Made by a program: the position numbers and the translations under genes
DNA from: Nocardioides sp. zg-1228
GTDB lineage: Bacteria; Actinomycetota; Actinomycetes; Propionibacteriales; Nocardioidaceae
Reading direction: 5' to 3'
DNA: 64,000 bases
Assembly (NCBI RefSeq): GCF_017086465.1
Contig: NZ_CP070961.1
Location: forward strand, 3,782,001-3,846,000
Notes under the pieces: generated by a model
Told to the model about the DNA's origin: nothing
Database searches by the model: none
What the model saw: only the letters and a program-made list of their open reading frames with translations
Shown: piece after piece, positions 1 to 64,000 of the stretch
Layout of the letters: each line of letters begins with the position of its first letter
Position numbering within the stretch: the stretch's first letter is position 1

Positions 1-713
1 GCCGCCGGGTTGTCGATCCCCAGCGGCTCGGGCGGAGTCGGGTTCTCCGCGGCCGCCAGGCTCGCGTGGGCGTAGGGCCGGCGACCGGCCAGGAGGTGGT
101 AGGTCAGGGCGGCGAGGGAGAACTGGTCGGCGCGCGCGTCGAGCCCCTCGCCGAGCGCCTGCTCCGGCGCGACGTAGGAGGGGGTGCCGCCGGCCATCGT
201 GAGCCGCGAGGACATGTCCATCGCCTTGCCGAGACCGAGGTCGCCGAGCATCGCCACGATGTGCGGGGAGCGGCCGCTGTCGACCGTGCGGAAGAGGACG
301 TTGCCGGGCTTGACGTCGCGGTGCAGCACGCCCCGGTCGTGCAGCGCGGTGAGCCCGCGCCCGATCTGGGTGATCACCGAGAGCGCCTGTGCGCGCGACA
401 GCGGCGCGAGGTCGAGGCGGTCGTCGAGGGTGCCCTGGTCGGCGTACGCCATCACCAGGTAGGGGCGGCCGTCGTCGAGCTCGCCGGCGTCGTAGACGGA
501 CACGACGTGGGGCGACTCGACCTTGCGGAGGAAGCGGCCCTCCTCGAGGAAGCGCTGGCGGATGTGGTGGTCGCCGGTCCAGTTGTCCGCGAGGACCTTG
601 ATCGCCACCGCCGAGTCGAGGTGCTCGTCGTAGGCCAGCCAGACCGTCGCGAACGCTCCCGCCCCGATGCGGCGGCGCACCGGGTAGCGACCGAGACGAG
701 TGGGAGCGGACAC
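1..713 (-). CDS. Serine/threonine protein kinase, partial (C-terminus beyond window)
   Basis: The N-terminal 237 codons of a bacterial Hanks-type kinase are visible. A glycine loop (GAGAFATVW) is followed by the ATP-binding Lys in VAIKVL, the catalytic loop HRDVKPGN, a DLG in place of the usual DFG, and the APEQ activation-segment end. These residues make an active kinase likely. GTG at 713 is chosen because the kinase domain begins about 7 residues later and the divergent sigma factor starts 21 bp away. That proximity implies overlapping promoters and possible co-control with the ECF sigma gene. The C-terminus, where sensor or membrane segments would lie, is outside the window. Confidence 0.93.
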   Translation of the reverse strand, partial: MSAPTRLGRYPVRRRIGAGAFATVWLAYDEHLDSAVAIKVLADNWTGDHHIRQRFLEEGRFLRKVESPHVVSVYDAGELDDGRPYLVMAYADQGTLDDRLDLAPLSRAQALSVITQIGRGLTALHDRGVLHRDVKPGNVLFRTVDSGRSPHIVAMLGDLGLGKAMDMSSRLTMAGGTPSYVAPEQALGEGLDARADQFSLAALTYHLLAGRRPYAHASLAAAENPTPPEPLGIDNPA

Positions 714-733
714 CCGGGCATTATCGTGCAGGC

Positions 734-1312
734 GTGAGCTATTCCGGGGACCACGGCGACGCGTTGACGCCGGACGACATCGACGAGCTGGCTCGTCGCG
801 CCCGCGACGGCGACCGCGACGGGCTCGAGCAGCTGCTCGCCGCCGTGCGCCCGCGGGTGCTCAACATCTGCCGCGGGGTGCTCCCCTACTCCGGCGACGC
901 CGAGGACGCGTGCCAGGAGGCGATGCTCAACGTCGCCACCAAGATCGGCTCGTGGGGCGAGCGCGGGCGGTTCACCACCTGGCTGCACATTGTGTCGGTC
1001 AACAGCGCGCGCACGACCTACCGACGGCTCAAGAACCTCGCCACCCCGACCGACTTCGAGGACGGCGCCCACGACCGTCCCGACCCGCGGACGACCAGCG
1101 TGATCGCCGGCACCCGCCTCGACCTGCTCGAGGCGATGGAGACCATCGAGAAGGACCACCCGCAGTTCGTCGAGCCGCTGCTGCTGCGCGACGTCTACGG
1201 CCTGCCCTACGACGAGATCGCCGCGCTGGTGGACGCCCCGCTGGGCACGGTGAAGGCGCAGATCCACCACGGCCGCAAGCTCGCCCGCCCCCTGCTCCGG
1301 GGCGAGAGATGA
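734..1312 (+). CDS. ECF-type RNA polymerase sigma-70 factor
   Basis: A 192-residue protein with sigma region 2 (about residues 20-90, including the EDACQEAMLNV stretch) and region 4 (about 130-185, ending DAPLGTVKAQIHHGRKL). It lacks regions 1 and 3, as expected for ECF factors that direct RNA polymerase to stress promoters. GTG at 734 gives the family length. Its stop overlaps the start of the downstream lipoprotein peptidase by 4 bp, so the two are translationally coupled. No classical anti-sigma gene is adjacent. The divergent kinase 21 bp upstream could be its regulator, as known for some sigma-kinase pairs, but that is inference. Confidence 0.93.
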   Translation: MSYSGDHGDALTPDDIDELARRARDGDRDGLEQLLAAVRPRVLNICRGVLPYSGDAEDACQEAMLNVATKIGSWGERGRFTTWLHIVSVNSARTTYRRLKNLATPTDFEDGAHDRPDPRTTSVIAGTRLDLLEAMETIEKDHPQFVEPLLLRDVYGLPYDEIAALVDAPLGTVKAQIHHGRKLARPLLRGER

Positions 1313-2826
1313 GGCACCGGCCCGTCCGCGCGGTGCTCGCGGCGGGCCTGTCCCTCGCCGTCCTGGCCGGGTGCTCCGGCGGCGGTGCCGCCGGTCCCGA
1401 GGAGCTCAGCGACCCCGCCCCGGCCGCCGCGGTCGGGGACGGCGAGGCCACGGCTTCGCCGGTCTCGGACCCGGAGGTCGCCGAGCGGGTGGAGCCCGAC
1501 CTCGACGTGGCGGTGTCGACCCCGCGCGAGGACAGCCTCTACCCCGCGGTGGGCGACCCGCGGGTGGACGCGCTGCACTACGACCTCGACCTCGACTGGG
1601 ACCCCGAGGCCGAGCACCTGACCGCGTCGGCCACGGTGACGTTCCGCGCCACCCGCAGCGCGCCGCGCTTCCAGCTCGACCTCGGGCGCCCGCTCACCGT
1701 CGGCCGGCTGACCCTCGACGGCGAGCCCGCCGCGTTCTCCCGCCGGGGCAAGGACCTCGTCGTGGACGCGCCCATCGAGGCCGACCAGCGCTACGAGCTG
1801 TCCCTCGACTACGTCGGCACGCCCCGCCCGATCCCGGCGCCCACCACCCGCGGCGACTTCGCCAGCACCGGCTTCACCGTCACCGACGCCGGCGAGGTGT
1901 GGACGATGCAGGAGCCCCACGGCGCCTTCACGTGGTACCCCGTCAACGACCATCCCTCCGACAAGGCTCTCTACGACATCACCGTGCACGCGCCGCGCGG
2001 CTGGACCGGGATCGCCAACGGCCGGCTCACCGACCTCACGACGGACGACGACGGCACGACCACCTCGTGGCAGCTCACCGAGCCGGCGTCGTCCTACCTC
2101 ATAACCCTCGCCATCGGCGACTACTCCCACAGCAGCACCACCACCGAGGGCGGGCTGCGGGTCGACTACTGGACCCCGCGCGGCATGACGCGTCCGCTCT
2201 CGTCGATCCAGACCGCGGCCGCCACCGTCGACTGGATCGAGACCAAGCTCGGCGACTACCCCTTCGACACCCTCGGCCTCGTCGTCACCGACTCGCAGAG
2301 CGCGATGGAGACCCAGACGATGGTCACCCTCGGCAACAACGACTACGTGCTGTCGCCCGAGGTCGTCGCCCACGAGATCGTGCACCAGTGGTACGGCGAC
2401 CAGGTCTCGCCGGCCGACTGGCGCGACGTCTGGCTCAACGAGGGCATGACGATGCTGCTGCAGTGGACCTACGAGGACGAGCACGACATCCGGCCGCTGC
2501 GCGAGAGCCTGCGCGGCGCCCGCCTGATCGACCAGCAGCTGCGCGACGAGTACGGACCGCCCGGGGCCTACGACCCGCGCCAGTTCGGCGGCTCCAACAT
2601 CTACTACACGCCCGCGCTGATGTGGAACGAGCTGCGCGTCGACCTCGGCGACGAGGAGTTCTACGCCGTCGCCCGGTCGTGGCTGGCCGCCCACGACAAC
2701 ACGTCGGTGTCGCGCGAGCAGCTCTACGACCACTGGGAGGCCGAGACCGGGCGCGAGCTGTCGGCGTTCTTCGACCGGTGGATCACCGGCACCCGTACGC
2801 CCGGGCGCGGGGTCCCGCAGGGCTGA
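1309..2826 (+). CDS. M1 family zinc metallopeptidase, lipoprotein
   Basis: A 505-residue secreted aminopeptidase-like protein. It starts with a lipoprotein signal peptide whose lipobox LAGC puts the lipidated Cys at residue 22. An M1 beta-sandwich domain follows, then the gluzincin site HEIVH at about 355-359 with the third zinc ligand Glu 18 residues later in LNEG. It is short compared with full M1 aminopeptidases (about 850) and matches the compact actinobacterial form without a long C-terminal helical domain. The ATG overlaps the sigma stop (ATGA), so it probably belongs to that sigma factor's operon and acts on peptides outside the membrane. Its exact substrate is unknown. Confidence 0.92.
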   Translation: MRHRPVRAVLAAGLSLAVLAGCSGGGAAGPEELSDPAPAAAVGDGEATASPVSDPEVAERVEPDLDVAVSTPREDSLYPAVGDPRVDALHYDLDLDWDPEAEHLTASATVTFRATRSAPRFQLDLGRPLTVGRLTLDGEPAAFSRRGKDLVVDAPIEADQRYELSLDYVGTPRPIPAPTTRGDFASTGFTVTDAGEVWTMQEPHGAFTWYPVNDHPSDKALYDITVHAPRGWTGIANGRLTDLTTDDDGTTTSWQLTEPASSYLITLAIGDYSHSSTTTEGGLRVDYWTPRGMTRPLSSIQTAAATVDWIETKLGDYPFDTLGLVVTDSQSAMETQTMVTLGNNDYVLSPEVVAHEIVHQWYGDQVSPADWRDVWLNEGMTMLLQWTYEDEHDIRPLRESLRGARLIDQQLRDEYGPPGAYDPRQFGGSNIYYTPALMWNELRVDLGDEEFYAVARSWLAAHDNTSVSREQLYDHWEAETGRELSAFFDRWITGTRTPGRGVPQG

Positions 2827-2855
2827 GCGGCACCGGCCCGCAATACCCTCGCCCC

Positions 2856-4328
2856 ATGGGCCGCCTCTCCGCACACGACCTGATCGACCTGGTGCTCGAC
2901 GAGGGCTCGTGGTCGTCCTGGGACACCCCGCCGACGCGCGGGCCGCTCAGCGAGGCGTACGCCGCCGAGCTCGCCGCGGCCGCGGAGAGGTCGGGCGTCG
3001 ACGAGTCCGTGCTGACCGGCGAGGCGCGGCTGCGCGGGCGCCGGATCGCCGCGCTGGTGAGCGAGTTCGGCTTCCTGGCCGGGTCGATCGGCCGGGACGC
3101 GGCCGACCGCATCGTCGCCGGCATCGAGCGCGCCACCCGCGAGGGCCTGCCCCTGGTCGCGGCCCCGGTCAGCGGCGGCACCCGGATGCAGGAGGGGACC
3201 CCGGCGTTCGTGCAGATGGTCCGGATCTCGGCGGCGATCGCCGCCCACCGCGACGCCGGGCTGCCCTACCTCGTCTACCTGCGCCACCCCACCACCGGCG
3301 GCGTGATGGCGTCGTGGGGCTCGCTCGGCCATGTCACCGTCGCGGAGCCCGGCGCCCTCGTCGGCTTCCTCGGCCCGCGGGTCTACGAGGCGCTCTACGA
3401 GCGCCCGTTCCCGGAGGGCGTGCAGACCGCGGAGAACCTCTATGCCCGCGGCATCGTCGACGCCGTCCTCCCGCCCGACGCGATCGCCGACATCCTCGAC
3501 CGCGCGCTCACGATCCTGATGGCGGCCCGCGACGGCGTCGTCACGGTGCCCGACCCCGGCCAGGACGCCGTGCCGGACGTCGACGCCTGGGACTGCGTCA
3601 CCCGGTCGCGGCGCGCCGACCGCCCCGGCGTGCGCCGGCTGCTGCGCTACGCCGCGCGCGACGTCGTACCCCTCAACGGCACCGGTCAGGGCGAGAGCGA
3701 CCCGGGGCTGCTGATCGCGCTGGCGCGCTTCGGCGAGGCGCCGTGCGTCCTCCTCGGCCAGGACCGGCGCGGTCAGACCACCGACCACCCGATGGGCCCC
3801 GAGGCGCTGCGCGAGGCCCGGCGCGGGATGCGGCTGGCCTCCGAGCTCGGGCTGCCGCTCGTCACCGTCATCGACACGCAGGGCGCCGCGCTGTCGGCCG
3901 ACGCCGAGAACGGCGGGCTGGCCGGCGAGATCGCCCGCTCGCTGGCCGATCTGGTCACCCTCGACGCGCCGACACTGTGCCTGATGCTGGGCGAGGGCAA
4001 CGGCGGCGGTGCGCTGGCACTGCTGCCCGCCGACCGCGTCGTCGCGGCGCAGCACGCGTGGCTCTCACCGCTGCCGCCCGAGGGCGCGTCGGCGATCGTG
4101 CACCGCGACCGCGACCACGCCGCCGAGATGGCCCGCGCGCAGCAGGTGCGGGCCATCGACCTGCACCGCCGGGGCGTCGTCGACCGCATCGTGGCGGAGA
4201 AGCCCGACGCGGCCGACGAGCCGGAGGAGTTCTGCCGGCGGGTCGGCGCCGTGCTCGAGCACGAGCTCGGCACGCTCCTGGCGTCCGGTCCCGGCTCGGC
4301 GGCCGACCGCGCGCGCCGCTACGTCTGA
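2856..4328 (+). CDS. Acetyl-CoA carboxylase carboxyltransferase-like protein (fused beta/alpha halves)
   Basis: A 490-residue protein with two crotonase-fold halves. The first contains GGTRMQEGTPAFVQM, like the AccD/acyl-CoA carboxylase signature. The second contains GGALALLPADRVV and SPLPPEGASAIV, like AccA. No C4 zinc finger is visible at the N-terminus, unlike bacterial AccD. The family is annotated as a carboxyltransferase that moves CO2 from carboxybiotin to acyl-CoA, but no biotin carboxylase gene is next to it, so its partner must be encoded elsewhere. It starts 30 bp after the peptidase gene and converges with the coiled-coil gene at 4338, only 9 bp away. The true acyl substrate is not predictable here. 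Confidence 0.85.
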   Translation: MGRLSAHDLIDLVLDEGSWSSWDTPPTRGPLSEAYAAELAAAAERSGVDESVLTGEARLRGRRIAALVSEFGFLAGSIGRDAADRIVAGIERATREGLPLVAAPVSGGTRMQEGTPAFVQMVRISAAIAAHRDAGLPYLVYLRHPTTGGVMASWGSLGHVTVAEPGALVGFLGPRVYEALYERPFPEGVQTAENLYARGIVDAVLPPDAIADILDRALTILMAARDGVVTVPDPGQDAVPDVDAWDCVTRSRRADRPGVRRLLRYAARDVVPLNGTGQGESDPGLLIALARFGEAPCVLLGQDRRGQTTDHPMGPEALREARRGMRLASELGLPLVTVIDTQGAALSADAENGGLAGEIARSLADLVTLDAPTLCLMLGEGNGGGALALLPADRVVAAQHAWLSPLPPEGASAIVHRDRDHAAEMARAQQVRAIDLHRRGVVDRIVAEKPDAADEPEEFCRRVGAVLEHELGTLLASGPGSAADRARRYV

Positions 4329-4337
4329 GCCGCCGGG

Positions 4338-5393
4338 CTACCGCTCCGGCGTCTCGTCGCTCGCCTGCTCCGAGTCGGCCGTGGCCGGGTCGGAGACCTC
4401 GCCGGCCTTCTCCGGGGTGTCGTCGGTCTCCTGCGCGGCGTCGGTCTCCTGTGCGGCGTCGTCGAGCGGGTCACCGTGCGGGGACGCGGCGGGGAGGTCG
4501 CCGGGCAGCGCCACGCCGGGCACGGTGCCGGTGAGGGTGGCGAGCATCTGCCGCACGTTGGAGAGCTGGGCGTTGATGCTGTCGCGGCGCTGCGCGGCGG
4601 CGGCGAGCTCGCGCTCGGACTCGACGCGTACGCGGTCGGCGGAGGCACGTGCCTCGCTCACCAGCGTCGTGGCCCGCTCCTCCGCCTCGGCGAGCATGCG
4701 GGCGATCCGCTGCTCGGCCTCGGCGCGGCTGCGCTCGAGGGTCGCCTCGGTGTCCTTGTTGCGGGCGGTCATCGCGTCGAGCTCGGCCTGCGTCGCCGCC
4801 TGCTGGGCCTGGAACTCCGCGGTCGCCTTCTGCCGGCGCTCGGCGAGGGTGGTCTCGAAGTCGGCGGCGGCCTGGGCGGCCTTGGCCCGCTGGTCCTCGT
4901 AGACCGCCTCGGCCTCGGCACGCCGGGCGGACGCGTCGCGCTCGGCGGCGTCGCGTTCGCCGTCGGCGGCCTTCCGGGCGTCGGCGAGCAGCCGGGCGCC
5001 CTCGGCGTCGGCGTCGCGGCGGGTCTCGTCGGCGTAGCGGTCGGCGTCGGCACGCATCGCTCCTGCTTCCTGCTCGGCCTCCTTGCGCAGCGTCTCGACC
5101 TCGCCGAGCACCCGGTCACGGATCTCGGCCGCCTCGGCCTCCGCGAGGGCCAGGATCTGCCCGACGCGCTCGCCGAGGTGCTCGAAGGTCGGGAGCTCGG
5201 GCTCCTGCGACTCCCGCGAGACGAGCGCGTCGCGAGACGCGGCCGCCTCGGCGCGGGCCTGCTCGGCGGCCTGCTCGGCGGCGGCGAGGCGCTCGCGCAG
5301 CTCGGCCGCCTCGTTGCGGGCCTGACCGACGGCTCGCTCCACCTCGGTCGGGTCGTAGCCGCGGCGCACGGTCGTGAACATCTCTTCAGGCAT
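4338..5393 (-). CDS. DivIVA-domain coiled-coil protein
   Basis: A 351-residue protein beginning with a DivIVA-like motif (MFTTVRRGYDPTEVERAV) and followed by about 240 residues of Ala/Glu/Arg-rich heptads that predict a long coiled coil. It ends in an acidic, Thr/Glu/Asp-rich disordered tail with a short repeat (QETDDAAQETD type). Such proteins polymerise at poles or septa and organise growth and the cytoskeleton in actinobacteria. The start at 5393 has a strong AGGAGAA ribosome site and overlaps the end of the upstream coiled-coil gene by 8 bp, so the two form an operon. A second ATG four codons later is possible. Confidence 0.85.
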   Translation of the reverse strand: MPEEMFTTVRRGYDPTEVERAVGQARNEAAELRERLAAAEQAAEQARAEAAASRDALVSRESQEPELPTFEHLGERVGQILALAEAEAAEIRDRVLGEVETLRKEAEQEAGAMRADADRYADETRRDADAEGARLLADARKAADGERDAAERDASARRAEAEAVYEDQRAKAAQAAADFETTLAERRQKATAEFQAQQAATQAELDAMTARNKDTEATLERSRAEAEQRIARMLAEAEERATTLVSEARASADRVRVESERELAAAAQRRDSINAQLSNVRQMLATLTGTVPGVALPGDLPAASPHGDPLDDAAQETDAAQETDDTPEKAGEVSDPATADSEQASDETPER

Positions 5394-6843
5394 CCGGGTT
5401 CTCCTGGTGGGGTGACGAGGGGGGCTCGCTCGGGGGGTGGGCGGACGGGTCGGTGGGGGCGGCGTCGCCGCGGTCGGGGACGGACAGCGCTGCGATCACT
5501 CCGGAGAGCTGGCCGAGCTCGGCCGCGATGCCATCGCGCTGCGACTGGAGCTGGGCCACCTCGGTGCGGGCCCGCTCGAGCGCGCGACGCGCGCCGTCGC
5601 GCAGCTGGTCGGCCTCCGCGCGGGCCTCGGCGACCAGCGCGTTGGCCTCCTCGCGCGCGCGGCGCCGGTCCTCGGCGGCCTCGGCGCGGCTGCGGGTCAC
5701 CTCGTCGGCGACGAGCGCGCGCAGGCTCGCGGCGCCCGCCTCGGCCTCGGCGCGGCGGCGTTCGAGGCGCTCCACGGCGCGCTCGGCGTCGTCGGTGGCG
5801 TCGGCGACGATGCGGGCGGCATCGGCCTCGGCGCGGGCGAGCGTCGACTTGGCCTCGCTCTCCATCTCCGCGGCGGACAGGCCCGCGGCACGGGTGATCT
5901 CCTCGGCACGGCGCCTCGCCTCGGAGAGCTCGAGGGCCATCCGCCCGGCGACCGCTGCCATCACGCCCTGCAGGCGACGGCGTACGACGCGGGTGTGCTC
6001 GCCGATCTCCGCATGACCCGCCTTGCGGATCGCGTCGGCCTCGGCGGCCGCCCCGTCGAGCACCGAGCGGACGGTGCGGGTCGCCCAGTCGGTCTGCTCG
6101 GCGGCCTGCCGGAGCTTGTCCTCGCTCTCGGCGCGGGCCGCGGCGAGCGTCTCCTCGGCCAACCGGCGCATGCGGTCGACCTCCGCGCCGGTGGTGCGGC
6201 GCATCTCCTCGACGTGCAGGGCGGCCTCGTCGCGCATGCGGGCCGACTCCGTCGAGGCGCTCGCCCGCAGCGACTCCGCCTCCGCCATGGCGGTGTCGAG
6301 CTGCTGCTGGCCACCGGCGCGCGCCTCCTCGAGCACCTGCGCGGCCGCCTCCTGGGCGGCGGCAAGCGTCGACTCGGCCTCGGCCCTGGCTCCGGCGAGG
6401 AGCTCGTCGCGGGCGGCGGTGGCGGTGTCGCGGACGTGCTCGGCCTCGGCACGGAGCGCGCCGGCCTCCTCACGGGCGCGGGCGAGGAGGTCGGCGCCCT
6501 CGGCCCGTGCCGCCTCGACCTGCTGGTCGCGGGCGCTCCCGGCCGACGACATCAGCAGCGAGGCCTGCTCGTTGGCGTCGACCACGATGGTCGCCGCCTC
6601 CTCCGACGCGCCGGCGAGCACCTCCTCCGCCTGCCGGCGTACGCGGCCAGCCTCGGCCCGGTCGGCCTCCGCCTCGCCCGTGAGCCGGCGCAGCTCCTCG
6701 CGCAGGACGGCGAGGTCCCCGGTCAGCGCGTCGGCCTCCCGGCGGGCCTCGCCCACCAGCTCTTCGGCGACCTGCTGGGCACGGGCCAGCAGTGCCGAGG
6801 CCGTGGGCTCGCCCGGGGCTGCCGCAGCGGCGTTGTGGGGCAT
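5386..6843 (-). CDS. Long alanine-rich coiled-coil protein (Scy/FilP-like)
   Basis: A 485-residue protein made almost entirely of Ala/Glu/Arg-rich heptads (for example AEAESLRASASTESARMRDE), with a short N-terminal Ala/Pro segment and a Pro/Ser-rich C-terminus. No enzymatic motif or membrane segment is seen. In actinobacteria, proteins with this composition next to DivIVA genes (Scy, FilP and so-called cellulose-binding proteins) build scaffolds for polar growth. Low-complexity sequence makes the family assignment approximate. It is the first gene of a two-gene operon with the DivIVA-domain gene, and it is divergent from the epimerase across 139 bp. Confidence 0.8.
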   Translation of the reverse strand: MPHNAAAAAPGEPTASALLARAQQVAEELVGEARREADALTGDLAVLREELRRLTGEAEADRAEAGRVRRQAEEVLAGASEEAATIVVDANEQASLLMSSAGSARDQQVEAARAEGADLLARAREEAGALRAEAEHVRDTATAARDELLAGARAEAESTLAAAQEAAAQVLEEARAGGQQQLDTAMAEAESLRASASTESARMRDEAALHVEEMRRTTGAEVDRMRRLAEETLAAARAESEDKLRQAAEQTDWATRTVRSVLDGAAAEADAIRKAGHAEIGEHTRVVRRRLQGVMAAVAGRMALELSEARRRAEEITRAAGLSAAEMESEAKSTLARAEADAARIVADATDDAERAVERLERRRAEAEAGAASLRALVADEVTRSRAEAAEDRRRAREEANALVAEARAEADQLRDGARRALERARTEVAQLQSQRDGIAAELGQLSGVIAALSVPDRGDAAPTDPSAHPPSEPPSSPHQENPDA

Positions 6844-6982
6844 CCGCCAGCTCCTTCCTCACGATCCGAGGGCATGCATTGTTCACGCACGCGGACGCGT
6901 ACGACAGAGGGGTGGGCGCACGCGGTTGCGCCGACAGCGAAACTGCTTGCGTGCGCAGTATCTCACCCGCTGGGGTGACCTC

Positions 6983-7933
6983 ATGAACCTTCTCGTGCTC
7001 GGTGGCACCAGGTACCTGTCCCGCGAGGTCGCGACCCGGGCCGTGGCGCTGGGCTGGGACGTCACGTGCGCGTGCCGTGGGGCGTCGGGGCCGGTGCCGC
7101 CGGGGGCCACGCACCTGCCGTGGGACCGGGCCGACGCGCCTCCGCCGGCGCTCCTCGACGGCGGTTGGGACGCCGTGGTCGACGTGGGCCGGCTGCCCTC
7201 GCAGGTGCGCAGCGCGGTGGCGGCGACGTCGTCCGCCCACTGGGTCTTCGTCTCGACGGTCAGCGTCTACGCCGACAACTCGTCGCCGGCGATGGAGCCG
7301 TTGGTCGAGCAGATCGACGGGGACGTGGACCTCGCGGTCGACCCGGAGGCCTACGGCGGGATGAAGGTCGCGTGCGAGCGGGCCGTGCAGGCGGGCGCCG
7401 CGTCGTGGGTGATCGCGCGGCCCGGACTGATCGTCGGCCCCGGCGACCCGACGGGCCGCTTCGCCTACTGGCCGCAGCGCCTCGCCCGCGGCGGCGAGGT
7501 GCTGGCACCCGGGCGACCGGCCGACGTCGTCCAGGTGATCGACGTGCGCGACCTCGCTGCGTGGCTGCTGGTGCTGGCCGAGTCGCGCACCACCGGCACC
7601 TACGACGCCGTCGGCGAGCCGGTGGCGTTCGGCGACCTCCTGAGCGAGGTGGCGGCCGGCGTCGGGTCTCCGGGCCCCTCGCTCACCTGGGTCGACTCGT
7701 CGTTCCTCGAGGAGCAGGGGGTCGTGCCGTGGGCCGGCGAGGGCTCGCTGCCGTTGTGGCTGCCGCGACCGGAGTACGCCGGGATGCTGGCCCACGACCC
7801 CGGCCCCGCCGTGGCGGCCGGGCTCCGGCTGCGACCGCCCTCGGAGACGGCTCCGGCATGCCTCGACTCCCCCGTCACCGCCCTGACGGCCGAGCGCGAG
7901 GCCGAGGTGCTCGCAGCCTGGCACTCCCGGTGA
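6983..7933 (+). CDS. NAD-dependent epimerase/dehydratase (extended SDR family)
   Basis: A 316-residue Rossmann protein whose N-terminus MNLLVLGGTRYLSR carries the nucleotide-binding GGTxxL signature of an atypical extended SDR. A conserved VFVSTVSVYAD stretch and a YGGMKVACE segment give the Tyr-x-x-x-Lys pair (YGGMK). This suggests reduction or epimerisation of a sugar- or isoprenoid-type substrate, which cannot be named. The ATG at 6983 follows GGTGACCTC. The stop codon TGA (7931-7933) is also the first three bases of the 32-bp repeat array that fills the gap to the convergent E2 gene. Confidence 0.88.
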   Translation: MNLLVLGGTRYLSREVATRAVALGWDVTCACRGASGPVPPGATHLPWDRADAPPPALLDGGWDAVVDVGRLPSQVRSAVAATSSAHWVFVSTVSVYADNSSPAMEPLVEQIDGDVDLAVDPEAYGGMKVACERAVQAGAASWVIARPGLIVGPGDPTGRFAYWPQRLARGGEVLAPGRPADVVQVIDVRDLAAWLLVLAESRTTGTYDAVGEPVAFGDLLSEVAAGVGSPGPSLTWVDSSFLEEQGVVPWAGEGSLPLWLPRPEYAGMLAHDPGPAVAAGLRLRPPSETAPACLDSPVTALTAEREAEVLAAWHSR

Positions 7934-8195
7934 CGCACAAACAGGCTCGAGGCGGCTCGTCCTGACCGCGTAAACACGTCGAGGCGGCTCGTCCTGACCG
8001 CGTAAACACGTCGAGGCGGCTCGTCCTGACCGCCGAATCACGTCGAGTGGGCTCGTTCTGACCGCGATACAGGCTCGAGTCGGCGCGTCCTGTCGTCAGG
8101 ATGCGCCCACTCGACGTCGGTTGAACGTCAGGACAAGCCCACTCGACCCCGATTGAACGTCAGGACGAGCCCACTCGACCCCGGTTGAGCGTCAG
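7931..8195. repeat. 32-bp-period repeat array between convergent genes, anchored on both stop codons
   Basis: Five copies of a core close to TCGAGKSGGCKCGTCC, each followed by TGAC, start at 7947, 7979, 8011, 8043 and 8075, exactly 32 bp apart. Three copies in the opposite orientation start at 8095, 8127 and 8159, also 32 bp apart, with a final GTCAG at 8191. Between cores are 12-bp segments that vary (CGCGTAAACACG is used twice). The phase continues outward to TGAC at 7931, which holds the epimerase stop, and to GTCA at 8191, which holds the E2 stop. The two halves form a long imperfect inverted repeat folding around 8094, so transcripts from either side could form hairpins. Confidence 0.95.
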
Positions 8196-9751
8196 AAGAG
8201 GAGGGCGGTGCCGGGGTCGTGCATCAGCCCCGCGACGTCGGCGAGGAAGCGGGAGCCCTTCTCGCCGTCGATGTGGCGGTGGTCGAAGGACAGCGCCAGC
8301 GTGGTGACGTCGCGGACCACGATCTCGCCGGTCTCCTCGTCGACCCACGGGCGCTTGTTGACCGCACCGAAGCAGAGGATCGCCGACTCGCCGGGGTTGA
8401 TGATCGGCGTGCCGGCGTCGACGCCGAAGACGCCGACGTTGGTGATCGTGAAGGTGCCGCCGGCCATCTCGGCCGGCTGGGTCTTCCCCTCGCGGGCGGT
8501 GGCGGTGAGCTCGCCGAGCGCCTGCGCAAGCTCGACCATCGAGAGCGAGTCGGCGTCCTTGACGTTGGGCACCACCAGGCCACGCGGGGTGGCGGCCGCG
8601 ACGCCGAGGTTGACGTAGTGCTTGAGCACGACCTCCTGGGCGTCGTCGTCCCAGTAGGAGTTGATCTCCGGGGTGCGCTTGATCGCGAGGACGGCGGCGC
8701 GGGCGAGCACGAGGAGCGGGCTGACCCGGGTGTCGCGGAACTCCGGGCGCGCCTTGAGCCGAGCCACGAGCTGCATCGCGGCGGTCACGTCGACGGTGAC
8801 CCACTCGGTGACGTGCGGGCTGGTGAAGGCGGAGCGGCTCATCGCCGCCGCCATCATCTTGCGTACGCCCTTGATCGGCTCGCGGGTCTCGCGCTCGCGC
8901 GGTGCGTCGTACGACGGCGCGCCCGTGGGTGCGGGCACGGATGACGCAGCGGCGGGAGCCGAGCCGTTGGCGGCCCTCTGCACGTCGTCGCGGGTGATCG
9001 ACCCGGCCGGGCCGGAGCCGACCAGCAGGGACAGGTCGACGCCGAGGTCCTTGGCGAGCTTGCGCACCGGCGGCTTCGCGAGGGCGCGTACGTCGCCGGG
9101 CGCGGCCTGCGCGGCCGGCGGGACGAGCGCCTCGGCGGGCGCCGCGGCCGGCGCGGGGCGCTGGTCGACGGCGGGCACCGGGGTCTCGTCGGCCGGCATC
9201 ACCTCGTCGGACTGCGCACCGCCCGGGGCGAACGCGCCCTGGACCTGCATCTGGGTCTGCGCGCCGGCGACGGTGCTCGGCGACGCCGAGCCGCGGCGGG
9301 CGCGGCGCATCGGGCCCCGGTCGGCCTTGATCCGGCCGACGAGGGACGCGCCCTCCATCGAGCCGGACGCGGCCGGGTTGGACAGGTCGATCTCGGCGGC
9401 GTCGGCCTCCTTGGCGCCGGCCTTCTCGGCCATGCCCAGGTAGGGGTCGGACTCGGTCTGCTCGGCGGGCGCCGAGGCGCCCGACGACACCGGGGCGGAC
9501 GGCGCGGGCGCCTCGCCCTCGACGCCGATCGCGATGATCGGCGTGCCGACCGGCACGGTCTCGCCCTCGGCCACGAGGAGCGACAGCACGGTGCCCTCGA
9601 ACGGCGACGGGAGCTCGACGAGCGACTTGGCGGTCTCGATCTCGACGATCACGTCGTTGATCTCGATGGTGTCGCCGACGTTGACCTTCCAGGCCACGAT
9701 CTCGGCCTCGGTCAGGCCCTCGCCGACGTCGGGGAGAAGGAATTCGGACAC
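8192..9751 (-). CDS. bkdC: 2-oxoacid dehydrogenase E2 (dihydrolipoamide acyltransferase, branched-chain type)
   Basis: A 519-residue E2. One N-terminal lipoyl domain (about 1-78) carries the lipoylated Lys at 42 in ETAKS. A Pro/Ala linker follows, then a peripheral subunit-binding domain (about 220-262) and the acyltransferase domain (about 290-519) with the HRHIDG active-site motif near 491-496. It transfers the acyl group from the E1 decarboxylase to CoA. The ETAKSLVELPSP context resembles actinobacterial BkdC better than pyruvate dehydrogenase E2. GTG at 9751 has a GAGAGGA ribosome site. It is the last gene of the E1a-E1b-E2 operon. Its stop lies in the edge of the repeat array. Pyruvate as substrate is not excluded. 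Confidence 0.92.
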   Translation of the reverse strand: MSEFLLPDVGEGLTEAEIVAWKVNVGDTIEINDVIVEIETAKSLVELPSPFEGTVLSLLVAEGETVPVGTPIIAIGVEGEAPAPSAPVSSGASAPAEQTESDPYLGMAEKAGAKEADAAEIDLSNPAASGSMEGASLVGRIKADRGPMRRARRGSASPSTVAGAQTQMQVQGAFAPGGAQSDEVMPADETPVPAVDQRPAPAAAPAEALVPPAAQAAPGDVRALAKPPVRKLAKDLGVDLSLLVGSGPAGSITRDDVQRAANGSAPAAASSVPAPTGAPSYDAPRERETREPIKGVRKMMAAAMSRSAFTSPHVTEWVTVDVTAAMQLVARLKARPEFRDTRVSPLLVLARAAVLAIKRTPEINSYWDDDAQEVVLKHYVNLGVAAATPRGLVVPNVKDADSLSMVELAQALGELTATAREGKTQPAEMAGGTFTITNVGVFGVDAGTPIINPGESAILCFGAVNKRPWVDEETGEIVVRDVTTLALSFDHRHIDGEKGSRFLADVAGLMHDPGTALLF

Positions 9752-9761
9752 GTCGTTCCTC

Positions 9762-10745
9762 TCAGTACGCGAAGGTGCGGTCGACGGCGTCGAGCACGCG
9801 GTCGAGGTCGGGGAGGTACTCCTCCTCGATCCGCGAGGGCGGGTAGGGCATGTCGAACGCGCCGACGCGGAGCACCGGGGCCTCGAGGGAGTAGAAGCAC
9901 TCCTCGGTGACCCGGGCCGCGAGCTCGGCACCCATGCCGAGGTTGACGTGGGCCTCGTGGGTGACCACGCACCGGCCGGTGCGGCGTACGGACTCGTAGA
10001 CCGGGCCCATGTCGAGCGGCGAGAGCGTGCGCAGGTCGATCACCTCGAGGCTGCGGCCCTCGGACGCGGCGGCCTCGGCGCACTTGAGCGCGGTCTTCAC
10101 CGTCGGGCCGTAGGCCAGCACCGTCGCGTCCGACCCGGCGCGGACGACGCGCGAGGTGAACAGCGGCTCGGGGGTCGCGGACTCGTCGAGCTCGGCCTTG
10201 TCGGCGTGGTACTGCCGCTTGGGCTCGAGGAAGATCACCGGGTCGTCGTGGGCGATGGCCTGCTGGATCATCCAGTAGCCGTCGACCGGGTTGGAGCAGG
10301 CGACGACCTTGAGCCCGGGCGTGTGCGCGAACTGCGCCTCCGGGCTCTCGGAGTGGTGCTCGACCGCACCGATGCCGCCGCCGAACGGGATGCGGATGAC
10401 GATCGGCATCCGCACCTTGCCCTGCGAGCGGTAGGTGTACTTCGCGACCTGGCACACGATCTGGTCGTAGGCGGGGTAGACGAACCCGTCGAACTGGATC
10501 TCGACGACCGGGCGGTAGCCGCGCAGCGCCATGCCGACCGCGGTGCCGACGATGCCGGACTCCGCGAGCGGGCTGTCGATGACGCGGTCCTCGCCGAAGT
10601 CCTTCTGCAGGCCGTCGGTGATGCGGAAGACGCCGCCGAGCTTGCCGACGTCCTCGCCCATGAGCAGGACCTTGTCGTCGTCCTCCATCGCCTTGCGCAG
10701 GCCCATGTTGAGGCCCTTGGCGAGGGTGATCTTCTGTGTGCTCAT
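9762..10745 (-). CDS. bkdB: 2-oxoacid dehydrogenase E1 beta subunit
   Basis: A 327-residue transketolase-fold subunit with MGEDVGKLGGVFRIT near the N-terminus, a typical PIVIRIPFGGGIGAVEHHSE region and a C-terminal transketolase domain ending DRTFAY. It pairs with the alpha subunit to form the thiamine-diphosphate decarboxylase of the branched-chain (or pyruvate) dehydrogenase complex. Its ATG overlaps the alpha-subunit stop by 4 bp (ATGA), and its own stop precedes the E2 start by 10 bp. Confidence 0.93.
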   Translation of the reverse strand: MSTQKITLAKGLNMGLRKAMEDDDKVLLMGEDVGKLGGVFRITDGLQKDFGEDRVIDSPLAESGIVGTAVGMALRGYRPVVEIQFDGFVYPAYDQIVCQVAKYTYRSQGKVRMPIVIRIPFGGGIGAVEHHSESPEAQFAHTPGLKVVACSNPVDGYWMIQQAIAHDDPVIFLEPKRQYHADKAELDESATPEPLFTSRVVRAGSDATVLAYGPTVKTALKCAEAAASEGRSLEVIDLRTLSPLDMGPVYESVRRTGRCVVTHEAHVNLGMGAELAARVTEECFYSLEAPVLRVGAFDMPYPPSRIEEEYLPDLDRVLDAVDRTFAY

Positions 10746-11911
10746 GAGTGCCCTCCTACGGCAGAGCCCTCGAACGACGCGAGGTAGGCGGCGAACTGGT
10801 CGCGCTGGGCGGCGATCTCGTCGGTCATCTCGGCGAAGACGTAGTCGAACTGGTCGAGCGGCTTGGGGTCGGGCAGCGCCTTGCAGCCCTCGCGGAGGTG
10901 GTGGCCCAGCTCCTTGGCCTCGGCGTCGAGGTCGTCGAAGAACTGCTGGTCGACCAGGCCGTTGCGGCGCAGGTAGACCTTGAGCCGCTCGATCGGGTCC
11001 TTGAGCTTCCAGTGCTCGAGCTCGTCGTTGAGGCGGTAGCGGGTCGGGTCGTCGGTGGTCGTGTGCGCGCCCATCCGGTAGGTGTAGGCCTCGACGAACG
11101 ACGGCCCGTTGCCCTCGCGGGCCCGCTGCAGCGCGGCCTTGGTGACGGCGTAGGTCGCCAGCACGTCGTTGCCGTCGACGCGGATGCCCGGGAAGCCGAA
11201 GCCCAGCGCGCGCTGGTAGAGCGGGATGCGCGTCTGCCGCTCGATCGGCTCGGAGATCGCCCACTGGTTGTTCTGGCAGAAGAACACCACGGGGGCGTTG
11301 TAGGAGGCGGCGAAGATGAACGCCTCGTTGACGTCGCCCTGGGAGGACGCACCGTCGCCGAAGTGGGCGATCACCGCCGCGTCGCGCTCGGGGTCGCCGG
11401 TGCCGACGACGCCGTCGCGCTGCATGCCCATCGCGTAGCCGGTGGCGTGGAGGGTCTGAGCGCCGATGACGATCGTGTAGAGCCCGAAGTTGTTCTCGTT
11501 GGGGTCCCAGCCGCCCTGGTCGACGCCGCGGAACAGCCCGAGCAGCCGCAGCGGGTCGACGCCGCGGCAGTAGGCCACGCCGTGCTCGCGGTAGGTCGGG
11601 AAGACGTAGTCCTGGGGACGCAGCGCGCGGCCGGCGCCGATCTGCGCGGCCTCCTGGCCGAGCAGCTGGGCCCAGATGCCGAGCTCGCCGTGGCGCTGGA
11701 GCGCGGTGGCCTCGACGTCGATGCGCCGGGTCAGCACCATGTCGCGGTAGAGCCCGCGCAGCTCCTCGGCGGAGAAGTCGTGGTCGAACTCGGGGTGGTG
11801 CACGCGCTCGCCCTCGGGCGTGAGCAGCTGGACGAGGTCGGCGCCACCGTCGGACTGGGACGGTCCGAAGACCTCCGCAAGGTCGGGGCCGAAGCTCACA
11901 GGATCGGACAA
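10742..11911 (-). CDS. bkdA: 2-oxoacid dehydrogenase E1 alpha subunit
   Basis: A 389-residue subunit with the thiamine-diphosphate motif GDGASSQGDVNEA through CQNN, matching the GDG-x(24-27)-NN pattern. It also has a typical YRMGAHTTTDDPTRY region. It decarboxylates a 2-oxoacid, probably a branched-chain one, and is the first gene of the operon. The start is TTG at 11911, supported by a GAGGAGAG ribosome site 4 nt upstream. A GTG four codons on is the alternative. A 207-bp upstream gap holds an 8-bp inverted repeat that may control transcription. Confidence 0.93.
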   Translation of the reverse strand: MSDPVSFGPDLAEVFGPSQSDGGADLVQLLTPEGERVHHPEFDHDFSAEELRGLYRDMVLTRRIDVEATALQRHGELGIWAQLLGQEAAQIGAGRALRPQDYVFPTYREHGVAYCRGVDPLRLLGLFRGVDQGGWDPNENNFGLYTIVIGAQTLHATGYAMGMQRDGVVGTGDPERDAAVIAHFGDGASSQGDVNEAFIFAASYNAPVVFFCQNNQWAISEPIERQTRIPLYQRALGFGFPGIRVDGNDVLATYAVTKAALQRAREGNGPSFVEAYTYRMGAHTTTDDPTRYRLNDELEHWKLKDPIERLKVYLRRNGLVDQQFFDDLDAEAKELGHHLREGCKALPDPKPLDQFDYVFAEMTDEIAAQRDQFAAYLASFEGSAVGGHS

Positions 11912-11972
11912 CGCACTCTCCTCACAATCGGGCAGCGGCGGTCTCGGGATCGCCGGACGCCGACGCTCACAG

Positions 11973-12004
11973 TGTGGTCGCGGGCGTGTGTGACCCCGAC
12001 CACA
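11973..12004. promoter_or_regulatory. Inverted repeat upstream of the dehydrogenase operon
   Basis: Perfect 8-bp arms TGTGGTCG and CGACCACA are separated by 16 bp, about 60-95 bp upstream of the E1 alpha start, in the gap shared with the end of the quinone reductase gene. Position and symmetry suit a dimeric regulator site or a leader hairpin. No regulator gene is adjacent. Confidence 0.4.
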
Positions 12005-12118
12005 TGGTGGGGCTCAACGTATCGGCCGGGGCCCGGACAGCACCAATCGGGTCCGTCACCGGAGGAGCCGGCGCCGGTGACCGGACCAGACCGCGCCTAC
12101 CGAAGTCGGAGGCGCCCG

Positions 12119-13108
12119 TCAGCCGCGGCCGTGCGGGGTCAGCCAGCCCGACTCGTCGGGCCCGACCGGCACGATCTGCGTCGGGTTGATGTCGGTGTGC
12201 ACCACGTAGTAGTGCTTCTTGATCTGGTCGAAGTCGACCTCGTCGCCGAACCCGGGCGTCTGGAAGAGGTCGCGGGCGTAGCCCCACAGGTGGGGCATCT
12301 CGGTGAGCTTGTTGCGGTTGCACTTGAAGTGCCCGTGGTAGACGGCGTCGAAGCGCACCAGGGTGGTGAACAGCCGCACGTCGGCCTCGGTGATGGCGTC
12401 GCCCATCAGGTAGCGGCGCTCGGCCAGCCGGTCCTCGAGCCAGTCGAGCGCGGTGAACAGCCGGTCGTACGCGTCCTCGTACGCCTCCTGCGAGCCGGCG
12501 AAGCCACACCGGTAGACGCCGTTGTTGACCTCGGTGAAGACGCGCCTCATCACCGACTCCATCTCCTCGCGGACGTCCGCGGGCCACAGGTCGGGGGCGT
12601 CGGCGCGCTGGTGCTCGCGCCACTCGAAGGACAGGTCGTGGGTGATCTGCGGGAAGTCGTTGGTGACGACCTTGCCCGACTCGACCTCGACGATGGCCGG
12701 CACCGTGATGCCGCGGGGGTAGTCGGGCTCACGGGCGAAGTAGGCCTCCTGCAGGCGCTCGATGCCGAGGACCGGGTCGCGCCCGCCCTCGTCGAGGTCG
12801 AACGTCCAGCTGCGCGCGTCGTGAGTGGGACCGGGAGCCCCCCACGAGATGGCGTCCTCCAGGCCCAGGAGCGAGCGGACGATGATCGAGCGGTGCGCCC
12901 AGGGGCACGCCCGGGCGGCGATGAGCCGGTAGCGGCCGGGCTCGGCCTTCCAGACCGGGACGTCGCGCGGGCTGTCCTTCGACCCGCTGGGGAACGTGTC
13001 GTCGAGTGGATCGGCGGACCGCTCGCCGGCCAGCACGCGGTCCGGGAGGTAGGACATGTCCCGCTCGAAGGGCTTGCCCTTGGTCGTGTAGGTCGCCGTG
13101 TCGTTCAT
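12119..13108 (-). CDS. Glutathionyl/mycothiolyl-hydroquinone reductase-like (Xi-class GST fold)
   Basis: A 329-residue member of the ECM4/YqjG family, with the catalytic motif CPWAHR (Cys near residue 68) in the thioredoxin-fold domain and a GST C-terminal helical domain (about 165-315). The family reduces thiol-hydroquinone conjugates. Actinobacteria use mycothiol instead of glutathione, so the natural conjugate is probably S-mycothiolyl-hydroquinone, which is inference. ATG at 13108 lies beside a 26-bp palindrome shared with the divergent ArsR-like regulator, suggesting control by it. Confidence 0.9.
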   Translation of the reverse strand: MNDTATYTTKGKPFERDMSYLPDRVLAGERSADPLDDTFPSGSKDSPRDVPVWKAEPGRYRLIAARACPWAHRSIIVRSLLGLEDAISWGAPGPTHDARSWTFDLDEGGRDPVLGIERLQEAYFAREPDYPRGITVPAIVEVESGKVVTNDFPQITHDLSFEWREHQRADAPDLWPADVREEMESVMRRVFTEVNNGVYRCGFAGSQEAYEDAYDRLFTALDWLEDRLAERRYLMGDAITEADVRLFTTLVRFDAVYHGHFKCNRNKLTEMPHLWGYARDLFQTPGFGDEVDFDQIKKHYYVVHTDINPTQIVPVGPDESGWLTPHGRG

Positions 13109-13136
13109 TCTTCAACCATAACCCGCACCAATCCCC

Positions 13137-13162
13137 CAACAACCCTTTGCAAAGGGTCGTTG
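13137..13162. promoter_or_regulatory. Palindromic operator between reductase and ArsR-like regulator
   Basis: A 26-bp palindrome with one mismatched pair is centred at 13149/13150 and has the perfect inner core ACCCTTTGCAAAGGGT. It sits 18 bp before the regulator GTG and 28 bp before the divergent reductase start, so it could repress both promoters. Confidence 0.65.
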
Positions 13163-13180
13163 GCTGTTTACGGTGCAGCG

Positions 13181-13741
13181 GTGTCGTCCTCCATCTCGCC
13201 CGACATCGCGGGGCTCCGGGCCCTGAGCCACCCCCTACGCCTGCGGATGCTCGGTCTGCTGCGCAGCGACGGGCCCGCCACGGCGACGACGCTGGCGCGG
13301 CGCCTGGACCTCAACACCGGAGCCACGTCCTACCACCTGCGCCAGCTCGCGCGGCACGGGTTCATCGAGGAGGACGCCGAGCGCGGCAACGGCCGCGACC
13401 GCTGGTGGCGAGCGTCCCACGACAGCACCCGCACGGAGTTGCGCGCGGAGGGCGTCGTCGACAGCGACGTCGAGGCCTACCTCACCACCGTGGCACTGAT
13501 CTACGCCGACCGCATGCGGGCTGCGATCGCCGAGATGGCCGCCCTCCCGCCGCAGTGGCGGCACGTCGGCACGCTGAGCGACTGGGAGCTGAGCCTGACC
13601 CCGGCGCAGGCGCAGCGGCTCGTGCAGTCGCTCACCTCCCTCATCGAGGAGACCGACGAGTCCGACGGCGACGACGCCGCGGCGTTCGTGGTCAACCTCA
13701 ACGCCTTCCCGCGGCCCGGGCAGCGGTGGGGCGGGTCGTGA
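13181..13741 (+). CDS. ArsR-type helix-turn-helix transcriptional regulator
   Basis: A 186-residue protein with a winged helix-turn-helix at about 8-75 (LSHPLRLRMLGLLRSDGPAT then LNTGATSYHLRQLARHGFIEE), the pattern of the ArsR/HTH_20 group. An alpha-helical C-terminal part follows, probably for dimerisation. No ArsR metal-binding CxC motif is visible, so the ligand is unlikely to be a metal. GTG at 13181 lies just downstream of the palindrome. The stop overlaps the MFS gene start (GTGA), forming a two-gene operon in which the regulator may control its own exporter. Confidence 0.88.
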   Translation: MSSSISPDIAGLRALSHPLRLRMLGLLRSDGPATATTLARRLDLNTGATSYHLRQLARHGFIEEDAERGNGRDRWWRASHDSTRTELRAEGVVDSDVEAYLTTVALIYADRMRAAIAEMAALPPQWRHVGTLSDWELSLTPAQAQRLVQSLTSLIEETDESDGDDAAAFVVNLNAFPRPGQRWGGS

Positions 13742-15018
13742 CCGCGCCGACCACCCGTCGTACGCCGCTCGTCGGTTGGCTCGCGGCGGAGGGGATCTCG
13801 TTCGTCGGCACGCGCATCTCGATGATCGCGATCCCCTGGTTCGTGCTCTCGACGACGGGCTCCGCCACGCAGACCGGTCTGGTCGCCGCCGCCGAGATCA
13901 CGCCACTGGTCCTCTTCAAGGCACTGGGCGGACCGCTGCTCGATCGGGTGGGCCCGCGCCGCGTGACCCTGGCGTGCGACCTGCTGTCCGCCGTCGTGGT
14001 GGCCGCGATCCCCCTGCTGCACGGGCTCGGGCTGCTCGGCTTCCCGACGCTCCTGGCCCTGGTCGCGGTCGCGGGCGCGCTGCGCGGCCCGGGCGATGCG
14101 GGCAAGGCGGCGATGAGCCCCGAGATCGCTCGCGTCGCCGGCTGGTCCCTGGAGCGGGTGGCCGGGCTCGCGAGCGCGGTCGAGCGCACCTCCACCATGG
14201 CCGGCGCGGCGCTGGCGGGACTGCTCGTCGCGAGCGTCGGCGCCGCCGACGCGCTCTACGTCGACGCCGCGTCCTTCCTGGTCTCCTTCGTCGTCTTCGC
14301 CGTCGCCACCTCGGGTCTCGGCCGGCCTGTGGCCGCCGACGCCGAGGCCGACGCCACGTCCTACGGCCGGGCGCTGCGGCAGGGCTGGGACTTCCTGCGC
14401 ACCGAGCCGGTGCTGATCGCCATCTGCGCGATGGTCGCGGTCACCAACCTCGTCGACCAGGCCTACGCGGCGGTCCTCGCGCCCGTCTGGGCGAAGGAGT
14501 CCGGGGCGGGGGTGGCGGTGCTCGGCACGCTCTTCGCGGTGATGAGCGGTGCCTCGGTGCTGGGCGCACTCGCCGCGGCACGCTGGGGCGAGACGCTGCC
14601 GCGCTACCGGACGTACGTCATCGCGTTCCTCGTCGCCGGTGCCCCGCGCTACGTCGTGCTGGCGCTGGAGTCGCCGCTGTGGCTGGTCTTCGCCGTCACG
14701 GCCGTCGCCGGCGTGGCGTCGGGCTGCCTCAACCCGATCCTCGGAGCAGTGATCCTCGAGCGGATCCCGGCACCCCTGGTGGGACGGGTGTCGTCGCTCA
14801 ACACCGCGATCTGCTGGTCGCTGATGCCCCTGGGCGGCGTGCTGGGCGGCCTCGCGGTCGCGGGGCTCGGCATCTCCCCCGCCCTGCTGGTCGCCGGCGC
14901 GGTCTACGCCCTGACCACGATGGCACCGACGCGGGTGCCGTCCTTCCGGGGCATGGACCGGACCCCGGACGCAGGCGCGCGGACCCTGCCCGGCACCCCT
15001 CCGCCACCCCACGCCTGA
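13738..15018 (+). CDS. MFS transporter (drug-efflux type)
   Basis: A 426-residue integral membrane protein with about 12 hydrophobic segments, starting GWLAAEGISFVGTRISMIAIPWF, the opening typical of MFS exporters of the MFS_3 (enterobactin exporter-like) group. A short disordered Pro-rich C-terminal tail follows. GTG at 13738 overlaps the regulator stop. Coupling with an ArsR-like repressor and a divergent hydroquinone reductase suggests export or detoxification of a quinone-like or other toxic compound. Confidence 0.88.
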   Translation: MTAPTTRRTPLVGWLAAEGISFVGTRISMIAIPWFVLSTTGSATQTGLVAAAEITPLVLFKALGGPLLDRVGPRRVTLACDLLSAVVVAAIPLLHGLGLLGFPTLLALVAVAGALRGPGDAGKAAMSPEIARVAGWSLERVAGLASAVERTSTMAGAALAGLLVASVGAADALYVDAASFLVSFVVFAVATSGLGRPVAADAEADATSYGRALRQGWDFLRTEPVLIAICAMVAVTNLVDQAYAAVLAPVWAKESGAGVAVLGTLFAVMSGASVLGALAAARWGETLPRYRTYVIAFLVAGAPRYVVLALESPLWLVFAVTAVAGVASGCLNPILGAVILERIPAPLVGRVSSLNTAICWSLMPLGGVLGGLAVAGLGISPALLVAGAVYALTTMAPTRVPSFRGMDRTPDAGARTLPGTPPPPHA

Positions 15019-15063
15019 ACGGGGCGGGACGGGGCGAGCGAGGTCCGCGCGTCCACGGGTCGC

Positions 15064-16164
15064 TCAGGCGGGCGCGAAGCGGGCGGCGACCTCGACGACG
15101 CGGTCGAGTCCCTCCTGCTCGCCGATGCTCACGCGCACGCCGTCGCCGGCGAAGGGACGCACCGAGATCCCCTGCTCGCCGCAGGCCGCGGCGAAGTCGA
15201 GCGCCCGCTCGCCCAGCGGGAGCCAGACGAAGTTGCCCTGGGCGTCGGGGAGCTCCCAGCCCACCTCGCGCAGCCGCGTCACGAGGTCGGCGCGTCGGGC
15301 CACGAGGTCGTCGACGCGCTCGAGCAGCTCGGCCTGCGCCTCCAGGGACGCGATGGCGGCGGCCTGGGCGACGTGGCTGACGCCGAACGGCAGCGACACC
15401 GCGCGCAGGGCGCCCGCCAGCGGTGCGGGAGCGACGGCGTACCCGACCCGGAAGCCGGCCAGCCCATAGGCCTTGGAGAAGGTGCGGGTCAGCACCACGT
15501 TGTCGTGTCGGCGGTAGGTCGCGAGGCCGTCGACCGGGTCGTCCATCCGCACGAACTCGAGGTAGGCCTCGTCGACCACCACGACGACGTGCGGCGGGAC
15601 CTTCGCGATGAACGCGTCCAGCTCGGTCTGCGTCACCGCCGGGCCGGTGGGGTTGTTGGGCGTGCAGACCAGCACGAACCTGGTGCGGTCGGTGATCGCG
15701 GCGGCCATCGCGTCGAGGTCGTGGCGACCGTCCGCGGTCACCGGCACCTGCACGCTCGTGGCGCCGCCGGCGGTGACGGCGATCGGGTAGGCCTCGAAGG
15801 AGCGCCAGGCGTAGACGACCTCGTCGCCGGGCTCGCAGAACGTGTGGACGAGCTGGTAGATCAGCGCCACCGATCCCGTCGCCACGGCCAGGTCCTCGAC
15901 CGGGACGCCCATCGCCTCGCCGAGCGCCGCATAGAGCGCCGTGCTGCCCATGTCGGGATAGCGGTGCATCTGCGCGGCGGCCTCGGTCGCCGCGTCCAGC
16001 ACGCCGGGCAGCGGCGGGTAGGGGTTCTCGTTGGACGAGAGCTTGTAGGACGCCAGCCCGGCCCGCGCGACGGGCGGCTTGCCGGCGACGTAGGTGGGGA
16101 TCGCGAGCACGTTGGGCCGCGGCCGGGGGGACTCGGCGGGGGTGTCGGCGGGGGTGGAGGGCAT
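15064..16164 (-). CDS. hisC: Histidinol-phosphate/aromatic aminotransferase (class I/II PLP enzyme)
   Basis: A 366-residue fold-type I aminotransferase with the PLP Lys at about 231 in FSKAYGLAGFRVGYA, the substrate region SSNENPYPP and the TPNNPTGP motif. These match the HisC/Pat group, which transaminates histidinol phosphate or aromatic 2-oxoacids. The neighbourhood has no his genes, so the aromatic (Pat) role is plausible, as for second HisC copies in actinobacteria. ATG at 16164 is chosen over an upstream in-frame start because the family begins here. It is 10 bp from the VanZ-like gene on the same strand. Confidence 0.85.
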   Translation of the reverse strand: MPSTPADTPAESPRPRPNVLAIPTYVAGKPPVARAGLASYKLSSNENPYPPLPGVLDAATEAAAQMHRYPDMGSTALYAALGEAMGVPVEDLAVATGSVALIYQLVHTFCEPGDEVVYAWRSFEAYPIAVTAGGATSVQVPVTADGRHDLDAMAAAITDRTRFVLVCTPNNPTGPAVTQTELDAFIAKVPPHVVVVVDEAYLEFVRMDDPVDGLATYRRHDNVVLTRTFSKAYGLAGFRVGYAVAPAPLAGALRAVSLPFGVSHVAQAAAIASLEAQAELLERVDDLVARRADLVTRLREVGWELPDAQGNFVWLPLGERALDFAAACGEQGISVRPFAGDGVRVSIGEQEGLDRVVEVAARFAPA

Positions 16165-16174
16165 GCCCCGCACC

Positions 16175-16723
16175 CTAGTGAGCCGGCCTCGGCTCCGGTC
16201 GGCGGCGGCCCCGCCAGGGCCGCACCACCGGGAGGAGCACCACACCGACCACGAAGCCGATGCCGGCTCCCAGCACGTTGTCGACGATGTCGGTCACGTC
16301 GCAGGCCCGGTCGAGGCGGGCGAGCTGCAGCTGGACCATCTCGATGACGAGGCTGTAGGCGGCCAGACCGGCCAGACCGAGCGGTGCGAGCACGAGACCT
16401 GCCCACCAGCGGCAGACCGCCAGCACGAGGAACACCGCGGCGGGCACGAAGAGCAGCACGTTGAGGGTGCGCTGGTCGAGGCCGAACACCTCGAACGCCG
16501 CCCCCGAGGGCCCGCCGTAGTCCCACGAGCACGCCTCGCTGCGGCCCTCCGCCGGCACGATCCCCACGTCCGGTCGGGTCGGCACGAGGGTGACCAGGGC
16601 GATCACCACCAGCGACCAGGACAGCCCGGCGAACGACACCGCCGACGCGGTGCCCAGCAGCGGACGGACCGCGAGGGCGACGAGGAGGGCGACGACCGCG
16701 GCGGCCAGCGCGCCGAGCGCCAT
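16175..16723 (-). CDS. VanZ-family membrane protein
   Basis: A hydrophobic protein of about 182 residues with five or so membrane segments and the VanZ-like C-terminal signature, an acidic helix then DVTDIVDNVLGAGIGFVVGV. VanZ relatives confer low-level teicoplanin resistance in enterococci, but the role of most members is unknown. ATG at 16723 follows GGAGGGG. The longer reading frame up to 16840 would run over the divergent holin-like gene start and is less likely. GTG one codon upstream is also possible. Confidence 0.75.
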   Translation of the reverse strand: MALGALAAAVVALLVALAVRPLLGTASAVSFAGLSWSLVVIALVTLVPTRPDVGIVPAEGRSEACSWDYGGPSGAAFEVFGLDQRTLNVLLFVPAAVFLVLAVCRWWAGLVLAPLGLAGLAAYSLVIEMVQLQLARLDRACDVTDIVDNVLGAGIGFVVGVVLLPVVRPWRGRRRPEPRPAH

Positions 16724-16814
16724 CACGCCCACCCCTCCGATGGTCACCACGACGGCGAGGGTAACGGGGACGGAGGCCCTCCCCGGCCCACACGGGTTGG
16801 CTAGGGTCGTCGGC

Positions 16815-17204
16815 ATGCGCTTCGTGACGTGGTTGCTCACCTACGCCGCCGGGCTGGCCGTCGCCGCCTGGATGCTGAAGGGAATCTGGTTCGACGGACC
16901 CGACAGCGGCCAGGCCCAGCTGCAGGAGAAGATCCTGCCGCTGCTCCTCGTGGCGGTGATCCTCGGCCTCGTCTCGACGTTCGTGGAGCCCGTGGTCAAG
17001 CTGCTCTCGCTCCCGTTCATCATCCTGACGCTGGGCTTCCTGCTGCTCGTGATCAACGCGCTGATGCTCATGCTCACCGCCACGCTCGCCGGCGCCTTCG
17101 ACCTCGGCTTCCACGTCGACGGCTTCTGGAGCGCGCTGGTCGGCTCGGTCATCGTGACGGTCGTCGGCTGGGGCGTGCGGGCCGCGCTGCCGGCGCTGGA
17201 CTGA
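16815..17204 (+). CDS. Phage holin family (superfamily IV) membrane protein
   Basis: A 129-residue protein with four predicted membrane helices (about 3-20, 37-58, 62-87 and 103-122) and the family spacing seen in small chromosomal 4-TM proteins annotated as phage holin. It is not part of a prophage here, and the name comes from the Pfam family. Its stop overlaps the ATG of the tyrosine phosphatase gene (TGATG type), so it heads an operon with the phosphatase and the fructosamine kinase. Confidence 0.82.
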   Translation: MRFVTWLLTYAAGLAVAAWMLKGIWFDGPDSGQAQLQEKILPLLLVAVILGLVSTFVEPVVKLLSLPFIILTLGFLLLVINALMLMLTATLAGAFDLGFHVDGFWSALVGSVIVTVVGWGVRAALPALD

Positions 17205-17752
17205 TGCGGGTGCCCGCACTCCCGCCCGCCCGCCGTCCCGGTCGCTACCGGATCGCCCTCGTCTGCCTGGGCAACATCTGCCGCTCGCCCACCGCCCACG
17301 TCGTGCTCGAGGCCCGGCTGGCCGACGCCGGACTCGACGACCGGGTGGAGGTGGCCTCCTCGGGCACCGGCGACTGGCACGTCGGCCACCCGATGGACCC
17401 GCGCGCCGCGGCCACGCTGACGGCGGCGGGCTACGACGCCAGCCGGCACCGCGCCCGGCAGTACGACGCCACCTGGCCCGAGGCGTACGACCTCGTGCTC
17501 GTCATGGACGAGGCCAACCTGGCCGACGTGGGTGGGCGCACCGACCGCGTGGGCCTGTTCCGCGACTTCGATCCGGTCGATCCGGGTGGTGAGGTCCCGG
17601 ACCCGTACTACGGTGGTGACGACGGGTTCGAGGAGGTGCTGGCGATGGTCGAGCGCACGAGCGATGCGATCGTGGCGGCCCTCCCCCGAGCCCTCGACCC
17701 CGACCAGACGAGCGACCAGAGGAGCGACCCGGCGGGCGGGGGCAGGGCCTGA
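17204..17752 (+). CDS. Low-molecular-weight protein tyrosine phosphatase
   Basis: A 182-residue protein with the P-loop CLGNICRSP (Cys 21, Arg 27) near the N-terminus and the general-acid Asp in VPDPYYGG. It is a complete LMW-PTP with a short basic N-terminal extension and a disordered Asp/Gly-rich tail. It dephosphorylates phosphotyrosine, or phosphoarginine in some relatives. Translationally coupled on both sides (shared base with the upstream stop, ATG overlap with the downstream kinase), it may act with the fructosamine kinase in protein repair or signalling. Confidence 0.92.
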   Translation: MRVPALPPARRPGRYRIALVCLGNICRSPTAHVVLEARLADAGLDDRVEVASSGTGDWHVGHPMDPRAAATLTAAGYDASRHRARQYDATWPEAYDLVLVMDEANLADVGGRTDRVGLFRDFDPVDPGGEVPDPYYGGDDGFEEVLAMVERTSDAIVAALPRALDPDQTSDQRSDPAGGGRA

Positions 17753-18615
17753 TGGCTCGCCAGCCGCTGGTCGCCAGGCGTGCCGAGGAGCTCCTCGGCA
17801 CGGCCGTGGTCGCGACCTCGCCCGTGGCGGGCGGCGACATCGCCACCGCGACGCGGCTGCGACTGTCCAACGGGCAGACCGCGCTGATGAAGACGCTGCC
17901 GCACGCGCCCGAGGGCTTCTTCGAGGCAGAGGCCGCGGGCCTGCGGTGGCTGGGCCAGGTCGAGGGCGGGGTGCCGGTGCCCGAGCTGCTGGCCGCGGCG
18001 CCCGACTGCCTGGTGCTGGCCTGGGTGGAGCAGAGCGCCAAGACGCCGGTCGAGGCGGCCGTCACGTTCGGCCAGCAGCTCGCCGTGACGCACGCCGCGG
18101 GCGCCGACGGCTGGGGCCTCGACCACGACGGCTTCATCGGCCGGCTCCCGCTGCCCAACAGGACCGCCGACTCGTGGGCGGAGTTCTACGCCGTGCGCCG
18201 CGTGCTGCCCTACCTCAAGCTCGCCCGCGACCGCGGGGCGATCACCGACACCGACGCCGCCAACGTCGAGGCGGTGATCGGCCGGCTGAGCAGCCTGCTG
18301 CCGGAGGAGGAGCCCGCCCGGCTGCACGGCGACCTGTGGAACGGCAACTGCCTGTGGGGCCAGGACCTCGCCATCCACGTCATCGACCCGGCGGCCCACG
18401 GCGGGCACCGCGAGCTCGACCTGGCCATGCTGCACCTCTTCGGGCTCACCCACCTGCCGCGGGTGATGGCGGCGTACGACGAGGCGCGTCCGCTGGCCGA
18501 TGGCTGGGAGGACCGGCTCGGGATCCACCAGCTGTTCCCGCTGCTCGTGCACGCGTGCATGTTCGGCGGCGGCTACGGCGCCCGCGCCGGGGCGGTCGCG
18601 GCCCGATACGCCTGA
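17752..18615 (+). CDS. Fructosamine kinase family protein
   Basis: A 287-residue member of the FN3K family (aminoglycoside-phosphotransferase fold). It has the catalytic HGDLWNGN at about 192-199 followed by the metal-binding IDPAAHGGHRE motif. It phosphorylates protein-bound ketoamines so that they decompose, a deglycation repair pathway. Bacterial FN3K genes are often next to LMW phosphotyrosine phosphatases, as here with a 1-bp overlap, which supports a linked function. Confidence 0.92.
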   Translation: MARQPLVARRAEELLGTAVVATSPVAGGDIATATRLRLSNGQTALMKTLPHAPEGFFEAEAAGLRWLGQVEGGVPVPELLAAAPDCLVLAWVEQSAKTPVEAAVTFGQQLAVTHAAGADGWGLDHDGFIGRLPLPNRTADSWAEFYAVRRVLPYLKLARDRGAITDTDAANVEAVIGRLSSLLPEEEPARLHGDLWNGNCLWGQDLAIHVIDPAAHGGHRELDLAMLHLFGLTHLPRVMAAYDEARPLADGWEDRLGIHQLFPLLVHACMFGGGYGARAGAVAARYA

Positions 18616-18666
18616 CCCGCGCGCGCTCCTCAGCGTGGCTTCAGGGGGCGGTGGCATCCTTGCGAC

Positions 18667-19362
18667 GTGAGTGAGTCCAGGCCCCGCGTGCTGGTCGTCG
18701 ACGACGACCGCGCCGTGCGCGACTCGCTGCGCCGGTCGCTGGAGTTCAACGGCTACGACGTGGTGCTCGCCGCCGACGGCGCCGAGGGGCTCGTGGCGGT
18801 CGGGTCGCACCAGCCCGACGTGGTGGTCGTCGACGTGATGATGCCGCGGCTCGACGGCATCGAGACGACGCGCGCGCTGCGCGCCGCCGGCAACGACGTG
18901 CCGATCCTGGTGCTGACCGCGCGCGACGCGGTGGGCGACCGGGTCGAGGGCCTCGACGCCGGCGCCGACGACTACCTCACCAAGCCGTTCGCGCTCGAGG
19001 AGCTGCTGGCACGCCTGCGCGCGCTGCTGCGGCGCGTGGTGCCCGACGGCGACGCGGCGAGCGAGGTGCTGACGTTCTCCGACCTCACCATGGACGTCGC
19101 CAGCCGCGACGTCTCGCGCGGCGGGCGCCCGATCGAGCTGACCCGCACCGAGTTCACCCTGCTCGAGATGTTCATGCGCCGCCCGCGCCGGGTGCTCGAC
19201 CGCTCGTTCATCCTGGAGGAGGTCTGGGGCTACGACTTCCCGACCAGCGCCAACTCGCTCGAGGTCTACGTGGGCTACCTGCGCCGCAAGACCGAGGCGG
19301 CGGGCGAGCCACGGCTGATCCAGACCGTGCGCGGCGTCGGCTACGTCCTGAAGGAAGCATGA
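18667..19362 (+). CDS. mprA: OmpR-family response regulator (MprA-like)
   Basis: A 231-residue regulator with a receiver domain (about 6-120; acidic pocket VDDD, phospho-acceptor Asp 56 in VVDVMMP, Lys in TKPF) and a winged-helix DNA-binding domain (about 135-230, ending [14 protein letters not shown]). The strong similarity I recall to mycobacterial MprA, and the histidine kinase downstream, support a cell-envelope stress role. GTG at 18667. The stop overlaps the ATG of a 22-residue micro-ORF rather than the kinase gene, an unusual arrangement. Confidence 0.92.
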
Positions 19363-19427
19363 ACACCCCACGACGTTGCCCTCCTCCGCTGCGCTCCCCC
19401 GAACAACGCCGCGGGGACCCCGCATGA
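19359..19427 (+). CDS. Micro-ORF 1 coupling response regulator to histidine kinase (22 aa)
   Basis: A 22-codon frame whose ATG overlaps the response-regulator stop (ATGA at 19359-19362) and whose stop overlaps the next micro-ORF ATG (ATGA at 19424-19427). The peptide is Arg/Pro-rich ([10 protein letters not shown], then [12 protein letters not shown]) with no recognised domain. The arrangement suggests a coupling linker carrying ribosomes onward; whether the peptide itself matters is unknown. Confidence 0.5.
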
Positions 19428-19488
19428 ACACCCCACGACGTTCCTCTCCTCCGCTGCGCTCCCCCGAACAACGCCGCGGGGACCCCGC
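19359..19488 (+). repeat. Tandem 65-bp duplication
   Basis: Two copies of a 65-bp unit (19359-19423 and 19424-19488), differing only at two or so positions around GTTGCCC/GTTCCTC. Each begins ATGAACACCCCACGACG and ends GGGGACCCCGC. The kinase start that follows also begins ATGAGCACCCCAGG, resembling the start of a third unit. Confidence 0.95.
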
Positions 19489-19492
19489 ATGA
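19424..19492 (+). CDS. Micro-ORF 2 coupling response regulator to histidine kinase (22 aa)
   Basis: The second tandem copy of the micro-ORF, encoding an almost identical peptide (Ser-Ser replaces Cys-Pro). Its stop overlaps the kinase ATG (ATGA at 19489-19492). Each 65-bp unit changes frame by one, so ribosomes must terminate and restart at every junction. Confidence 0.5.
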   Translation: MNTPRRSSPPLRSPEQRRGDPA

Positions 19493-20889
19493 GCACCCCA
19501 GGCGCGAGCACCACCCGCTCCGACGGGCGTTGGCACTACCGCAGGTCGCTGGCCTCGCGGGTGGCCGTGCTGACCACCGTCGCGCTGGGCCTGTCGATCG
19601 CGCTGATGGCGTTCACCGCGTTCGTGGTGATGCGCCAGCAGATGATGAGCTCGCTCGACCAGTCGCTGCTCAACCGCGCGCACAAGGCCACCGCGTTCAC
19701 GACGCTGTCCAACATCACCGCGTCGGGCGCGCCCGCCTGGATGCTCGGCGCGGCCGACGTGCGGATCATCTTCGTCACCGCCGAGGGACGCACGGTGACC
19801 GGCGACGACGTCCCCGACTTCACCCTCGGCCGCCCGGAGTACGAGGTCGCGACCGGACAGCGCAAGTCGTCGGTGCGCACCCTCGTCACGACCGAGGGCG
19901 AGCGGTTCCGGGTGGCGACCGTGCAGGCCAACAACGGCGCCGCGCTGATCCTGGCGCAGCCGCTCGCGCCCAACGACCGCACGCTCGAGAAGCTCAGCGG
20001 GGTGCTGTTCGTCTTCGGCGCGCTCGGCGTGCTGGCGGCGCTGCTGGCGGGCTGGCTGGTCGCGAGCAACGGGCTCAGACCGGTGCGCCGGCTCACCTCA
20101 GCGGTCGAGCGGATCGCGATGACCGAGGACCTCACCCCGCTGCCGGTGGAGGGCGACGACGAGGTCGCCCGCCTCTCCACCGCCTTCAACCACATGCTGC
20201 TGGCGCTCGGCGCCTCGCGGGACCGGCAGCGCCGGCTGGTCGCCGACGCGAGCCACGAGCTGCGTACGCCGCTCACGTCGCTGCGCACCAACCTCGACCT
20301 GCTGCGCCAGGCCGAGGGCAACTCGGCGCTGCCCGCCGAGGCGCGCCTCGAGCTGCTCGACGACGTCCGCGGCCAGATCGAGGAGCTGAGCGCGCTCGTC
20401 GGCGACCTCGTCGAGCTCGCCCGCGACGAGCCCACCACCCGGGTGGTCGCCGAGGTCGACCTCGCCGAGGTCGTGGAGCGCGCGGTGACCCGCGTGCGCC
20501 GTCGCGCCCAGGGCGTGTCGTTCGACGTCGACCTCGAGGCGTGGCCCGTCGTCGGCGACGCCAGCAGCCTGGAGCGCGCGGTGACCAACCTGCTCGACAA
20601 CGCCGCCAAGTGGAGCCCCCCGGACGGCACCGTGACGGTCCGGCTCATCGACGGCGTCCTCACCGTCGACGACCAGGGCAGCGGCGTCGCGGAGGCCGAC
20701 CGGCCGCACGTCTTCGAGCGCTTCTACCGCTCGGAGGAGTCGCGCGCGATGCCCGGCTCCGGCCTCGGCCTGGCCATCGTGCGACAGGTGGTCGACCGCC
20801 ACGGCGGCCAGATCCAGGTCTCCGAGGCCCCCGGCGGCGGTGCCCGCTTCTCGCTGTGGGTGCCCGGCGTCTCAGTGGCGCGCACCTGA
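19489..20889 (+). CDS. mprB: Sensor histidine kinase (MprB-like)
   Basis: A 466-residue kinase with two membrane helices (about 25-48 and 170-193) bracketing an extracytoplasmic sensor. Next come a HAMP region, a HisKA domain with phospho-accepting His 256 in ASHELRTPLTSL, and an ATPase domain with the N box NLLDNAAKW, DDQGSGV and GSGLGLAIV. It should phosphorylate the upstream response regulator in response to envelope stress, by analogy with MprAB. The start is set by the ATGA junction with micro-ORF 2 and a sequence resembling the repeat. It converges with pabB across 27 bp. Confidence 0.92.
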   Translation: MSTPGASTTRSDGRWHYRRSLASRVAVLTTVALGLSIALMAFTAFVVMRQQMMSSLDQSLLNRAHKATAFTTLSNITASGAPAWMLGAADVRIIFVTAEGRTVTGDDVPDFTLGRPEYEVATGQRKSSVRTLVTTEGERFRVATVQANNGAALILAQPLAPNDRTLEKLSGVLFVFGALGVLAALLAGWLVASNGLRPVRRLTSAVERIAMTEDLTPLPVEGDDEVARLSTAFNHMLLALGASRDRQRRLVADASHELRTPLTSLRTNLDLLRQAEGNSALPAEARLELLDDVRGQIEELSALVGDLVELARDEPTTRVVAEVDLAEVVERAVTRVRRRAQGVSFDVDLEAWPVVGDASSLERAVTNLLDNAAKWSPPDGTVTVRLIDGVLTVDDQGSGVAEADRPHVFERFYRSEESRAMPGSGLGLAIVRQVVDRHGGQIQVSEAPGGGARFSLWVPGVSVART

Positions 20890-20916
20890 CTCGCCGCTCG
20901 TCCCCCGGGGTCGGGC

Positions 20917-22257
20917 TCAGGCAGGCGGAGCGTCGAAGACGCGCAGCAGCCGCTCGGCCTTCCACCCCGCCTCCGCCCACTCCTCGGCGAGGTCGGACCG
21001 CACCGTGATGGCTCCCCCGGTGCCGAGCGTCCAGGTGCCGCCGCCGTCGGTCGTCAGCGACCGGATGACGACCCCGAGGTCGGCCGGGCCGTCAGCGCTG
21101 ATCCAGCCGAACGCGCCGGCGTACGCCCCGCGCGGGGTCGACTCGACCTCCTCGATCACCTGCATCGTGCGCAGCTTGGGAGCGCCCGTCATCGAGCCCG
21201 CCGGGAAGAGCGCCCGCAGCGCGGCGACCGTCGACACGTCGTCGCGCAGGCGCCCGCGGACCGTCGACACCAGCTGGTGCACCGACTCGTAGGACTCGAC
21301 CTGCATCAGCGCCGGCACCTCGACCGACCCGACCTCGCAGACCTGGGACAGGTCGTTGCGCAGCAGGTCGACGATCATCAGGTTCTCCGCGCGCGTCTTC
21401 GGGTCGCGGGCCAGCCGCTCGCGGTGGTGCTCGTCCTCCTCGGCCGTGGCGCCGCGCGGGGTGGTGCCCTTGATCGGCTTGGTCTCCAGGTGCCGGTCCG
21501 CGCCCACGAGGGCATACCTCTCCGGCGAGCTCGACAGCAGCCACGCCCGCGCGCCGGCGACGTCGTGCTGGAGGAAGCCGCTGTAGGGCGCGGGGTTGAG
21601 CCGACGCAGGCGGAGGTAGGCCGACACGGGGTCCAGGTCGGACGTGCGGGAGATCCGGTGGGTGAGGTTGACCTCGTAGGAGTTGCCCGCGTGCAGGTGC
21701 TCCTGGACCCGCGCGTACGCGTCGGCGTACGCGGTGGGTGGGGCGGGTGGGGTGGCCGGAGTGGCGGCCGGGGTCGTAGCGGCCGTCGGGCCCTGACTTG
21801 GAGGGGGAGTCTGACACTTGGAGGGGGTGGCAACCCCCTCCAGGTGTCGGAGTCCCCGCTCGAGCGGGGACTCCGACGACGACGGCCCCGGCGGCGGGTG
21901 GTCGAACACCCGGACCGAGCGGGGGCGCATCCACACGGCGTCGGGGAGCAGGGGGTCGGGGGTGGCGGGCAGGTCGGTGCGGGAGGCGTAGCCGAGGTAG
22001 CCGAACCACTGCTCGCCCGGCGCGATGCGCTCCTCGAGGACGGCGAAGACGTCGTCGCCGACGACCTCGGCGCGGCCGGCGGAGTGCAGGGTCACCTCGC
22101 GCCTGGTCGCCGACCACGAGAGCGACACGTCGTCGTCGTCGAGCCAGCCGATGATGGAGCGGTGCCCCGACCACTCGCGCGCGCCGCCGCCGTCGAGCCA
22201 GAAGCAGCGCCGGTGCGCGTCCGCGACCTCGCGGAAGAAGGCGACGGGGTCGCTCAT
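20917..22257 (-). CDS. pabB: Aminodeoxychorismate synthase component I with in-frame palindromic-element insertion
   Basis: A 446-residue chorismate-binding enzyme that converts chorismate to 4-amino-4-deoxychorismate for folate, using ammonia from PabA. The catalytic domain occupies about 175-446, with IKGTTPRGATAEED, ENLMIVDLLRNDL and PAGSMTGAPK. Residues about 128-149 (SESPLERGLRHLEGVATP and on) are encoded by a double palindromic DNA element also found near 52.7 kb, followed by a Pro/Thr/Ala linker. The insertion sits between the N-terminal domain and the catalytic domain, where it could be tolerated. ATG at 22257 overlaps the pabA stop by 4 bp. Confidence 0.92.
   Translation of the reverse strand: MSDPVAFFREVADAHRRCFWLDGGGAREWSGHRSIIGWLDDDDVSLSWSATRREVTLHSAGRAEVVGDDVFAVLEERIAPGEQWFGYLGYASRTDLPATPDPLLPDAVWMRPRSVRVFDHPPPGPSSSESPLERGLRHLEGVATPSKCQTPPPSQGPTAATTPAATPATPPAPPTAYADAYARVQEHLHAGNSYEVNLTHRISRTSDLDPVSAYLRLRRLNPAPYSGFLQHDVAGARAWLLSSSPERYALVGADRHLETKPIKGTTPRGATAEEDEHHRERLARDPKTRAENLMIVDLLRNDLSQVCEVGSVEVPALMQVESYESVHQLVSTVRGRLRDDVSTVAALRALFPAGSMTGAPKLRTMQVIEEVESTPRGAYAGAFGWISADGPADLGVVIRSLTTDGGGTWTLGTGGAITVRSDLAEEWAEAGWKAERLLRVFDAPPA
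21813..21877. repeat. Double palindromic element inside pabB
   Basis: Hairpin A has 15-bp arms at 21813-21827 and 21834-21848 with one wobble pair and loop TGGCAA. Hairpin B is a perfect 32-bp palindrome (21846-21877) centred on CTCGAG. The two share three bases. A diverged partial copy of the start of hairpin A lies just before it (21794-21808). Both strands are open in frame, and the element is translated in the pabB frame. Confidence 0.95.
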
Positions 22258-22814
22258 CGGAGGAAGTTCCGCACGATGTCCTCGCCGTGCGCCGACAGCA
22301 CCGACTCGGGGTGGAACTGCACGCCCTCCAGGGGCAGGGCCTCGTGGCGTACGCCCATCACCACGCCGTCCTCGCTCCACGCGGTCGCCACCAGCCCCTC
22401 GGGCAGCTCGACCGCCCCCAGCGAGTGGTAGCGCACCGCGGCGAAGCCCTGCGGCAGCCCGGCGAAGACGCCCACGCCGTCGTGCCGCACGGCCGCGACG
22501 TCCCCGTGCGCCGGGGCCAGCCGCCCCACCGTGCCGCCGTACGCCGTGACCAGCCCCTGCATGCCGAGGCAGACGCCGAGCACGGGGCGCGAGGCGTCAC
22601 GCAGCACCGCGGTGCCGACCGAGAAGTCGGCGCGCTGGGCTGGATGGCCCGGCCCCGGGGACAGCACGACGTGCGAGTGCCGCAGCACCTCGCCGGGCGT
22701 CACCTCGTCGTGCTGCACCACGCGCGGCAGGACGCCGCTCACCCGCGCGAGGAGGTGCACCAGGTTCCACGTGTAGGAGTCGTGGTGGTCGACCACGATC
22801 ACGTCCGGCGTCAC
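22254..22814 (-). CDS. pabA: Aminodeoxychorismate/anthranilate synthase glutamine amidotransferase subunit
   Basis: A 186-residue class I glutamine amidotransferase with the oxyanion motif SPGPGHP, nucleophile Cys in GVCLGMQGL and the His-Glu pair in VQFHPESVL. It supplies ammonia to the adjacent chorismate enzyme. The 4-bp overlap with pabB and the lack of other trp genes point to p-aminobenzoate synthesis, though such subunits may serve both pathways. Confidence 0.92.
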   Translation of the reverse strand: MTPDVIVVDHHDSYTWNLVHLLARVSGVLPRVVQHDEVTPGEVLRHSHVVLSPGPGHPAQRADFSVGTAVLRDASRPVLGVCLGMQGLVTAYGGTVGRLAPAHGDVAAVRHDGVGVFAGLPQGFAAVRYHSLGAVELPEGLVATAWSEDGVVMGVRHEALPLEGVQFHPESVLSAHGEDIVRNFLR

Positions 22815-22842
22815 GCAGCGAGGCTAGTGCCTGCCGCGCGCG

Positions 22843-24549
22843 TCAGCGGCGCAGCGCCCGGCAGGCCTCGGACACCGGTTGGTCGCCCGCCTCGCGGCAG
22901 CCGTCGAAGGCGGTCAGCCTCGCCATCAGGTCCTTGACCTCGGGCGACCTCCGCTTGCCGGCGAAGGCGTTGCGTCGCTCGTAGGCGTCCTTCTTGTAGG
23001 AGTAGTACTCGTAGCCCCAGGTGGTCGTGGCCGGGCGCGGGTCGAGGTCGAAGCGCACGAGCAGCCCGGTGCGGCTCCGCACGGCCGTGTAGGAGGGGAT
23101 CCGGTCGAGCTCGGTGCCGCTGAACGCGGCGTCGGGGTCGTTGCCGGTGAGCGACTGCTGGGTGTGCTCGAGGAACGCGTAGGACTGCTGGACCAACGTG
23201 GGCTGCGCCAGGGTCGGCACCAGCGACTGCCCGCTGCGGAACGGCGCCGGCGGCAGGCCGGCGAGCTCCTCGAACGTCGGCGCGAGGTCGATGTTGCTGG
23301 TCACCTCGCGGCGCTTGCCCGGCACCACGCCGGGGCCGGTGACGAGCAGCGGCACCCGCACGTCGGTGTCGTACGGCGTCCCCTTGCCGCGGCCCATGCC
23401 GTTCTGGCCGAGGTGGAAGCCGTTGTCGGAGGTGAGCACGACGTAGGTGTGGGGGCCGACGGCGCCGAGGATCCTCTTCAGCAGCCGGTCGGCGGACTGC
23501 GCCATCCGCGCCCGGTCGCGCAGGTCGCGCACCGCCGCCGACCGCGGCAGCGTCCGGGCGGTGTTCCACGCCCGGGCGGGCTTGCCGTCGGCCCGCCGCG
23601 GCCGGTTCTCCTTGCGCGGGTCGCCGAGACCGGGCAGGTCGGCCGCGGTCAGCTTGTGGCAGGCCACGCGCCCGCAGCTGCGCGGACCGGTGCGGTCGCG
23701 GAACATCGGCGGGAAGAGCGGGTCGCCGGCGTAGTGGCCCTCGGGGTTGGTGCGGTTGTGCGGGGCGTAGAGCGACACCTCGAGGAAGTAGGGCGCGTCG
23801 GAGGCCTCGTTGTCCCGCACGAAGTCCATCGCGAGGTCGCCGATCACCGCCCCGGCGTAGGCCTTGTCCTTGACCGTGCTGCCCGCGCTCGCCGGCGGCG
23901 CGGGGTGCTGCACGAGCTGGAGCCGCTGGTCGACCAGGGTCGTGCTGGCGAAGTCCCAGCCGTCGTAGGCCGAGCCGAAGACCACGTTGAACGTCGTCCA
24001 CCCCGGCACGACCGGCGGCAGCGCGCGGCCCGGCGACCACTCGTACTCGTTGAGGAACTTGCCGATGAAGCCGGTGTGGTAGCCGGCCTCCTGGAGTCGC
24101 ACGTTGAAGGCGCGCTCGGGGTTGCCGTTGGTGTCGTAGGCGGGCCAGCCGCCGAGGCGGGAGGTGCCCTTGTTGGAGGTGTTGGTGAGGACGCCGGTCT
24201 GGTGGGGGTACTGGCCGGTGAAGAAGCTCGAGCGCGACACGCAGCACAGCGAGTCGGTCACGAACGAGTGCGGGTAGCTCGCGCCGGCCTTGCGCATCCG
24301 CTGCACCGAGCGCATCGTCTGCACGAGGTCCATCGAGAAGTCGTCGAGCATCACCACGACGATGTTGGGCCGCTGGGCCCGCGCCGCCGCCGGCACCGCC
24401 TCGGCGACCGCCACGGCGCCGCTGGTCACGCGCGGCGGTGCCACGCCGTCCGGGCCGCGCGAGCCGTCGGTGGTGCCGCCGCTCGCCGCGCCGCATGCCA
24501 TCAGCGCGAGCAGGCACACGCCGGCCCATGCTCCCTTGACGTACCCCAC
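22843..24549 (-). CDS. Sulfatase-family lipoprotein
   Basis: A 568-residue alkaline-phosphatase-superfamily enzyme with a lipoprotein signal (lipobox LMAC, Cys near residue 19). Metal-binding Asp residues lie in NIVVVMLDDFS and a sulfatase-type segment SLCCVSRSSFFTGQYPH holds the candidate formylglycine Cys. The canonical C-x-P-S-R motif has Val instead of Pro, so efficient conversion to formylglycine is uncertain. LTSDNGFHLGQ supplies further metal ligands. It is anchored outside the membrane and may cleave sulfate or phosphate esters. GTG at 24549 has an AGGGGGG ribosome site; ATG at 24582 is the longer alternative. The gene lies downstream of the PhzE-like gene. Confidence 0.85.
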   Translation of the reverse strand: MGYVKGAWAGVCLLALMACGAASGGTTDGSRGPDGVAPPRVTSGAVAVAEAVPAAARAQRPNIVVVMLDDFSMDLVQTMRSVQRMRKAGASYPHSFVTDSLCCVSRSSFFTGQYPHQTGVLTNTSNKGTSRLGGWPAYDTNGNPERAFNVRLQEAGYHTGFIGKFLNEYEWSPGRALPPVVPGWTTFNVVFGSAYDGWDFASTTLVDQRLQLVQHPAPPASAGSTVKDKAYAGAVIGDLAMDFVRDNEASDAPYFLEVSLYAPHNRTNPEGHYAGDPLFPPMFRDRTGPRSCGRVACHKLTAADLPGLGDPRKENRPRRADGKPARAWNTARTLPRSAAVRDLRDRARMAQSADRLLKRILGAVGPHTYVVLTSDNGFHLGQNGMGRGKGTPYDTDVRVPLLVTGPGVVPGKRREVTSNIDLAPTFEELAGLPPAPFRSGQSLVPTLAQPTLVQQSYAFLEHTQQSLTGNDPDAAFSGTELDRIPSYTAVRSRTGLLVRFDLDPRPATTTWGYEYYSYKKDAYERRNAFAGKRRSPEVKDLMARLTAFDGCREAGDQPVSEACRALRR

Positions 24550-24595
24550 TGCCCCCCCTGCCTGTCCCACGTCGGTCACCAAGGGTGACGTCCTC

Positions 24596-24617
24596 GGCAG
24601 GCGTTTCGTTGCCTGCC
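24596..24617 (-). terminator. Possible terminator hairpin after the PhzE-like gene
   Basis: Perfect 7-bp arms GGCAGGC and GCCTGCC flank an 8-nt loop, about 35 bp past the PhzE-like stop on the minus strand. No T-tract follows, so termination is only a suggestion. Confidence 0.35.
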
Positions 24618-24650
24618 ACGCCGGACGAATGTCTAGACGTCTGGTCGACT

Positions 24651-26555
24651 TTACCCGTCGTGCCGGGCGAGGAGGTCGCGCACCGCGGCGTGCAGCAGGT
24701 CGTAGCCGTTCTCGGTGAGGATCGACTCGGCGTGGAACTGGATGCCCCGGTAGTGCGGGCCGACGATCGCGTGCACGTCACCGGTCTCCGGGTCGGCCTC
24801 GACGCGTACGCCGTCGGGCAGGGCGCCGCCGTCGGGCACGCGGCCGACGAACGTGTTGTAGAACCCGACCCGCTCGGTGCGCCCGTCGAGCCGCACCGGC
24901 GACTGGGTGCCCTGGAAGACCACGTCCTTGTAGCCGAGGTCGAGGCCGAGCCGCTCGCACAGCGTCTGGTGGCCCAGGCACACGGCGAGGAACGGCTGCT
25001 GCGAGGCGAGGAGGTCGTCGACCGCACGGCGGAACGACGCGACCTTGGGGTGCTCGCCCTCGCGCGGGTCGCCCGGCCCGGGCCCGACGATCACCAGGTC
25101 GGCGCCGGCGAACGCCCCGGGCGCGTAGTCCTCGTGCCGCACCACCCGCGAGGTCATGCCGAAGACCCCGAGCACGTGGACCAGCATGTTCACGAAGTCG
25201 TCCTCGCCGTGGAGGATCACGGCCTCCTTGCCCGCCAGACCGGGGTCGGCCGGCTCGCCGGCCTGGTCGGTGAGCCAGAAGCGGGAGAGCCGTTGGTTGC
25301 GCGTGCCGAGGGCCAGCAGGACGTCCTCGTCGCGTGCCAGCTCGGCGATGTCGGTGCCGTCGGAGGTCGCCGCCGGCACGAGGCCGAAGGCGCTGAGGAT
25401 GCCGCCGGCCTTGGCCCGGGTCTCGGCCACCTCGTAGGCGGCGTCGGAGTCGCGCACGAGCGTGGCGCCCGCGGTGACCTTGAGCTCGCCCGCCGGCGAC
25501 ACGTCGGCGGTGCGGATCAGGATCGGGCTGTCCATCGTGGGCGTGCCCTCGGGAGAGCGGCCGAACAGCGCGAGCGCGGCGCCGTAGTAGCCGCGGCCCT
25601 CGGGCTCGTAGTCGGCGATCAGCCGGCAGGCGTTCTCGACCGGCGCACCGGTCACCGTGGCCGCGAACATCGTGTCGCGCAGGATCTCGCGGTGGTCGCG
25701 GTCGGAGCGGCCGGCGAGGAGGTACTCGGTGTGGATCAGGTGCGTCATCGGCTTGAGGAACGGCCCGAGGACCTGGCCGCCCTCCTGGCAGACGTCGCAC
25801 ATCATCTTCAGCTCCTCGTCGACCACCATGAAGAGCTCGAAGACCTCCTTCTCGTCGGCGAGGAAGTCGAGGAGGCGCTCCTTGAGGTCGTCGCCGTGGC
25901 CCGCGACGCGGAACGTGCCGGAGATCGGGTTCATCCGGACGTCGCCCTGGCGCACCGAGACGTGCCGCTCGGGGCTGGCGCCGATGAGGAAGCGCTCGCC
26001 GGTGAAGAAGCAGAACGTCCAGTAGGCGCCGCGCTCGCGCTCCATCAGCCGCCGCAGCACCGTGAGCGCGCGGTCGGCGTCCCAGTCGGCGACGACCGCG
26101 CGGTAGTGCCGGCCGATGACGAGGTTGGCGCCCTCGCCCTGCCCGATCTCGTCGCGGATGATCGCCTCGACGACGTCGGCGTAGTCCTCGTCGCTCGTGG
26201 CGAAGCCACCGCGGTCGGCGAACTCGACGGGCACGTCGGGGAGCGCCGCGAGCAGGTCGTCGACCGGCACCTCGTGCTCGACCTCGAGGTCGACGACCGT
26301 CAGCGGGGCGCCGTCGTCGATGGCGGCGAAGCCGCGCTCGCGCACCTGCCGGAACGGCACGGCCACCAGCCGGTCGGCGCTGCGGCCCGGCTCCGGGGCC
26401 CCCGTCTCGAGCGGGATGTCGAGGAGGCTCGCGACCTCGTGGGGCGTGCCGCCGACCAGTCCCACCGTCGGCGAGGCCTTGCGCCGGATGACCGCCCACG
26501 CGCCGTGCCCCTGGATCTGCTCCAGGAGGTCGCGGACGGCGGGGGTCTGGGTCAT
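24651..26555 (-). CDS. Fused anthranilate/aminodeoxyisochorismate synthase (PhzE-like)
   Basis: A 634-residue fusion of a chorismate-binding domain (about 1-430, with GASPERHVSVRQGDVRMNPI and TVTGAPVENACRLI) and a glutamine amidotransferase domain (about 440-634, with IVGPGPGDPREG, AVCLGHQTLC and QFHAES). The order and length match PhzE, which makes 2-amino-2-deoxyisochorismate, and also fused TrpEG proteins. The EKEVFELFMVVDEE segment and C-terminal HAES look PhzE-like to me. No other phenazine or tryptophan genes are nearby, so the pathway cannot be fixed. ATG at 26555. Confidence 0.85.
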   Translation of the reverse strand: MTQTPAVRDLLEQIQGHGAWAVIRRKASPTVGLVGGTPHEVASLLDIPLETGAPEPGRSADRLVAVPFRQVRERGFAAIDDGAPLTVVDLEVEHEVPVDDLLAALPDVPVEFADRGGFATSDEDYADVVEAIIRDEIGQGEGANLVIGRHYRAVVADWDADRALTVLRRLMERERGAYWTFCFFTGERFLIGASPERHVSVRQGDVRMNPISGTFRVAGHGDDLKERLLDFLADEKEVFELFMVVDEELKMMCDVCQEGGQVLGPFLKPMTHLIHTEYLLAGRSDRDHREILRDTMFAATVTGAPVENACRLIADYEPEGRGYYGAALALFGRSPEGTPTMDSPILIRTADVSPAGELKVTAGATLVRDSDAAYEVAETRAKAGGILSAFGLVPAATSDGTDIAELARDEDVLLALGTRNQRLSRFWLTDQAGEPADPGLAGKEAVILHGEDDFVNMLVHVLGVFGMTSRVVRHEDYAPGAFAGADLVIVGPGPGDPREGEHPKVASFRRAVDDLLASQQPFLAVCLGHQTLCERLGLDLGYKDVVFQGTQSPVRLDGRTERVGFYNTFVGRVPDGGALPDGVRVEADPETGDVHAIVGPHYRGIQFHAESILTENGYDLLHAAVRDLLARHDG

Positions 26556-26614
26556 GCGAAGCACCCTACGGGCGCCCGGGGATGCCCCCCGGGACGTCTC
26601 ATCCCGGCCGTCGC

Positions 26615-27472
26615 CTAGGGCGTCCGGACCTCGACGCGGACCCAGTCGACGAGCATGTCCTGCCGACTGCCGCCGGGGACGGCGTGCTCGGGCAGGACGT
26701 CCTTGTTGGACAGCCGGAGGTGGAGCGGCACGATGCCGTTGGGCACCCGGCGCGCGTCGGGCGTCGATGTCACGCGGTAGACCTCCTGGCCCTGGCCGTC
26801 GGAGGCCGTGTAGACCACCGTGTCGCCACCGACGGTGAACTCGGCGGCGTACTCCCAGTAGGCGTCCCAGGGCCTCGGCCCCGCGCCGAAGGCGTCGGTG
26901 ACGGGCCACAGCTCGGCCGGCCGGCCGGTCGCCGCGCACGCGTTGACGGCGGTGTCGGCGGTGTCGTCGTAGCAGAGGTGCGAGCCCACCTGGACGCCCG
27001 TGGTCTTGAGCGGCCCGTAGCTCTCGATGACGTCGATCTCGCGCGGGTCGACGCCGTTGGGGTGCTGGATCCAGAACGCGGCGTAGTTGCTGCCCGTGTC
27101 GGGCATGAGGAGGCTGACGGTGGCCCGCACCTGGGTGCCGAGGGGAAAGGTCCAGCCGGCGTTGGTGCGGATCTGGGACAGGTGCCCGACGGCGAGCTGG
27201 CCGAGCCCGTTGTGGATGGCGCCGTTCGAGCCGAGCATGCTGTGCCACTGCGCGGGCGCGGTGCCGGCAGGTCCGTCGAACTGCTCGACGAACGCCTCCT
27301 CCCAGCCCCACGTGGGCGCCGGGTCGGACTCGACGGTCTCACCGCGCGGCAGCGCGGCCTGCGCGGCACCGGCTCCCAGCACGAGGGCGAGGGCGGACAT
27401 CGCGGCGCCGACCCCCCTCGCGGCCTGACGGGCGGGTCGCCAAGCGATGTCGCGGCGTGCGCTCACAGACAT
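26615..27472 (-). CDS. Secreted glycoside hydrolase family 16-like protein
   Basis: A 285-residue protein with a signal peptide (Arg-rich start, hydrophobic core about 20-38, cleavage near AQA-AL) and a beta-sandwich domain containing REIDVIES. This is the GH16 E-I-D-x-x-E active site (Glu 145 and 150). GH16 enzymes cleave beta-1,3/1,4-glucans or galactans outside the cell. The protein is fairly short and has no carbohydrate-binding module. ATG at 27472. The gap to the downstream PhzE-like gene is 59 bp. Confidence 0.82.
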   Translation of the reverse strand: MSVSARRDIAWRPARQAARGVGAAMSALALVLGAGAAQAALPRGETVESDPAPTWGWEEAFVEQFDGPAGTAPAQWHSMLGSNGAIHNGLGQLAVGHLSQIRTNAGWTFPLGTQVRATVSLLMPDTGSNYAAFWIQHPNGVDPREIDVIESYGPLKTTGVQVGSHLCYDDTADTAVNACAATGRPAELWPVTDAFGAGPRPWDAYWEYAAEFTVGGDTVVYTASDGQGQEVYRVTSTPDARRVPNGIVPLHLRLSNKDVLPEHAVPGGSRQDMLVDWVRVEVRTP

Positions 27473-27543
27473 CGGCCTCCCCACTCGTGACTGCGCCCGG
27501 ACGGTGAAGGGCGATGCTAGCCGCCGGACCCTGCCCGACGCCC

Positions 27544-29721
27544 TCAACCGACCGTCGTCAGCAGCTGGGTGGCGCGGGTGAGCACGACGTAGAGGGTGGC
27601 GCGGCCGGTGGCCGACTCGTCCTCGATCTCCTGCGGCGAGACCACCACGATGCCGTCGAACTCCAAGCCCTTGGTGTCGAGCCCGGTGAGCACGACCACG
27701 CGGTCCTCGCCGCTGGGCGTCACGCTCGAGTCGACGGCGGCGCGGGCGCCGACAGCGTCGTCGGCGAGCTCGGGCCACGACGCCAGCCAGGCGTTGACCT
27801 CCGAGCGCCGAGCGACCGGCACGACGATGGCGACGGTGCCCTCGACGCGGTCGGCGATCGTGGTGACCGCCTCGCGCACCGCGGCCTCGAGGTCGTCGAC
27901 CGGACCCACGACCCGCGGCTCCTCGCCCGTGCGGCGGACGGCGTCGGGAAGGTCGGCGTCGAGACCCACGCGGCGGGCGTAGTCGGCGGCGAAGGCGTAG
28001 ATCTCCGCGGAGTTGCGGTAGTTGGTGGACAGGTGGAACTCGTGGAGCTCCTTGCCCTCCAGCGCCTCCGCACGGGCCGCAGCGGCCTCGGGAGCGTCGG
28101 GCCACGACGACTGCGCCGGGTCACCCACGATCGTCCAGCTGGCGGAGCGGCCACGCCGACCGACCATCCGCCACTGCATCGGGGTGAGGTCCTGCGCCTC
28201 GTCGATGAGGACGTGGGCGTAGCCGTCGTCCTCGATCCGGTGCGTCGGCGCCGCCCACGGACGACCGCCGGGGGCGTAGTCGCGCTCGGAGACCGTGGTG
28301 AGCTCCTGGAGGTCGACCCCGCCCTCGAGCAGGCCGGTCTCGTCGAGGTCGCGCTCGTCGTCGGTGCGCTGCGGCACGTCGCCGAGCGCGTAGCGCAGCT
28401 CGTCGACCAGGGGGACGTCCTCGATCGAGAGGTCGCCGGACGCCCACGACTTGCCGAGCAGCAGCTGCTCCTCGCGCGAGATGACGCCCTCGCCCACGCG
28501 GGCCAGGAAGTCGGGCTCGCGCAGCCAGCCGAACACCGTGAGGGCGTCGAGCGGGGGCCACCAGGCGGAGGCGAACTCCACGAAGCCGGCGTGGCCGAGC
28601 ATGTCGTCGTCGAACGCCTGTCGGCCGCGCTCGCGGCCGCGCTCGCCGCTCACCTGGCGCCACATCGCGTCGAGGAGCGTCCTGGCCACCCGTGGCAGCT
28701 GCCGGTTGCGGCGGCCCTGCGACATCAGCTGGCGGCGCAGCCGGCCCAGCAGGGCGGGGTCGAGCACGATCGTCTCGTCGCGCCAGTAGATGCGGAAGCT
28801 GGTCGGGGCGCCCGGGGCGTGCTGGCGGGCGGTGCGGCGCAGCAGCTCGGCCATCCGGGTCGCGCCCTTGACGTCGGCGACCCTCGGCTCGTCGTGGCGC
28901 GTGGCGCGGATGCCGCCGACGACCTCGCCCAGCGAGCGCAGCGCGACCGCGGTCTCGCCGAGGCTCGGCAGCACCCGCTCGATGTAGCGCATGAACACCC
29001 CGCTCGGCCCGACCACGAGCACGCCGCCGCCCTCGTAGCGGCGTCGGTCGGAGTAGAGCAGGAAGGCGGCACGGTGCAGGGCGACGACGGTCTTGCCCGT
29101 GCCGGGCCCGCCCGAGATCGACACGACGCCCTTGCCGGGCGCGCGGATCGCCTTGTCCTGCTCGGCCTGGATGGTGGCGACGATCGAGTGCATCGACCGG
29201 TCGCGGGCGCGGGAGAGCTGGGCCATCAGGGCGCCCTCGCCGACGATCGGCAGGTCGGTGTCGGCCTCGTCGTCGAGCAGCTCGTCCTCGACGCCGATGA
29301 CGGTGCGGTGCTGCGAGCGCAGCACCCGTCGGCGCACCACGCCGGACGGCGTGGCGGCGGTGGCCTGGTAGAACACGCCGGCGGCGGGTGCGCGCCAGTC
29401 GATCAGCAGGACGTCGCGGTCGGCGTTGCGCACGCCGATGCGCCCGATGTAGCGCGGCTGGGCGTCGATCTCCGGGCGGAGGTCGAGCCGGCCGAACACC
29501 AGCCCCTCGTGGGCGGCGTCGAGCTGGGCGATGCGCTTGGCAGCCTGGAAGACCATCGCGTCGCGCTCGACGAGGCCGCCCTCGTGCCCCAGCTTGCCCC
29601 GGCTGTGGCCCTCGGCCGCCAACGCCCGCGCGCTGCGGGTCGACGCCTCGAGCTGCACGTAGACCTCGTCGACGTACGCCTGCTCCGCCGCGATCTCGCG
29701 CGCCTCGAGCTCCTCGCTCAA
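27544..29721 (-). CDS. helD: HelD/HelR-type RNA polymerase-associated UvrD-like ATPase
   Basis: A 725-residue superfamily 1 motor: an N-terminal helical arm (about 1-90), Walker A GGPGTGKT at 204-211, and later motifs DEAQDLTPMQWRMV, ADYARRVG and a C-terminal GLEFDGIVVVSP and LYVVLTRATQLL. This pattern is that of HelD proteins, which free stalled RNA polymerase from DNA; HelR members give rifamycin tolerance. The start is TTG at 29721 with GAGGAG 7 nt upstream. Upstream in-frame extension lacks similarity. It is monocistronic, with GH16 downstream on the same strand. Confidence 0.88.
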   Translation of the reverse strand: MSEELEAREIAAEQAYVDEVYVQLEASTRSARALAAEGHSRGKLGHEGGLVERDAMVFQAAKRIAQLDAAHEGLVFGRLDLRPEIDAQPRYIGRIGVRNADRDVLLIDWRAPAAGVFYQATAATPSGVVRRRVLRSQHRTVIGVEDELLDDEADTDLPIVGEGALMAQLSRARDRSMHSIVATIQAEQDKAIRAPGKGVVSISGGPGTGKTVVALHRAAFLLYSDRRRYEGGGVLVVGPSGVFMRYIERVLPSLGETAVALRSLGEVVGGIRATRHDEPRVADVKGATRMAELLRRTARQHAPGAPTSFRIYWRDETIVLDPALLGRLRRQLMSQGRRNRQLPRVARTLLDAMWRQVSGERGRERGRQAFDDDMLGHAGFVEFASAWWPPLDALTVFGWLREPDFLARVGEGVISREEQLLLGKSWASGDLSIEDVPLVDELRYALGDVPQRTDDERDLDETGLLEGGVDLQELTTVSERDYAPGGRPWAAPTHRIEDDGYAHVLIDEAQDLTPMQWRMVGRRGRSASWTIVGDPAQSSWPDAPEAAAARAEALEGKELHEFHLSTNYRNSAEIYAFAADYARRVGLDADLPDAVRRTGEEPRVVGPVDDLEAAVREAVTTIADRVEGTVAIVVPVARRSEVNAWLASWPELADDAVGARAAVDSSVTPSGEDRVVVLTGLDTKGLEFDGIVVVSPQEIEDESATGRATLYVVLTRATQLLTTVG

Positions 29722-29840
29722 ATCCTGCTCCTCATCCCCCGATGAACCACTGCCCAACGGTCCCGGGCAGACCGACAAGCCTACCGGCGGGCACCGACGA
29801 GCGCCGACTCCTCGCGATCGTGGCCCCGCGCACCCGCCGT

Positions 29841-30269
29841 TCACGTCAGCAGGAGGACGGCGCCGAGCAGGCAGGCCGCGGCGCCCAGCGTGCGGACCCG
29901 GTCGGCGCGCGCGAGGTCGTCCAGCAGCCGGGGGCGCTCCGTCAGCGGGGCCCGCGCCAGCCGTGCGTGGAGCGGGGCGGCGAGCGCGGCGGTGGTGACG
30001 ACGGACAGCGACGCGCCGATCGCGGCGAGCCACGTGCCGGCCGCCCGCGGCTCGACCGCCGCGGTCCAGGCCAGGACCAGGACGAGCGGCACGTAGAGCA
30101 GCCCCACCAGCGGGGCGATGCGCCGCGCGTGCCGTTGGTGCGCGGCCTGCCACACCCCGTGCTCCACGTCGCGCAGTGCCGGGTAGACCACCCGGTCGAC
30201 GGTGACCTGGAAGCCGAGGTGGGCGGCGGCGACCACGCCCAGCCACGCGGCGGGGTCGGGCAGGCTCAC
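29841..30269 (-). CDS. DUF1772-like small membrane protein
   Basis: A 142-residue protein with about four hydrophobic segments and an N-terminal HLGFQVTVDRVVYPAL region of the DUF1772/anthrone-oxygenase-like group. Function is unknown in most bacteria. ATG at 30269 gives a compact 4-TM protein. It lies between HelD and the enoyl-CoA hydratase on the same strand, with about 120-bp gaps on each side. Confidence 0.7.
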   Translation of the reverse strand: MSLPDPAAWLGVVAAAHLGFQVTVDRVVYPALRDVEHGVWQAAHQRHARRIAPLVGLLYVPLVLVLAWTAAVEPRAAGTWLAAIGASLSVVTTAALAAPLHARLARAPLTERPRLLDDLARADRVRTLGAAACLLGAVLLLT

Positions 30270-30388
30270 CGGGGTGCTCCCGGACTGGCGCGGCCACGGC
30301 GCGCGACGTCGTACTGGTCCACGTTCGCCTCCTCTGTCGCCTCACCTGCTTCTCGCGCGCAGGGCGGCCGACGGATGCGACCCGGGGG

Positions 30389-31147
30389 CTACTTCTTGCG
30401 GGAGAGGAAGGCGACCATCGCCTCGCGCGCCTCGTCGGAGGCGAACAGCCGGGTGCTCGTGGTCGCCATCTCCTCGCCCAGCGCGTCGATGCGCGCGACC
30501 AGGTCGCGGTTGAGGATCCGCTTCGACTCCCGCAGGCCCTGGGGCGCCCCGGTCGCGAGGCTGGCGCACACGGCGGCGACCTCCTCGTCGAGGACGTCGG
30601 CCGGCACCGCCTTGGTCACCAGCCCGTACGCCGCCGCGTCGGCGCCGGTGAACACCTCGCCGCCGAGCGTGGTCAGGGCGGCCGCCCGCGGGGTCATCCG
30701 GTGGTGGACGGTGAGGCTGATGATCGCGGCGGCGAGGCCGAGCTTGACCTCGGTGAGGGCGAAGGTGGCGTCGGCCGCGCTGATGGCGATGTCGGCGGCG
30801 GCGACGATCCCGATCCCGCCCGCTCGCACGGCGCCGAGGTTCTTGGTCACGACCGGCTTGTCGAGCGTGGCGATGAGGCGCTGCAGCTCGACGATCGCCC
30901 GGGTGCCGGACTCCATCCCCTCGCTCGAGGCCTCGGTCAGGTCGGCGCCGGAGCAGAAGACCTTGCCCGAGCTCTCGATGAGCACGGCCCGCACGTCGGC
31001 GTCGGCACCGGCGCGCTCGAGGTGCGCGAAGAGCTCGGTCACCAGCTGGCGGCTCAGGGCGTTGCGGTTGGCGGGGCTGTCGAGGGTGATGGTGGCGACG
31101 GCGTCTGACACGGCGTAGTGCACCAGCTCGTCGGGGGCGTCGGTCAT
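30389..31147 (-). CDS. Enoyl-CoA hydratase/isomerase family protein
   Basis: A 252-residue crotonase-fold protein with the oxyanion region VFCSGADLTEAS, the AGGIGIVAAADIAIS helix and a TEVKLGLAA segment with the usual second catalytic Glu. It may hydrate or isomerise an acyl-CoA; no substrate can be assigned. ATG at 31147 is chosen; an in-frame ATG three codons upstream is also possible. It is divergent from the molybdoenzyme gene across 103 bp containing a GCACCGC-A-GCGGTGC inverted repeat at 31163-31177. Confidence 0.88.
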   Translation of the reverse strand: MTDAPDELVHYAVSDAVATITLDSPANRNALSRQLVTELFAHLERAGADADVRAVLIESSGKVFCSGADLTEASSEGMESGTRAIVELQRLIATLDKPVVTKNLGAVRAGGIGIVAAADIAISAADATFALTEVKLGLAAAIISLTVHHRMTPRAAALTTLGGEVFTGADAAAYGLVTKAVPADVLDEEVAAVCASLATGAPQGLRESKRILNRDLVARIDALGEEMATTSTRLFASDEAREAMVAFLSRKK

Positions 31148-31215
31148 GGCGGACATCCTGCCGCACCGCAGCGGTGCTCCCGACCGGTTCTGGAGGGACC
31201 GGCAGGGGTGTCCTC

Positions 31216-31243
31216 CCATCCGGCGCGGCCCCCGGCTCCGAAC
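31216..31243 (+). promoter_or_regulatory. SigK-like promoter upstream of the molybdoenzyme gene
   Basis: CCATCC at 31216-31221 and CGAAC at 31239-31243, spaced 17 bp, end 7 bp before the ATG. This resembles the SigK consensus I recall from mycobacteria (CCATCC with CGAAT) and matches a second site before the fasciclin gene. The leader would be very short, so initiation could be nearly leaderless. Confidence 0.55.
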
Positions 31244-31250
31244 CCCACCC

Positions 31251-32792
31251 ATGCACACCATCGACCAGCGGTCCCGCTCGCGCACCGCGCGCCACGCGGC
31301 GTACGGCGTGCTCGCCACCCTCGTCGGCCTGGCCGCCGGCCACCTGGTCGCCGCGCTGACCGTGCCGGCCGCCTCGCCCGTGCTGGCCGTCGGCTCGACC
31401 GTCATCGACCTGACGCCGACCCCGCTCAAGGAGTGGGCGATCCGGCAGTTCGGCAGCGCCGACAAGCTGGTGCTCGTCGGCTCGGTGACGCTCGTCGTGC
31501 TGGTGCTCGCCGCCGTCGCGGGGGTGGTCGCGGCGCGGCGCGAGACGTCGGGGCTGCTCGTGCTGGTCGGGCTCGCCGGTGTCGCCGGCGTGCTGGCCGT
31601 CCTGCGCCCCGGATCCGGGCCGCTGGACCTCGTACCCGCCCTGGTCGCCGCCGCGGTCGCAGCCACCTCGTTGTGGTGGCTGCACCGCGTCGACGACCGG
31701 GGCCGCCCGGGGCCGCCGCCGGGGGTCGGCGGCCCCACCCGACGCGGGGTCGTGCTGGCGACCGGCGGGCTCGCCGCTGCCGGCGTGGTCATGGGGGCCG
31801 CCGGCCGCTGGGTGACGTCCTACCGCCTCGGCGGGACGGACGTCTCCCTGCCGGTCGCCGCCGACCCCGCGTCGTCCTTCCCGGTGGGCCTGGAGGGGAC
31901 CTACGACCAGATCACCCCGCTGCGGACCCCCACCGGCGAGTTCTACCGCGTCGACACCCGGCTCACGATCCCGGCCGTGGACGTCGACTCGTGGACGCTC
32001 ACCGTCGACGGCGACGTCGACCGGGAGGTCACGCTCACCTTCGACGAGCTGGCCGCGATGCCGACCATCGAGCGCGACATCACCCTCACCTGCGTCTCCA
32101 ACGAGGTCGGCGGGCCCTACGTCGGCGGCGCCCGGTGGCTCGGCGTACCGCTCGCCGACGTGCTCGCCCGCGCCGGCATCGACGCGACGAGGGCCGACCA
32201 GATCCTGTCGACCGACGTCGACGGGATGACGATCTCGACCCCGCTCGACGTGGCGCTCGACGGCCGCGACGCCATGATCGCGATCGGGATGAACGGCGGC
32301 CCGTTGCCCCGCACCCACGGCTTCCCGGCGCGCATGGTGGTGCCCGGGCTCTACGGCTTCGTCAGCGCGTGCAAGTGGATCACCCGGATGACCCTGACGA
32401 CCTACGACGCCGAGCAGGCCTACTGGACCGAGCGCGACTGGGTCACCGACGCGCCGATCAAGATCTCGAGCCGGATCGACACCCCGCGACCGCTCTCGGA
32501 GACCGGCGCAGGCACGGTCGTCGTCGGCGGCGTGGCCTGGGCGCAGGGCGTGGGCGTCGACCGGGTCGAGGTGCGCGTCGACGGCGGGGCCTGGCAGCAG
32601 GCTTCCCTCGGCCCGCAGGTCACCGACGACTACTGGCGCCAGTGGTACCTCGAGTGGGACGCCACGCCGGGCCGGCACCTCCTCGCCGCCCGGGCCACCA
32701 ACAGGGCCGGGGACGTGCAGACGGACGTGCGGATGCGCCCCTTCCCCGAGGGCTCCAGCGGCCTCCAGGAGATCTCCGTCCTCATCACCTGA
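31251..32792 (+). CDS. Membrane-anchored molybdopterin-dependent oxidoreductase (sulfite-oxidase family)
   Basis: A 513-residue protein. The N-terminal half has about five membrane helices (to about residue 190). It is followed by an extracytoplasmic sulfite-oxidase-fold domain with the Mo-ligand Cys near 281 in TLTCVSNEVGG, the region GFPARMVVPGLYGF, and a C-terminal dimerisation Ig-like domain. Such enzymes oxidise sulfite-like or reduce sulfoxide-like groups at the membrane. Its place next to fasciclin, sigK and rskA, with a SigK-like promoter, suggests an envelope redox-repair role. ATG at 31251. Confidence 0.88.
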   Translation: MHTIDQRSRSRTARHAAYGVLATLVGLAAGHLVAALTVPAASPVLAVGSTVIDLTPTPLKEWAIRQFGSADKLVLVGSVTLVVLVLAAVAGVVAARRETSGLLVLVGLAGVAGVLAVLRPGSGPLDLVPALVAAAVAATSLWWLHRVDDRGRPGPPPGVGGPTRRGVVLATGGLAAAGVVMGAAGRWVTSYRLGGTDVSLPVAADPASSFPVGLEGTYDQITPLRTPTGEFYRVDTRLTIPAVDVDSWTLTVDGDVDREVTLTFDELAAMPTIERDITLTCVSNEVGGPYVGGARWLGVPLADVLARAGIDATRADQILSTDVDGMTISTPLDVALDGRDAMIAIGMNGGPLPRTHGFPARMVVPGLYGFVSACKWITRMTLTTYDAEQAYWTERDWVTDAPIKISSRIDTPRPLSETGAGTVVVGGVAWAQGVGVDRVEVRVDGGAWQQASLGPQVTDDYWRQWYLEWDATPGRHLLAARATNRAGDVQTDVRMRPFPEGSSGLQEISVLIT

Positions 32793-32858
32793 CGCGCCCC
32801 CCGAGCACTGCCCGGGCGAGGTCGTCCAAGGATTGTCCAAAGTTTTTCGCCGATCCAC

Positions 32859-32885
32859 CCATCCACCCCGAGACCGGCCCCGAAC
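32859..32885 (+). promoter_or_regulatory. SigK-like promoter upstream of the fasciclin lipoprotein gene
   Basis: CCATCC at 32859-32864 and CGAAC at 32881-32885, spaced 16 bp, about 58 bp before the ATG. It has the same two motifs as the site at 31216-31243. The remaining part of this 150-bp gap shows no other structure. Confidence 0.6.
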
Positions 32886-32942
32886 ACCTCTCGACAACGG
32901 GCCCCCGGCCCACCCAGATCGGCTCCAACCGAAAGGCATGTC

Positions 32943-33614
32943 ATGAACACCTTGCTCCGCACCCGCACCCTCGGACTGGCCGCCCTCGCGCTGACCGCGT
33001 CGATGGGCCTGGCCGCCTGTGGCAGCGACAGCGACTCCGACACCAGCGCCTCCGACTCCACGTCCGAGTCGACCTCCGAGTCCCCCACGGAGTCGGAGTC
33101 GAGCTCCGAGACCCCGATGGAGTCCGAGGAGCCGATGGCCGCCGACGCGCCGTTCGGCGAGGGCTGCTCGGCCGTCCCCACGTCCGGCGAGGGCTCGGTC
33201 GAGGGCATGGCCGACGACCCGGTCGCGACCGCCGCGTCCAACAACCCCCTCCTCAAGACGCTCGTCGCCGCCGTGACCGAGGCCGACCTGGTCGACACGC
33301 TCAACTCGACCGAGGACATCACCGTGTTCGCGCCCACCGACGACGCGTTCGCGCAGATCCCGAAGAAGGACCTCAACGCCCTCCTCAAGGACAAGAAGAT
33401 GCTGACCACCGTGCTGACGCACCACGTGGTCGGTGAGCGGCTCACCCCCGAGACCGTCGCGGGCGAGCACGAGACCCTCGCGGGCGACACGCTCACCGTC
33501 GAGGGCGAGGGCGAGGCCTTCACCATCGGCGAGGCGAGCATCATCTGCGGCAACGTGCCGACCGCCAACGCCACCGTCTACGTCGTCGACCAGGTCCTGA
33601 TGCCGCAGATGTGA
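32943..33614 (+). CDS. Fasciclin-domain lipoprotein (MPT83/MPT70-like)
   Basis: A 223-residue lipoprotein: signal peptide with lipobox LAAC (Cys near 26), a Ser/Glu/Thr/Asp-rich linker (about 27-75), and one FAS1 domain (about 85-223) with the H1 motif TVFAPTDDAFAQIP and the H2-like YVVDQVLM end. FAS1 proteins mediate adhesion or protein contacts. In mycobacteria the homologues MPT70 and MPT83 are SigK-controlled, and here the gene lies directly before sigK with a SigK-like promoter. Confidence 0.93.
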   Translation: MNTLLRTRTLGLAALALTASMGLAACGSDSDSDTSASDSTSESTSESPTESESSSETPMESEEPMAADAPFGEGCSAVPTSGEGSVEGMADDPVATAASNNPLLKTLVAAVTEADLVDTLNSTEDITVFAPTDDAFAQIPKKDLNALLKDKKMLTTVLTHHVVGERLTPETVAGEHETLAGDTLTVEGEGEAFTIGEASIICGNVPTANATVYVVDQVLMPQM

Positions 33615-33650
33615 TGCCCGCACCCGACACACACTGCGAGGATTGCTGAC

Positions 33651-34256
33651 GTGGACCACGTGAGGCCCGTACCGGACGGGGCGCCTGAGGGCGTCCCGTC
33701 CGGGGGCGACGCCGCCCGGCTCGCCGACCTGCTCCGACGCTCCGCCCTGGGCGACGAGGCGGCCTTCGCCGAGTTCTACGACGCCACGTCGGCCCGGGCC
33801 TACGGCCTGGCGCTGCGTGTCGTGCGCAACCCGGCGCACGCCGAGGAGGTGGCCCAGGAGGCCTACCTCGACGCGTGGCGCTCGAGCACGAGGTACGACG
33901 CCGACCGCGGCAGCGCCGTCGGCTGGCTGCTCACGATCGTCCACCGCAAGGCCGTCGACCGGGTCCGCTCGGTCGAGGCGGCCTCCTCGCGGGAGGAGAC
34001 GTGGAACCGCGAGGCGGCCCCCACCGACCATGACCAGACCGCCGAGTCGGCGCACGCCTCGCTCGACGCGGCCCGCATCCGCGGGGCGGTCGCCACGCTG
34101 ACCGACGTGCAGCGCCGGGCCGTCGAGCTCACCTACTTCGGCGGCTACACGCACACCGAGGTCGCCACCTTGCTGGACGTGCCCCTCGGCACGGCCAAGA
34201 CCCGCATCCGCGACGGACTGATCCGCCTGCGAGACCTGATGGGAGTTGCCTCATGA
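33651..34256 (+). CDS. sigK: ECF sigma factor SigK-like
   Basis: A 201-residue ECF factor with region 2 (about 28-95, AEEVAQEAYLDAW) and region 4 (about 140-195, FGGYTHTEVATLLDVPLGTAKTRI). Together with the downstream RskA-like anti-sigma and the upstream FAS1 lipoprotein it matches the mycobacterial SigK locus. GTG at 33651. Its stop overlaps the ATG of a 27-residue micro-ORF (ATGA at 34253), not of rskA directly. Confidence 0.92.
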   Translation: MDHVRPVPDGAPEGVPSGGDAARLADLLRRSALGDEAAFAEFYDATSARAYGLALRVVRNPAHAEEVAQEAYLDAWRSSTRYDADRGSAVGWLLTIVHRKAVDRVRSVEAASSREETWNREAAPTDHDQTAESAHASLDAARIRGAVATLTDVQRRAVELTYFGGYTHTEVATLLDVPLGTAKTRIRDGLIRLRDLMGVAS

Positions 34257-34336
34257 GCGAGCGCAGCGAGCTCATCATCCACCCCTGCGCGCCCGGTGCC
34301 CTCGGCGCGCGTCGAGCGAAGCGAGAAGGCGCATGA
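34253..34336 (+). CDS. Micro-ORF linking sigK and rskA (27 aa)
   Basis: A 27-codon frame beginning MSERSELIIHPCAPG and ending RRAKREGA. It joins sigK by ATGA (34253-34256) and rskA by ATGA (34333-34336). The DNA contains GAGCGCAGCGAG and GAGCGAAGCGAG, a pair of near-identical motifs. No domain is recognised; it may be only a coupling linker left by a dispersed element. Confidence 0.5.
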   Translation: MSERSELIIHPCAPGALGARRAKREGA

Positions 34337-35064
34337 GTGACGTGCACAAGCTCACCGGCGCCTACGCCATGGACGCGCTCGACGAGCTCGAGCGGGCCCG
34401 CTTCGAGCGGCACCTGGCCGAGTGCGACGACTGCCGCGCCGAGGTGGCCGAGCTCCGCGAGACCGCCGCGCTGCTCTCCGAGACCGTCGCCGTCGCGCCG
34501 CCCGGATCGCTGCGCGAGTCCGTCCTGGCCGGCATCTCGCAGGTCCGCCCACTCGCTCCCGAGGTCTCCCCCGCCCCGCCGCACGACCACCGCCGCCCGG
34601 GCCGGAGGAGGGGCTGGGTGCCCCTGCTCGTCGCGGCAGCGCTCGCGATCATCGTCGGCGTCGGCGCGGCGGTGACGCAGCCCTGGAAGTCCGCCGACGA
34701 CGACGTCGAGCGGCTGACCGCCGCCGAGCAGGTGCTGCAGGCCCCCGACGCCGAGGAGGTCGTCGTCGACCTCGGCGAGGCCGGCCGCGCCACGCTGACG
34801 CGCTCGAAGTCGCGCGACCGCGCCGTCCTCACCACCGACGACATGGTGAGCGCGCCGACCGGCAAGGACTACGAGCTGTGGTTCATCGACGGCGACGAGT
34901 TCGTCTCCGCCGGGCTGATGCCCGACGACCCCGACCAGACCGTCGTGCTCGACGGACCGGCCGCGGACGCCGCCGCGGTGGGCATCACCGTCGAGCCCGA
35001 GGGCGGGTCACCGCAGCCCACGACCGACCCGATCGCCGTCTTCGACCTCACCGACGCCGCCTGA
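34333..35064 (+). CDS. rskA: Anti-sigma factor RskA-like (zinc-finger, single membrane helix)
   Basis: A 243-residue protein. It has an N-terminal anti-sigma domain with the H-x3-C-x2-C motif (HLAECDDC, His 27, Cys 31, Cys 34), one membrane helix (about 98-118), and an extracytoplasmic RskA domain ending PIAVFDLT. It should hold SigK until regulated proteolysis releases it. The start is fixed by ATGA overlap with the micro-ORF. Confidence 0.93.
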   Translation: MSDVHKLTGAYAMDALDELERARFERHLAECDDCRAEVAELRETAALLSETVAVAPPGSLRESVLAGISQVRPLAPEVSPAPPHDHRRPGRRRGWVPLLVAAALAIIVGVGAAVTQPWKSADDDVERLTAAEQVLQAPDAEEVVVDLGEAGRATLTRSKSRDRAVLTTDDMVSAPTGKDYELWFIDGDEFVSAGLMPDDPDQTVVLDGPAADAAAVGITVEPEGGSPQPTTDPIAVFDLTDAA

Positions 35065-35110
35065 GGGTCGGGGTTGGTGCCGTCGCGACCCGGTCGGCAA
35101 CAATGCGGCG

Positions 35111-35662
35111 GTGGGCGCGGAGGAGGGGCTCGACCATGCGGTCGAGGCGATGCAGGCGGGCGACGAGGCGGCGTTCCGTCTCGTCTACCGCCACGTGCAG
35201 CCGCCGCTCCTGCGCTACCTCACCGTCCTCGTCGGCCCCGCCGACGCCGAGGATGTCGCGAGCGACGCCTGGGCGCAGGCGTTCCGCGACCTCGACCGCT
35301 TCACCGGTGACGCCGACGGCTTCCGCGGGTGGATCACCACCATCGGCCGCAACCGGGCCCTCGACCACCTGCGCCACGCCCGGCGCAGGCCCGTCGCCGA
35401 CCAGCCCGTCGAGGACCTGGTCGACCTGGCGGACGGCACCGACGTCGAGGCCGACACTCTCGTGCGGGTCGGCTCGGAGGAGGTCGTGCGGTTGATCGCC
35501 GCGCTTCCACCCGATCAGGCCGAGGCGATCATGCTGCGCACCGTGCTGGGCTTCGACGCCCCCACCGCGGCACGCATCCTCGGCAAGAGGCCGGGCGCCG
35601 TCCGGGCTGCCGCCCACCGCGGGCTCAAGCGGCTCGCGAAGAGGATCTCGGAGGAGCCGTAA
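35111..35662 (+). CDS. ECF-type RNA polymerase sigma factor
   Basis: A 183-residue ECF factor with region 2 (about 20-90, DAEDVASDAWAQAFRDL then WITTIGRNRALDHLR) and region 4 (about 120-180, GFDAPTAARILGKRPGAVRAAAHRGLKRL). GTG at 35111. It begins 46 bp after rskA but belongs to a different ECF group. The gene that follows 34 bp later encodes a single-pass protein that may be its regulator. Confidence 0.9.
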   Translation: MGAEEGLDHAVEAMQAGDEAAFRLVYRHVQPPLLRYLTVLVGPADAEDVASDAWAQAFRDLDRFTGDADGFRGWITTIGRNRALDHLRHARRRPVADQPVEDLVDLADGTDVEADTLVRVGSEEVVRLIAALPPDQAEAIMLRTVLGFDAPTAARILGKRPGAVRAAAHRGLKRLAKRISEEP

Positions 35663-35696
35663 CACCCATGGGCCCCACAACGCTGAGGGGAGTGAG

Positions 35697-36860
35697 ATGA
35701 GCACCCCCGACCCCCGCCTGTCCCGCCGTGACGCCGAGCGCCTGCTCGACGCACCGGCGGAGCACGACGACGCCCTGGGGCGCGCGCTCGCCGCCGCGAG
35801 CGCACCCGCGCATCCCGACGAGCTGCGACGCGAGGACGCCACGGTGGCCGCCTTCCGCGTCGCCCGGACGTCCCCGCGGCCCGCCACGCGCTCCGGCTTC
35901 GTCTCCCCCGCCCGTCTGGCCCGCCGCGCCGCGACCCGAGCCGCCGTCGCGACGGGCGCCGTGGTGGCCCTGACCTCGGGCGGCTTCGCCCTCGCCAGCT
36001 CGGTGGACCTCCCCTCGCTTCCCGACCTGCCGTCGCTTCCCGGCAAGCCCGCGGACGAGTCGGTCGAGTCAGCCGAGTCGGCCGAGTCGGCCACCCCGAC
36101 GACGGGCGGCAGCCCGTCCGCCTCCTCCGGCGACCCCACCAGCAGCAGCCCGGACAGCGCTCCGTCCGCGACGACCAGCGGGTCGCTCGCGCCGTCGGGC
36201 ACCGGCGGCCCCTCGGGCTCTGTCGGTCCGTCCACCAAGCCGTCGCCGACGCCGCCCGTGACGCCCGGCCCGACGACCACCCCCGCCATCCCCGACTACG
36301 CGGGCCTGTGCCGCGCCTTCCAGGCCACCGACCGCTCGCAGGCCGGCGCGTCGCTCGACAGTGCCGCCTTCCAGGCGCTCGCCGAGGAGGCGGGCGGCGC
36401 CGACCGCATCGCCACCTACTGCGTCGCCCTCATCGGTCCGCCGCGCGACGGCGGCAGGACCGACGGGCCGACCCCCTCCGACCACCACCACACCCACGGC
36501 ACCAACGGCGGCGGCCACGGCGGTCCGGGTCACGGCGGTCCGGGTCACGGCGGTCCGGGTCACGGCGGCCCCGGCGACGGCCCCGGCCACGGCAATCCGG
36601 GTAACCCCGGCAACTCGGGCAACCCCGGCAACTCGGGCAACCCCGGCAACGGGGACTCCGGCCCCGGGAACTCCGGCAACGGGAACCAGGGCAACGGCCA
36701 CAGCCACGGCGGCCCCGGGAACGGCCCCGGCAACGGCGCCCCCGGCAACTCGGGCGGCCCCGGCAGGTCGGGCAACTCCGTCAACCCGGGCAACCACGGC
36801 CCCGGCCGTGCCACCTCCATCGATCCTCCCGGGAAGGGGGACGACCAGACGTCCGGGTGA
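35697..36860 (+). CDS. Single-pass protein with Gly/Asn/His-rich repeat tail; possible ECF regulator
   Basis: A 387-residue protein. An N-terminal cytoplasmic region (about 1-75, ERLLDAPAEHDDALGRALAA then DELRREDATVAAFRVAR) resembles regions I recall in proteins beside actinobacterial ECF sigma genes. One membrane helix follows (about 78-102), then a Ser/Thr/Pro-rich spacer, a small globular part (about 200-245) and a C-terminal low-complexity tail of HGGPG and NPGNSG repeats. No function is established. Its position directly after the sigma gene suggests an anti-sigma or sensor role. Confidence 0.72.
   Translation: MSTPDPRLSRRDAERLLDAPAEHDDALGRALAAASAPAHPDELRREDATVAAFRVARTSPRPATRSGFVSPARLARRAATRAAVATGAVVALTSGGFALASSVDLPSLPDLPSLPGKPADESVESAESAESATPTTGGSPSASSGDPTSSSPDSAPSATTSGSLAPSGTGGPSGSVGPSTKPSPTPPVTPGPTTTPAIPDYAGLCRAFQATDRSQAGASLDSAAFQALAEEAGGADRIATYCVALIGPPRDGGRTDGPTPSDHHHTHGTNGGGHGGPGHGGPGHGGPGHGGPGDGPGHGNPGNPGNSGNPGNSGNPGNGDSGPGNSGNGNQGNGHSHGGPGNGPGNGAPGNSGGPGRSGNSVNPGNHGPGRATSIDPPGKGDDQTSG
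36516..36638 (+). repeat. Short in-frame tandem repeats in the Gly-rich tail
   Basis: A 15-bp unit CACGGCGGTCCGGGT starts at 36516, 36531 and 36546, with a diverged fourth at 36561, coding HGGPG. Further on, an 18-bp unit AACCCCGGCAACTCGGGC starts at 36603 and 36621, coding NPGNSG. Copy number may vary between strains without shifting the frame. Confidence 0.9.
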
Positions 36861-36973
36861 GCCCGGCGGCGGCCGCGTTCCGCAGGACCGGCTCTCGCAC
36901 CTCGTACGTCGACCCCCCGCTGACGTACGGGATCCCCCCCAGAACGCGAGATCCGACCTACAACGCACAGACG

Positions 36974-37006
36974 GCGGCATGGCCCCTCCCCCCGGGGTCA
37001 TGCCGC
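36974..37006 (+). terminator. Strong hairpin, probable terminator
   Basis: Thirteen-bp arms (36974-36986 and 36994-37006, one wobble pair) with a 7-nt loop lie 114 bp after the Gly-rich protein gene and before the AraC gene. The stem includes GGCATG and CATGCC. There is no clear T-tract, as is common in high-GC actinobacteria. Confidence 0.55.
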
Positions 37007-37023
37007 TGTCGCGTCCGCGTGCC

Positions 37024-37053
37024 GTGGGCGTGGGCGTGGGCGTGGGCGTGGGC
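37024..37053 (+). repeat. Hexanucleotide tandem repeat (GTGGGC)5
   Basis: Five perfect GTGGGC units end 14 bp before the AraC ATG. The repeat lies in an open frame upstream (coding Trp-Ala pairs), so it could alter spacing of the promoter or ribosome site if its length changes. Confidence 0.9.
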
Positions 37054-37066
37054 TACCTTCCTCGGC

Positions 37067-37528
37067 ATGGGCCGGGCACCGTCCGCGCAGGAGGACACCA
37101 ACCGCCGGATGCTGCGCGCTCGCGACGCGATGGACCGTCGCTACGCCGAGCCCCTCGACGTACCCACGCTCGCGGCCATCGCCCACCTGTCGGTCTCGCA
37201 GTTCGGCCGGGTGTTCAAGGAGGTCTACGGCGAGACCCCGCACCGCTACCTCCAGCGTCGCCGCGTCGAGCGGGCGATGACCCTGCTGCGCCAGACCGAC
37301 CGGCCCGTCACCGACGTGGCGTGGGACGTCGGGTTCGCCAGCCTCGGCACGTTCAGCCGCACGTTCAGCAACGTGGTCGGCTGCTCACCCAGCGAGTTCC
37401 GCGCCCGCCACGAGGCGGTCGCGGTGCCGTCGTGCTTCGTCGCGGCCTGGACCCGGCCGCGCCAGCGCAGCGCCGAGGAGGAAGGGACAGCGGTTTCGGA
37501 GAAGCAGGACCGGCGCCCGGCTCACTAG
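37067..37528 (+). CDS. AraC-family transcriptional regulator (DNA-binding domain only)
   Basis: A 153-residue protein consisting mainly of the AraC double helix-turn-helix (about 20-118), with LAAIAHLSVSQFGRVFKEVYGETPHRYLQ-type spacing and the second helix DVAWDVGFASLGTFSRTF. There is no ligand-binding domain, as in SoxS/MarA-like regulators. ATG at 37067; upstream in-frame codons include the GTGGGC repeat and are unlikely to be translated. It lies 10 bp before the VOC gene, its probable target or operon partner. Confidence 0.88.
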   Translation: MGRAPSAQEDTNRRMLRARDAMDRRYAEPLDVPTLAAIAHLSVSQFGRVFKEVYGETPHRYLQRRRVERAMTLLRQTDRPVTDVAWDVGFASLGTFSRTFSNVVGCSPSEFRARHEAVAVPSCFVAAWTRPRQRSAEEEGTAVSEKQDRRPAH

Positions 37529-37538
37529 CGTCGTCGGC

Positions 37539-38003
37539 ATGACCACCAACCACATCACCAGCCTCCACATCCGCAGCCTGCCGGTCCTCGACCAGGACGA
37601 GGCGCTCGACTTCTACACCCGCCACCTCGGCTTCGAGGTGCGCGACGACATCGACCTGGGCTTCATGCGCTGGCTCACCGTCGGCGTCCCGGGCCAGGAC
37701 ACCTCGATCCTGCTCGAGCTCGTCGGGCCCCCGGTGCACGACGACGCCTCGGCGACGCAGGTGCGCGAGCTCGTCGCCAAGGGCGCCCTCGGCGGGGTGT
37801 TCCTGCTCAGCGACGACGTGCACGCGACCTACGCCGCGCTCCGCGACGCGGGCGTCGAGATCACCCAGGAGCCGGTCGAGCAGCCCTACGGCACCGACTT
37901 CGGCCTCCGCGACCCGTTCGGCAACCACGTCCGGGTCAGCCAGCCCAACGCCTCCTCCCCCCAGGACGTCCAGGACGCCTACGAGGCGGCCGACGCCCGA
38001 TGA
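37539..38003 (+). CDS. VOC family protein (glyoxalase/bleomycin-resistance fold)
   Basis: A 154-residue protein with the paired beta-alpha-beta-beta-beta modules of the VOC fold: DEALDFYTRHLGFEVRDD in the first and GVEITQEPVEQPYGTDFGLRDPFGNHVRV in the second. Members bind metals and act on small substrates or bind drugs; the exact role cannot be told. The pairing with a short AraC regulator is common. Its stop overlaps the cupin ATG by 4 bp. Confidence 0.88.
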   Translation: MTTNHITSLHIRSLPVLDQDEALDFYTRHLGFEVRDDIDLGFMRWLTVGVPGQDTSILLELVGPPVHDDASATQVRELVAKGALGGVFLLSDDVHATYAALRDAGVEITQEPVEQPYGTDFGLRDPFGNHVRVSQPNASSPQDVQDAYEAADAR

Positions 38004-38479
38004 GCTATCCGCCGCCGATCTACGACGGTGGGTCCGGCGAGGTCTCGGCCCGCGTCGTGCGGGCCGGCCTCGAGCCGGCCGTCGTCTACCCCAACGGCAA
38101 CAAGGTCTTCTACCTCGCGCAGGGCGCCTCCACCCAGGGCACGTTCGGGCTCTACCGGTGGGAGTTCGCCGGGGCGCCGAGCGGTCCCGCCGCCCACTTC
38201 CACCGCACGATCACCGAGTCGTTCTACGTCCTCGAGGGCACCGTGACGATCTTCGACGGCGCCGACTGGGTGCGCTGCCACGCCGGTGACTTCGCGCACG
38301 TGCCGGCCGGGGGGATCCACGGCTTCCGCAACGAGGACGGGGCGGCCACGATGCTCCTCCACTTCGCACCCGGTGCCCCGCGCGAGGCCTACTTCGAAGG
38401 GCTCGCCGCCGGCATGGGCGAGCTCGACGGCGACGCCTACGACCGCTTCATGCGCGAGCACGACAACCACTGGGTCTGA
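38000..38479 (+). CDS. Cupin-domain protein
   Basis: A 159-residue single-domain cupin. The first motif FHRTITESFYVLEGTVTIFDG and the second DFAHVPAGGIHGFRN give the usual metal-binding His/Glu set. It may be a small dioxygenase, isomerase or sensor; nothing shows the substrate. Coupled to the VOC gene by ATGA overlap. Confidence 0.88.
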   Translation: MSYPPPIYDGGSGEVSARVVRAGLEPAVVYPNGNKVFYLAQGASTQGTFGLYRWEFAGAPSGPAAHFHRTITESFYVLEGTVTIFDGADWVRCHAGDFAHVPAGGIHGFRNEDGAATMLLHFAPGAPREAYFEGLAAGMGELDGDAYDRFMREHDNHWV

Positions 38480-38491
38480 TTGCATGGACCG

Positions 38492-39043
38492 ATGGACCCG
38501 GTCTCAGCCGCGTTCGACGCCACCCCGAGACGGGACTTCCTCCCGCGCGGGGTCCGGCGCCGCGCGTCGTACGACGGGCCGCTGGCGATCGCGGCAGGCC
38601 AGACCAACTCCCAGCCACGCACCGTCGACGGCATGCTTCGGCTGCTCGACGTCCACGTCGGCCACCGGGTCCTCGACGTCGGGTCGGGGTCGGGCTGGAC
38701 CGCCGCGCTGCTCGCGCACCTCGTGGGGCCGACCGGCTCGGTCCTCGGCGTCGAGCTCGAGCCGGAGCTGGTGGCGTTCGGCGCCGCCAACCTGGCCCGC
38801 ACCAGGCGGCCGTGGGCCACGATCCGCGCCGCCGACCCGGCCGTGCTCGGCGACCCCGACGGGGCGCCGTACGACCGCATCCTGGTCTCGGCGATGGCCG
38901 ACTCGCTCCCCGGCGAGCTCGTCGCCCAGCTCGGCGGCGAGGGCGTGATGGTGGTGCCCGCCGGCGGGACGATGCTGCGGGTGAGCAACCCCGGGGCGGT
39001 CGTGACCGAGCACGGGCGCTACCGCTTCGTGCCGCTGCGCTGA
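38492..39043 (+). CDS. Protein-L-isoaspartate O-methyltransferase family protein
   Basis: A 183-residue SAM-dependent methyltransferase of the PCMT family: N-terminal DATPRRDFLPRGVRRRASYDGPLAI, SAM motif VLDVGSGSGWTAALLA and a post-motif GVELEPELV. The family repairs isoaspartyl residues in damaged proteins, and shorter actinobacterial members like this one may have other targets. ATG at 38492 is chosen; TTG at 38480 is possible. Its last 25 bp overlap the convergent membrane protein gene. Confidence 0.85.
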   Translation: MDPVSAAFDATPRRDFLPRGVRRRASYDGPLAIAAGQTNSQPRTVDGMLRLLDVHVGHRVLDVGSGSGWTAALLAHLVGPTGSVLGVELEPELVAFGAANLARTRRPWATIRAADPAVLGDPDGAPYDRILVSAMADSLPGELVAQLGGEGVMVVPAGGTMLRVSNPGAVVTEHGRYRFVPLR

Positions 39044-40167
39044 GGCTCGCCGGCCGGCTCCTTCTCCCGGGTCGCCCGGCGCGCGAGCCGGGTCGGCAGG
39101 CCCGCCACCGCCTCCAGGGGGCCGCGCCGGCCGAGCACCCGCAGCACCGCGCCGAGGGCGAGCAGCACGGAGACGTGGAGGGCGTAGGTCGAGGGCTCCT
39201 CCGGCGGCCACACCGCGTCGGTGCGCATCAGCACGTGCAGGGAGTAGAGCGTGAGCGTCGCGGTGCCGGCCCCGAACAGCACGGCGAGCGCCGCTGTCCC
39301 CGGCCGCGGCAGCACCCGTGCCACGAGCAGGCAGAGCGCGACCACCAGCACCGCGCTGCCGATCGTCTGCGCGAGGTCGAACGGCGTCGCCGAGTGGGGC
39401 GCGACGACCAGGAGCCAGTCCCACTCCCCGCCGGTGGGCGTCGTGCCGTACATGCCCGTCGCGTTCTCCTCGGCCACGGCGGGGTCGACGAGCGAGCCGG
39501 AGACCCGGGTGGCGAGCACCGCCACCGACAGCCCGCCCAGGGCGAGCCCGCCGAGCAGGGAGGTGTCGCGGAGGTCGAGCCGTCCGACCACCAGGCCGGC
39601 GAGCAGGTAGGCCAGCCACGGCACCGCGGGGTAGTAACCGGTGAGGAGGAGCTCGCTCGCCAGACCTCCGGGGTCGTCGACGAGCTGCCCGAAGGTCGGG
39701 CTGTCGAAGCCGCGCTCCGGCAGGTGCGGTCGCACCAGGTGGGAGGCCACCGGGGCCAGGACCACCCAGGCGACGGTGAGGGGCAGGAGCGTCCGCAGCC
39801 GCAGCAGCGTGAACGGCAGGGCGAGCACGAACAGCACGCCGTAGTAGGTGAGGACGATCGCGATCCCGGTGTCGAGACCGCCGAGCAGCAGGCCGAGCAG
39901 CGCGATGAGCAGCGCGCGGCCGGCGATGCCGGCGGTGCGCAGCGCGAGCGGGCGCGCGCGCAGCGGCTCGCGCGTCATCAGGGCGAGGCTGACCCCCGCC
40001 AGCACGGCGAACAGCGCCGACGCCCGCCCGCCGGCCAGCCACTGGGCGGTGGCCAGGTCGCCCGCCGGGGTGCGCTCGTCGAGGACGTGGGTGGCGACCA
40101 TGCCGAGCAGCGCGAGGCAGCGGGCGACGTCGAGCCCGACGAGGCGGCCGTGCGACGTCGCGGTCAT
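39019..40167 (-). CDS. DUF418/heparan-alpha-glucosaminide acetyltransferase-like membrane protein
   Basis: A 382-residue polytopic protein with about 10 membrane segments. It starts GRLVGLDVARCLALLGMVATHVL, the conserved opening of the DUF1624/DUF418/HGSNAT_cat group of putative acyltransferases. A conserved LTLYSLHVLM stretch near the C-terminus fits. Function is unproven in bacteria; transfer of acyl groups to cell-surface sugars is one proposal. ATG at 40167. It converges on and overlaps the PCMT gene. Confidence 0.85.
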   Translation of the reverse strand: MTATSHGRLVGLDVARCLALLGMVATHVLDERTPAGDLATAQWLAGGRASALFAVLAGVSLALMTREPLRARPLALRTAGIAGRALLIALLGLLLGGLDTGIAIVLTYYGVLFVLALPFTLLRLRTLLPLTVAWVVLAPVASHLVRPHLPERGFDSPTFGQLVDDPGGLASELLLTGYYPAVPWLAYLLAGLVVGRLDLRDTSLLGGLALGGLSVAVLATRVSGSLVDPAVAEENATGMYGTTPTGGEWDWLLVVAPHSATPFDLAQTIGSAVLVVALCLLVARVLPRPGTAALAVLFGAGTATLTLYSLHVLMRTDAVWPPEEPSTYALHVSVLLALGAVLRVLGRRGPLEAVAGLPTRLARRATREKEPAGEPQRSGTKR

Positions 40168-40205
40168 GGCGCCCATCCTGCCGGGCGCGATCGCGGGTCG
40201 TCCGC

Positions 40206-40583
40206 TCAGGCGCCCGGGCGGGCCACCTGCTCGGCGAGGCGGGCGGGCGCCTGGACGCAGTAGGAGTCGGTGAGCAGCTCGGCGAGCTCGTCCCAGTCGG
40301 TGTCGTCGTCGAGGACCATGCCGATGAGGTTGCCGCCCCACCCGGCCCGGAAGTAGGGCGCGCCCATGTGCTGGAAGGCGGCGACCTCGTCGGGCTCGCC
40401 GCGGAAGGTGATGCGATACAGCTGGTCCTCACCGCCGAAGACGTGCGCCACCGTGGCGCCGCCGACCCGCCACCGGGTGCCGGTCCACGCCGGCTCCTGG
40501 ACGCAGCGCGGCAGGGCGCCGAGCACGGCGTCGATGCGCCGCACCCACTCCTCGGGCACGAGCGGACGGTCGGCGAGGGCCAC
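40206..40583 (-). CDS. MmcQ/YjbR-like protein
   Basis: A 125-residue small alpha/beta protein (DRPLVPEEWVRRIDAVLGAL, then VFGGEDQLYRITFRGEPDEVAAF and VLDDDTDWDELAELLTDSY), the pattern of the MmcQ/YjbR family, which adopts a CyaY-like fold. Function is unknown. GTG at 40583 is chosen because the upstream in-frame extension has no family similarity. It lies 38 bp upstream of the acyltransferase-like gene on the same strand. Confidence 0.75.
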   Translation of the reverse strand: MALADRPLVPEEWVRRIDAVLGALPRCVQEPAWTGTRWRVGGATVAHVFGGEDQLYRITFRGEPDEVAAFQHMGAPYFRAGWGGNLIGMVLDDDTDWDELAELLTDSYCVQAPARLAEQVARPGA

Positions 40584-40612
40584 GGCACGATCCTGCCACC
40601 CGGCTCCGACAG

Positions 40613-41287
40613 TCAGGCGCCCTCGGGCAGCGGCACCGGCGCGAAGGTGCTGCGGGTGAACCACGTCGGGAGCGCCCTGACCAGGGGACGCGGTCCGGCG
40701 ATGGCGAGGTCACCGGCCCGCACCGCTCCCAGCAGGTCGCGGCGGCCCATCCAGTAGTCGATCATCGTCTCGACATGACCGGCCACCTCGACGTCGACGT
40801 CGTAGCCCGGGTCGGTGAGGCACAGGTCCACCGCCGGTGTCGCCAGGACGAGCCAGAAGTGGCTCTTCTTGTCGCTCGACCCCCGGAGGTGGAAGTGGAC
40901 GACGACCCGGCGCGCGGGCAGGGCGTCGGTGTCGACGTTGCGATGGATGTCCCACATGAGCAGCGAGGCGTCGTAGTGCTTGGCGATCACGTCACCGCGC
41001 GCCCACCGCTGGCCCCAGACCCCCATCGCCTCGATCACGGGCCACAGCTCCCTACCCGCCGCGGTCAGCCGGTACGCGCCGCCGTCGTGGTCCACGACCC
41101 CGACGCGCTCGAGGGTCTTGAGGCGCTTGGAGAGCAGCGCCGGTGACATGAGCGGGACCCCACGACGGAGATCGTTGAAGCGCGTGCTGCCGCACAGGAG
41201 CTCACGGACCACGAGCGGCGTCCACCTCTCGGTGAGCACCTCCGAGGCCATCGCCACGGGGCAGAACTGGCCGTAGGTGGTTGCCAT
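40613..41287 (-). CDS. HxlR-family transcriptional regulator with C-terminal extension
   Basis: A 224-residue protein with an HxlR winged helix (about 1-105; CPVAMASEVLTERWTPLVVRELLCG, typical of the family, including Cys 9 that could sense redox) and a C-terminal domain of about 110 residues resembling a SCP2-like or ligand-binding module. ATG at 41287 diverges from the FAD oxidase gene, and a GTAC-containing inverted repeat lies between, so it probably represses that gene. Confidence 0.88.
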   Translation of the reverse strand: MATTYGQFCPVAMASEVLTERWTPLVVRELLCGSTRFNDLRRGVPLMSPALLSKRLKTLERVGVVDHDGGAYRLTAAGRELWPVIEAMGVWGQRWARGDVIAKHYDASLLMWDIHRNVDTDALPARRVVVHFHLRGSSDKKSHFWLVLATPAVDLCLTDPGYDVDVEVAGHVETMIDYWMGRRDLLGAVRAGDLAIAGPRPLVRALPTWFTRSTFAPVPLPEGA

Positions 41288-41314
41288 CCTCCGACGGTAG
41301 GTCCGCTCTGGGTT

Positions 41315-41328
41315 CTGTACCAGTACAG
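41315..41328. promoter_or_regulatory. Inverted repeat, likely HxlR operator
   Basis: Perfect 6-bp arms CTGTAC and GTACAG with 2 bp between, 28 bp before the HxlR start and 73 bp before the oxidase start. AT-richer and symmetric sites of this kind are used by HxlR/YodB-type regulators. Confidence 0.6.
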
Positions 41329-41400
41329 GATCGATACTCGCGCGCCGCTCCTCGGCCGACCGACCCTTGTCGGGCAGCACCCACCGACGAGGAGAGACCC

Positions 41401-42807
41401 ATGACCACGCTCGACCTGCCCACCATGGACGCACTGGCCGGCGACTTCGCCGGCGAGCTGATCACGCCCGACCACCCGGCGTACGAGGTCCAGCGCCGCA
41501 TCTGGAACGGCGAGATCGACCGCCGTCCGGCCCTCCTCGCCCGGTGCGAGGGGGCGAGCGACGTGGCCGTCGCCCTGCGCTGGGCCCGGGACCATGGCCT
41601 GCCCGTCGCCGTACGAGGTGGGGGCCACGGGATCGCCGGCCATTCGCTCGTCGACGACGGCGTCGTCCTCGACCTCTCCGGGATGCGCGGCACCGTCGTC
41701 GACCCGGCGGCGCGCACCGTGTCGGCGCAGGGCGGCGCACTCAACGCCCACGTGGACCGCGAGAGCCAGGCCTTCGGGCTGGCGATGACCAGCGGCTACA
41801 TCAGCCACACCGGGATCGCCGGCCTCACGCTGGGCGGCGGGATCGGCCACCTGATGCGCAGGTCCGGGCTGGCGATCGACGCGCTGCGCTCGTGCCAGGT
41901 GGTGACCGCGGACGGCTCGATCGTGCGGGCGTCGGAGACCGAGAACACCGACCTGTTCTGGGGGGTGCGCGGCGGTGGCGGCAACTTCGGTGTCGTCACG
42001 GACTTCACCTTCGAGCTCCAGCCGCTCGGTCCGACCGTCCTGGCCGGGCTGGTCGCCTGGTCGGCGGAGGAGGCGCCGACCGTGCTGGCCTTCCTGCGCG
42101 ACTTCATCGCCGACGCGCCCGACGAGGTCGGCCTGATGGCCAACCTGCGGCTCGCGCCGGCGCTGCCGCTCTTCCCCGAGCACCTCCACGGCAGGCCCAT
42201 CATCGGCCTGGTGGCAACCTACGCCGGCCCGGTGGAAGAGGGCGAGCGGGTGCTCGCGCCGGTGCGAGCCCTCGGCCACCCGGTGCTCGACACGATCGCA
42301 GCGAAGCCCTATGTCGCGCACCAGAGGTTCCTCGACCCGGCGGTGCCGCACGGGCGGCACTACTACTGGAGGTCGCACCGGCTCGGCCCGCTCTCCGGCG
42401 ACATCATCGACACGATCTGCGAGCACCTCGCGATGATCAGCAGCCCGCTCTCGACCGTGCCGATCTTCAGCTTCGGCGGCGCGATGAGCCGGGTGCCGGA
42501 CGATGCGACCGCCTTCGCGCACCGCGACGCGAGCCACGACATCAACATCGTCGGCTCGTGGTTGCCCGAGCAGGCCGGGGACGCGGACCGGCACCGGGCC
42601 TGGGTGCGCGGCTTCTTCGAGGCCCTCGCCCCGCACAGCCGTGGCGTCTACGTGAACTTCACCAGCGACGACGCCCAGTCACGGGTCCAGGAGGCCTACA
42701 GCGCGGCGCAGTGGTCGCGCTTGCGGACCGTGAAGACCGCGTGGGACCCGGACAACGTCTTCCGCGGCAATGCCAACATCCCCCCGCTGGGGCAGCGCGA
42801 CACCTGA
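41401..42807 (+). CDS. FAD-linked oxidoreductase (BBE-type, PCMH fold)
   Basis: A 468-residue flavoprotein with the FAD-binding PCMH domain: VRGGGHGIAGHSL contains the His expected to carry 8-alpha-linked FAD, and GIAGLTLGGGIGHLMRR binds the cofactor. The Cys used for bicovalent flavinylation in many BBE enzymes is not present in the corresponding SHTGIAG region, suggesting single His attachment. The C-terminus has the BBE NVFRGNANIPP motif. It oxidises an alcohol, sugar or amine side chain, substrate unknown. Control by the divergent HxlR regulator is likely. Confidence 0.9.
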   Translation: MTTLDLPTMDALAGDFAGELITPDHPAYEVQRRIWNGEIDRRPALLARCEGASDVAVALRWARDHGLPVAVRGGGHGIAGHSLVDDGVVLDLSGMRGTVVDPAARTVSAQGGALNAHVDRESQAFGLAMTSGYISHTGIAGLTLGGGIGHLMRRSGLAIDALRSCQVVTADGSIVRASETENTDLFWGVRGGGGNFGVVTDFTFELQPLGPTVLAGLVAWSAEEAPTVLAFLRDFIADAPDEVGLMANLRLAPALPLFPEHLHGRPIIGLVATYAGPVEEGERVLAPVRALGHPVLDTIAAKPYVAHQRFLDPAVPHGRHYYWRSHRLGPLSGDIIDTICEHLAMISSPLSTVPIFSFGGAMSRVPDDATAFAHRDASHDINIVGSWLPEQAGDADRHRAWVRGFFEALAPHSRGVYVNFTSDDAQSRVQEAYSAAQWSRLRTVKTAWDPDNVFRGNANIPPLGQRDT

Positions 42808-42811
42808 GGGG

Positions 42812-43975
42812 TCAGTAGGACTTCGGCAGCCCCAGGCTGTGCATGGCCACAAAGTTGAGGATCATCTCGCGGCTGACGGGCGCGATGCGGCCGAGGCGGG
42901 CGGCGACCATCATGTTGGCCAGGCCGTACTCGACCGTGAGGCCGTTGCCGCCGTGGGTGTGCACGGCGATGTCGGTGGCGTTGCAGGCGATCTCGCCGCC
43001 GGCGTACTTGGCCATGTTGGCGTACTCGCCGGCGCCGAAGTCGTCCCCGGCGTCGTAGAGCGCGGCGGCCTTCTGCCAGAGCAGGCGCGCCTGCTCGAGC
43101 TCGATCTTGGCCTTGGCGAGCGGGTGGGCGATGCCCTGGTGGGCACCGATCGGCGCCTTCCAGACCGTGCGGGTCTTGGCGTACTCCACCGCCCGGTCGA
43201 TGGCGAACCTCGCCATGCCGCACGAGAACGCCGCGCCCATGATCCGCTCGGGGTTGAGCCCGGCGAAGAGCTGCACGAGGCCGGCGTCCTCGTCGCCCAC
43301 GAGCGCGTCGCCCGGGAGCCGCACGTCGTCGATGAACAGGGTGAACTGCTTCTCGGGAGCCGACCAGGCCATCGGGATGACCTGCTTGCCGAAGCCCTCG
43401 GCGTCGGTGGGGACGACGAACAGCGCGGGCTTGAGCTTGCCGGTCCTGGCGTCCTCGGTGCGCGCGACGATCAGCACCAGCTGGGCCTCGTCGACGCCGG
43501 AGATGTAGGTCTTCTGCCCCGTCAGCACCCAGCCGTCGCCGTCACGGCGGGCGGTGGTGGTGATGTTGTGCGAGTTGGAGCCGGCGTCGGCCTCGGTGAT
43601 GCCGAACGCCATCGTGATCGAGCCGTCGGCGATGCCGGGCAGCCAGCGCTGCTTCTGCTCTGGCGTGCCGTAGCGGCCGATGATCGAGCCGCAGATGGCC
43701 TGGCTGACGACCATCATCAGCAGCGGGGCGCCCTGGCCCGCCGCCTCCTCGAGCACCGCGGCCAGGTCGGACATGCCGCCCCCGCCGCCGCCGTACTCCT
43801 CGGCGATGTTGACGCCGAGGAAGCCGTTGGCGCCCATCTCCAGCCACAGCTCGGTGGTCTTGCCACCCTCGGCCGCCTGCTTCTCGATGTACTCCCGACC
43901 GTACTTGCCGGCCAGCTTGGCGACCGCCTCGCGCAGCGCCACGCGCTCCTCGGGCTCGGTGAAGTTGATCGTCAT
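42812..43975 (-). CDS. Acyl-CoA dehydrogenase
   Basis: A 387-residue ACAD: helical N-terminus, FAD/substrate region ITMAFGITEADAGSNSHN and YISGVDEAQ, and the C-terminal helix bundle with IAVHTHGGNGLTVEYGLANM. It abstracts hydrogens from an acyl-CoA to electron-transfer flavoprotein. It is the last gene of the chain of overlapping minus-strand genes (52490 to 42812), overlapping the carboxylase alpha gene by 4 bp, and probably acts on an intermediate of that pathway. Confidence 0.93.
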   Translation of the reverse strand: MTINFTEPEERVALREAVAKLAGKYGREYIEKQAAEGGKTTELWLEMGANGFLGVNIAEEYGGGGGGMSDLAAVLEEAAGQGAPLLMMVVSQAICGSIIGRYGTPEQKQRWLPGIADGSITMAFGITEADAGSNSHNITTTARRDGDGWVLTGQKTYISGVDEAQLVLIVARTEDARTGKLKPALFVVPTDAEGFGKQVIPMAWSAPEKQFTLFIDDVRLPGDALVGDEDAGLVQLFAGLNPERIMGAAFSCGMARFAIDRAVEYAKTRTVWKAPIGAHQGIAHPLAKAKIELEQARLLWQKAAALYDAGDDFGAGEYANMAKYAGGEIACNATDIAVHTHGGNGLTVEYGLANMMVAARLGRIAPVSREMILNFVAMHSLGLPKSY

Positions 43976-45972
43976 GCGTCTGCTCCCTGCTCGAGGTCGT
44001 CGCTCACGACGACCAGGACCTGCCCGGCCGCGACCTGCGACCCGGGTTCGACGTTGATCTCGGCGACGACCCCGTCGGCCGGCGCGGTGACGCTGTGCTG
44101 CATCTTCATGGCCTCCATGACCAGCAGGAGCTGGCCGGCGGAGACCCGGTCGCCCGCGGCGACGGCCACGGTGACCACCGAGCCCGGCATCGGAGCCAGG
44201 AGCGACCCCGCGACCACCTGGTCGGCGGGGTCGGTGAAGCGCGGCGGGTGGTGCCAGGTGGACGCGCCGTCGGGGCCGTCGAGGTAGACGTCGCGGGCGC
44301 CCGTGCGGGTGTCGGCCACGATGCGGCCGGCCCAGGTGCTGGCCACCCCGTCGACCTCGAGGCGCACCGCCTCGGGCCCGGCCGAGAGGACCGTGACGCC
44401 CTCGACGGCGAACCCCGTGCGGGTGCCGTGCCACTCCACGACGACCTCCGCCCCGGCGTCGGGAGCGGTGGCGCCGAGCGGCACCAGGGTGGTGCGCTGG
44501 GGCTGGGAGACGACGTTGCGCCACGCCGGCGGCAGGCCCGCCTGGACCGTACGCCGGCGCGCGTCGTCGGCGGCCAGCAGCAGCGCGGCCGCCACCGCGG
44601 CGGGGTCGGTCCCCTCGACCGCCTCGGGCGCGGCGACCTCGCGGGTCTCCAGCCAGGAGGTCGTCACGTCCATCGACGCGAACGCCGGGTCGGAGAGGAT
44701 CTCGACGAGCTGGTCGCGGTTGACCGTGAGGCCGTGGATGCGCGCACGGCGCAGCGCGGCGACGAGCTGGCGGGTCGCCTGGGCCCGGGTGGGTGCCCAG
44801 GAGATCACCTTGGCCAGCATGGCGTCGTAGTGGGTGCCGACCTCGTTGCCGGACGCGAAGCCCGAGTCGAGGCGGATGCCCGCGCGAGCGAGCGGACCGA
44901 AGGCGGCCTCGTGCTCGATCTCGAGGCTCACCAGCGGGCCCGACTGCGGGGTCCAGGTCGAGTCCTCCGCGTAGAGCCGCACCTCGATCGCGTGGCCGTC
45001 GACGCGCGTGGTGGCGTCCTGGGCGGCGGCGAACGCCGCGTCGGCCTCGCCCTGCGCGACGGCGAGCTGCAGCTCGACGAGGTCGACGCCGTGGACCAGC
45101 TCGGTGACGGGGTGCTCGACCTGGAGGCGGGTGTTCATCTCCAGGAACCAGAAGCGCTCCTTGGCGGGGTCGTAGAGGAACTCCACCGTGCCGGCGCCGC
45201 GGTAGTCGATCGCCGCGGCGGCGCGACGGGCGGCCTCGTGCAGCTCCTTGGCGACGGCCTCGGGCAGGCGCGGAGCGGGTGCCTCCTCGACGACCTTCTG
45301 GTGCCGGCGCTGCACGGTGCAGTCGCGCTCGCCGAGGACCAGCACCTCGCCGGCGCCGTCACCGACGACCTGGACCTCGACGTGGCGGCCCACCTCGACG
45401 TAGGGCTCGACGAACACGGTGCCGTCGCCGAACGCGGACGCCGCCTCGTCGGAGGCGCGCGCGATCTCTCCCTCGAGCGCCGCGAGGTCGCGGACGATCC
45501 GCATGCCGCGGCCGCCACCGCCGGCCGACGCCTTGACCAGCAGCGGCAGGTCGGCCTCGGTGGGACTGTCCGGCGCCTCGAGCACCGGCACGCCCGCGGC
45601 GCGCATCAGCTCCTTGGAGCCGACCTTGGAGCCCATCGACTCGATCGACTCGGGCGCCGGGCCGATCCAGGTCAACCCGGCCGCCTCGACCGCACGGGCG
45701 AACCCGGCGTTCTCGGAGAGGAAGCCGTAGCCGGGATGGATGGCGTCGGCGCCGGCCCGGCGGGCGGCGTCGATGATCAGGTCGGCCCGCAGGTAGGTCT
45801 CGGCGGGGGTGTTGCCGGGCAGGCGCACGGCGCGGTCGGCCTCGGTGACGAACGGCAGCTCGGCGTCGGCGTCGGAGTGCACGGCGACGGTGTCGATGCC
45901 CAGGCGACGGCAGGTCGCGAAGACACGGCGGGCGATCTCGCCACGATTGGCGACGAGGACTCGGGAGATCAT
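43972..45972 (-). CDS. Acyl-CoA carboxylase alpha subunit (biotin carboxylase + biotin carrier)
   Basis: A 666-residue fusion of a biotin carboxylase (about 1-450; MISRVLVANRGEIARRV, ASAGGGGRGMRIV ATP loop, EMNTRLQVEHPVTE) and a C-terminal biotinyl domain with MEAMKM (biotin Lys 623). The middle BT-like region fits AccA1, MccA or AtuF types. It charges biotin for the beta subunit encoded just upstream. The start is set by ATGA overlap with a 25-residue micro-ORF. Confidence 0.93.
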   Translation of the reverse strand: MISRVLVANRGEIARRVFATCRRLGIDTVAVHSDADAELPFVTEADRAVRLPGNTPAETYLRADLIIDAARRAGADAIHPGYGFLSENAGFARAVEAAGLTWIGPAPESIESMGSKVGSKELMRAAGVPVLEAPDSPTEADLPLLVKASAGGGGRGMRIVRDLAALEGEIARASDEAASAFGDGTVFVEPYVEVGRHVEVQVVGDGAGEVLVLGERDCTVQRRHQKVVEEAPAPRLPEAVAKELHEAARRAAAAIDYRGAGTVEFLYDPAKERFWFLEMNTRLQVEHPVTELVHGVDLVELQLAVAQGEADAAFAAAQDATTRVDGHAIEVRLYAEDSTWTPQSGPLVSLEIEHEAAFGPLARAGIRLDSGFASGNEVGTHYDAMLAKVISWAPTRAQATRQLVAALRRARIHGLTVNRDQLVEILSDPAFASMDVTTSWLETREVAAPEAVEGTDPAAVAAALLLAADDARRRTVQAGLPPAWRNVVSQPQRTTLVPLGATAPDAGAEVVVEWHGTRTGFAVEGVTVLSAGPEAVRLEVDGVASTWAGRIVADTRTGARDVYLDGPDGASTWHHPPRFTDPADQVVAGSLLAPMPGSVVTVAVAAGDRVSAGQLLLVMEAMKMQHSVTAPADGVVAEINVEPGSQVAAGQVLVVVSDDLEQGADA

Positions 45973-46046
45973 GCGGACACCTCGGTCAGGGTCGGGGTCC
46001 CCGTGGCGTGGTTCGCCGGGGAGCGCAGCGGAGCGGTGGACGTCAT
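45969..46046 (-). CDS. Micro-ORF between carboxylase beta and alpha genes (25 aa)
   Basis: A 25-codon frame (MTSTAPLRSPANHATG, then TPTLTEVSA) starts 8 bp after the beta-subunit stop, with GAGGAC as ribosome site. It ends by ATGA overlap with the alpha-subunit ATG. Its DNA shares a core with the mprA-mprB micro-ORFs (TCCGCTGCGCTCCCC then a GAACMACGCCRCGGGGACC type stretch), so the two belong to one element family. Confidence 0.5.
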   Translation of the reverse strand: MTSTAPLRSPANHATGTPTLTEVSA

Positions 46047-46054
46047 GGGTGTCC

Positions 46055-47686
46055 TCACATCCGGAAGACACCGAAGGAGGAGGCGCCCTCGATCGGCCGG
46101 GTGTCGATGACGGAGAAGGCGATGCCCAGGACGGTGCGGGTGTCGCGTGGGTCGATCACGCCGTCGTCGTAGAGCATCCCGGACAGGACGTAGGGCAGCG
46201 ACTGCTCCTCGACCATCTGCTCGACGAACGCCCGCATGCCGGCGTCGGCCTCCTCGTCGAAGGGCTTGCCCTTGGCCTCGGCCGCGGCGCGGGTGACGAT
46301 CGAGAGCACGCCGGCCAGCTGGGCCGGGCCCATCACGGCCGACTTGGCGTTGGGCCAGGTGAAGAGGAACCGGGGGTCGTACGCGCGACCGTTCATGCCG
46401 TAGTTGCCGGCGCCGTAGGACGCACCGATGAGGATGCTGATGTGCGGCACCGTCGAGTTGGAGACCGCGTTGATCATCATCGCGCCGTGCTTGATGATGC
46501 CGCCCTGCTCGTACTCCTTGCCGACCATGTAGCCGGTGGTGTTGTGCAGGAACAGCAGCGGGGTGTCCTTGGCGTTGGCGAGCTGGATGAACTGCGTCGC
46601 CTTCTGTGCCTCCTCGCTGAACAGCACGCCCTGGGCGTTGGCCAGGATGCCGATCTCGCGACCGTGCAGTCGGGCCCAGCCGGTGACGAGCGAGGAGCCG
46701 TAGAGCGGCTTGAACTCGTCGAAGGCGACCTCGTTGCCCTCGCTGGTGCCGTCGACGATCCGGGCGATGACCTCGCGCGGATCGAACGGCTCCTTGAGGT
46801 CCTGCGGGATCAGGTCGAGCAGCTCGTCGGGGTCGTGGTCGGGCTCGGCGTAGCCGACCCCGCCGGCCGCGACGTACGACGCCTTGGTCCAGTTGAGGCG
46901 GGCCACGATCCGACGGCCCAGGCGCAGCGCGTCGTGCTCGTCCTCGGCCAGGAAGTCGGCCAGGCCGGAGATGCGGGCGTGCATCTCCGCGCCGCCGAGG
47001 GTCTCGTCGTCCGACTCCTCACCGGTGGCCATCTTGACCAGCGGCGGGCCGGCCAGGAAGACCTTGGCCTGCTCCTTGACCATGACGACGTAGTCGCTCA
47101 TGCCCGGGACGTAGGCGCCACCGGCGGTGGAGTTGCCGAAGACCAGCGCGATCGTCGGGACCCGCCGGGCGGAGGCGCGGGTCAGGTCGCGGAAGATCTT
47201 GCCGCCGGGGATGAAGATCTCCTTCTGCGTCGGCAGGTCGGCACCGGCCGACTCGACCAGCGAGATCATCGGCAGCGCGTTCTCCTCGGCGATCTGCGAG
47301 GCGCGGAACGTCTTCTTCAGCGTCCAGGGGTTGGAGGCGCCGCCCTTCACCGTGGGGTCGTTGGCGGTGATCATGCACTCCACGCCCTCGACGACGCCGA
47401 TGCCGGTCACGACCGACGCGCCGACGGTGAAGTCGGAGCCGTAGCCGGCCAGGGGCGAGAGCTCGAGGAACGCCGACCCGGGGTCGACGAGCAGCTCGAT
47501 GCGCTCGCGGGGGGTCAGCTTGCCGCGCTCGTGGTGGCGGGCGACGTACTTCTCGCCGCCGCCGGCGACCGCGACGGCGTGCTGCGCGTCGAGGTCGGTG
47601 AGGCGGGCCAGCATCGCCTCGCGGTTGGTCTGCGGCGCGGCCTCGCCGGCCCCGTTCTCGGGTTGCGTGCTCACGTCTGCCGTCAC
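46055..47686 (-). CDS. Acyl-CoA carboxylase beta subunit (carboxyltransferase)
   Basis: A 543-residue carboxyltransferase with both crotonase-fold halves: RERIELLVDPGSAFLELSPL, MITANDPTVKGGA and the second half ILANAQGVLFSEEAQKATQF, FLHNTTGYMVG and GASYGAGNYGMNGRAY. The last is characteristic of methylcrotonyl/geranyl-CoA type rather than propionyl-CoA carboxylases. GTG at 47686 overlaps the SRPBCC stop (GTGA); GTG at 47674 is an alternative. It works with the alpha subunit encoded downstream. Confidence 0.92.
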   Translation of the reverse strand: MTADVSTQPENGAGEAAPQTNREAMLARLTDLDAQHAVAVAGGGEKYVARHHERGKLTPRERIELLVDPGSAFLELSPLAGYGSDFTVGASVVTGIGVVEGVECMITANDPTVKGGASNPWTLKKTFRASQIAEENALPMISLVESAGADLPTQKEIFIPGGKIFRDLTRASARRVPTIALVFGNSTAGGAYVPGMSDYVVMVKEQAKVFLAGPPLVKMATGEESDDETLGGAEMHARISGLADFLAEDEHDALRLGRRIVARLNWTKASYVAAGGVGYAEPDHDPDELLDLIPQDLKEPFDPREVIARIVDGTSEGNEVAFDEFKPLYGSSLVTGWARLHGREIGILANAQGVLFSEEAQKATQFIQLANAKDTPLLFLHNTTGYMVGKEYEQGGIIKHGAMMINAVSNSTVPHISILIGASYGAGNYGMNGRAYDPRFLFTWPNAKSAVMGPAQLAGVLSIVTRAAAEAKGKPFDEEADAGMRAFVEQMVEEQSLPYVLSGMLYDDGVIDPRDTRTVLGIAFSVIDTRPIEGASSFGVFRM

Positions 47687-48153
47687 TTCTCCAGCACCGC
47701 CTTCATCCTCTCGAGCGTGGTGCGCATTCCGCGCTTGTTGGTCCGGCCGCGCAGGGCTCCCAGCAGGAGCCAGTAGCCGCGCAGGAACCACACGGGCTCC
47801 AGCCGGAAGTACTCGGTCACGTCGGTGCCGCCGTCGCGCGGCTCCAGTCGGTAGCCCCAGTTGTTGACGGCCACGTCGGGGGTGCCGACGCTGAACTCGA
47901 AGACCCGCTCGGGCTCGCAGACCGTCACCGTGCAGGCCGTCCAGTAGGTCGGGCCGACGCCGTTGCGCTTGACGTGTCCCTTGAACCTCGCGCCGACCTC
48001 GGGCCCGCTCGACCCGCGGGTCCAGCGCGCCTCGAACGTCTCGGGGCTGAACTCCCCGATGCGGGTGACGTCGCTGACCAGCGCCCACACCTCGCTGGGC
48101 GGGGCGTCGATCCAGAGCGTCACCTCCCCGGCGGGGTCGGGCAGCAGGCCCAT
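47683..48153 (-). CDS. SRPBCC family protein (START-like fold)
   Basis: A 156-residue helix-grip protein: GEVTLWIDAPPSEVWALVSDVTRIGEFSPE at the start and a C-terminal long helix (RGMRTTLERMKAVLEK) are typical of polyketide-cyclase/SRPBCC proteins, which bind hydrophobic ligands in a pocket. It sits inside the carboxylation operon with a 1-bp overlap on one side and a 4-bp overlap on the other, so it may bind a lipophilic intermediate. No catalytic activity is implied. Confidence 0.88.
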   Translation of the reverse strand: MGLLPDPAGEVTLWIDAPPSEVWALVSDVTRIGEFSPETFEARWTRGSSGPEVGARFKGHVKRNGVGPTYWTACTVTVCEPERVFEFSVGTPDVAVNNWGYRLEPRDGGTDVTEYFRLEPVWFLRGYWLLLGALRGRTNKRGMRTTLERMKAVLEK

Positions 48154-49313
48154 CAGGCGCTCCTCTTCTGCGTGTAGCCGAGCAGCTTGGCCGCGAGGTC
48201 GCGCATCACCTCGTCGGCGCCGCCGCCGATGGGCAGCAGCCGCGCGTCGCGGAAGTGCCGCTCGACCTCGGTGCCGTGCATGTAGCCGCTGCCGCCGTGC
48301 AGCTGGACCGCGCGGTCGCAGACGTACGCCGCGGCGTCGACGCCGGTCTGCTTGGCCATCGTCACCTCCGCGATCGGCATGGTGCCGGCCTGGTGGAGGC
48401 GGGCGACCTGCCAGGCGTAGCTGCGTGCCACCTCGACGTGACGGCGCATCTCGACCAGCGTGTGCTGCACGGTCTGGTTGGCGATGAGCGGACGGCCGAA
48501 GGTCTCGCGGCTCCGGGCGTGCTCCACGGTCAGCGCGAGGGCACGCGCGGCGATGCCGTAGCCGTGGACCGCCAGCGCCAGGCGCTCGGAGACGAACTGG
48601 CCGGCGATCTGGATGAAGCCGCTGCCCTCGTCGCCGACGAGGTTGGCCACCGGCACCCGGGCGTCGGCGAAGCCGAGCTCGGCGGTGTCGGAGCAGTGCC
48701 AGCCCATCTTGGCCAGCGCGCGGTCGACGGTGAAGCCGGGCGTCCCCTTCTCGACGACGAGCAGCGAGATGCCGCCGTGGCCGGGCCCGCCGGTGCGCAC
48801 CGCCACGGTGACGAAGTCGGCGCGCACGCCGGAGGTGATGAACGTCTTGGCGCCGTTGACGACGTAGTGGTCGCCGTCGCGCACGGCGGTGGTGCGCAGG
48901 GCCGCGACGTCGGACCCGCCGCCGGGCTCGGTGATCGCGAGCGAGCCGATCAGCTCGCCGGCCAGCGTCGGGCGTACGAACCGCTCGATGAGGTCGGGGT
49001 CGCCGGCGGCGGCGATGTGCGGCACCGCGATGCCGGCGGTGAACAGGGTGGCCATCAGGCCGCTGGACGCGCCGGCGGCGAGCATCGACTCCTGCACGGC
49101 GACCGTGTCGAGCACGTCGCCGAGCCCGCCGACCTCCTCGGGGAAGCCGACGCCGATCAGGCCGAGCGCCCCCGCCTCGCGGTGGAGCTCGCGGGGCACC
49201 TCGCCGGCGTCCTCCCACGCCTGCAGGTGCGGCACGATCGCGCGGCGGGTGAACTCCGCGGCCATGTCGGCGAGCGCCTGGCGCTCCTCCGTGTCGTGCT
49301 GCCAGCCGGTCAT
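48153..49313 (-). CDS. Acyl-CoA dehydrogenase
   Basis: A 386-residue ACAD with the usual signatures: GSLAITEPGGGSDVAALRTTA, FITSGVRADFVTVAVRTG and the C-terminal AVQLHGGSGYMHGTEVERHFRDARL. It is distinct in sequence from the ACAD at the other end of the operon, so the two may act on different steps. Overlaps the AtuA-like gene by 4 bp (ATGA) and the SRPBCC gene by one base. Confidence 0.93.
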   Translation of the reverse strand: MTGWQHDTEERQALADMAAEFTRRAIVPHLQAWEDAGEVPRELHREAGALGLIGVGFPEEVGGLGDVLDTVAVQESMLAAGASSGLMATLFTAGIAVPHIAAAGDPDLIERFVRPTLAGELIGSLAITEPGGGSDVAALRTTAVRDGDHYVVNGAKTFITSGVRADFVTVAVRTGGPGHGGISLLVVEKGTPGFTVDRALAKMGWHCSDTAELGFADARVPVANLVGDEGSGFIQIAGQFVSERLALAVHGYGIAARALALTVEHARSRETFGRPLIANQTVQHTLVEMRRHVEVARSYAWQVARLHQAGTMPIAEVTMAKQTGVDAAAYVCDRAVQLHGGSGYMHGTEVERHFRDARLLPIGGGADEVMRDLAAKLLGYTQKRSA

Positions 49314-51037
49314 GCGATCTCCTCGGGGACGTCGATGTGACGGCTGCGGGCCCACTCGCCGAGGCCCTTGGCCTGCGGGTCGAAGCGGGTCGACGCGGCG
49401 ACGCCCGCGCCCAGCAGTCCGTGGATGACGACGTTGACGGCACCCAGGTCGGGCAGCGGGTGGACCTCGACGTCGAGGTCGCGCGCCTCGGGCAGCAGGG
49501 CCGCGACCCACTCGGGGGTGACGGTCCGCAGCAGCCAGTCGGTGCGCTCGGCGCGACGCTCGGCCGTGTGGGAGACCCACAGGCCGAGGTTGGCGTCGCC
49601 TCCCTTGTCGCCCGACCGGGCGTGCACCCACTCGCCCAGCGGCTGACGCCGGGTCGCCGCGGGCTGCGGGAGCGGCTCGTGGGCCTCGCGGGAGACGGCG
49701 GACGGCGCCTGCGTGGTCACCGGGTCGGCGATCACCTCGCGGGTGCCGTCGGCGTGCACGACCGTGTGGCTCACCTGGCTGCGCTCGACGTACTCCGGGC
49801 GGTAGACGCCGTAGGGCGTGGCCGGGCTGGGCGGACCCGTCATGGTGAAGCCGGGGTAGGACGCCAGCGCGAGCTCGACGGCCGGGCCGGTGAGGCCCTT
49901 GCCGGCGACCTTCGGGTCGGCGTCGCGCACGTCGCAGCGCAGCGTGGTCGACGCGCCCTGCTCGGTGTCGGCGTCGGGGCGCGGCAGCGGGCCCATCGTC
50001 CAGGTCACGTCGCCGGGGGCGCGCTCGCCCCACGCGGCCTCGAGCTGGCGGCGCACGAGCGCGGCCTTGGCCTCGATGTCGAGCCCGGTCAGCATGAACT
50101 CCACGCTGTTGCGCCAGCCACCGAGCTCGTTGACGCAGACCTTGAGCTGCTCGGGCGGGGCCTCGCCGCGCACGCCGGTGACGCCCACGCGGTCGCGCCC
50201 CTGCTGCTCGAGGCGGATCGTGTCGAGCAGCGTGGTGACGTCGGGTCCGAGGTAGCGCGTGGACTGGATCTCGTAGACCAGCTGGGCCGTGACCGTGTCG
50301 AGCGTGACCGCCCCGCCGGTGCCCTCGTGCTTGGTGATCACGCACGAGCCGTCGGCACCGACCTCGGCGATCGGGAAGCCGATCGGCCGGGTGAGGTCGA
50401 GGTCGCCGAAGCCGCTGAAGTTGCCGCCCGTCGCCTGCGCCCCGCACTCGATGACGTGGCCGGCGACCACGGCGCCGGCGAGGGCGTCGTACGACGTCGC
50501 GTCCCAGCCGTGGTGGGCGATACACGGGCCGACGACCAGGGAGGCGTCGGTGACGCGGCCGGTGACCACGATGTCCGCGCCGGCGCGCAGGGCCGAGGCG
50601 ATGCCGAAGGCGCCGAGGTAGGCGTTGGCGGTCAGGGCGTTGTCGAACGCCAGGTGGCGCACGTCGTCGCCCTCGACGTGGGCGATGCGGGCGTCGAGGC
50701 CGAGGCCCGTGGCGACCTCGCGGAGCCTGTCGGCCAGGCCGGCGGGGTTGAGGCCGCCGGCGTTGGTGACGATGGTGACGCCCTTCTCGAGCGCGAGGGC
50801 GAGGCAGTCCTCGACCTGGCGCACGAAGGTGCGGGCGTAGCCGAGGGTGGGGTCCTTGAGCTGGTCCTTGCCGAGGATCAGCATGGTCAGCTCGGCGAGG
50901 TAGTCGCCGGTGATGACGTCGACACCCTGCCCGTCGGGCCCGGCGCCCTCGAGCATCTCGCGCATGGCGCTCAGCCGGTCGCCGTAGAAGCCCGAGACGT
51001 TGCCGATGCGCAGTGGTGGGCGGTGTGCCTCGATCAT
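49310..51037 (-). CDS. atuA: AtuA-like acyclic terpene utilisation protein (DUF1446)
   Basis: A 575-residue protein starting RIGNVSGFYGDRLSAMREM, with GGLNPAGLADRLRE, VVTGRVTDASLVVGP and a C-terminal HARSGDKGGDANLGLWV region. This is the DUF1446/AtuA family plus the C-terminal AtuA-like domain, which some relatives have as a separate protein. AtuA is essential for citronellol growth in Pseudomonas but its reaction is not defined. Presence with a carboxylase and two ACADs suggests degradation of a branched or terpenoid acyl-CoA. Overlaps neighbours at both ends by 4 bp. Confidence 0.9.
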   Translation of the reverse strand: MIEAHRPPLRIGNVSGFYGDRLSAMREMLEGAGPDGQGVDVITGDYLAELTMLILGKDQLKDPTLGYARTFVRQVEDCLALALEKGVTIVTNAGGLNPAGLADRLREVATGLGLDARIAHVEGDDVRHLAFDNALTANAYLGAFGIASALRAGADIVVTGRVTDASLVVGPCIAHHGWDATSYDALAGAVVAGHVIECGAQATGGNFSGFGDLDLTRPIGFPIAEVGADGSCVITKHEGTGGAVTLDTVTAQLVYEIQSTRYLGPDVTTLLDTIRLEQQGRDRVGVTGVRGEAPPEQLKVCVNELGGWRNSVEFMLTGLDIEAKAALVRRQLEAAWGERAPGDVTWTMGPLPRPDADTEQGASTTLRCDVRDADPKVAGKGLTGPAVELALASYPGFTMTGPPSPATPYGVYRPEYVERSQVSHTVVHADGTREVIADPVTTQAPSAVSREAHEPLPQPAATRRQPLGEWVHARSGDKGGDANLGLWVSHTAERRAERTDWLLRTVTPEWVAALLPEARDLDVEVHPLPDLGAVNVVIHGLLGAGVAASTRFDPQAKGLGEWARSRHIDVPEEIA

Positions 51038-51813
51038 CGCGGCGCCCGCCCCTCGCCGGCCGGTCCGGCGAAGCACTGGGCGACGTCGAGCCAGCGGTCG
51101 GCGTCGGCGCCGGTGGCGACCAGGTCGGTGTCGGCGCGGTGGATGCGCTGGGTCACCAGGCGGCAGAAGTCGCCGGCCGAGCCGGTGACCACCTGGGCCG
51201 CGTCCTCCGGGCCCCAGGTCCACATCTCGCCGGACGGGGCGACCAGCTCGAGCCGGAACTCCTCGCCCGGGGCCTCGAGGCCGTTGTTGGCGAAGGAGTA
51301 GTTGCGGGTGCGCACCCCGAGGTGGGCCACGTGGCGGATCGCGTCGGTGTCCTCGACCGGCACGCCCAGCGCCTCGTGCACGTCGAGGCTGTGCGCCCAG
51401 GTCTCCATGAGCCGCGCCGTCGCCATCGAGGTGGCGCTCATCGGCGGGCCGAACCACGGCATCCGCTCGCCCTGCGGGTAGGCCGTCAGGGCCGCCGCCA
51501 GCCGCGTACGCGCGTCGCGCCACCGCTCGAGCAGGGCGGGGTCGCGGCCGATCTCGAGCGCGCAGGCGTCGACGTACCCGGTCGGGTCGTTGATCGCCTC
51601 GAGGACGTAGCCGTCCCAGCGCTCCTTGTCGGTCGCGGCGGCCTCGGCCACCTCGTCGGTCCACGCCAGGTGCGCCACCTGGGTGGCGACGTCCCACCCG
51701 TCGGCCGGGGTGGGGGTGCGCCAGCCGTCGTCGTCGAGGCCCGAGACGAGCTGCTCGAGGCGGTCGCCCTCGGCGGCGAGGTCGGCGAGCACCTGGGTGA
51801 GGGTGTCGGTCAT
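51034..51813 (-). CDS. TIGR03084-type metal-binding protein (DinB/MDMPI fold)
   Basis: A 259-residue protein of the actinobacterial TIGR03084 family: the N-terminal four-helix DinB-like part with WDVATQVAHLAWTDEVA and WAHSLDVHEALG (His residues for a metal site) and a C-terminal wing domain. Related proteins include mycothiol-dependent maleylpyruvate isomerase. Its constant pairing with AtuA-like genes suggests a step in the same pathway. Coupled by ATGA on both sides. Confidence 0.87.
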   Translation of the reverse strand: MTDTLTQVLADLAAEGDRLEQLVSGLDDDGWRTPTPADGWDVATQVAHLAWTDEVAEAAATDKERWDGYVLEAINDPTGYVDACALEIGRDPALLERWRDARTRLAAALTAYPQGERMPWFGPPMSATSMATARLMETWAHSLDVHEALGVPVEDTDAIRHVAHLGVRTRNYSFANNGLEAPGEEFRLELVAPSGEMWTWGPEDAAQVVTGSAGDFCRLVTQRIHRADTDLVATGADADRWLDVAQCFAGPAGEGRAPR

Positions 51814-52490
51814 GTGGGGATCCCTGGGGCGTGGTGGGTCGGGGGGACGGGGGTGGTGTCGTCGGGCGGCGGGGCGTCCGGCTCGCGGTCGAGCTCGCGG
51901 TCGAGCACGTCGGCCCACTCGCGCAGGATCCGGCGGCGGCGCGCGGAGTCGTCGGAGATCGTCGAGGCGAGCCCGAGCCCGCGGACCAGGTCGAGGGTCG
52001 CCTGCACCAGCTCGCGTACGCCCGGCTGGGACTCGTCGGCGCCGAGCGCGGCGACGGTCATCCGGTGGGCCTCGCGGCCGACCCGCTGCTCGAGCGGGGC
52101 GACCGCGGCGAGCAGCGCCTCGTCGGTGCGGGCGGCGACCCACAGCTCGAGCGCGGCGGCGAAGACGGGTGAGGCGAAGTGGTCGCCGAGCATCTCGACC
52201 ACGGCCCGGGTGCGCCGGGCGCCGGTCGGCAGCTGGGCGACGGCAGCGGCCAGCTCGGCGCCGCGCCGCTCGGTGAGGTGCTCGACGGCGGCGACGACGA
52301 GGTCGTTCTTGGTCGGGAAGTGGTGCAGCTGGGCGCCGCGGCTCACGCCCGCGCGCTCGGAGACCAGCGTCGTGGTCGTCCCCGCGAAGCCGCGCTCCAC
52401 CAGCAGCTCGACGGTCGCCTCGAGCAGCCGGGCCCGCATCGCGCGGGTGCGGTCCGCCTGCGGGACGCGCGTCAGGGCCGGTGGGGTCAT
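51810..52490 (-). CDS. TetR-family transcriptional regulator
   Basis: A 226-residue regulator with the N-terminal helix-turn-helix (about 15-65, ATVELLVERGFAGTTTTLVSERAGVSRGAQLHHF) and an all-helical ligand domain, then a Pro/Thr-rich tail. It is the first gene of the carboxylation operon and overlaps TIGR03084 by 4 bp, so it likely represses its own operon in the manner of AtuR. ATG at 52490 is preferred; an ATG 12 codons upstream would place the start inside the likely promoter. Confidence 0.9.
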   Translation of the reverse strand: MTPPALTRVPQADRTRAMRARLLEATVELLVERGFAGTTTTLVSERAGVSRGAQLHHFPTKNDLVVAAVEHLTERRGAELAAAVAQLPTGARRTRAVVEMLGDHFASPVFAAALELWVAARTDEALLAAVAPLEQRVGREAHRMTVAALGADESQPGVRELVQATLDLVRGLGLASTISDDSARRRRILREWADVLDRELDREPDAPPPDDTTPVPPTHHAPGIPT

Positions 52491-52520
52491 GGGCGTCAGC
52501 CTGCCGGGGAACAAACAAAC

Positions 52521-52534
52521 AGTCAAGCCTGACT
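52521..52534. promoter_or_regulatory. Short inverted repeat upstream of the TetR gene
   Basis: Perfect 5-bp arms AGTCA and TGACT with 4 bp between, in an AT-rich patch 31-44 bp before the TetR ATG. On the minus strand it contains TTGACT, a -35-like hexamer. It is a plausible operator-promoter overlap, but the arms are short. Confidence 0.4.
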
Positions 52535-52648
52535 TTTAGTGGCCGGGTCCGGCGCCCGCGCCGGGTCGCGACGTGGCGCTCCCGCTCGTCGATGGGCGGT
52601 GGGGTCGGCGGGTCAGCCGCGTTCGACCCCGACCTGTCGGCGTAGTCC

Positions 52649-52713
52649 GACACCTCGAGGGCGTTGCAACCGCCTCCAGGTGTCGGAGTCCCCGCTCGAG
52701 CGGGGACTCCGAC
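52649..52713. repeat. Second copy of the double palindromic element (intergenic)
   Basis: Hairpin A-like arms (52649 to 52684, loop TTGCAA, one bulged base) are followed by the same perfect 32-bp palindrome centred on CTCGAG (52682-52713) as in pabB. It lies in the 255-bp gap between the TetR start and the ABC permease end. Here it could serve as a terminator for the exporter operon. Confidence 0.95.
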
Positions 52714-52745
52714 AGGCCGGGCAGGCCCGACAGGCCCCCCGAGCC

Positions 52746-54296
52746 TCAGACCGCGGCCACCGTCAGCACCACGCGCGCGCGCTCGTCGGGGGCGAGCCAC
52801 CGGCGACGGGCGCGGAGCAACCGGCGCGACGACCAGGCCAGGAACGGGAGTGCCACGGCGACCGGCAGCCAGGCGTACGGCAGCGCAGCGAGGCCGGTGA
52901 ACAGCATCGCGGTCAGCGTCGTGACCAGCGAGAGCCGGCCGGCGTACCCCGCCATCGCGGCGTGCGGGGCGGGCGTCGCCCGGGGCGAGGACAGGTCGGC
53001 GGAGTAGGGCGAGCGGATCGACCAGGTCATCACGACCGCCAGCACCTGCACGAGCACGACCAGCCAGCACGACGCGACGGCGACGCCCGTCACGAGCGGC
53101 GGCAGGCCGTTGCGGAGCAGGGCCAGCACGACGGTCACGCCCGACACCAGCACCATGCACTCGGCGACGACGACCGCGCGTACGCCGAACACGTCGGCGG
53201 CGGGCACCGGCAGCGTCTCGCGCCAGACCATGCCCTTGCCGTCGAGGCACCAGGCGTTGACGCCGAAGAGCAGCGCCGCGCCGCTCGCGCTCAGCCCGGG
53301 CAGCAGCAGCACCGTCGACCACTCGAGGCCGGCGACCAGCGCGACCAGACCGGGACCCAGGCCCAGGACCAGCAGGCCGCGCCGCATGCCGACCGAGCGC
53401 CACACCGAGCCGCGGTCGAGGCGGCGCAGCAGTGCGCGGTCCGCGGAGCCCCAGCGTGGCGCCGGAGCGGGCCGCGCCTCGTGCACGCCCGACTGCGTCC
53501 GCAGCTCCTCGCGCGGCGGCAGACCCAGCGCCCACGCCGCCGGCCGCGCCCCCAGGACCACGGTCGCCACAGCGAGGACGAGGAGCAGGAGCACGACGGT
53601 CGGCCAGCGCCCGGTCCGGGCGGCGTCGGCGACCCACGTCGTCGGCAGCGCCCGCGCCAGCGGTGCGAGGTGCCCGGCGAGGTGCAGGCCGGCGAGCATC
53701 ACGACGACCGCGCCACCGACCACCCGGACGACGACCACGCCGCGCGCGGTGCGACGTACGCCCTCGACCGCCCAGCCGACGGCCTGGCCGACTGCGGTCG
53801 CGAGGACGGCCCAGGCCAGCACGACGAGCTGGGCGCCGAGGAGGCGGCCGGGCGGCGCGACCAGCGCGGTGACCGCGAGGAGGCTCCAGACCTGCACCAG
53901 CCAGGCCAGGTTGAGCGGGGCGAGCAGCAGCGCGCCGAGGTGCTCGGTCACCGGACCTATCGGGTGGACCGCGGCCTCGCCGCGCGACAGCAGCTCGCGT
54001 CCGCCGCCGCTGCCCAACGCGGCGCCGACCGCCAGCACGAGGAAGCCGGCGAAGGCGGCACCGAGGTTGGACTCGAGGGCGGCCAGTGCCCGCTCGAGCG
54101 CGGGCGACCCCACCGCGTCGAGGTCGATCCGCGCGGGGCCGACGGCGAAGGCGAGGCTGAGCGTCAGCACGACGCCCAGGCCGAGCAGGGCGGGGCCGCG
54201 ACGGCGTACGGTCCGGGTCCGGAACGCCAGGAGGTGGCCGGTGTCGCGCGCCGCGTCGAGCCAGCCGCGCGGACCCGTGTCAGTCGAGGAGCGCAC
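52746..54296 (-). CDS. ABC-2 type transporter permease
   Basis: A 516-residue hydrophobic protein with about 12 membrane segments. It has no ATP-binding motif and a long Arg-rich cytoplasmic stretch in the middle, suggesting a fused pair of 6-helix permease halves. GTG at 54296 overlaps the ATPase stop by 17 bp, so the two are co-translated as one exporter. Substrate unknown. It lies upstream of the palindromic element. Confidence 0.8.
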   Translation of the reverse strand: MRSSTDTGPRGWLDAARDTGHLLAFRTRTVRRRGPALLGLGVVLTLSLAFAVGPARIDLDAVGSPALERALAALESNLGAAFAGFLVLAVGAALGSGGGRELLSRGEAAVHPIGPVTEHLGALLLAPLNLAWLVQVWSLLAVTALVAPPGRLLGAQLVVLAWAVLATAVGQAVGWAVEGVRRTARGVVVVRVVGGAVVVMLAGLHLAGHLAPLARALPTTWVADAARTGRWPTVVLLLLVLAVATVVLGARPAAWALGLPPREELRTQSGVHEARPAPAPRWGSADRALLRRLDRGSVWRSVGMRRGLLVLGLGPGLVALVAGLEWSTVLLLPGLSASGAALLFGVNAWCLDGKGMVWRETLPVPAADVFGVRAVVVAECMVLVSGVTVVLALLRNGLPPLVTGVAVASCWLVVLVQVLAVVMTWSIRSPYSADLSSPRATPAPHAAMAGYAGRLSLVTTLTAMLFTGLAALPYAWLPVAVALPFLAWSSRRLLRARRRWLAPDERARVVLTVAAV

Positions 54297-54978
54297 GATA
54301 GGCCTCGCCGGTGAGGTCGGCGGCCTGCATCGCGGCGACCCGGTTGCCGCCGCGCAGCACGACCGCGTCGCCGCAGGCCTCGAGGGCCAGGTCGCGCAGG
54401 TGGGTGGAGAGGAGGACGCAGGCGCCGCGGGCGCGCGCGTCGGCGACGACCTCGAGGGTCGCCTCGACACCGAGGGGATCGACGCCGTCGAAGGGCTCGT
54501 CGAGCAGCAGGACGGAGGGCTCGTGGAGCGCGGCGAGGACCACGCTGAGCCGGCGGCTCATGCCGTGGCTGAAGCCGCCGACCACGCGGTGGGCGACGTC
54601 GCCCAGCTCGAAGCGTTCGAGCAGGTCGCGGCCGCGCTCCTCCCACGCCTCCAGCCGGCGCAGGCGGGCGCTGAGCTGGAGGTGCTCGAACGGCGTGGCG
54701 CGCGGCACCAGTCCACCGACGTCGGGGCAGTAGCCGACCGCGCGCTTGACGCCGAGGACGTCGGTCGCGGCGTCGTGGCCCGCGACGGTGACCTGACCGG
54801 AGGTCGGCGGCACGACCCCGGCGAGCACCTTCATGGTGGTCGACTTGCCGGCGCCGTTGCGGCCCAGGAGCGCGGTGGCGCGGCCGCTGCCCGCGGACAG
54901 GTCGACGCCGGAGACCGCCTCGACGTCTCCGAAGCGGACGTGCAGGTCTCGGACGACGACGGCTGGGGTCTGGCTCAC
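54280..54978 (-). CDS. ABC transporter ATP-binding protein
   Basis: A 232-residue ATPase with Walker A GRNGAGKS, the ABC signature in a variant form FSHGMSRRLSV (Ser-His-Gly instead of SGGQ-like) and Walker B VLLLDEPFDGVD. The family is the CcmA/ABC-2 type. It powers the permease encoded downstream. GTG at 54978 is chosen, since upstream in-frame sequence belongs to the repeat array. Confidence 0.9.
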   Translation of the reverse strand: MSQTPAVVVRDLHVRFGDVEAVSGVDLSAGSGRATALLGRNGAGKSTTMKVLAGVVPPTSGQVTVAGHDAATDVLGVKRAVGYCPDVGGLVPRATPFEHLQLSARLRRLEAWEERGRDLLERFELGDVAHRVVGGFSHGMSRRLSVVLAALHEPSVLLLDEPFDGVDPLGVEATLEVVADARARGACVLLSTHLRDLALEACGDAVVLRGGNRVAAMQAADLTGEAYRALLD

Positions 54979-54991
54979 CGCACGATTCTGG

Positions 54992-55278
54992 CCGAGTGGG
55001 CGCGTCCTCACCCCCAGAACGCGTCGAGTCGGCGCATCCTCGCGCCCACCGGGGTCGAGTCGGCGCATCCTGACCGCCGCTGTGTCAGGACGCGCCGACT
55101 CGACCCCGTATGGGCGTCAGGACGCGCCGACTCGACCCTGTCTGGGCGTCAGGACGCGCCGACTCGACCCTGTCTGGGCGTCAGGACGCGCCGACTCGAC
55201 CCTGTCTGGGCGTCAGGACGCGCCGACTCGACCCTGTCTGGGCGTCAGGACGCGCCCACTCGACCCAGCCCGGGGTCA
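54992..55278. repeat. Second 32-bp-period repeat array, anchored on the FadJ-type stop codon
   Basis: Six copies of a core near GGACGCGCCSACTCGA start, with their leading GTCA, at 55084, 55116, 55148, 55180, 55212 and 55244, exactly 32 bp apart. Four are separated by the same spacer (CCCTGTCTGGGC). Three diverged copies in the other orientation lie at 54992, 55024 and 55055. The phase runs on to 55276, where the FadJ-type gene stop codon is the TCA of GTCAGG. The core is the same as that of the array at 7931-8195. The other end lies 14 bp from the ABC ATPase start. Confidence 0.95.
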
Positions 55279-57504
55279 GGCGGGGAAGGAGCCGCCCTGC
55301 GCCGCGAGGTCGCGGAGGTAGGCGGTCGGGCGGAAGCGCTCGCCGTAGGTGTCGGCGAGCTCGTCGGCACGGTCGCAGAAGGCCGGGAGCCCGACGGGGC
55401 CGACGCCGTGGCCGGTGTCGTCCAGCGCCTGCCAGCCGGTCATGAACTGGGCCGCTCCGCCGGTCAGGGCGGGGAAGCCGATGCCCATGATCGAGCCGAT
55501 GTTGGCCGCGGCGGCCGAGGTGATCACGCCCTCCTCGAAGCACTTCGCGGTCTCGAGCGCCTCGATGAACAGCATCCGGTCGCGCACGTCGCGGATCGAG
55601 GGCTGCTCCTCGGCGACCGGGAACGTCTCGGCGAGTCCGGGCCACAGGCCCGTGCGCTTGCCGGCCTCGTCGTAGTCGTAGAACCCGGCGCCCTTGAGCC
55701 GCGACGGGCGACCGAGCGCGAGCATCGTGTCGACGACCGCGGACGAGGGGTCGGCGGAGACGTCCTTGCCCTCGGCCCGCCACGCCGCCTCGTTGGCGAC
55801 GCGGATCTTCTTCATCAGCTCGAGGTTGAGCTCGTCGCTGATCTGCAGCGGACCGACCGGGAAGCCGGCCGACGTCGCCGCCCGCTCCAGCGAGACCGGG
55901 TTGACGCCCTCGGCCAGCATGGTGAGGCCCTCGTTGATCTGGGTGCCGATCACGCGCGAGGTGTAGAAGCCGCGCGAGTCGTTGACCACGATCGGCGTCT
56001 TGCGGATCTGCTGCACGACGTCGTACGCCTTGGCGAGCGCGACGTCGGAGGTCTCCGCGCCGCGGATGATCTCGACGAGCGGCATCTTGTCGACCGGGCT
56101 GAAGAAGTGCAGGCCGATGAAGTCGGCCGGGCGGTCGACGCCCTTGGCCAGCTCGGTGATCGGCAGCGTCGAGGTGTTGGAGCACAGCAGCGCGTCGGGC
56201 TCGACGAAGGACGCCACCTCGGCGAACACCGTGGCCTTGAGCGACGGGTCCTCGAAGACCGCCTCGATCACCAGGTCGCAGCCGGCCAGGTCGGCGGCGT
56301 CGGCGGTGGGCGTGATGCGGCCGAGCAGCTCGTCGGCCTTCTCCTGGGTGATCTTGCCGCGCTCCACGCCCTTGGCGTTGAGGCCGGCGGTGTAGGCCTT
56401 GCCCTTCTCGGCCGCCTCGAGGGAGACGTCCTTGAGCACGACCTGCATGCCGGCGCGGGCGCAGGAGTAGGCAATGCCGGCGCCCATCATCCCGGCGCCG
56501 AGCACGGCGACCTTGGTGGCCTGCCACTTCTCGACGCCCTGCGGGCGCAGCGAGCCGGAGTTGATCGCCTGCAGGTCGAAGAAGAACGCCTGCATCATGT
56601 TCTTGGCCTGCTGGCTGACCACCAGGCTGGTGAAGTAGCGGCTCTCGATGCGCGAGGCGGTGTCGACGTCGACCTGCGCCCCCTCGACCGCGGCGCTCAT
56701 GATCGCGCGCTGGGCGGGGTAGACCGCGCCCTTGGTCTGCTTGCGCAGCAGCGCCGGGAACGCCGGCAGGAACTGCGCGAGCGCCGGGGTGCGCGGGGTG
56801 CCGCCGGGCATCTTGTAGCCCGCCCGGTCCCACGGGTTCTTCGCTGCGTCCTCGTCGTCGCGGTGCTCCAGGATCCAGGCCCGGGCGGCCGGGACGAGCT
56901 CCTCGCGGGTCGCGACGAGCTCGTCGACGAGCCCCTTGGCGAGCGCCCCCTGAGGATTGAACTGGGTGCCCGGCATGAGGACGTCCATCAGCGCGGTCTG
57001 CAGGCCGAGCATGCGTACGACGCGGGTGACCCCGCCGCCGCCGGGCAGCAGGCCGAGCGACGCCTCGGGCAGCCCGATCTTGACCGACCGGTCGTCGACG
57101 GCGATGCGGCGGTTGGCCGCGAGCGCGATCTCGAGGCCGCCGCCGAGCGCGGCGCCGTTGATGGCCGCGACGACGGGGCGCGGGAACGTCTCCAGACGGC
57201 GCAGGCTGGCCTTGATCGCCTCGGCCATCGAGAAGATCTCCGCCGCGTCGTCGGGCGTCGCCTTCATCATGCTCTTGAGGTTGCCGCCGGCGAAGAAGGT
57301 CTTCTTCGCGCTGGTCAGCACGACGCCGACGACGTCGTCCTGCTCGTCGTAGAGCCGCTGGACCGCGGCCTCCATCGACGACAGGTAGAGCTCGTTCATC
57401 GTGTTGGCGCTGGCGGTGGGGTCGTCGAGCGTCAGGGTGACGATGCCGTCGGCGTCGCGGTCGTAGCGGACGGCGGTCTGGGTCTCGGTGCTGGCGGTGC
57501 TCAT
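55276..57504 (-). CDS. fadJ: Fatty-acid oxidation multifunctional enzyme (enoyl-CoA hydratase/3-hydroxyacyl-CoA dehydrogenase)
   Basis: A 742-residue FadJ/FadB-like protein. The crotonase domain is N-terminal (about 1-300; [23 protein letters not shown] and [15 protein letters not shown]). A NAD-binding domain follows (about 325-510; [21 protein letters not shown], then [12 protein letters not shown] and [17 protein letters not shown]), with the C-terminal dehydrogenase domain. It hydrates enoyl-CoA and oxidises the 3-hydroxy product. The thiolase gene lies 48 bp upstream. Its stop codon is the first TGA of the 32-bp repeat array. Confidence 0.95.
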
Positions 57505-57552
57505 GCGGAGGTCCTGTCTGGCGGAGCGAGGAGGGGCAGGAGGAGGCGCGGC

Positions 57553-58764
57553 TCAGACGAGCTCGACGATGGTGGCGATGCCCATCCCGCCACCGACGCA
57601 CAGCGTGGCGAGGCCGCGCTTCTGGTCGCGGCGGGCGAGCTCGTCGACGAGGGTGCCGAGGATCATCGCGCCGGTGGCGCCGAGGGGGTGGCCCATCGCG
57701 ATCGCGCCGCCGTTGACGTTGGTGACGTCGTGGCTGATGCCCATGTCGCGCATGAAGCGCATCGCGACGGCGGCGAACGCCTCGTTGATCTCCCAGAGGT
57801 CGATGTCGTCGACCTCGAGGCCGGCCCGGGCCAGCGCCTTGCGCGCAGCGGGCGCGGGACCGGTGAGCATGATCGTGGGGTCGGCGCCCGAGACGGCGGT
57901 CGAGATGATCCGCGCCCGCGGGGTCAGGCCGAGCGACGTCCCGACCTCCTCGGTGCCGATCGCGACGATGGCGGCGCCGTCGACGATGCCGGAGGAGTTG
58001 CCGGCGTGGTGCACGTGGTCGATCGCGGGGACCCAGTGGTACTTCTCGAGCGCGACGTCGTCGAAGCCGGCGTCGCGGCCGATCTGCGCGAACGACGGGC
58101 GGAGCCCGGCGAGCCCCTCGACCGACGTGTCGGGGCGCACGGTCTCGTCGCGGTCGAGCACGGTCACGCCGGCGAGGTCCCTGACCGGGACCACGGAGCG
58201 GTCGAAGTAGCCGTTGGCCCAGGCCTTGGCGGCCCGGTGGTGCGACTCGGCGGCGTAGGCGTCGACGTCCTCACGACCCCAGCCCTCGATGGTCGCGATC
58301 AGGTCGGCGCCGATGCCCTGCGGCACGAAGCCGGTCTGCAGCGCGGTCGCCGGGTCCATCGCCCAGGCGCCGCCGTCGCTGCCCATCGGCACGCGGCTCA
58401 TCGACTCGACGCCACCGGCCAGGACGAGGTCCTCGAAGCCGGAGCGCACCCGCTGCGCGGCCTGGTTGACGGCCTCCAGCCCGGAGGCGCAGAAGCGGTT
58501 GAGCTGCACGCCGGCGACGGTCTCGGGGTAGCCGGCCTTGAGCGCGGCGGTCTTGGCGATGTCGCCGCCCTGGTCGCCGATGGGGGTCACGACACCGAGC
58601 ACGACGTCGTCGACGCGGCTCGGGTCGAGCGTGGGGTTGCGGGTCTTGAGCTCGTCGAGGAGTCCGACGACCAGGTCGACCGGCTTCACCTCGTGGAGCG
58701 TGCCGACGGCCTTGCCGCGGCCGCGAGGTGTGCGGATGTGGTCGTAGACGAATGCTTCTGCCAT
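57553..58764 (-). CDS. fadA: Acetyl-CoA C-acyltransferase (thiolase)
   Basis: A 403-residue thiolase with the acyl-accepting Cys near 92 in [13 protein letters not shown], the NEAFAAVA motif, the catalytic His in GHPLGATGA and the second Cys in CVGGGMGIA. It cleaves 3-oxoacyl-CoA, completing the oxidation cycle with the FadJ-type enzyme. ATG at 58764 lies 10 bp from a TGTGACA/TGTCACA inverted repeat shared with the divergent MerR regulator. Confidence 0.95.
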
Positions 58765-58773
58765 GCGGCCGAT

Positions 58774-58794
58774 TGTGACACCATTACTGTCACA
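58774..58794. promoter_or_regulatory. Inverted repeat between the thiolase operon and MerR gene
   Basis: Perfect 7-bp arms TGTGACA and TGTCACA separated by 7 bp, immediately before the thiolase start. A nested ACTGTCACAGT palindrome overlaps the right arm. It is well placed for control of the fad operon by the divergent MerR-type regulator. Confidence 0.6.
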
Positions 58795-58869
58795 GTCCAA
58801 CAGGTGTGGCGCGCGTCACCCACCCCACGGGGTCTCCGGCGACACCGCCGCAGACGAGAGGATGGTCCG

Positions 58870-59481
58870 GTGGACACCGAGCTGCACGCCGACCAGCCGA
58901 CGCGGCGCGACGACGAGCTGCTCACCCTCGACCAGCTCACCGAGCGCACCGGCGTCAGCGCGCGCAACGTGCGCTTCTACGCCTCCCGCGGCCTCGTGCC
59001 GCCGCCCGTGCGCCGCGGCCGCTCGGGCTACTACGGCCCCGACCACGTCGCCCGGCTCGAGCTCGTGCGCGAGCTGCAGGGCCACGGCTTCACGCTGTCG
59101 GCGATCGAGCGCTACGTCGAACAGATCCCGGCCACCGCCACGCCGTCCGACATCGCGCGCCACCTCTCGCTCCTCGCGCCGGTCACCGGCGACCGCGACG
59201 TCGACGTCCCCGGCGGCCTGTCGGGGATGGGCATCTCCCCCGAGGCCGCCGCGGCCGTCGCGGAGGTCTACGCCGCCCACGGGCGCCAGGTCGCCGAGGA
59301 GCTCTCCGAGATCGTGCGCACCAAGGTCTGGCCCCAGTTCCGCGAGGCCGGCTACACCGCCGAGCAGCTGCGCGAGTTCATCCACCGGCTCAAGCCGCTC
59401 ACCATCGCGGGACTGGTGACGGCCTACGAGCAGGCGATCGACGAGAGCCAGGCGGCGTACGACGGCAGGCGGCCGCGATGA
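58870..59481 (+). CDS. MerR-family transcriptional regulator
   Basis: A 203-residue regulator with the MerR helix-turn-helix and wing (about 18-85: LTLDQLTERTGVSARNVRFYASRGLVPP, GYYGPDHVARLELVRELQ, GFTLSAIERYV), then a helical C-terminal domain with no metal-binding Cys pair. It may sense an acyl-CoA. Divergence from the thiolase/FadJ-type operon suggests it controls those genes. GTG at 58870. It overlaps the antiporter gene by 4 bp. Confidence 0.9.
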   Translation: MDTELHADQPTRRDDELLTLDQLTERTGVSARNVRFYASRGLVPPPVRRGRSGYYGPDHVARLELVRELQGHGFTLSAIERYVEQIPATATPSDIARHLSLLAPVTGDRDVDVPGGLSGMGISPEAAAAVAEVYAAHGRQVAEELSEIVRTKVWPQFREAGYTAEQLREFIHRLKPLTIAGLVTAYEQAIDESQAAYDGRRPR

Positions 59482-60833
59482 CGGGCGGGGCGGTCTACCT
59501 CCTGCTCGGCCTGTCCCTGCTCCTCGCGATCGTCCTGCCCCAGCTGGTCCACCGGGTCCCCGTGTCGCCGCCCATGGTGCTCGTCGCCCTCGGCATGGCC
59601 ATCGGCCTGCTGCCGATCGACGACTCGGTGAGCCTCGACCCGCAGGACCACCACACCCTGATCACCCACGTCACCGAGTTCACGGTGCTGGTCTCGCTGA
59701 TGGGCGTCGGCCTGGCGATCGACCGCCGCTTCGATCCCCGGTCGTGGCGCTCGTGGCTGTCCTGGTCGCCGGTGTGGCGGCTGCTGCTGGTCGCCATGCC
59801 GCTGACCATCCTCGGCGTCGCGCTGATCGGCTGGTGGGTCGCCGGGCTGGTGCCGGCCGTCGCCCTGCTCCTCGGCGCCGCGCTCGCGCCCACCGACCCG
59901 GTGCTCGCCTCCGACGTGCAGGTCGGCGAGCCGCTGACCGAGGACGTCGACGACGGCGAGGGTCCCGGCCCGACGCGCCGCGACGACGAGGACGACGACA
60001 TCCGGTTCTCGCTGACCGCGGAGGCCGGGCTCAACGACGGCCTCGCCTTCCCCTTCGTGCACCTCGCCCTGCTGCTGCTCGCCGGCGGGTTCGGCCTCGC
60101 GGACGCGGGCGCCTGGCTCGGCTGGTACGTCCTCGGCAAGATCGCCATCGGCGTCGTGGTGGGCCTCGCGATCGGATGGCTGCTGGGCCGGCAGGCCTTC
60201 CGCTCCCGCAGCGACTCGCTCCGGCTCGCCGACCACGGGGAGCCGATGCTGGCGCTCGCCGCGCTGCTCGCGGCGTACGGCGCCACGGAGGTGGTCGGCG
60301 GCTACGGCTTCCTCGGCGTCTTCGTGTGCGCGATGAGCCTGCGCGCCACCCACCGCGGCCACTCCTACCAGCGCGCGATGCACGGGGTCGTCGAGCGCCT
60401 GGAGCGGCTGATGACCCTGCTCGTGCTGCTGGTGCTGGGCATGGCGATGACCCGTGGGCTCCTCGAGCACCTCGACTGGCGCGGCGTGGCCGTGGGCCTG
60501 GGACTCGTCCTCGTCGTACGCCCCCTCGCCGGCTGGATCGCCGTGGGCGTGCTGCCCCGCAGCGAGCACCTCGACGGGGGCCTCAACCGCGGCGAGATGG
60601 CGGCCGTGTCGTTCTTCGGGGTCCGGGGCGTGGGGTCGCTGTTCTACCTCGGCTACGCCGTCAGCCACGAGCACGTGCCGGGTGAGGCGTGGCTGTGGTC
60701 GACGGTCGCCTTCACGGTGATCGCGTCGGTGCTGCTGCACGGCGTCACCGCGACCCCGGCGATGGCGCGGCTCGACGCCCGCCGCGCGGCCCGCGCCTCG
60801 GCTCGATCGACCGGCGGGTCAGGACCCGCCTGA
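59478..60833 (+). CDS. Cation:proton antiporter (CPA-type)
   Basis: A 451-residue membrane protein with about 12 helices and the CPA1-type motif LGAALAPTDPVLASDVQVG. Functional acidic residues lie in AEAGLNDGLAFPF, and a cytoplasmic acidic loop (about 155-175, Asp/Glu-rich) interrupts. It exchanges Na+ or K+ for protons. The ATG overlaps the MerR stop. The link with fatty-acid regulation is unclear. Confidence 0.9.
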   Translation: MTGGAVYLLLGLSLLLAIVLPQLVHRVPVSPPMVLVALGMAIGLLPIDDSVSLDPQDHHTLITHVTEFTVLVSLMGVGLAIDRRFDPRSWRSWLSWSPVWRLLLVAMPLTILGVALIGWWVAGLVPAVALLLGAALAPTDPVLASDVQVGEPLTEDVDDGEGPGPTRRDDEDDDIRFSLTAEAGLNDGLAFPFVHLALLLLAGGFGLADAGAWLGWYVLGKIAIGVVVGLAIGWLLGRQAFRSRSDSLRLADHGEPMLALAALLAAYGATEVVGGYGFLGVFVCAMSLRATHRGHSYQRAMHGVVERLERLMTLLVLLVLGMAMTRGLLEHLDWRGVAVGLGLVLVVRPLAGWIAVGVLPRSEHLDGGLNRGEMAAVSFFGVRGVGSLFYLGYAVSHEHVPGEAWLWSTVAFTVIASVLLHGVTATPAMARLDARRAARASARSTGGSGPA

Positions 60834-60845
60834 CAGCATGGCCGC

Positions 60846-61748
60846 ATGGCCACCGTCCTCGTCACCGGCGCCACCGGCTTCATCGGCCGCCGCCTGGTCC
60901 CCGCCCTGATCGACGCCGGCCACGACGTCCGGGCGATGACCCGGCGCCCGGAGTCGTACGACGGCCCGGGCGAGCCGGTCGGCGCCGACGTCGGCGACCG
61001 CGCGTCGCTCGACGAGGCGCTGCGCGGCGTGGACGTGGCGATCTACCTCGTCCACTCCCTCGACGACCCCGACTTCGAGCGCAAGGACGCCGACGCGGCG
61101 CGCAGCTTCAGCGCCGCCGCGGCGGCGGCCGGGGTGCGGCAGATCGTCTACATGGGCGGTCTCGGGCACGACAGCGACGAGCTGTCCGCCCACCTGCGCT
61201 CGCGCCGCGAGGTCGAGGAGCTGCTGGGTCGCGACGGCGTGCCGGTGACCGTGCTGCGCGCGGCGATCGTCGTGGGCCACGGCGGCATCTCGTGGGAGAT
61301 GACCCGCCAGCTCGTCAAGAACCTGCCCGCCATGGTGGTGCCCAAGTGGGTCGCGACGCGCACCCAGCCGATCGCCATCGACGACGTCGTGCGCTACCTC
61401 GCCGGGGTCGTCGACCATCCCGACGCCCTCGGCCGGGTCTTCGAGATCGGCGGCACCGAGCAGCTCACCTACCTCGACATGATGAGGGTGGCCGCCGAGG
61501 CGGCCGGCGGACGCCGCATCCCCATCGTGGTGGTGCCCGTGCTGACGCCGCGGCTGTCGTCGTACTGGCTGGCGCTGGTCACCGACGTCGACGCCACGAC
61601 CGGGCGCAACCTCATCGACTCGATGTCGACCGAGGTGGTCGTGCGCGACACCTCGATCCGCGACGTCGTGCCCGGGGAGCCGCTGTCCTACCGCGAGTCG
61701 GTGCGCCGGGCGCTGGCCGAGCGGGCGGCCTCAGAAGAGCAGCGGTAG
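60846..61748 (+). CDS. NAD(P)-binding SDR (NmrA-like/atypical)
   Basis: A 300-residue Rossmann protein starting VLVTGATGFIGRRLVPALIDAGHDV, the glycine-rich GATGFIG motif of atypical SDRs. It lacks a clear YxxxK pair, and belongs with NmrA-like or ubiquinone-subunit-like binding proteins. It may be a reductase or a redox-sensing protein. ATG at 60846, 13 bp after the antiporter gene. Its last 18 bp overlap the convergent CPBP gene. Confidence 0.88.
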   Translation: MATVLVTGATGFIGRRLVPALIDAGHDVRAMTRRPESYDGPGEPVGADVGDRASLDEALRGVDVAIYLVHSLDDPDFERKDADAARSFSAAAAAAGVRQIVYMGGLGHDSDELSAHLRSRREVEELLGRDGVPVTVLRAAIVVGHGGISWEMTRQLVKNLPAMVVPKWVATRTQPIAIDDVVRYLAGVVDHPDALGRVFEIGGTEQLTYLDMMRVAAEAAGGRRIPIVVVPVLTPRLSSYWLALVTDVDATTGRNLIDSMSTEVVVRDTSIRDVVPGEPLSYRESVRRALAERAASEEQR

Positions 61749-62417
61749 CAGGAACAGCATCGAGAGCGACCAGGTGATGTGGGTCAGGATCGGCGCCAGC
61801 ACGCCGCCGCTGGCCCGTCGTTCCAGGCCGCAGACCGTGCCGAGCAGGATGGCGGCGAAGGCCAGCATCACGTTGCCGGTGGCCAGCGTCGCCACGACGT
61901 AGGCGAGCGTGGTCCACAGGACCGGGTGACGCGGGATCGCGGCGTACATCGCGCCCCGGAAGAACAGCTCCTCGGCGATGCCGTTGACGAACGTGATGGC
62001 GGCCAGCAGCGTCAGCGAGCCCTGGTCGGCGTACTCCAGGACCGAGCTGACGTAGGTCGCCAGCGGGTCGATCTCGCGCACCACCAGCGCGCCGAGGACG
62101 AAGACCCCGACCATCAGCAGCCCGAGCATGATCGGCGCCAGGATCGGCCGGATGAACACCTCGCCGTCGCCGGCGATCCGGCCGAGGTGGAGCCGGCCGG
62201 ACAGGAACGCGCCGGCCGCCCAGACGCCGGCCAGCACGACCGCGGCGACGTAGAAGGTGCTGCCGCCCGGCTCGAGGCGCAGCGACCACCCCAGGACGAT
62301 CGCCCCGACGAGGACGACGACCGCCGCGACGACCTGCCGCCGGCGGAAGGCGGCGGCGGTGTCACGTTGGTCGCGCGGGACGACGTCCCACAGCGACCGC
62401 TGGATCCAGGAGCGCAT
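61731..62417 (-). CDS. CPBP family intramembrane glutamic protease
   Basis: A 228-residue membrane protein with six or more helices and the CPBP motif EELFFRG (two Glu and an Arg) followed by His residues in a later helix (LTHITWSLSM). The family includes Rce1-like proteases and bacterial immunity proteins. Start ATG at 62417 is 48 bp from the LLM gene end. Converges on the SDR gene with an 18-bp overlap. Confidence 0.88.
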   Translation of the reverse strand: MRSWIQRSLWDVVPRDQRDTAAAFRRRQVVAAVVVLVGAIVLGWSLRLEPGGSTFYVAAVVLAGVWAAGAFLSGRLHLGRIAGDGEVFIRPILAPIMLGLLMVGVFVLGALVVREIDPLATYVSSVLEYADQGSLTLLAAITFVNGIAEELFFRGAMYAAIPRHPVLWTTLAYVVATLATGNVMLAFAAILLGTVCGLERRASGGVLAPILTHITWSLSMLFLLPLLF

Positions 62418-62465
62418 GTCGGCCAGCCTAGGAGGGCGCTGCCAGCGCGGCCGGGCGCACTCGGG

Positions 62466-63530
62466 CTAGGACGACGCGAGGAGCTCGCGCACCCGCGGCA
62501 CGACCTCCTCGCCGTAGAGGCGCACCGACTCCATGCGGTGCTCGTGCGCGAGCCCGCCGACGGAGTACTTCAGCTGGAAGCGGGAGAGCCCCAGCGTCCG
62601 CGCCGCCCAGGCGATCTTCTGCGCGACCGTCTCCGGCGAGCCGACGAACAGCGCGCCCTGCGGCGCGGCGGCCTGCTCGAACTGGATGCGGGAGTAGGGC
62701 GGCCAGCCGCGCTCGCGGCCCAGCCGGGTGTAGAGCTCGGCCTGGTGGGGGTAGAGCTGCTCGCGCGCCTCGTCGTCGGTGGCGGCGACGTGGCCCGGGG
62801 AGTGCATGCCGATCGGCAGCTCGGGCAGGTCCATGCGCCCGAGCGCCTCGCGGTAGAGCTCGGCGAGCTGGACGAACGACGCGGGCGAGCCGCCGATCAC
62901 CGCCAGCATCAGCGGCATGCCGTACTGCGCGGCGCGCACCACCGACTGCGGTGTGCCGCCGACGCCGATCCACGCCGGCACGCGGCCGGCCGCCGTGGTC
63001 GGGTAGACGCGCTGGGCGGAGAGCGGCGGCCGGACGGTGCCCTCCCAGGTCACCGGGCCCTCGTCCTGCAGCGCGGCGAAGAGGTCGAGCTTCTCGGCGA
63101 AGAGCCGGTCGTAGTCGGAGAGCTCGAGACCGAAGAGGCCGAAGGACTCGATGAACGAGCCGCGCCCGAGCTGCACCTCGGCCCGCCCGCCCGACACGGC
63201 GTCCAGGGTGGCGAAGCGCTGGTAGACGCGGATCGGGTCGTCGGAGGACAGCACGGTCACGCCGGTGCCGAGGCGGATCCGCTCGGTCTGCCCGGCGATC
63301 GCGGCGAGCACGACGTCGGGGGCGGAGATCGCGAAGTCGGGGCGGTGGTGCTCGCCGAGGCCGAGGTAGTCGACGCCGACCCTGTCGGCGAGCACCGCCT
63401 CGGCGACGACCTGGCGGAGCGTCTCCGGGTGGTTGCCCGGGGCGCCCTCGAGCGGGGCGTCGCCGAACGTGTCGAGGCCCAGCGTGGGGTGCTCGCGCGT
63501 ACCGAGCACGGAGAAGTCGAAGTCGGCCAT
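62466..63530 (-). CDS. LLM class flavin-dependent oxidoreductase
   Basis: A 354-residue bacterial luciferase-like TIM barrel: GEHHRPDFAISAPDVVLAAIAG, RIRLGTGVTVLSSDDPIRVYQRFATLD and the GVGGTPQSVVRAA region. It oxidises an unknown substrate using FMN or F420. ATG at 63530 has GGAGGGC upstream. The 277-bp gap before it contains two hairpins and no ORF that I can support. Confidence 0.92.
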   Translation of the reverse strand: MADFDFSVLGTREHPTLGLDTFGDAPLEGAPGNHPETLRQVVAEAVLADRVGVDYLGLGEHHRPDFAISAPDVVLAAIAGQTERIRLGTGVTVLSSDDPIRVYQRFATLDAVSGGRAEVQLGRGSFIESFGLFGLELSDYDRLFAEKLDLFAALQDEGPVTWEGTVRPPLSAQRVYPTTAAGRVPAWIGVGGTPQSVVRAAQYGMPLMLAVIGGSPASFVQLAELYREALGRMDLPELPIGMHSPGHVAATDDEAREQLYPHQAELYTRLGRERGWPPYSRIQFEQAAAPQGALFVGSPETVAQKIAWAARTLGLSRFQLKYSVGGLAHEHRMESVRLYGEEVVPRVRELLASS

Positions 63531-63595
63531 GGGTCCGCCCTCCTTGGTTGGTTGAAGCGTGAACCATCGGGGCCGGCCGGGCATTCCGGACAGCA

Positions 63596-63634
63596 CACTG
63601 GCCCGTGAGTCCCTGAGGGACTCACGGGCCAGTG
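63596..63634. terminator. Perfect 19-bp hairpin
   Basis: Perfect 19-bp arms (63596-63614 and 63616-63634) with a single central G, containing TGAGTCCCT and AGGGACTCA. It lies between the minus-strand Gly/Arg-rich gene (stop at 63808) and the LLM gene. It may be a terminator; with no T-tract, a DNA-level role such as protein binding is equally open. Confidence 0.6.
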
Positions 63635-63662
63635 GCGGTGGATCGAGGCCGTCGGTGGACGG

Positions 63663-63681
63663 TGAGTCTCAGGGAGACTCA
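63663..63681. repeat. Second small hairpin related to the 19-bp hairpin
   Basis: Perfect 8-bp arms TGAGTCTC and GAGACTCA with a 3-nt centre AGG, 29 bp from the previous hairpin and sharing its TGAGTC...GACTCA ends. The pair looks like a tandem of related palindromes. Confidence 0.6.
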
Positions 63682-63807
63682 GGGCCCAGGGCGGCGTTGG
63701 TTCATCAAGGTATGCAGGCCGACCTGCACCTCCCACGGCGAATTCAGCGAGGGAAGCGCAGGTTCAGCGACATACCGTGATGAACCGTCGGGGGGCCGAG
63801 CGCCAGG

Positions 63808-64000
63808 TCAGCGACCGCGGCTGAACGACGACGCGCTGTGCGCGCGACCGCCCTGCGAGGTGCCGGCCGAGGCGCCGCCGCCCGAGCCGCCGCTGCGGCC
63901 CCGGCGCTGACCGCCGGAGGACTGGCCGCCCTTGGCCGACTGCCCGCCGGACGCGGCGGAGGAGCGGCGCTGGCCGCCCTGGCCGCGGGGCTGTCCGCCC
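63808..64000 (-). CDS. C-terminal tail of a Gly/Arg/Ser-rich protein (probably a DEAD-box RNA helicase), partial
   Basis: The last 63 codons of a gene that begins beyond the window. They encode a basic, disordered tail of GGQ, RR, SGG and GQ repeats ending SFSRGR. Such RGG-like tails follow the helicase core in actinobacterial DEAD-box RNA helicases and bind RNA, but the core is not visible, so the identity is a guess. The frame is open across the whole visible stretch. Confidence 0.55.
   Translation of the reverse strand, partial: GGQPRGQGGQRRSSAASGGQSAKGGQSSGGQRRGRSGGSGGGASAGTSQGGRAHSASSFSRGR

Follow-up and report, generated by a model that had tools for sequence, protein, structure and literature searches.

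An in-frame copy of a dispersed palindromic repeat in the PabB linker of Nocardioides sp. zg-1228

Results

Structure of the palindromic element in pabB

The window, by which we mean the whole 64,000-nucleotide stretch of DNA analysed here, carries on its minus strand a gene for aminodeoxychorismate synthase component I (pabB), the product of which matched Pfam PF00425 with an E-value of 1.2e-82 and NCBIfam TIGR00553 with an E-value of 2.3e-96 (322.8 bits, just below the cut-off of 328.4). The gene upstream of it presumably occupies the pabA position. The features of the locus, together with a second copy of the element found elsewhere in the window, are as follows (genomes and loci are denoted below by G and L numbers, repeat families by single letters).

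20917..22257, minus strand: pabB, aminodeoxychorismate synthase component I, 446 aa, the host gene (Pfam/NCBIfam)
22254..22814, minus strand: glutamine-amidotransferase-like gene upstream of pabB (open reading frame list)
21793..21877, plus strand: complete family-A palindromic element, about 85 bp long (one of 29 such copies in the genome)
21846..21877, no strand: perfect 32-bp palindrome GTCGGAGTCCCCGCTCGAGCGGGGACTCCGAC (matched exactly at 23 genomic places and with up to three mismatches at 34; control, 0)
21813..21848, plus strand: imperfect hairpin around GTGGCAAC, which is GTTGCAAC in most copies (fold and copy alignment)
21793..21812, plus strand: short outer arm GACTTGGAGGGGGAGTC, on the side opposite the palindrome (alignment of 23 gap-free copies)
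52629..52713, plus strand: second window copy of family A, intergenic (copy search)

The first-pass annotation, made from the letters alone, had described a two-hairpin element at 21813-21877 that encodes PabB residues 128-149 or thereabouts. The perfect 32-bp palindrome is present as described, but the element is larger (21793-21877), and the segment that it encodes in frame on the minus strand extends over residues 127-155 (SSESPLERGLRHLEGVATPSKCQTPPPSQ). As that annotation had proposed, this segment falls in the linker before the catalytic domain, between the N-terminal and chorismate-binding domains, and it contains no stop codon in the pabB frame; across the 29 full copies, 86 of 87 frames on the pabB-sense strand were free of stops. 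In the AlphaFold model of the window's PabB, pLDDT fell below 50 at residues 125-167 (the linker) and 355-358, and the linker carrying the element is thus predicted to be disordered. The 131-base stretch around the palindrome was better folded than every one of 200 shuffles, with z-scores of -7.8 and -5.4 on the two strands. No Rfam 15 covariance model matched at its gathering score in the 7 sources searched; the sub-threshold rows, nine for microRNA models and one for an sRNA model, lay far under their cut-offs and were taken as chance.

Distribution of family A in the window's genome

When the 4.05-Mb genome was searched with the 131-base query, 35 merged places were obtained, 29 of which are full copies. 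The 32-mer with up to three mismatches was found at 34 places (23 exact) and its reversed-pattern control at none, so the recurrence of the palindrome is not due to chance. Sorting the copies into genic and intergenic, as the first-pass annotation had advised and for which we used calls from our own codon-usage gene predictor, placed 28 of the 29 full copies between genes and a single one, that of pabB, within a gene. The intergenic copy near 52.7 kb, earlier called almost identical to that in pabB, has an identical palindrome, situated 33 bp from the stop of a minus-strand gene (52746-54296), but agrees over its full length at only 73 of 85 positions.

The palindrome side of the element faces a stop codon in 26 of the 28 intergenic copies, at a median distance of 52 bp, and the opposite side does so in 16 of 28; in spacers where only one neighbour ends, the palindrome is towards that stop in 11 of 12 cases (p = 0.006). 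At these places family A may either be a hairpin that functions at the 3' end or have targeted one. The pabB copy has the same polarity to transcription as the intergenic copies, yet it is internal to its gene. Among 23 aligned copies (six of the 29 having been excluded for small shifts), there was no target-site duplication, the mean shared flank being 3.0 as compared with 3.1 for shuffled pairs with a boundary slack of a few bases, and the tetranucleotide GTAG was at neither end.

Several variant forms were seen. A second element type combines the same 32-bp palindrome with a different neighbouring hairpin (CGTGGAGGATCCG...), at L093:2972-3055 and 4129-4212, L075:3087-3120, L073:3003-3035, and L097:3097-3131; since this type shares the palindrome only, palindrome and hairpin look like exchangeable modules. 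At seven loci (L069, L071, L076, L077, L078, L085, and L090, with L085 as an example), the palindrome end and its flank are tandemly duplicated over a short length directly past the palindrome. A composite copy at L080 (about 3028-3107), perhaps the ancestral symmetrical form, has a central hairpin with a palindrome on each end, and the pabB locus of G097 (L059) resembles it.

Family A in other Nocardioides genomes

Family-A matches were found in 31 of 196 Nocardioides genomes, with the window's genome counted. In the other genomes, the 29 best loci contain 30 places, of which four are wholly within a gene; this gene is pabB by match in G096, G046, and G142 and by context in G178 (L018). In each of seven genomes, the pabB copy was on average nearer to dispersed copies of its own genome (outside the window's genome, 3 to 5 each, picked by similarity to the window's pabB copy) than to the pabB copies of other species, with identities of 85.0 versus 79.0% in the window's genome, 83.8 versus 73.5% in G075, and 77.3 versus 76.1% in G017. 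The single closest copy was nonetheless another species' pabB copy in three of the seven (G017, G096, and G084), which fits inheritance. From these comparisons, occupancy of pabB by family A looks inherited in the window's clade, with the sequence drifting to each genome's own repeat dialect. The palindromes are kept though their letters differ, as 32 of 38 family-A linkers scored p ≤ 0.01 against shuffles.

Turnover of elements in the PabB linker

We compared 90 PabB linkers from 85 genomes; 97 genomes had a PabB match, and 12 with fragmentary or distant matches were excluded (G004, G024, G027, G031, G037, G044, G048, G049, G060, G061, G067, and G076). By eye, 56 of the 90 linkers contain an element and 34 do not, five of the latter belonging to second, more distant PabB-like genes. 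The median linker length is 105 nt with an element and 72 nt without, a gap of 33 nt rather than 85 (89 measured), and every measured length is divisible by three (n = 89). An RNA-fold z-score of -3 or below was reached by 39 of 55 linkers with an element and by 0 of 34 others, where the L110 linker had no anchor and stood outside the fold test and where the two classifications are not independent because element states were set by eye from the same sequences. A very large hairpin (-148 kcal/mol) was seen in the 171-nt linker of G063 (L058:2299-2469).

Several kinds of element were distinguished by eye. Family A is present in either orientation, alongside B (GGTTTCGAGGCTCGC type), C (GTTGGTCTCGACACGCC type), D, E, and isolated cases. 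In a PabB tree built without the linker (a quick search with SH-aLRT support only), the 12 linker states require a minimum of 30 changes and occupancy a minimum of 16, and the starred branches alone force 5 changes each for A and A-reversed and 4 each for B and C. Even sister species carry different elements, namely C in G035, A-reversed in G094, and B in G092. Judged from these sequences, different repeats occupy the PabB linker in different members of Nocardioides. The alignment suggested by the first-pass annotation for recognizing an insertion thus yielded element-free relatives, but not a clean one-off insertion, as the site turns over. The contrary outcome that it had named, one peptide at the same position in many genera, was not observed: no family-A peptide was seen in the linkers of five extra-genus loci, the three nearest (L346, L352, and L355) and two distant ones, the remaining such loci (L357, L358, L360, L362, and L363) being without an anchor.

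Four linker elements used as queries (E, B, A-reversed, and D) were dispersed in their own genomes. Family E has 14 further places and one weak in G008 and 6 in G055. Family B gave 111 matches in G092, 148 in G022, 186 in G045, and 51 in G066, figures that count matches, often on both strands, rather than copies, and none in the window's genome; it occurs in at least 62 of 196 genomes of the order and at least 6 of 29 genera, the genome count being a lower bound because four candidates were scored per genome. It also forms arrays with a spacing of about 60 bases (G045 C16:1331-2177 and C10:104033-104536; G022 C1:761584-762002). A-reversed gave 20 matches in G094, 31 in G010, 9 in G042, and 11 in G057; the pabB of G010 itself was absent among the matches listed, and in G081 the query found the pabB copy only. 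Family D gave 22 matches in G011 and 18 in G039, with 2 in each of G072 and G052 and none in G001 or G015. Because the G011 family-D query did not match the pabB hairpin of G072, the grouping of that hairpin with D is doubtful.

Family B in other enzymes

In the window's genome, pabB is the sole coding host of family A; as a general rule this fails for family B. Thirty further stretches of G092 contain 33 family-B places, of which 12 are within predicted genes, 10 overlap a gene end, and 11 are intergenic; for family E in G008 none of 14 places is in a gene and 3 overlap a gene end. The best G092 places also include pabB, a MenE-like gene, an oxidoreductase-like gene, CobI-CobJ, and one further place close to a C-terminus. 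Hosts recognized with Pfam and NCBIfam include glucose-6-phosphate dehydrogenase (G6PD), ribonucleotide reductase, a RecB-like protein, MgsA/RarA, MenD, CofGH, and a CobB/CobQ-like protein; the in-gene call for L373 is weak, and L381 lay outside the domain scan. Insertion relative to orthologues was demonstrated for G6PD only: the protein with family B has 12 residues more than its closest orthologue (G094), eight other orthologues are 10 to 18 residues shorter at the site, and family B is missing from all nine, a tenth (G081) having aligned only in part. On this sequence evidence, family B enters many enzymes of one genome (G092).

A candidate partner gene flanked by copies

Seven pairs of copies 0.9-1.4 kb apart were picked by eye among the matches listed for A, A-reversed, palindrome-only, and D queries, with array-forming B excluded. 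Six of the seven pairs, spaced at about 1.1 kb, surround an open frame that is 312-400 codons long and AbiEi-like at its N-terminus; the seventh, a D pair (L228; G011 C50:20606-21772), contains by eye an alpha/beta hydrolase-like gene. PADLOC AbiEi E-values were 5.3e-10, 2.1e-9, 1.3e-9, and 3.2e-7 for four of the six proteins and 6.6e-4 and 3.7e-4 for the two D-type ones, and Pfam AbiEi_4 scored above its cut-off for L093 only. Towards their ends the six frames share, by eye, the pattern E..D..ExDG(K/R), which resembles that of a PD-(D/E)XK nuclease; no Pfam or NCBIfam nuclease model matched. There was no meaningful sequence match in the PDB, two copper transporters (E = 0.1 and 0.16) being taken as spurious, and the L083 gene had no homologue on plasmids or viral contigs.

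Profiles made from the six flanked genes were run on all open reading frames of 80 aa or longer from 447 sequences (1.74 Mb) and gave 11 strong matches, which represent nine distinct genes: the six queries and three new ones (L248, L200, and L035). All nine adjoin an element and eight have copies on both sides, two of the three new genes among them, where six of the nine had also built the profiles that found them and 238 of the 446 loci had been chosen for their elements. The 208 loci chosen for pabB or G6PD gave no profile match, and L230 was a weak match (E = 4e-4). Family-A copies flanking the candidate gene are inverted, with palindromes outward. In the window plus 400 kb of evenly spaced stretches of its genome, there was no convincing match; a 400-kb control from G039 contained one distant homologue (L476:12375-13442, 71 bits) with no repeats in its 300-base flanks, which speaks against a strict link between gene and repeat. 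Overall, the association of this AbiEi-nuclease-like gene with the repeats is suggestive.

Discussion

We observed a repeat family, its in-frame position in pabB, orthologues without an element, and, in other species, different repeat families at this site. We consider it highly probable that the pabB stretch belongs to a palindromic repeat that is dispersed and non-autonomous, and that this copy is tolerated in frame within a disordered linker. The linker can tolerate the element for two reasons: it lacks structure, and the pabB-sense strand of the repeat is nearly free of stops. Copies would arrive by transposition-like movement, the site would be refilled since a dispensable linker tolerates a hairpin, and the linker would be trimmed after an element arrives. 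The lengths are at odds with plain insertion, in that occupied linkers are not longer by a whole element. Taken as a whole, the pattern suggests selfish DNA repeatedly landing in a protein linker.

The alternative that survives best, although we favor it clearly less, is that gene conversion from dispersed copies (concerted evolution) has rewritten an ancestral pabB element in situ, as opposed to its replacement by new insertions. Species dialects common to pabB and dispersed copies, such as the GCACG(T/A)GC centres in G089 and G075 and a GGTTTCCCC stem shared by pabB and one dispersed copy of G030, speak for such conversion, as do the near-continuous presence of family A in the window's clade and the three pabB copies best matched by another pabB copy. 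It leaves unexplained, however, how families B, C, D, and E came to replace the element, why A has the opposite polarity elsewhere, and why there are element-free linkers among element-bearing relatives. Somewhat less likely still is that selection has spread family A as a transcription terminator or another kind of 3'-end hairpin, with the pabB copy a harmless stray; the orientation and closeness of intergenic palindromes to stop codons agree with this, whereas the presence of the same hairpin within the open pabB frame does not. We think it improbable that a pabB mRNA hairpin is itself selected for function, for example in pausing translation between domains, in mRNA stability, or in attenuation, with unrelated sequences converging on it. 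Long hairpins from several families at the site and palindromes maintained despite changed letters could be read in this way, but the 34 linkers judged by eye to be element-free include none at a fold z-score of -3 or below, each of the four linker elements tested proved to be a copy of a dispersed repeat, and family A occurs in pabB in both polarities. An old conserved PabB segment is very unlikely: family-A-like linker peptides recur in the window's clade, but close relatives differ in linker sequence, length, and even repeat family, many orthologues are without the element, and the 90 linkers compared lend it no support.

For the repeat reading that we prefer, the flanked AbiEi-nuclease-like genes are the best lead on how the repeats move. 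A RAYT or other Y1 transposase (PF01797) was rejected as the mover, as none was found in 18 genomes by a search that was positive in 5 of 14 control genomes. The flanked protein may have nuclease activity and may move repeats. We put forward tentatively, as a proposal that may well be wrong, that Nocardioides harbours a previously unrecognised class of mobile element, that this AbiEi-like protein with a putative PD-(D/E)XK-type nuclease end mobilizes the palindromic repeats in trans, that the 85-bp solo copies are its non-autonomous derivatives, and that it recognizes hairpins. Hairpin recognition would explain both the bias towards gene 3' ends and the repeated hits in the pabB linker, where a hairpin is already present.

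The resemblance to Rickettsia palindromic elements (RPEs) drawn by the first-pass annotation is upheld by a dispersed palindromic repeat that lies in frame in a disordered linker. According to PMC3767692 and PMC10969869, the elements of Rickettsia and Wolbachia are likewise dispersed palindromes (about 100-150 bp) with several families per genome, are found in frame in exposed places of unrelated proteins, and can differ in group between orthologous genes near one another. The family-A element is somewhat shorter (85 bp, 29 full copies), and its host is a free-living, GC-rich actinomycetotal genus rather than a member of the Rickettsiales; the likeness drawn here is one of features. Unlike RPEs, family A is intergenic in the window's genome except in pabB, has a fixed polarity to stops, and has a possible partner gene.

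REPs and REPINs are also short palindromes mainly 3' of coding regions with some within genes, REPtrons have a protein gene flanked by repeat copies, and two Xanthomonas species have REPs at nearly the same position in recB (PMC3733652). The repeats described here differ in having no Y1/RAYT, an AbiEi-like flanked gene with a probable nuclease end, a larger unit (85 bp), and no GTAG head. The word Actinobacteria does not occur in the main text of PMC3733652, and a passage of the table of REP-scanned genomes in PMC12306157 has three Actinomycetota, none of them Nocardioides. MITEs such as the Coxiella QMITEs resemble our repeats as small non-autonomous inverted-repeat units with in-frame insertions (PMC5896051), whereas no target-site duplication was seen in 23 copies of family A and no parental transposase emerged, the flanked AbiEi-nuclease-like genes being at most candidates for an autonomous parent. 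The first-pass annotation knew of no such report for this lineage, and among the matches listed in the open-access literature there was no report describing elements of this type in Nocardioides, nor any on the flanked gene.

Translated palindromic selfish DNA, best described from the intracellular Rickettsiales, would by these results extend to a free-living, culturable soil genus. The 90 PabB homologues form a natural series in which one linker contains different repeats or none, and this series makes it testable how palindromes move and what constrains them within proteins. If the flanked nuclease-like genes do move the repeats, they would constitute a new kind of transposition partner, with the AbiEi-like protein the counterpart for these repeats of the RAYT transposases for REPs.
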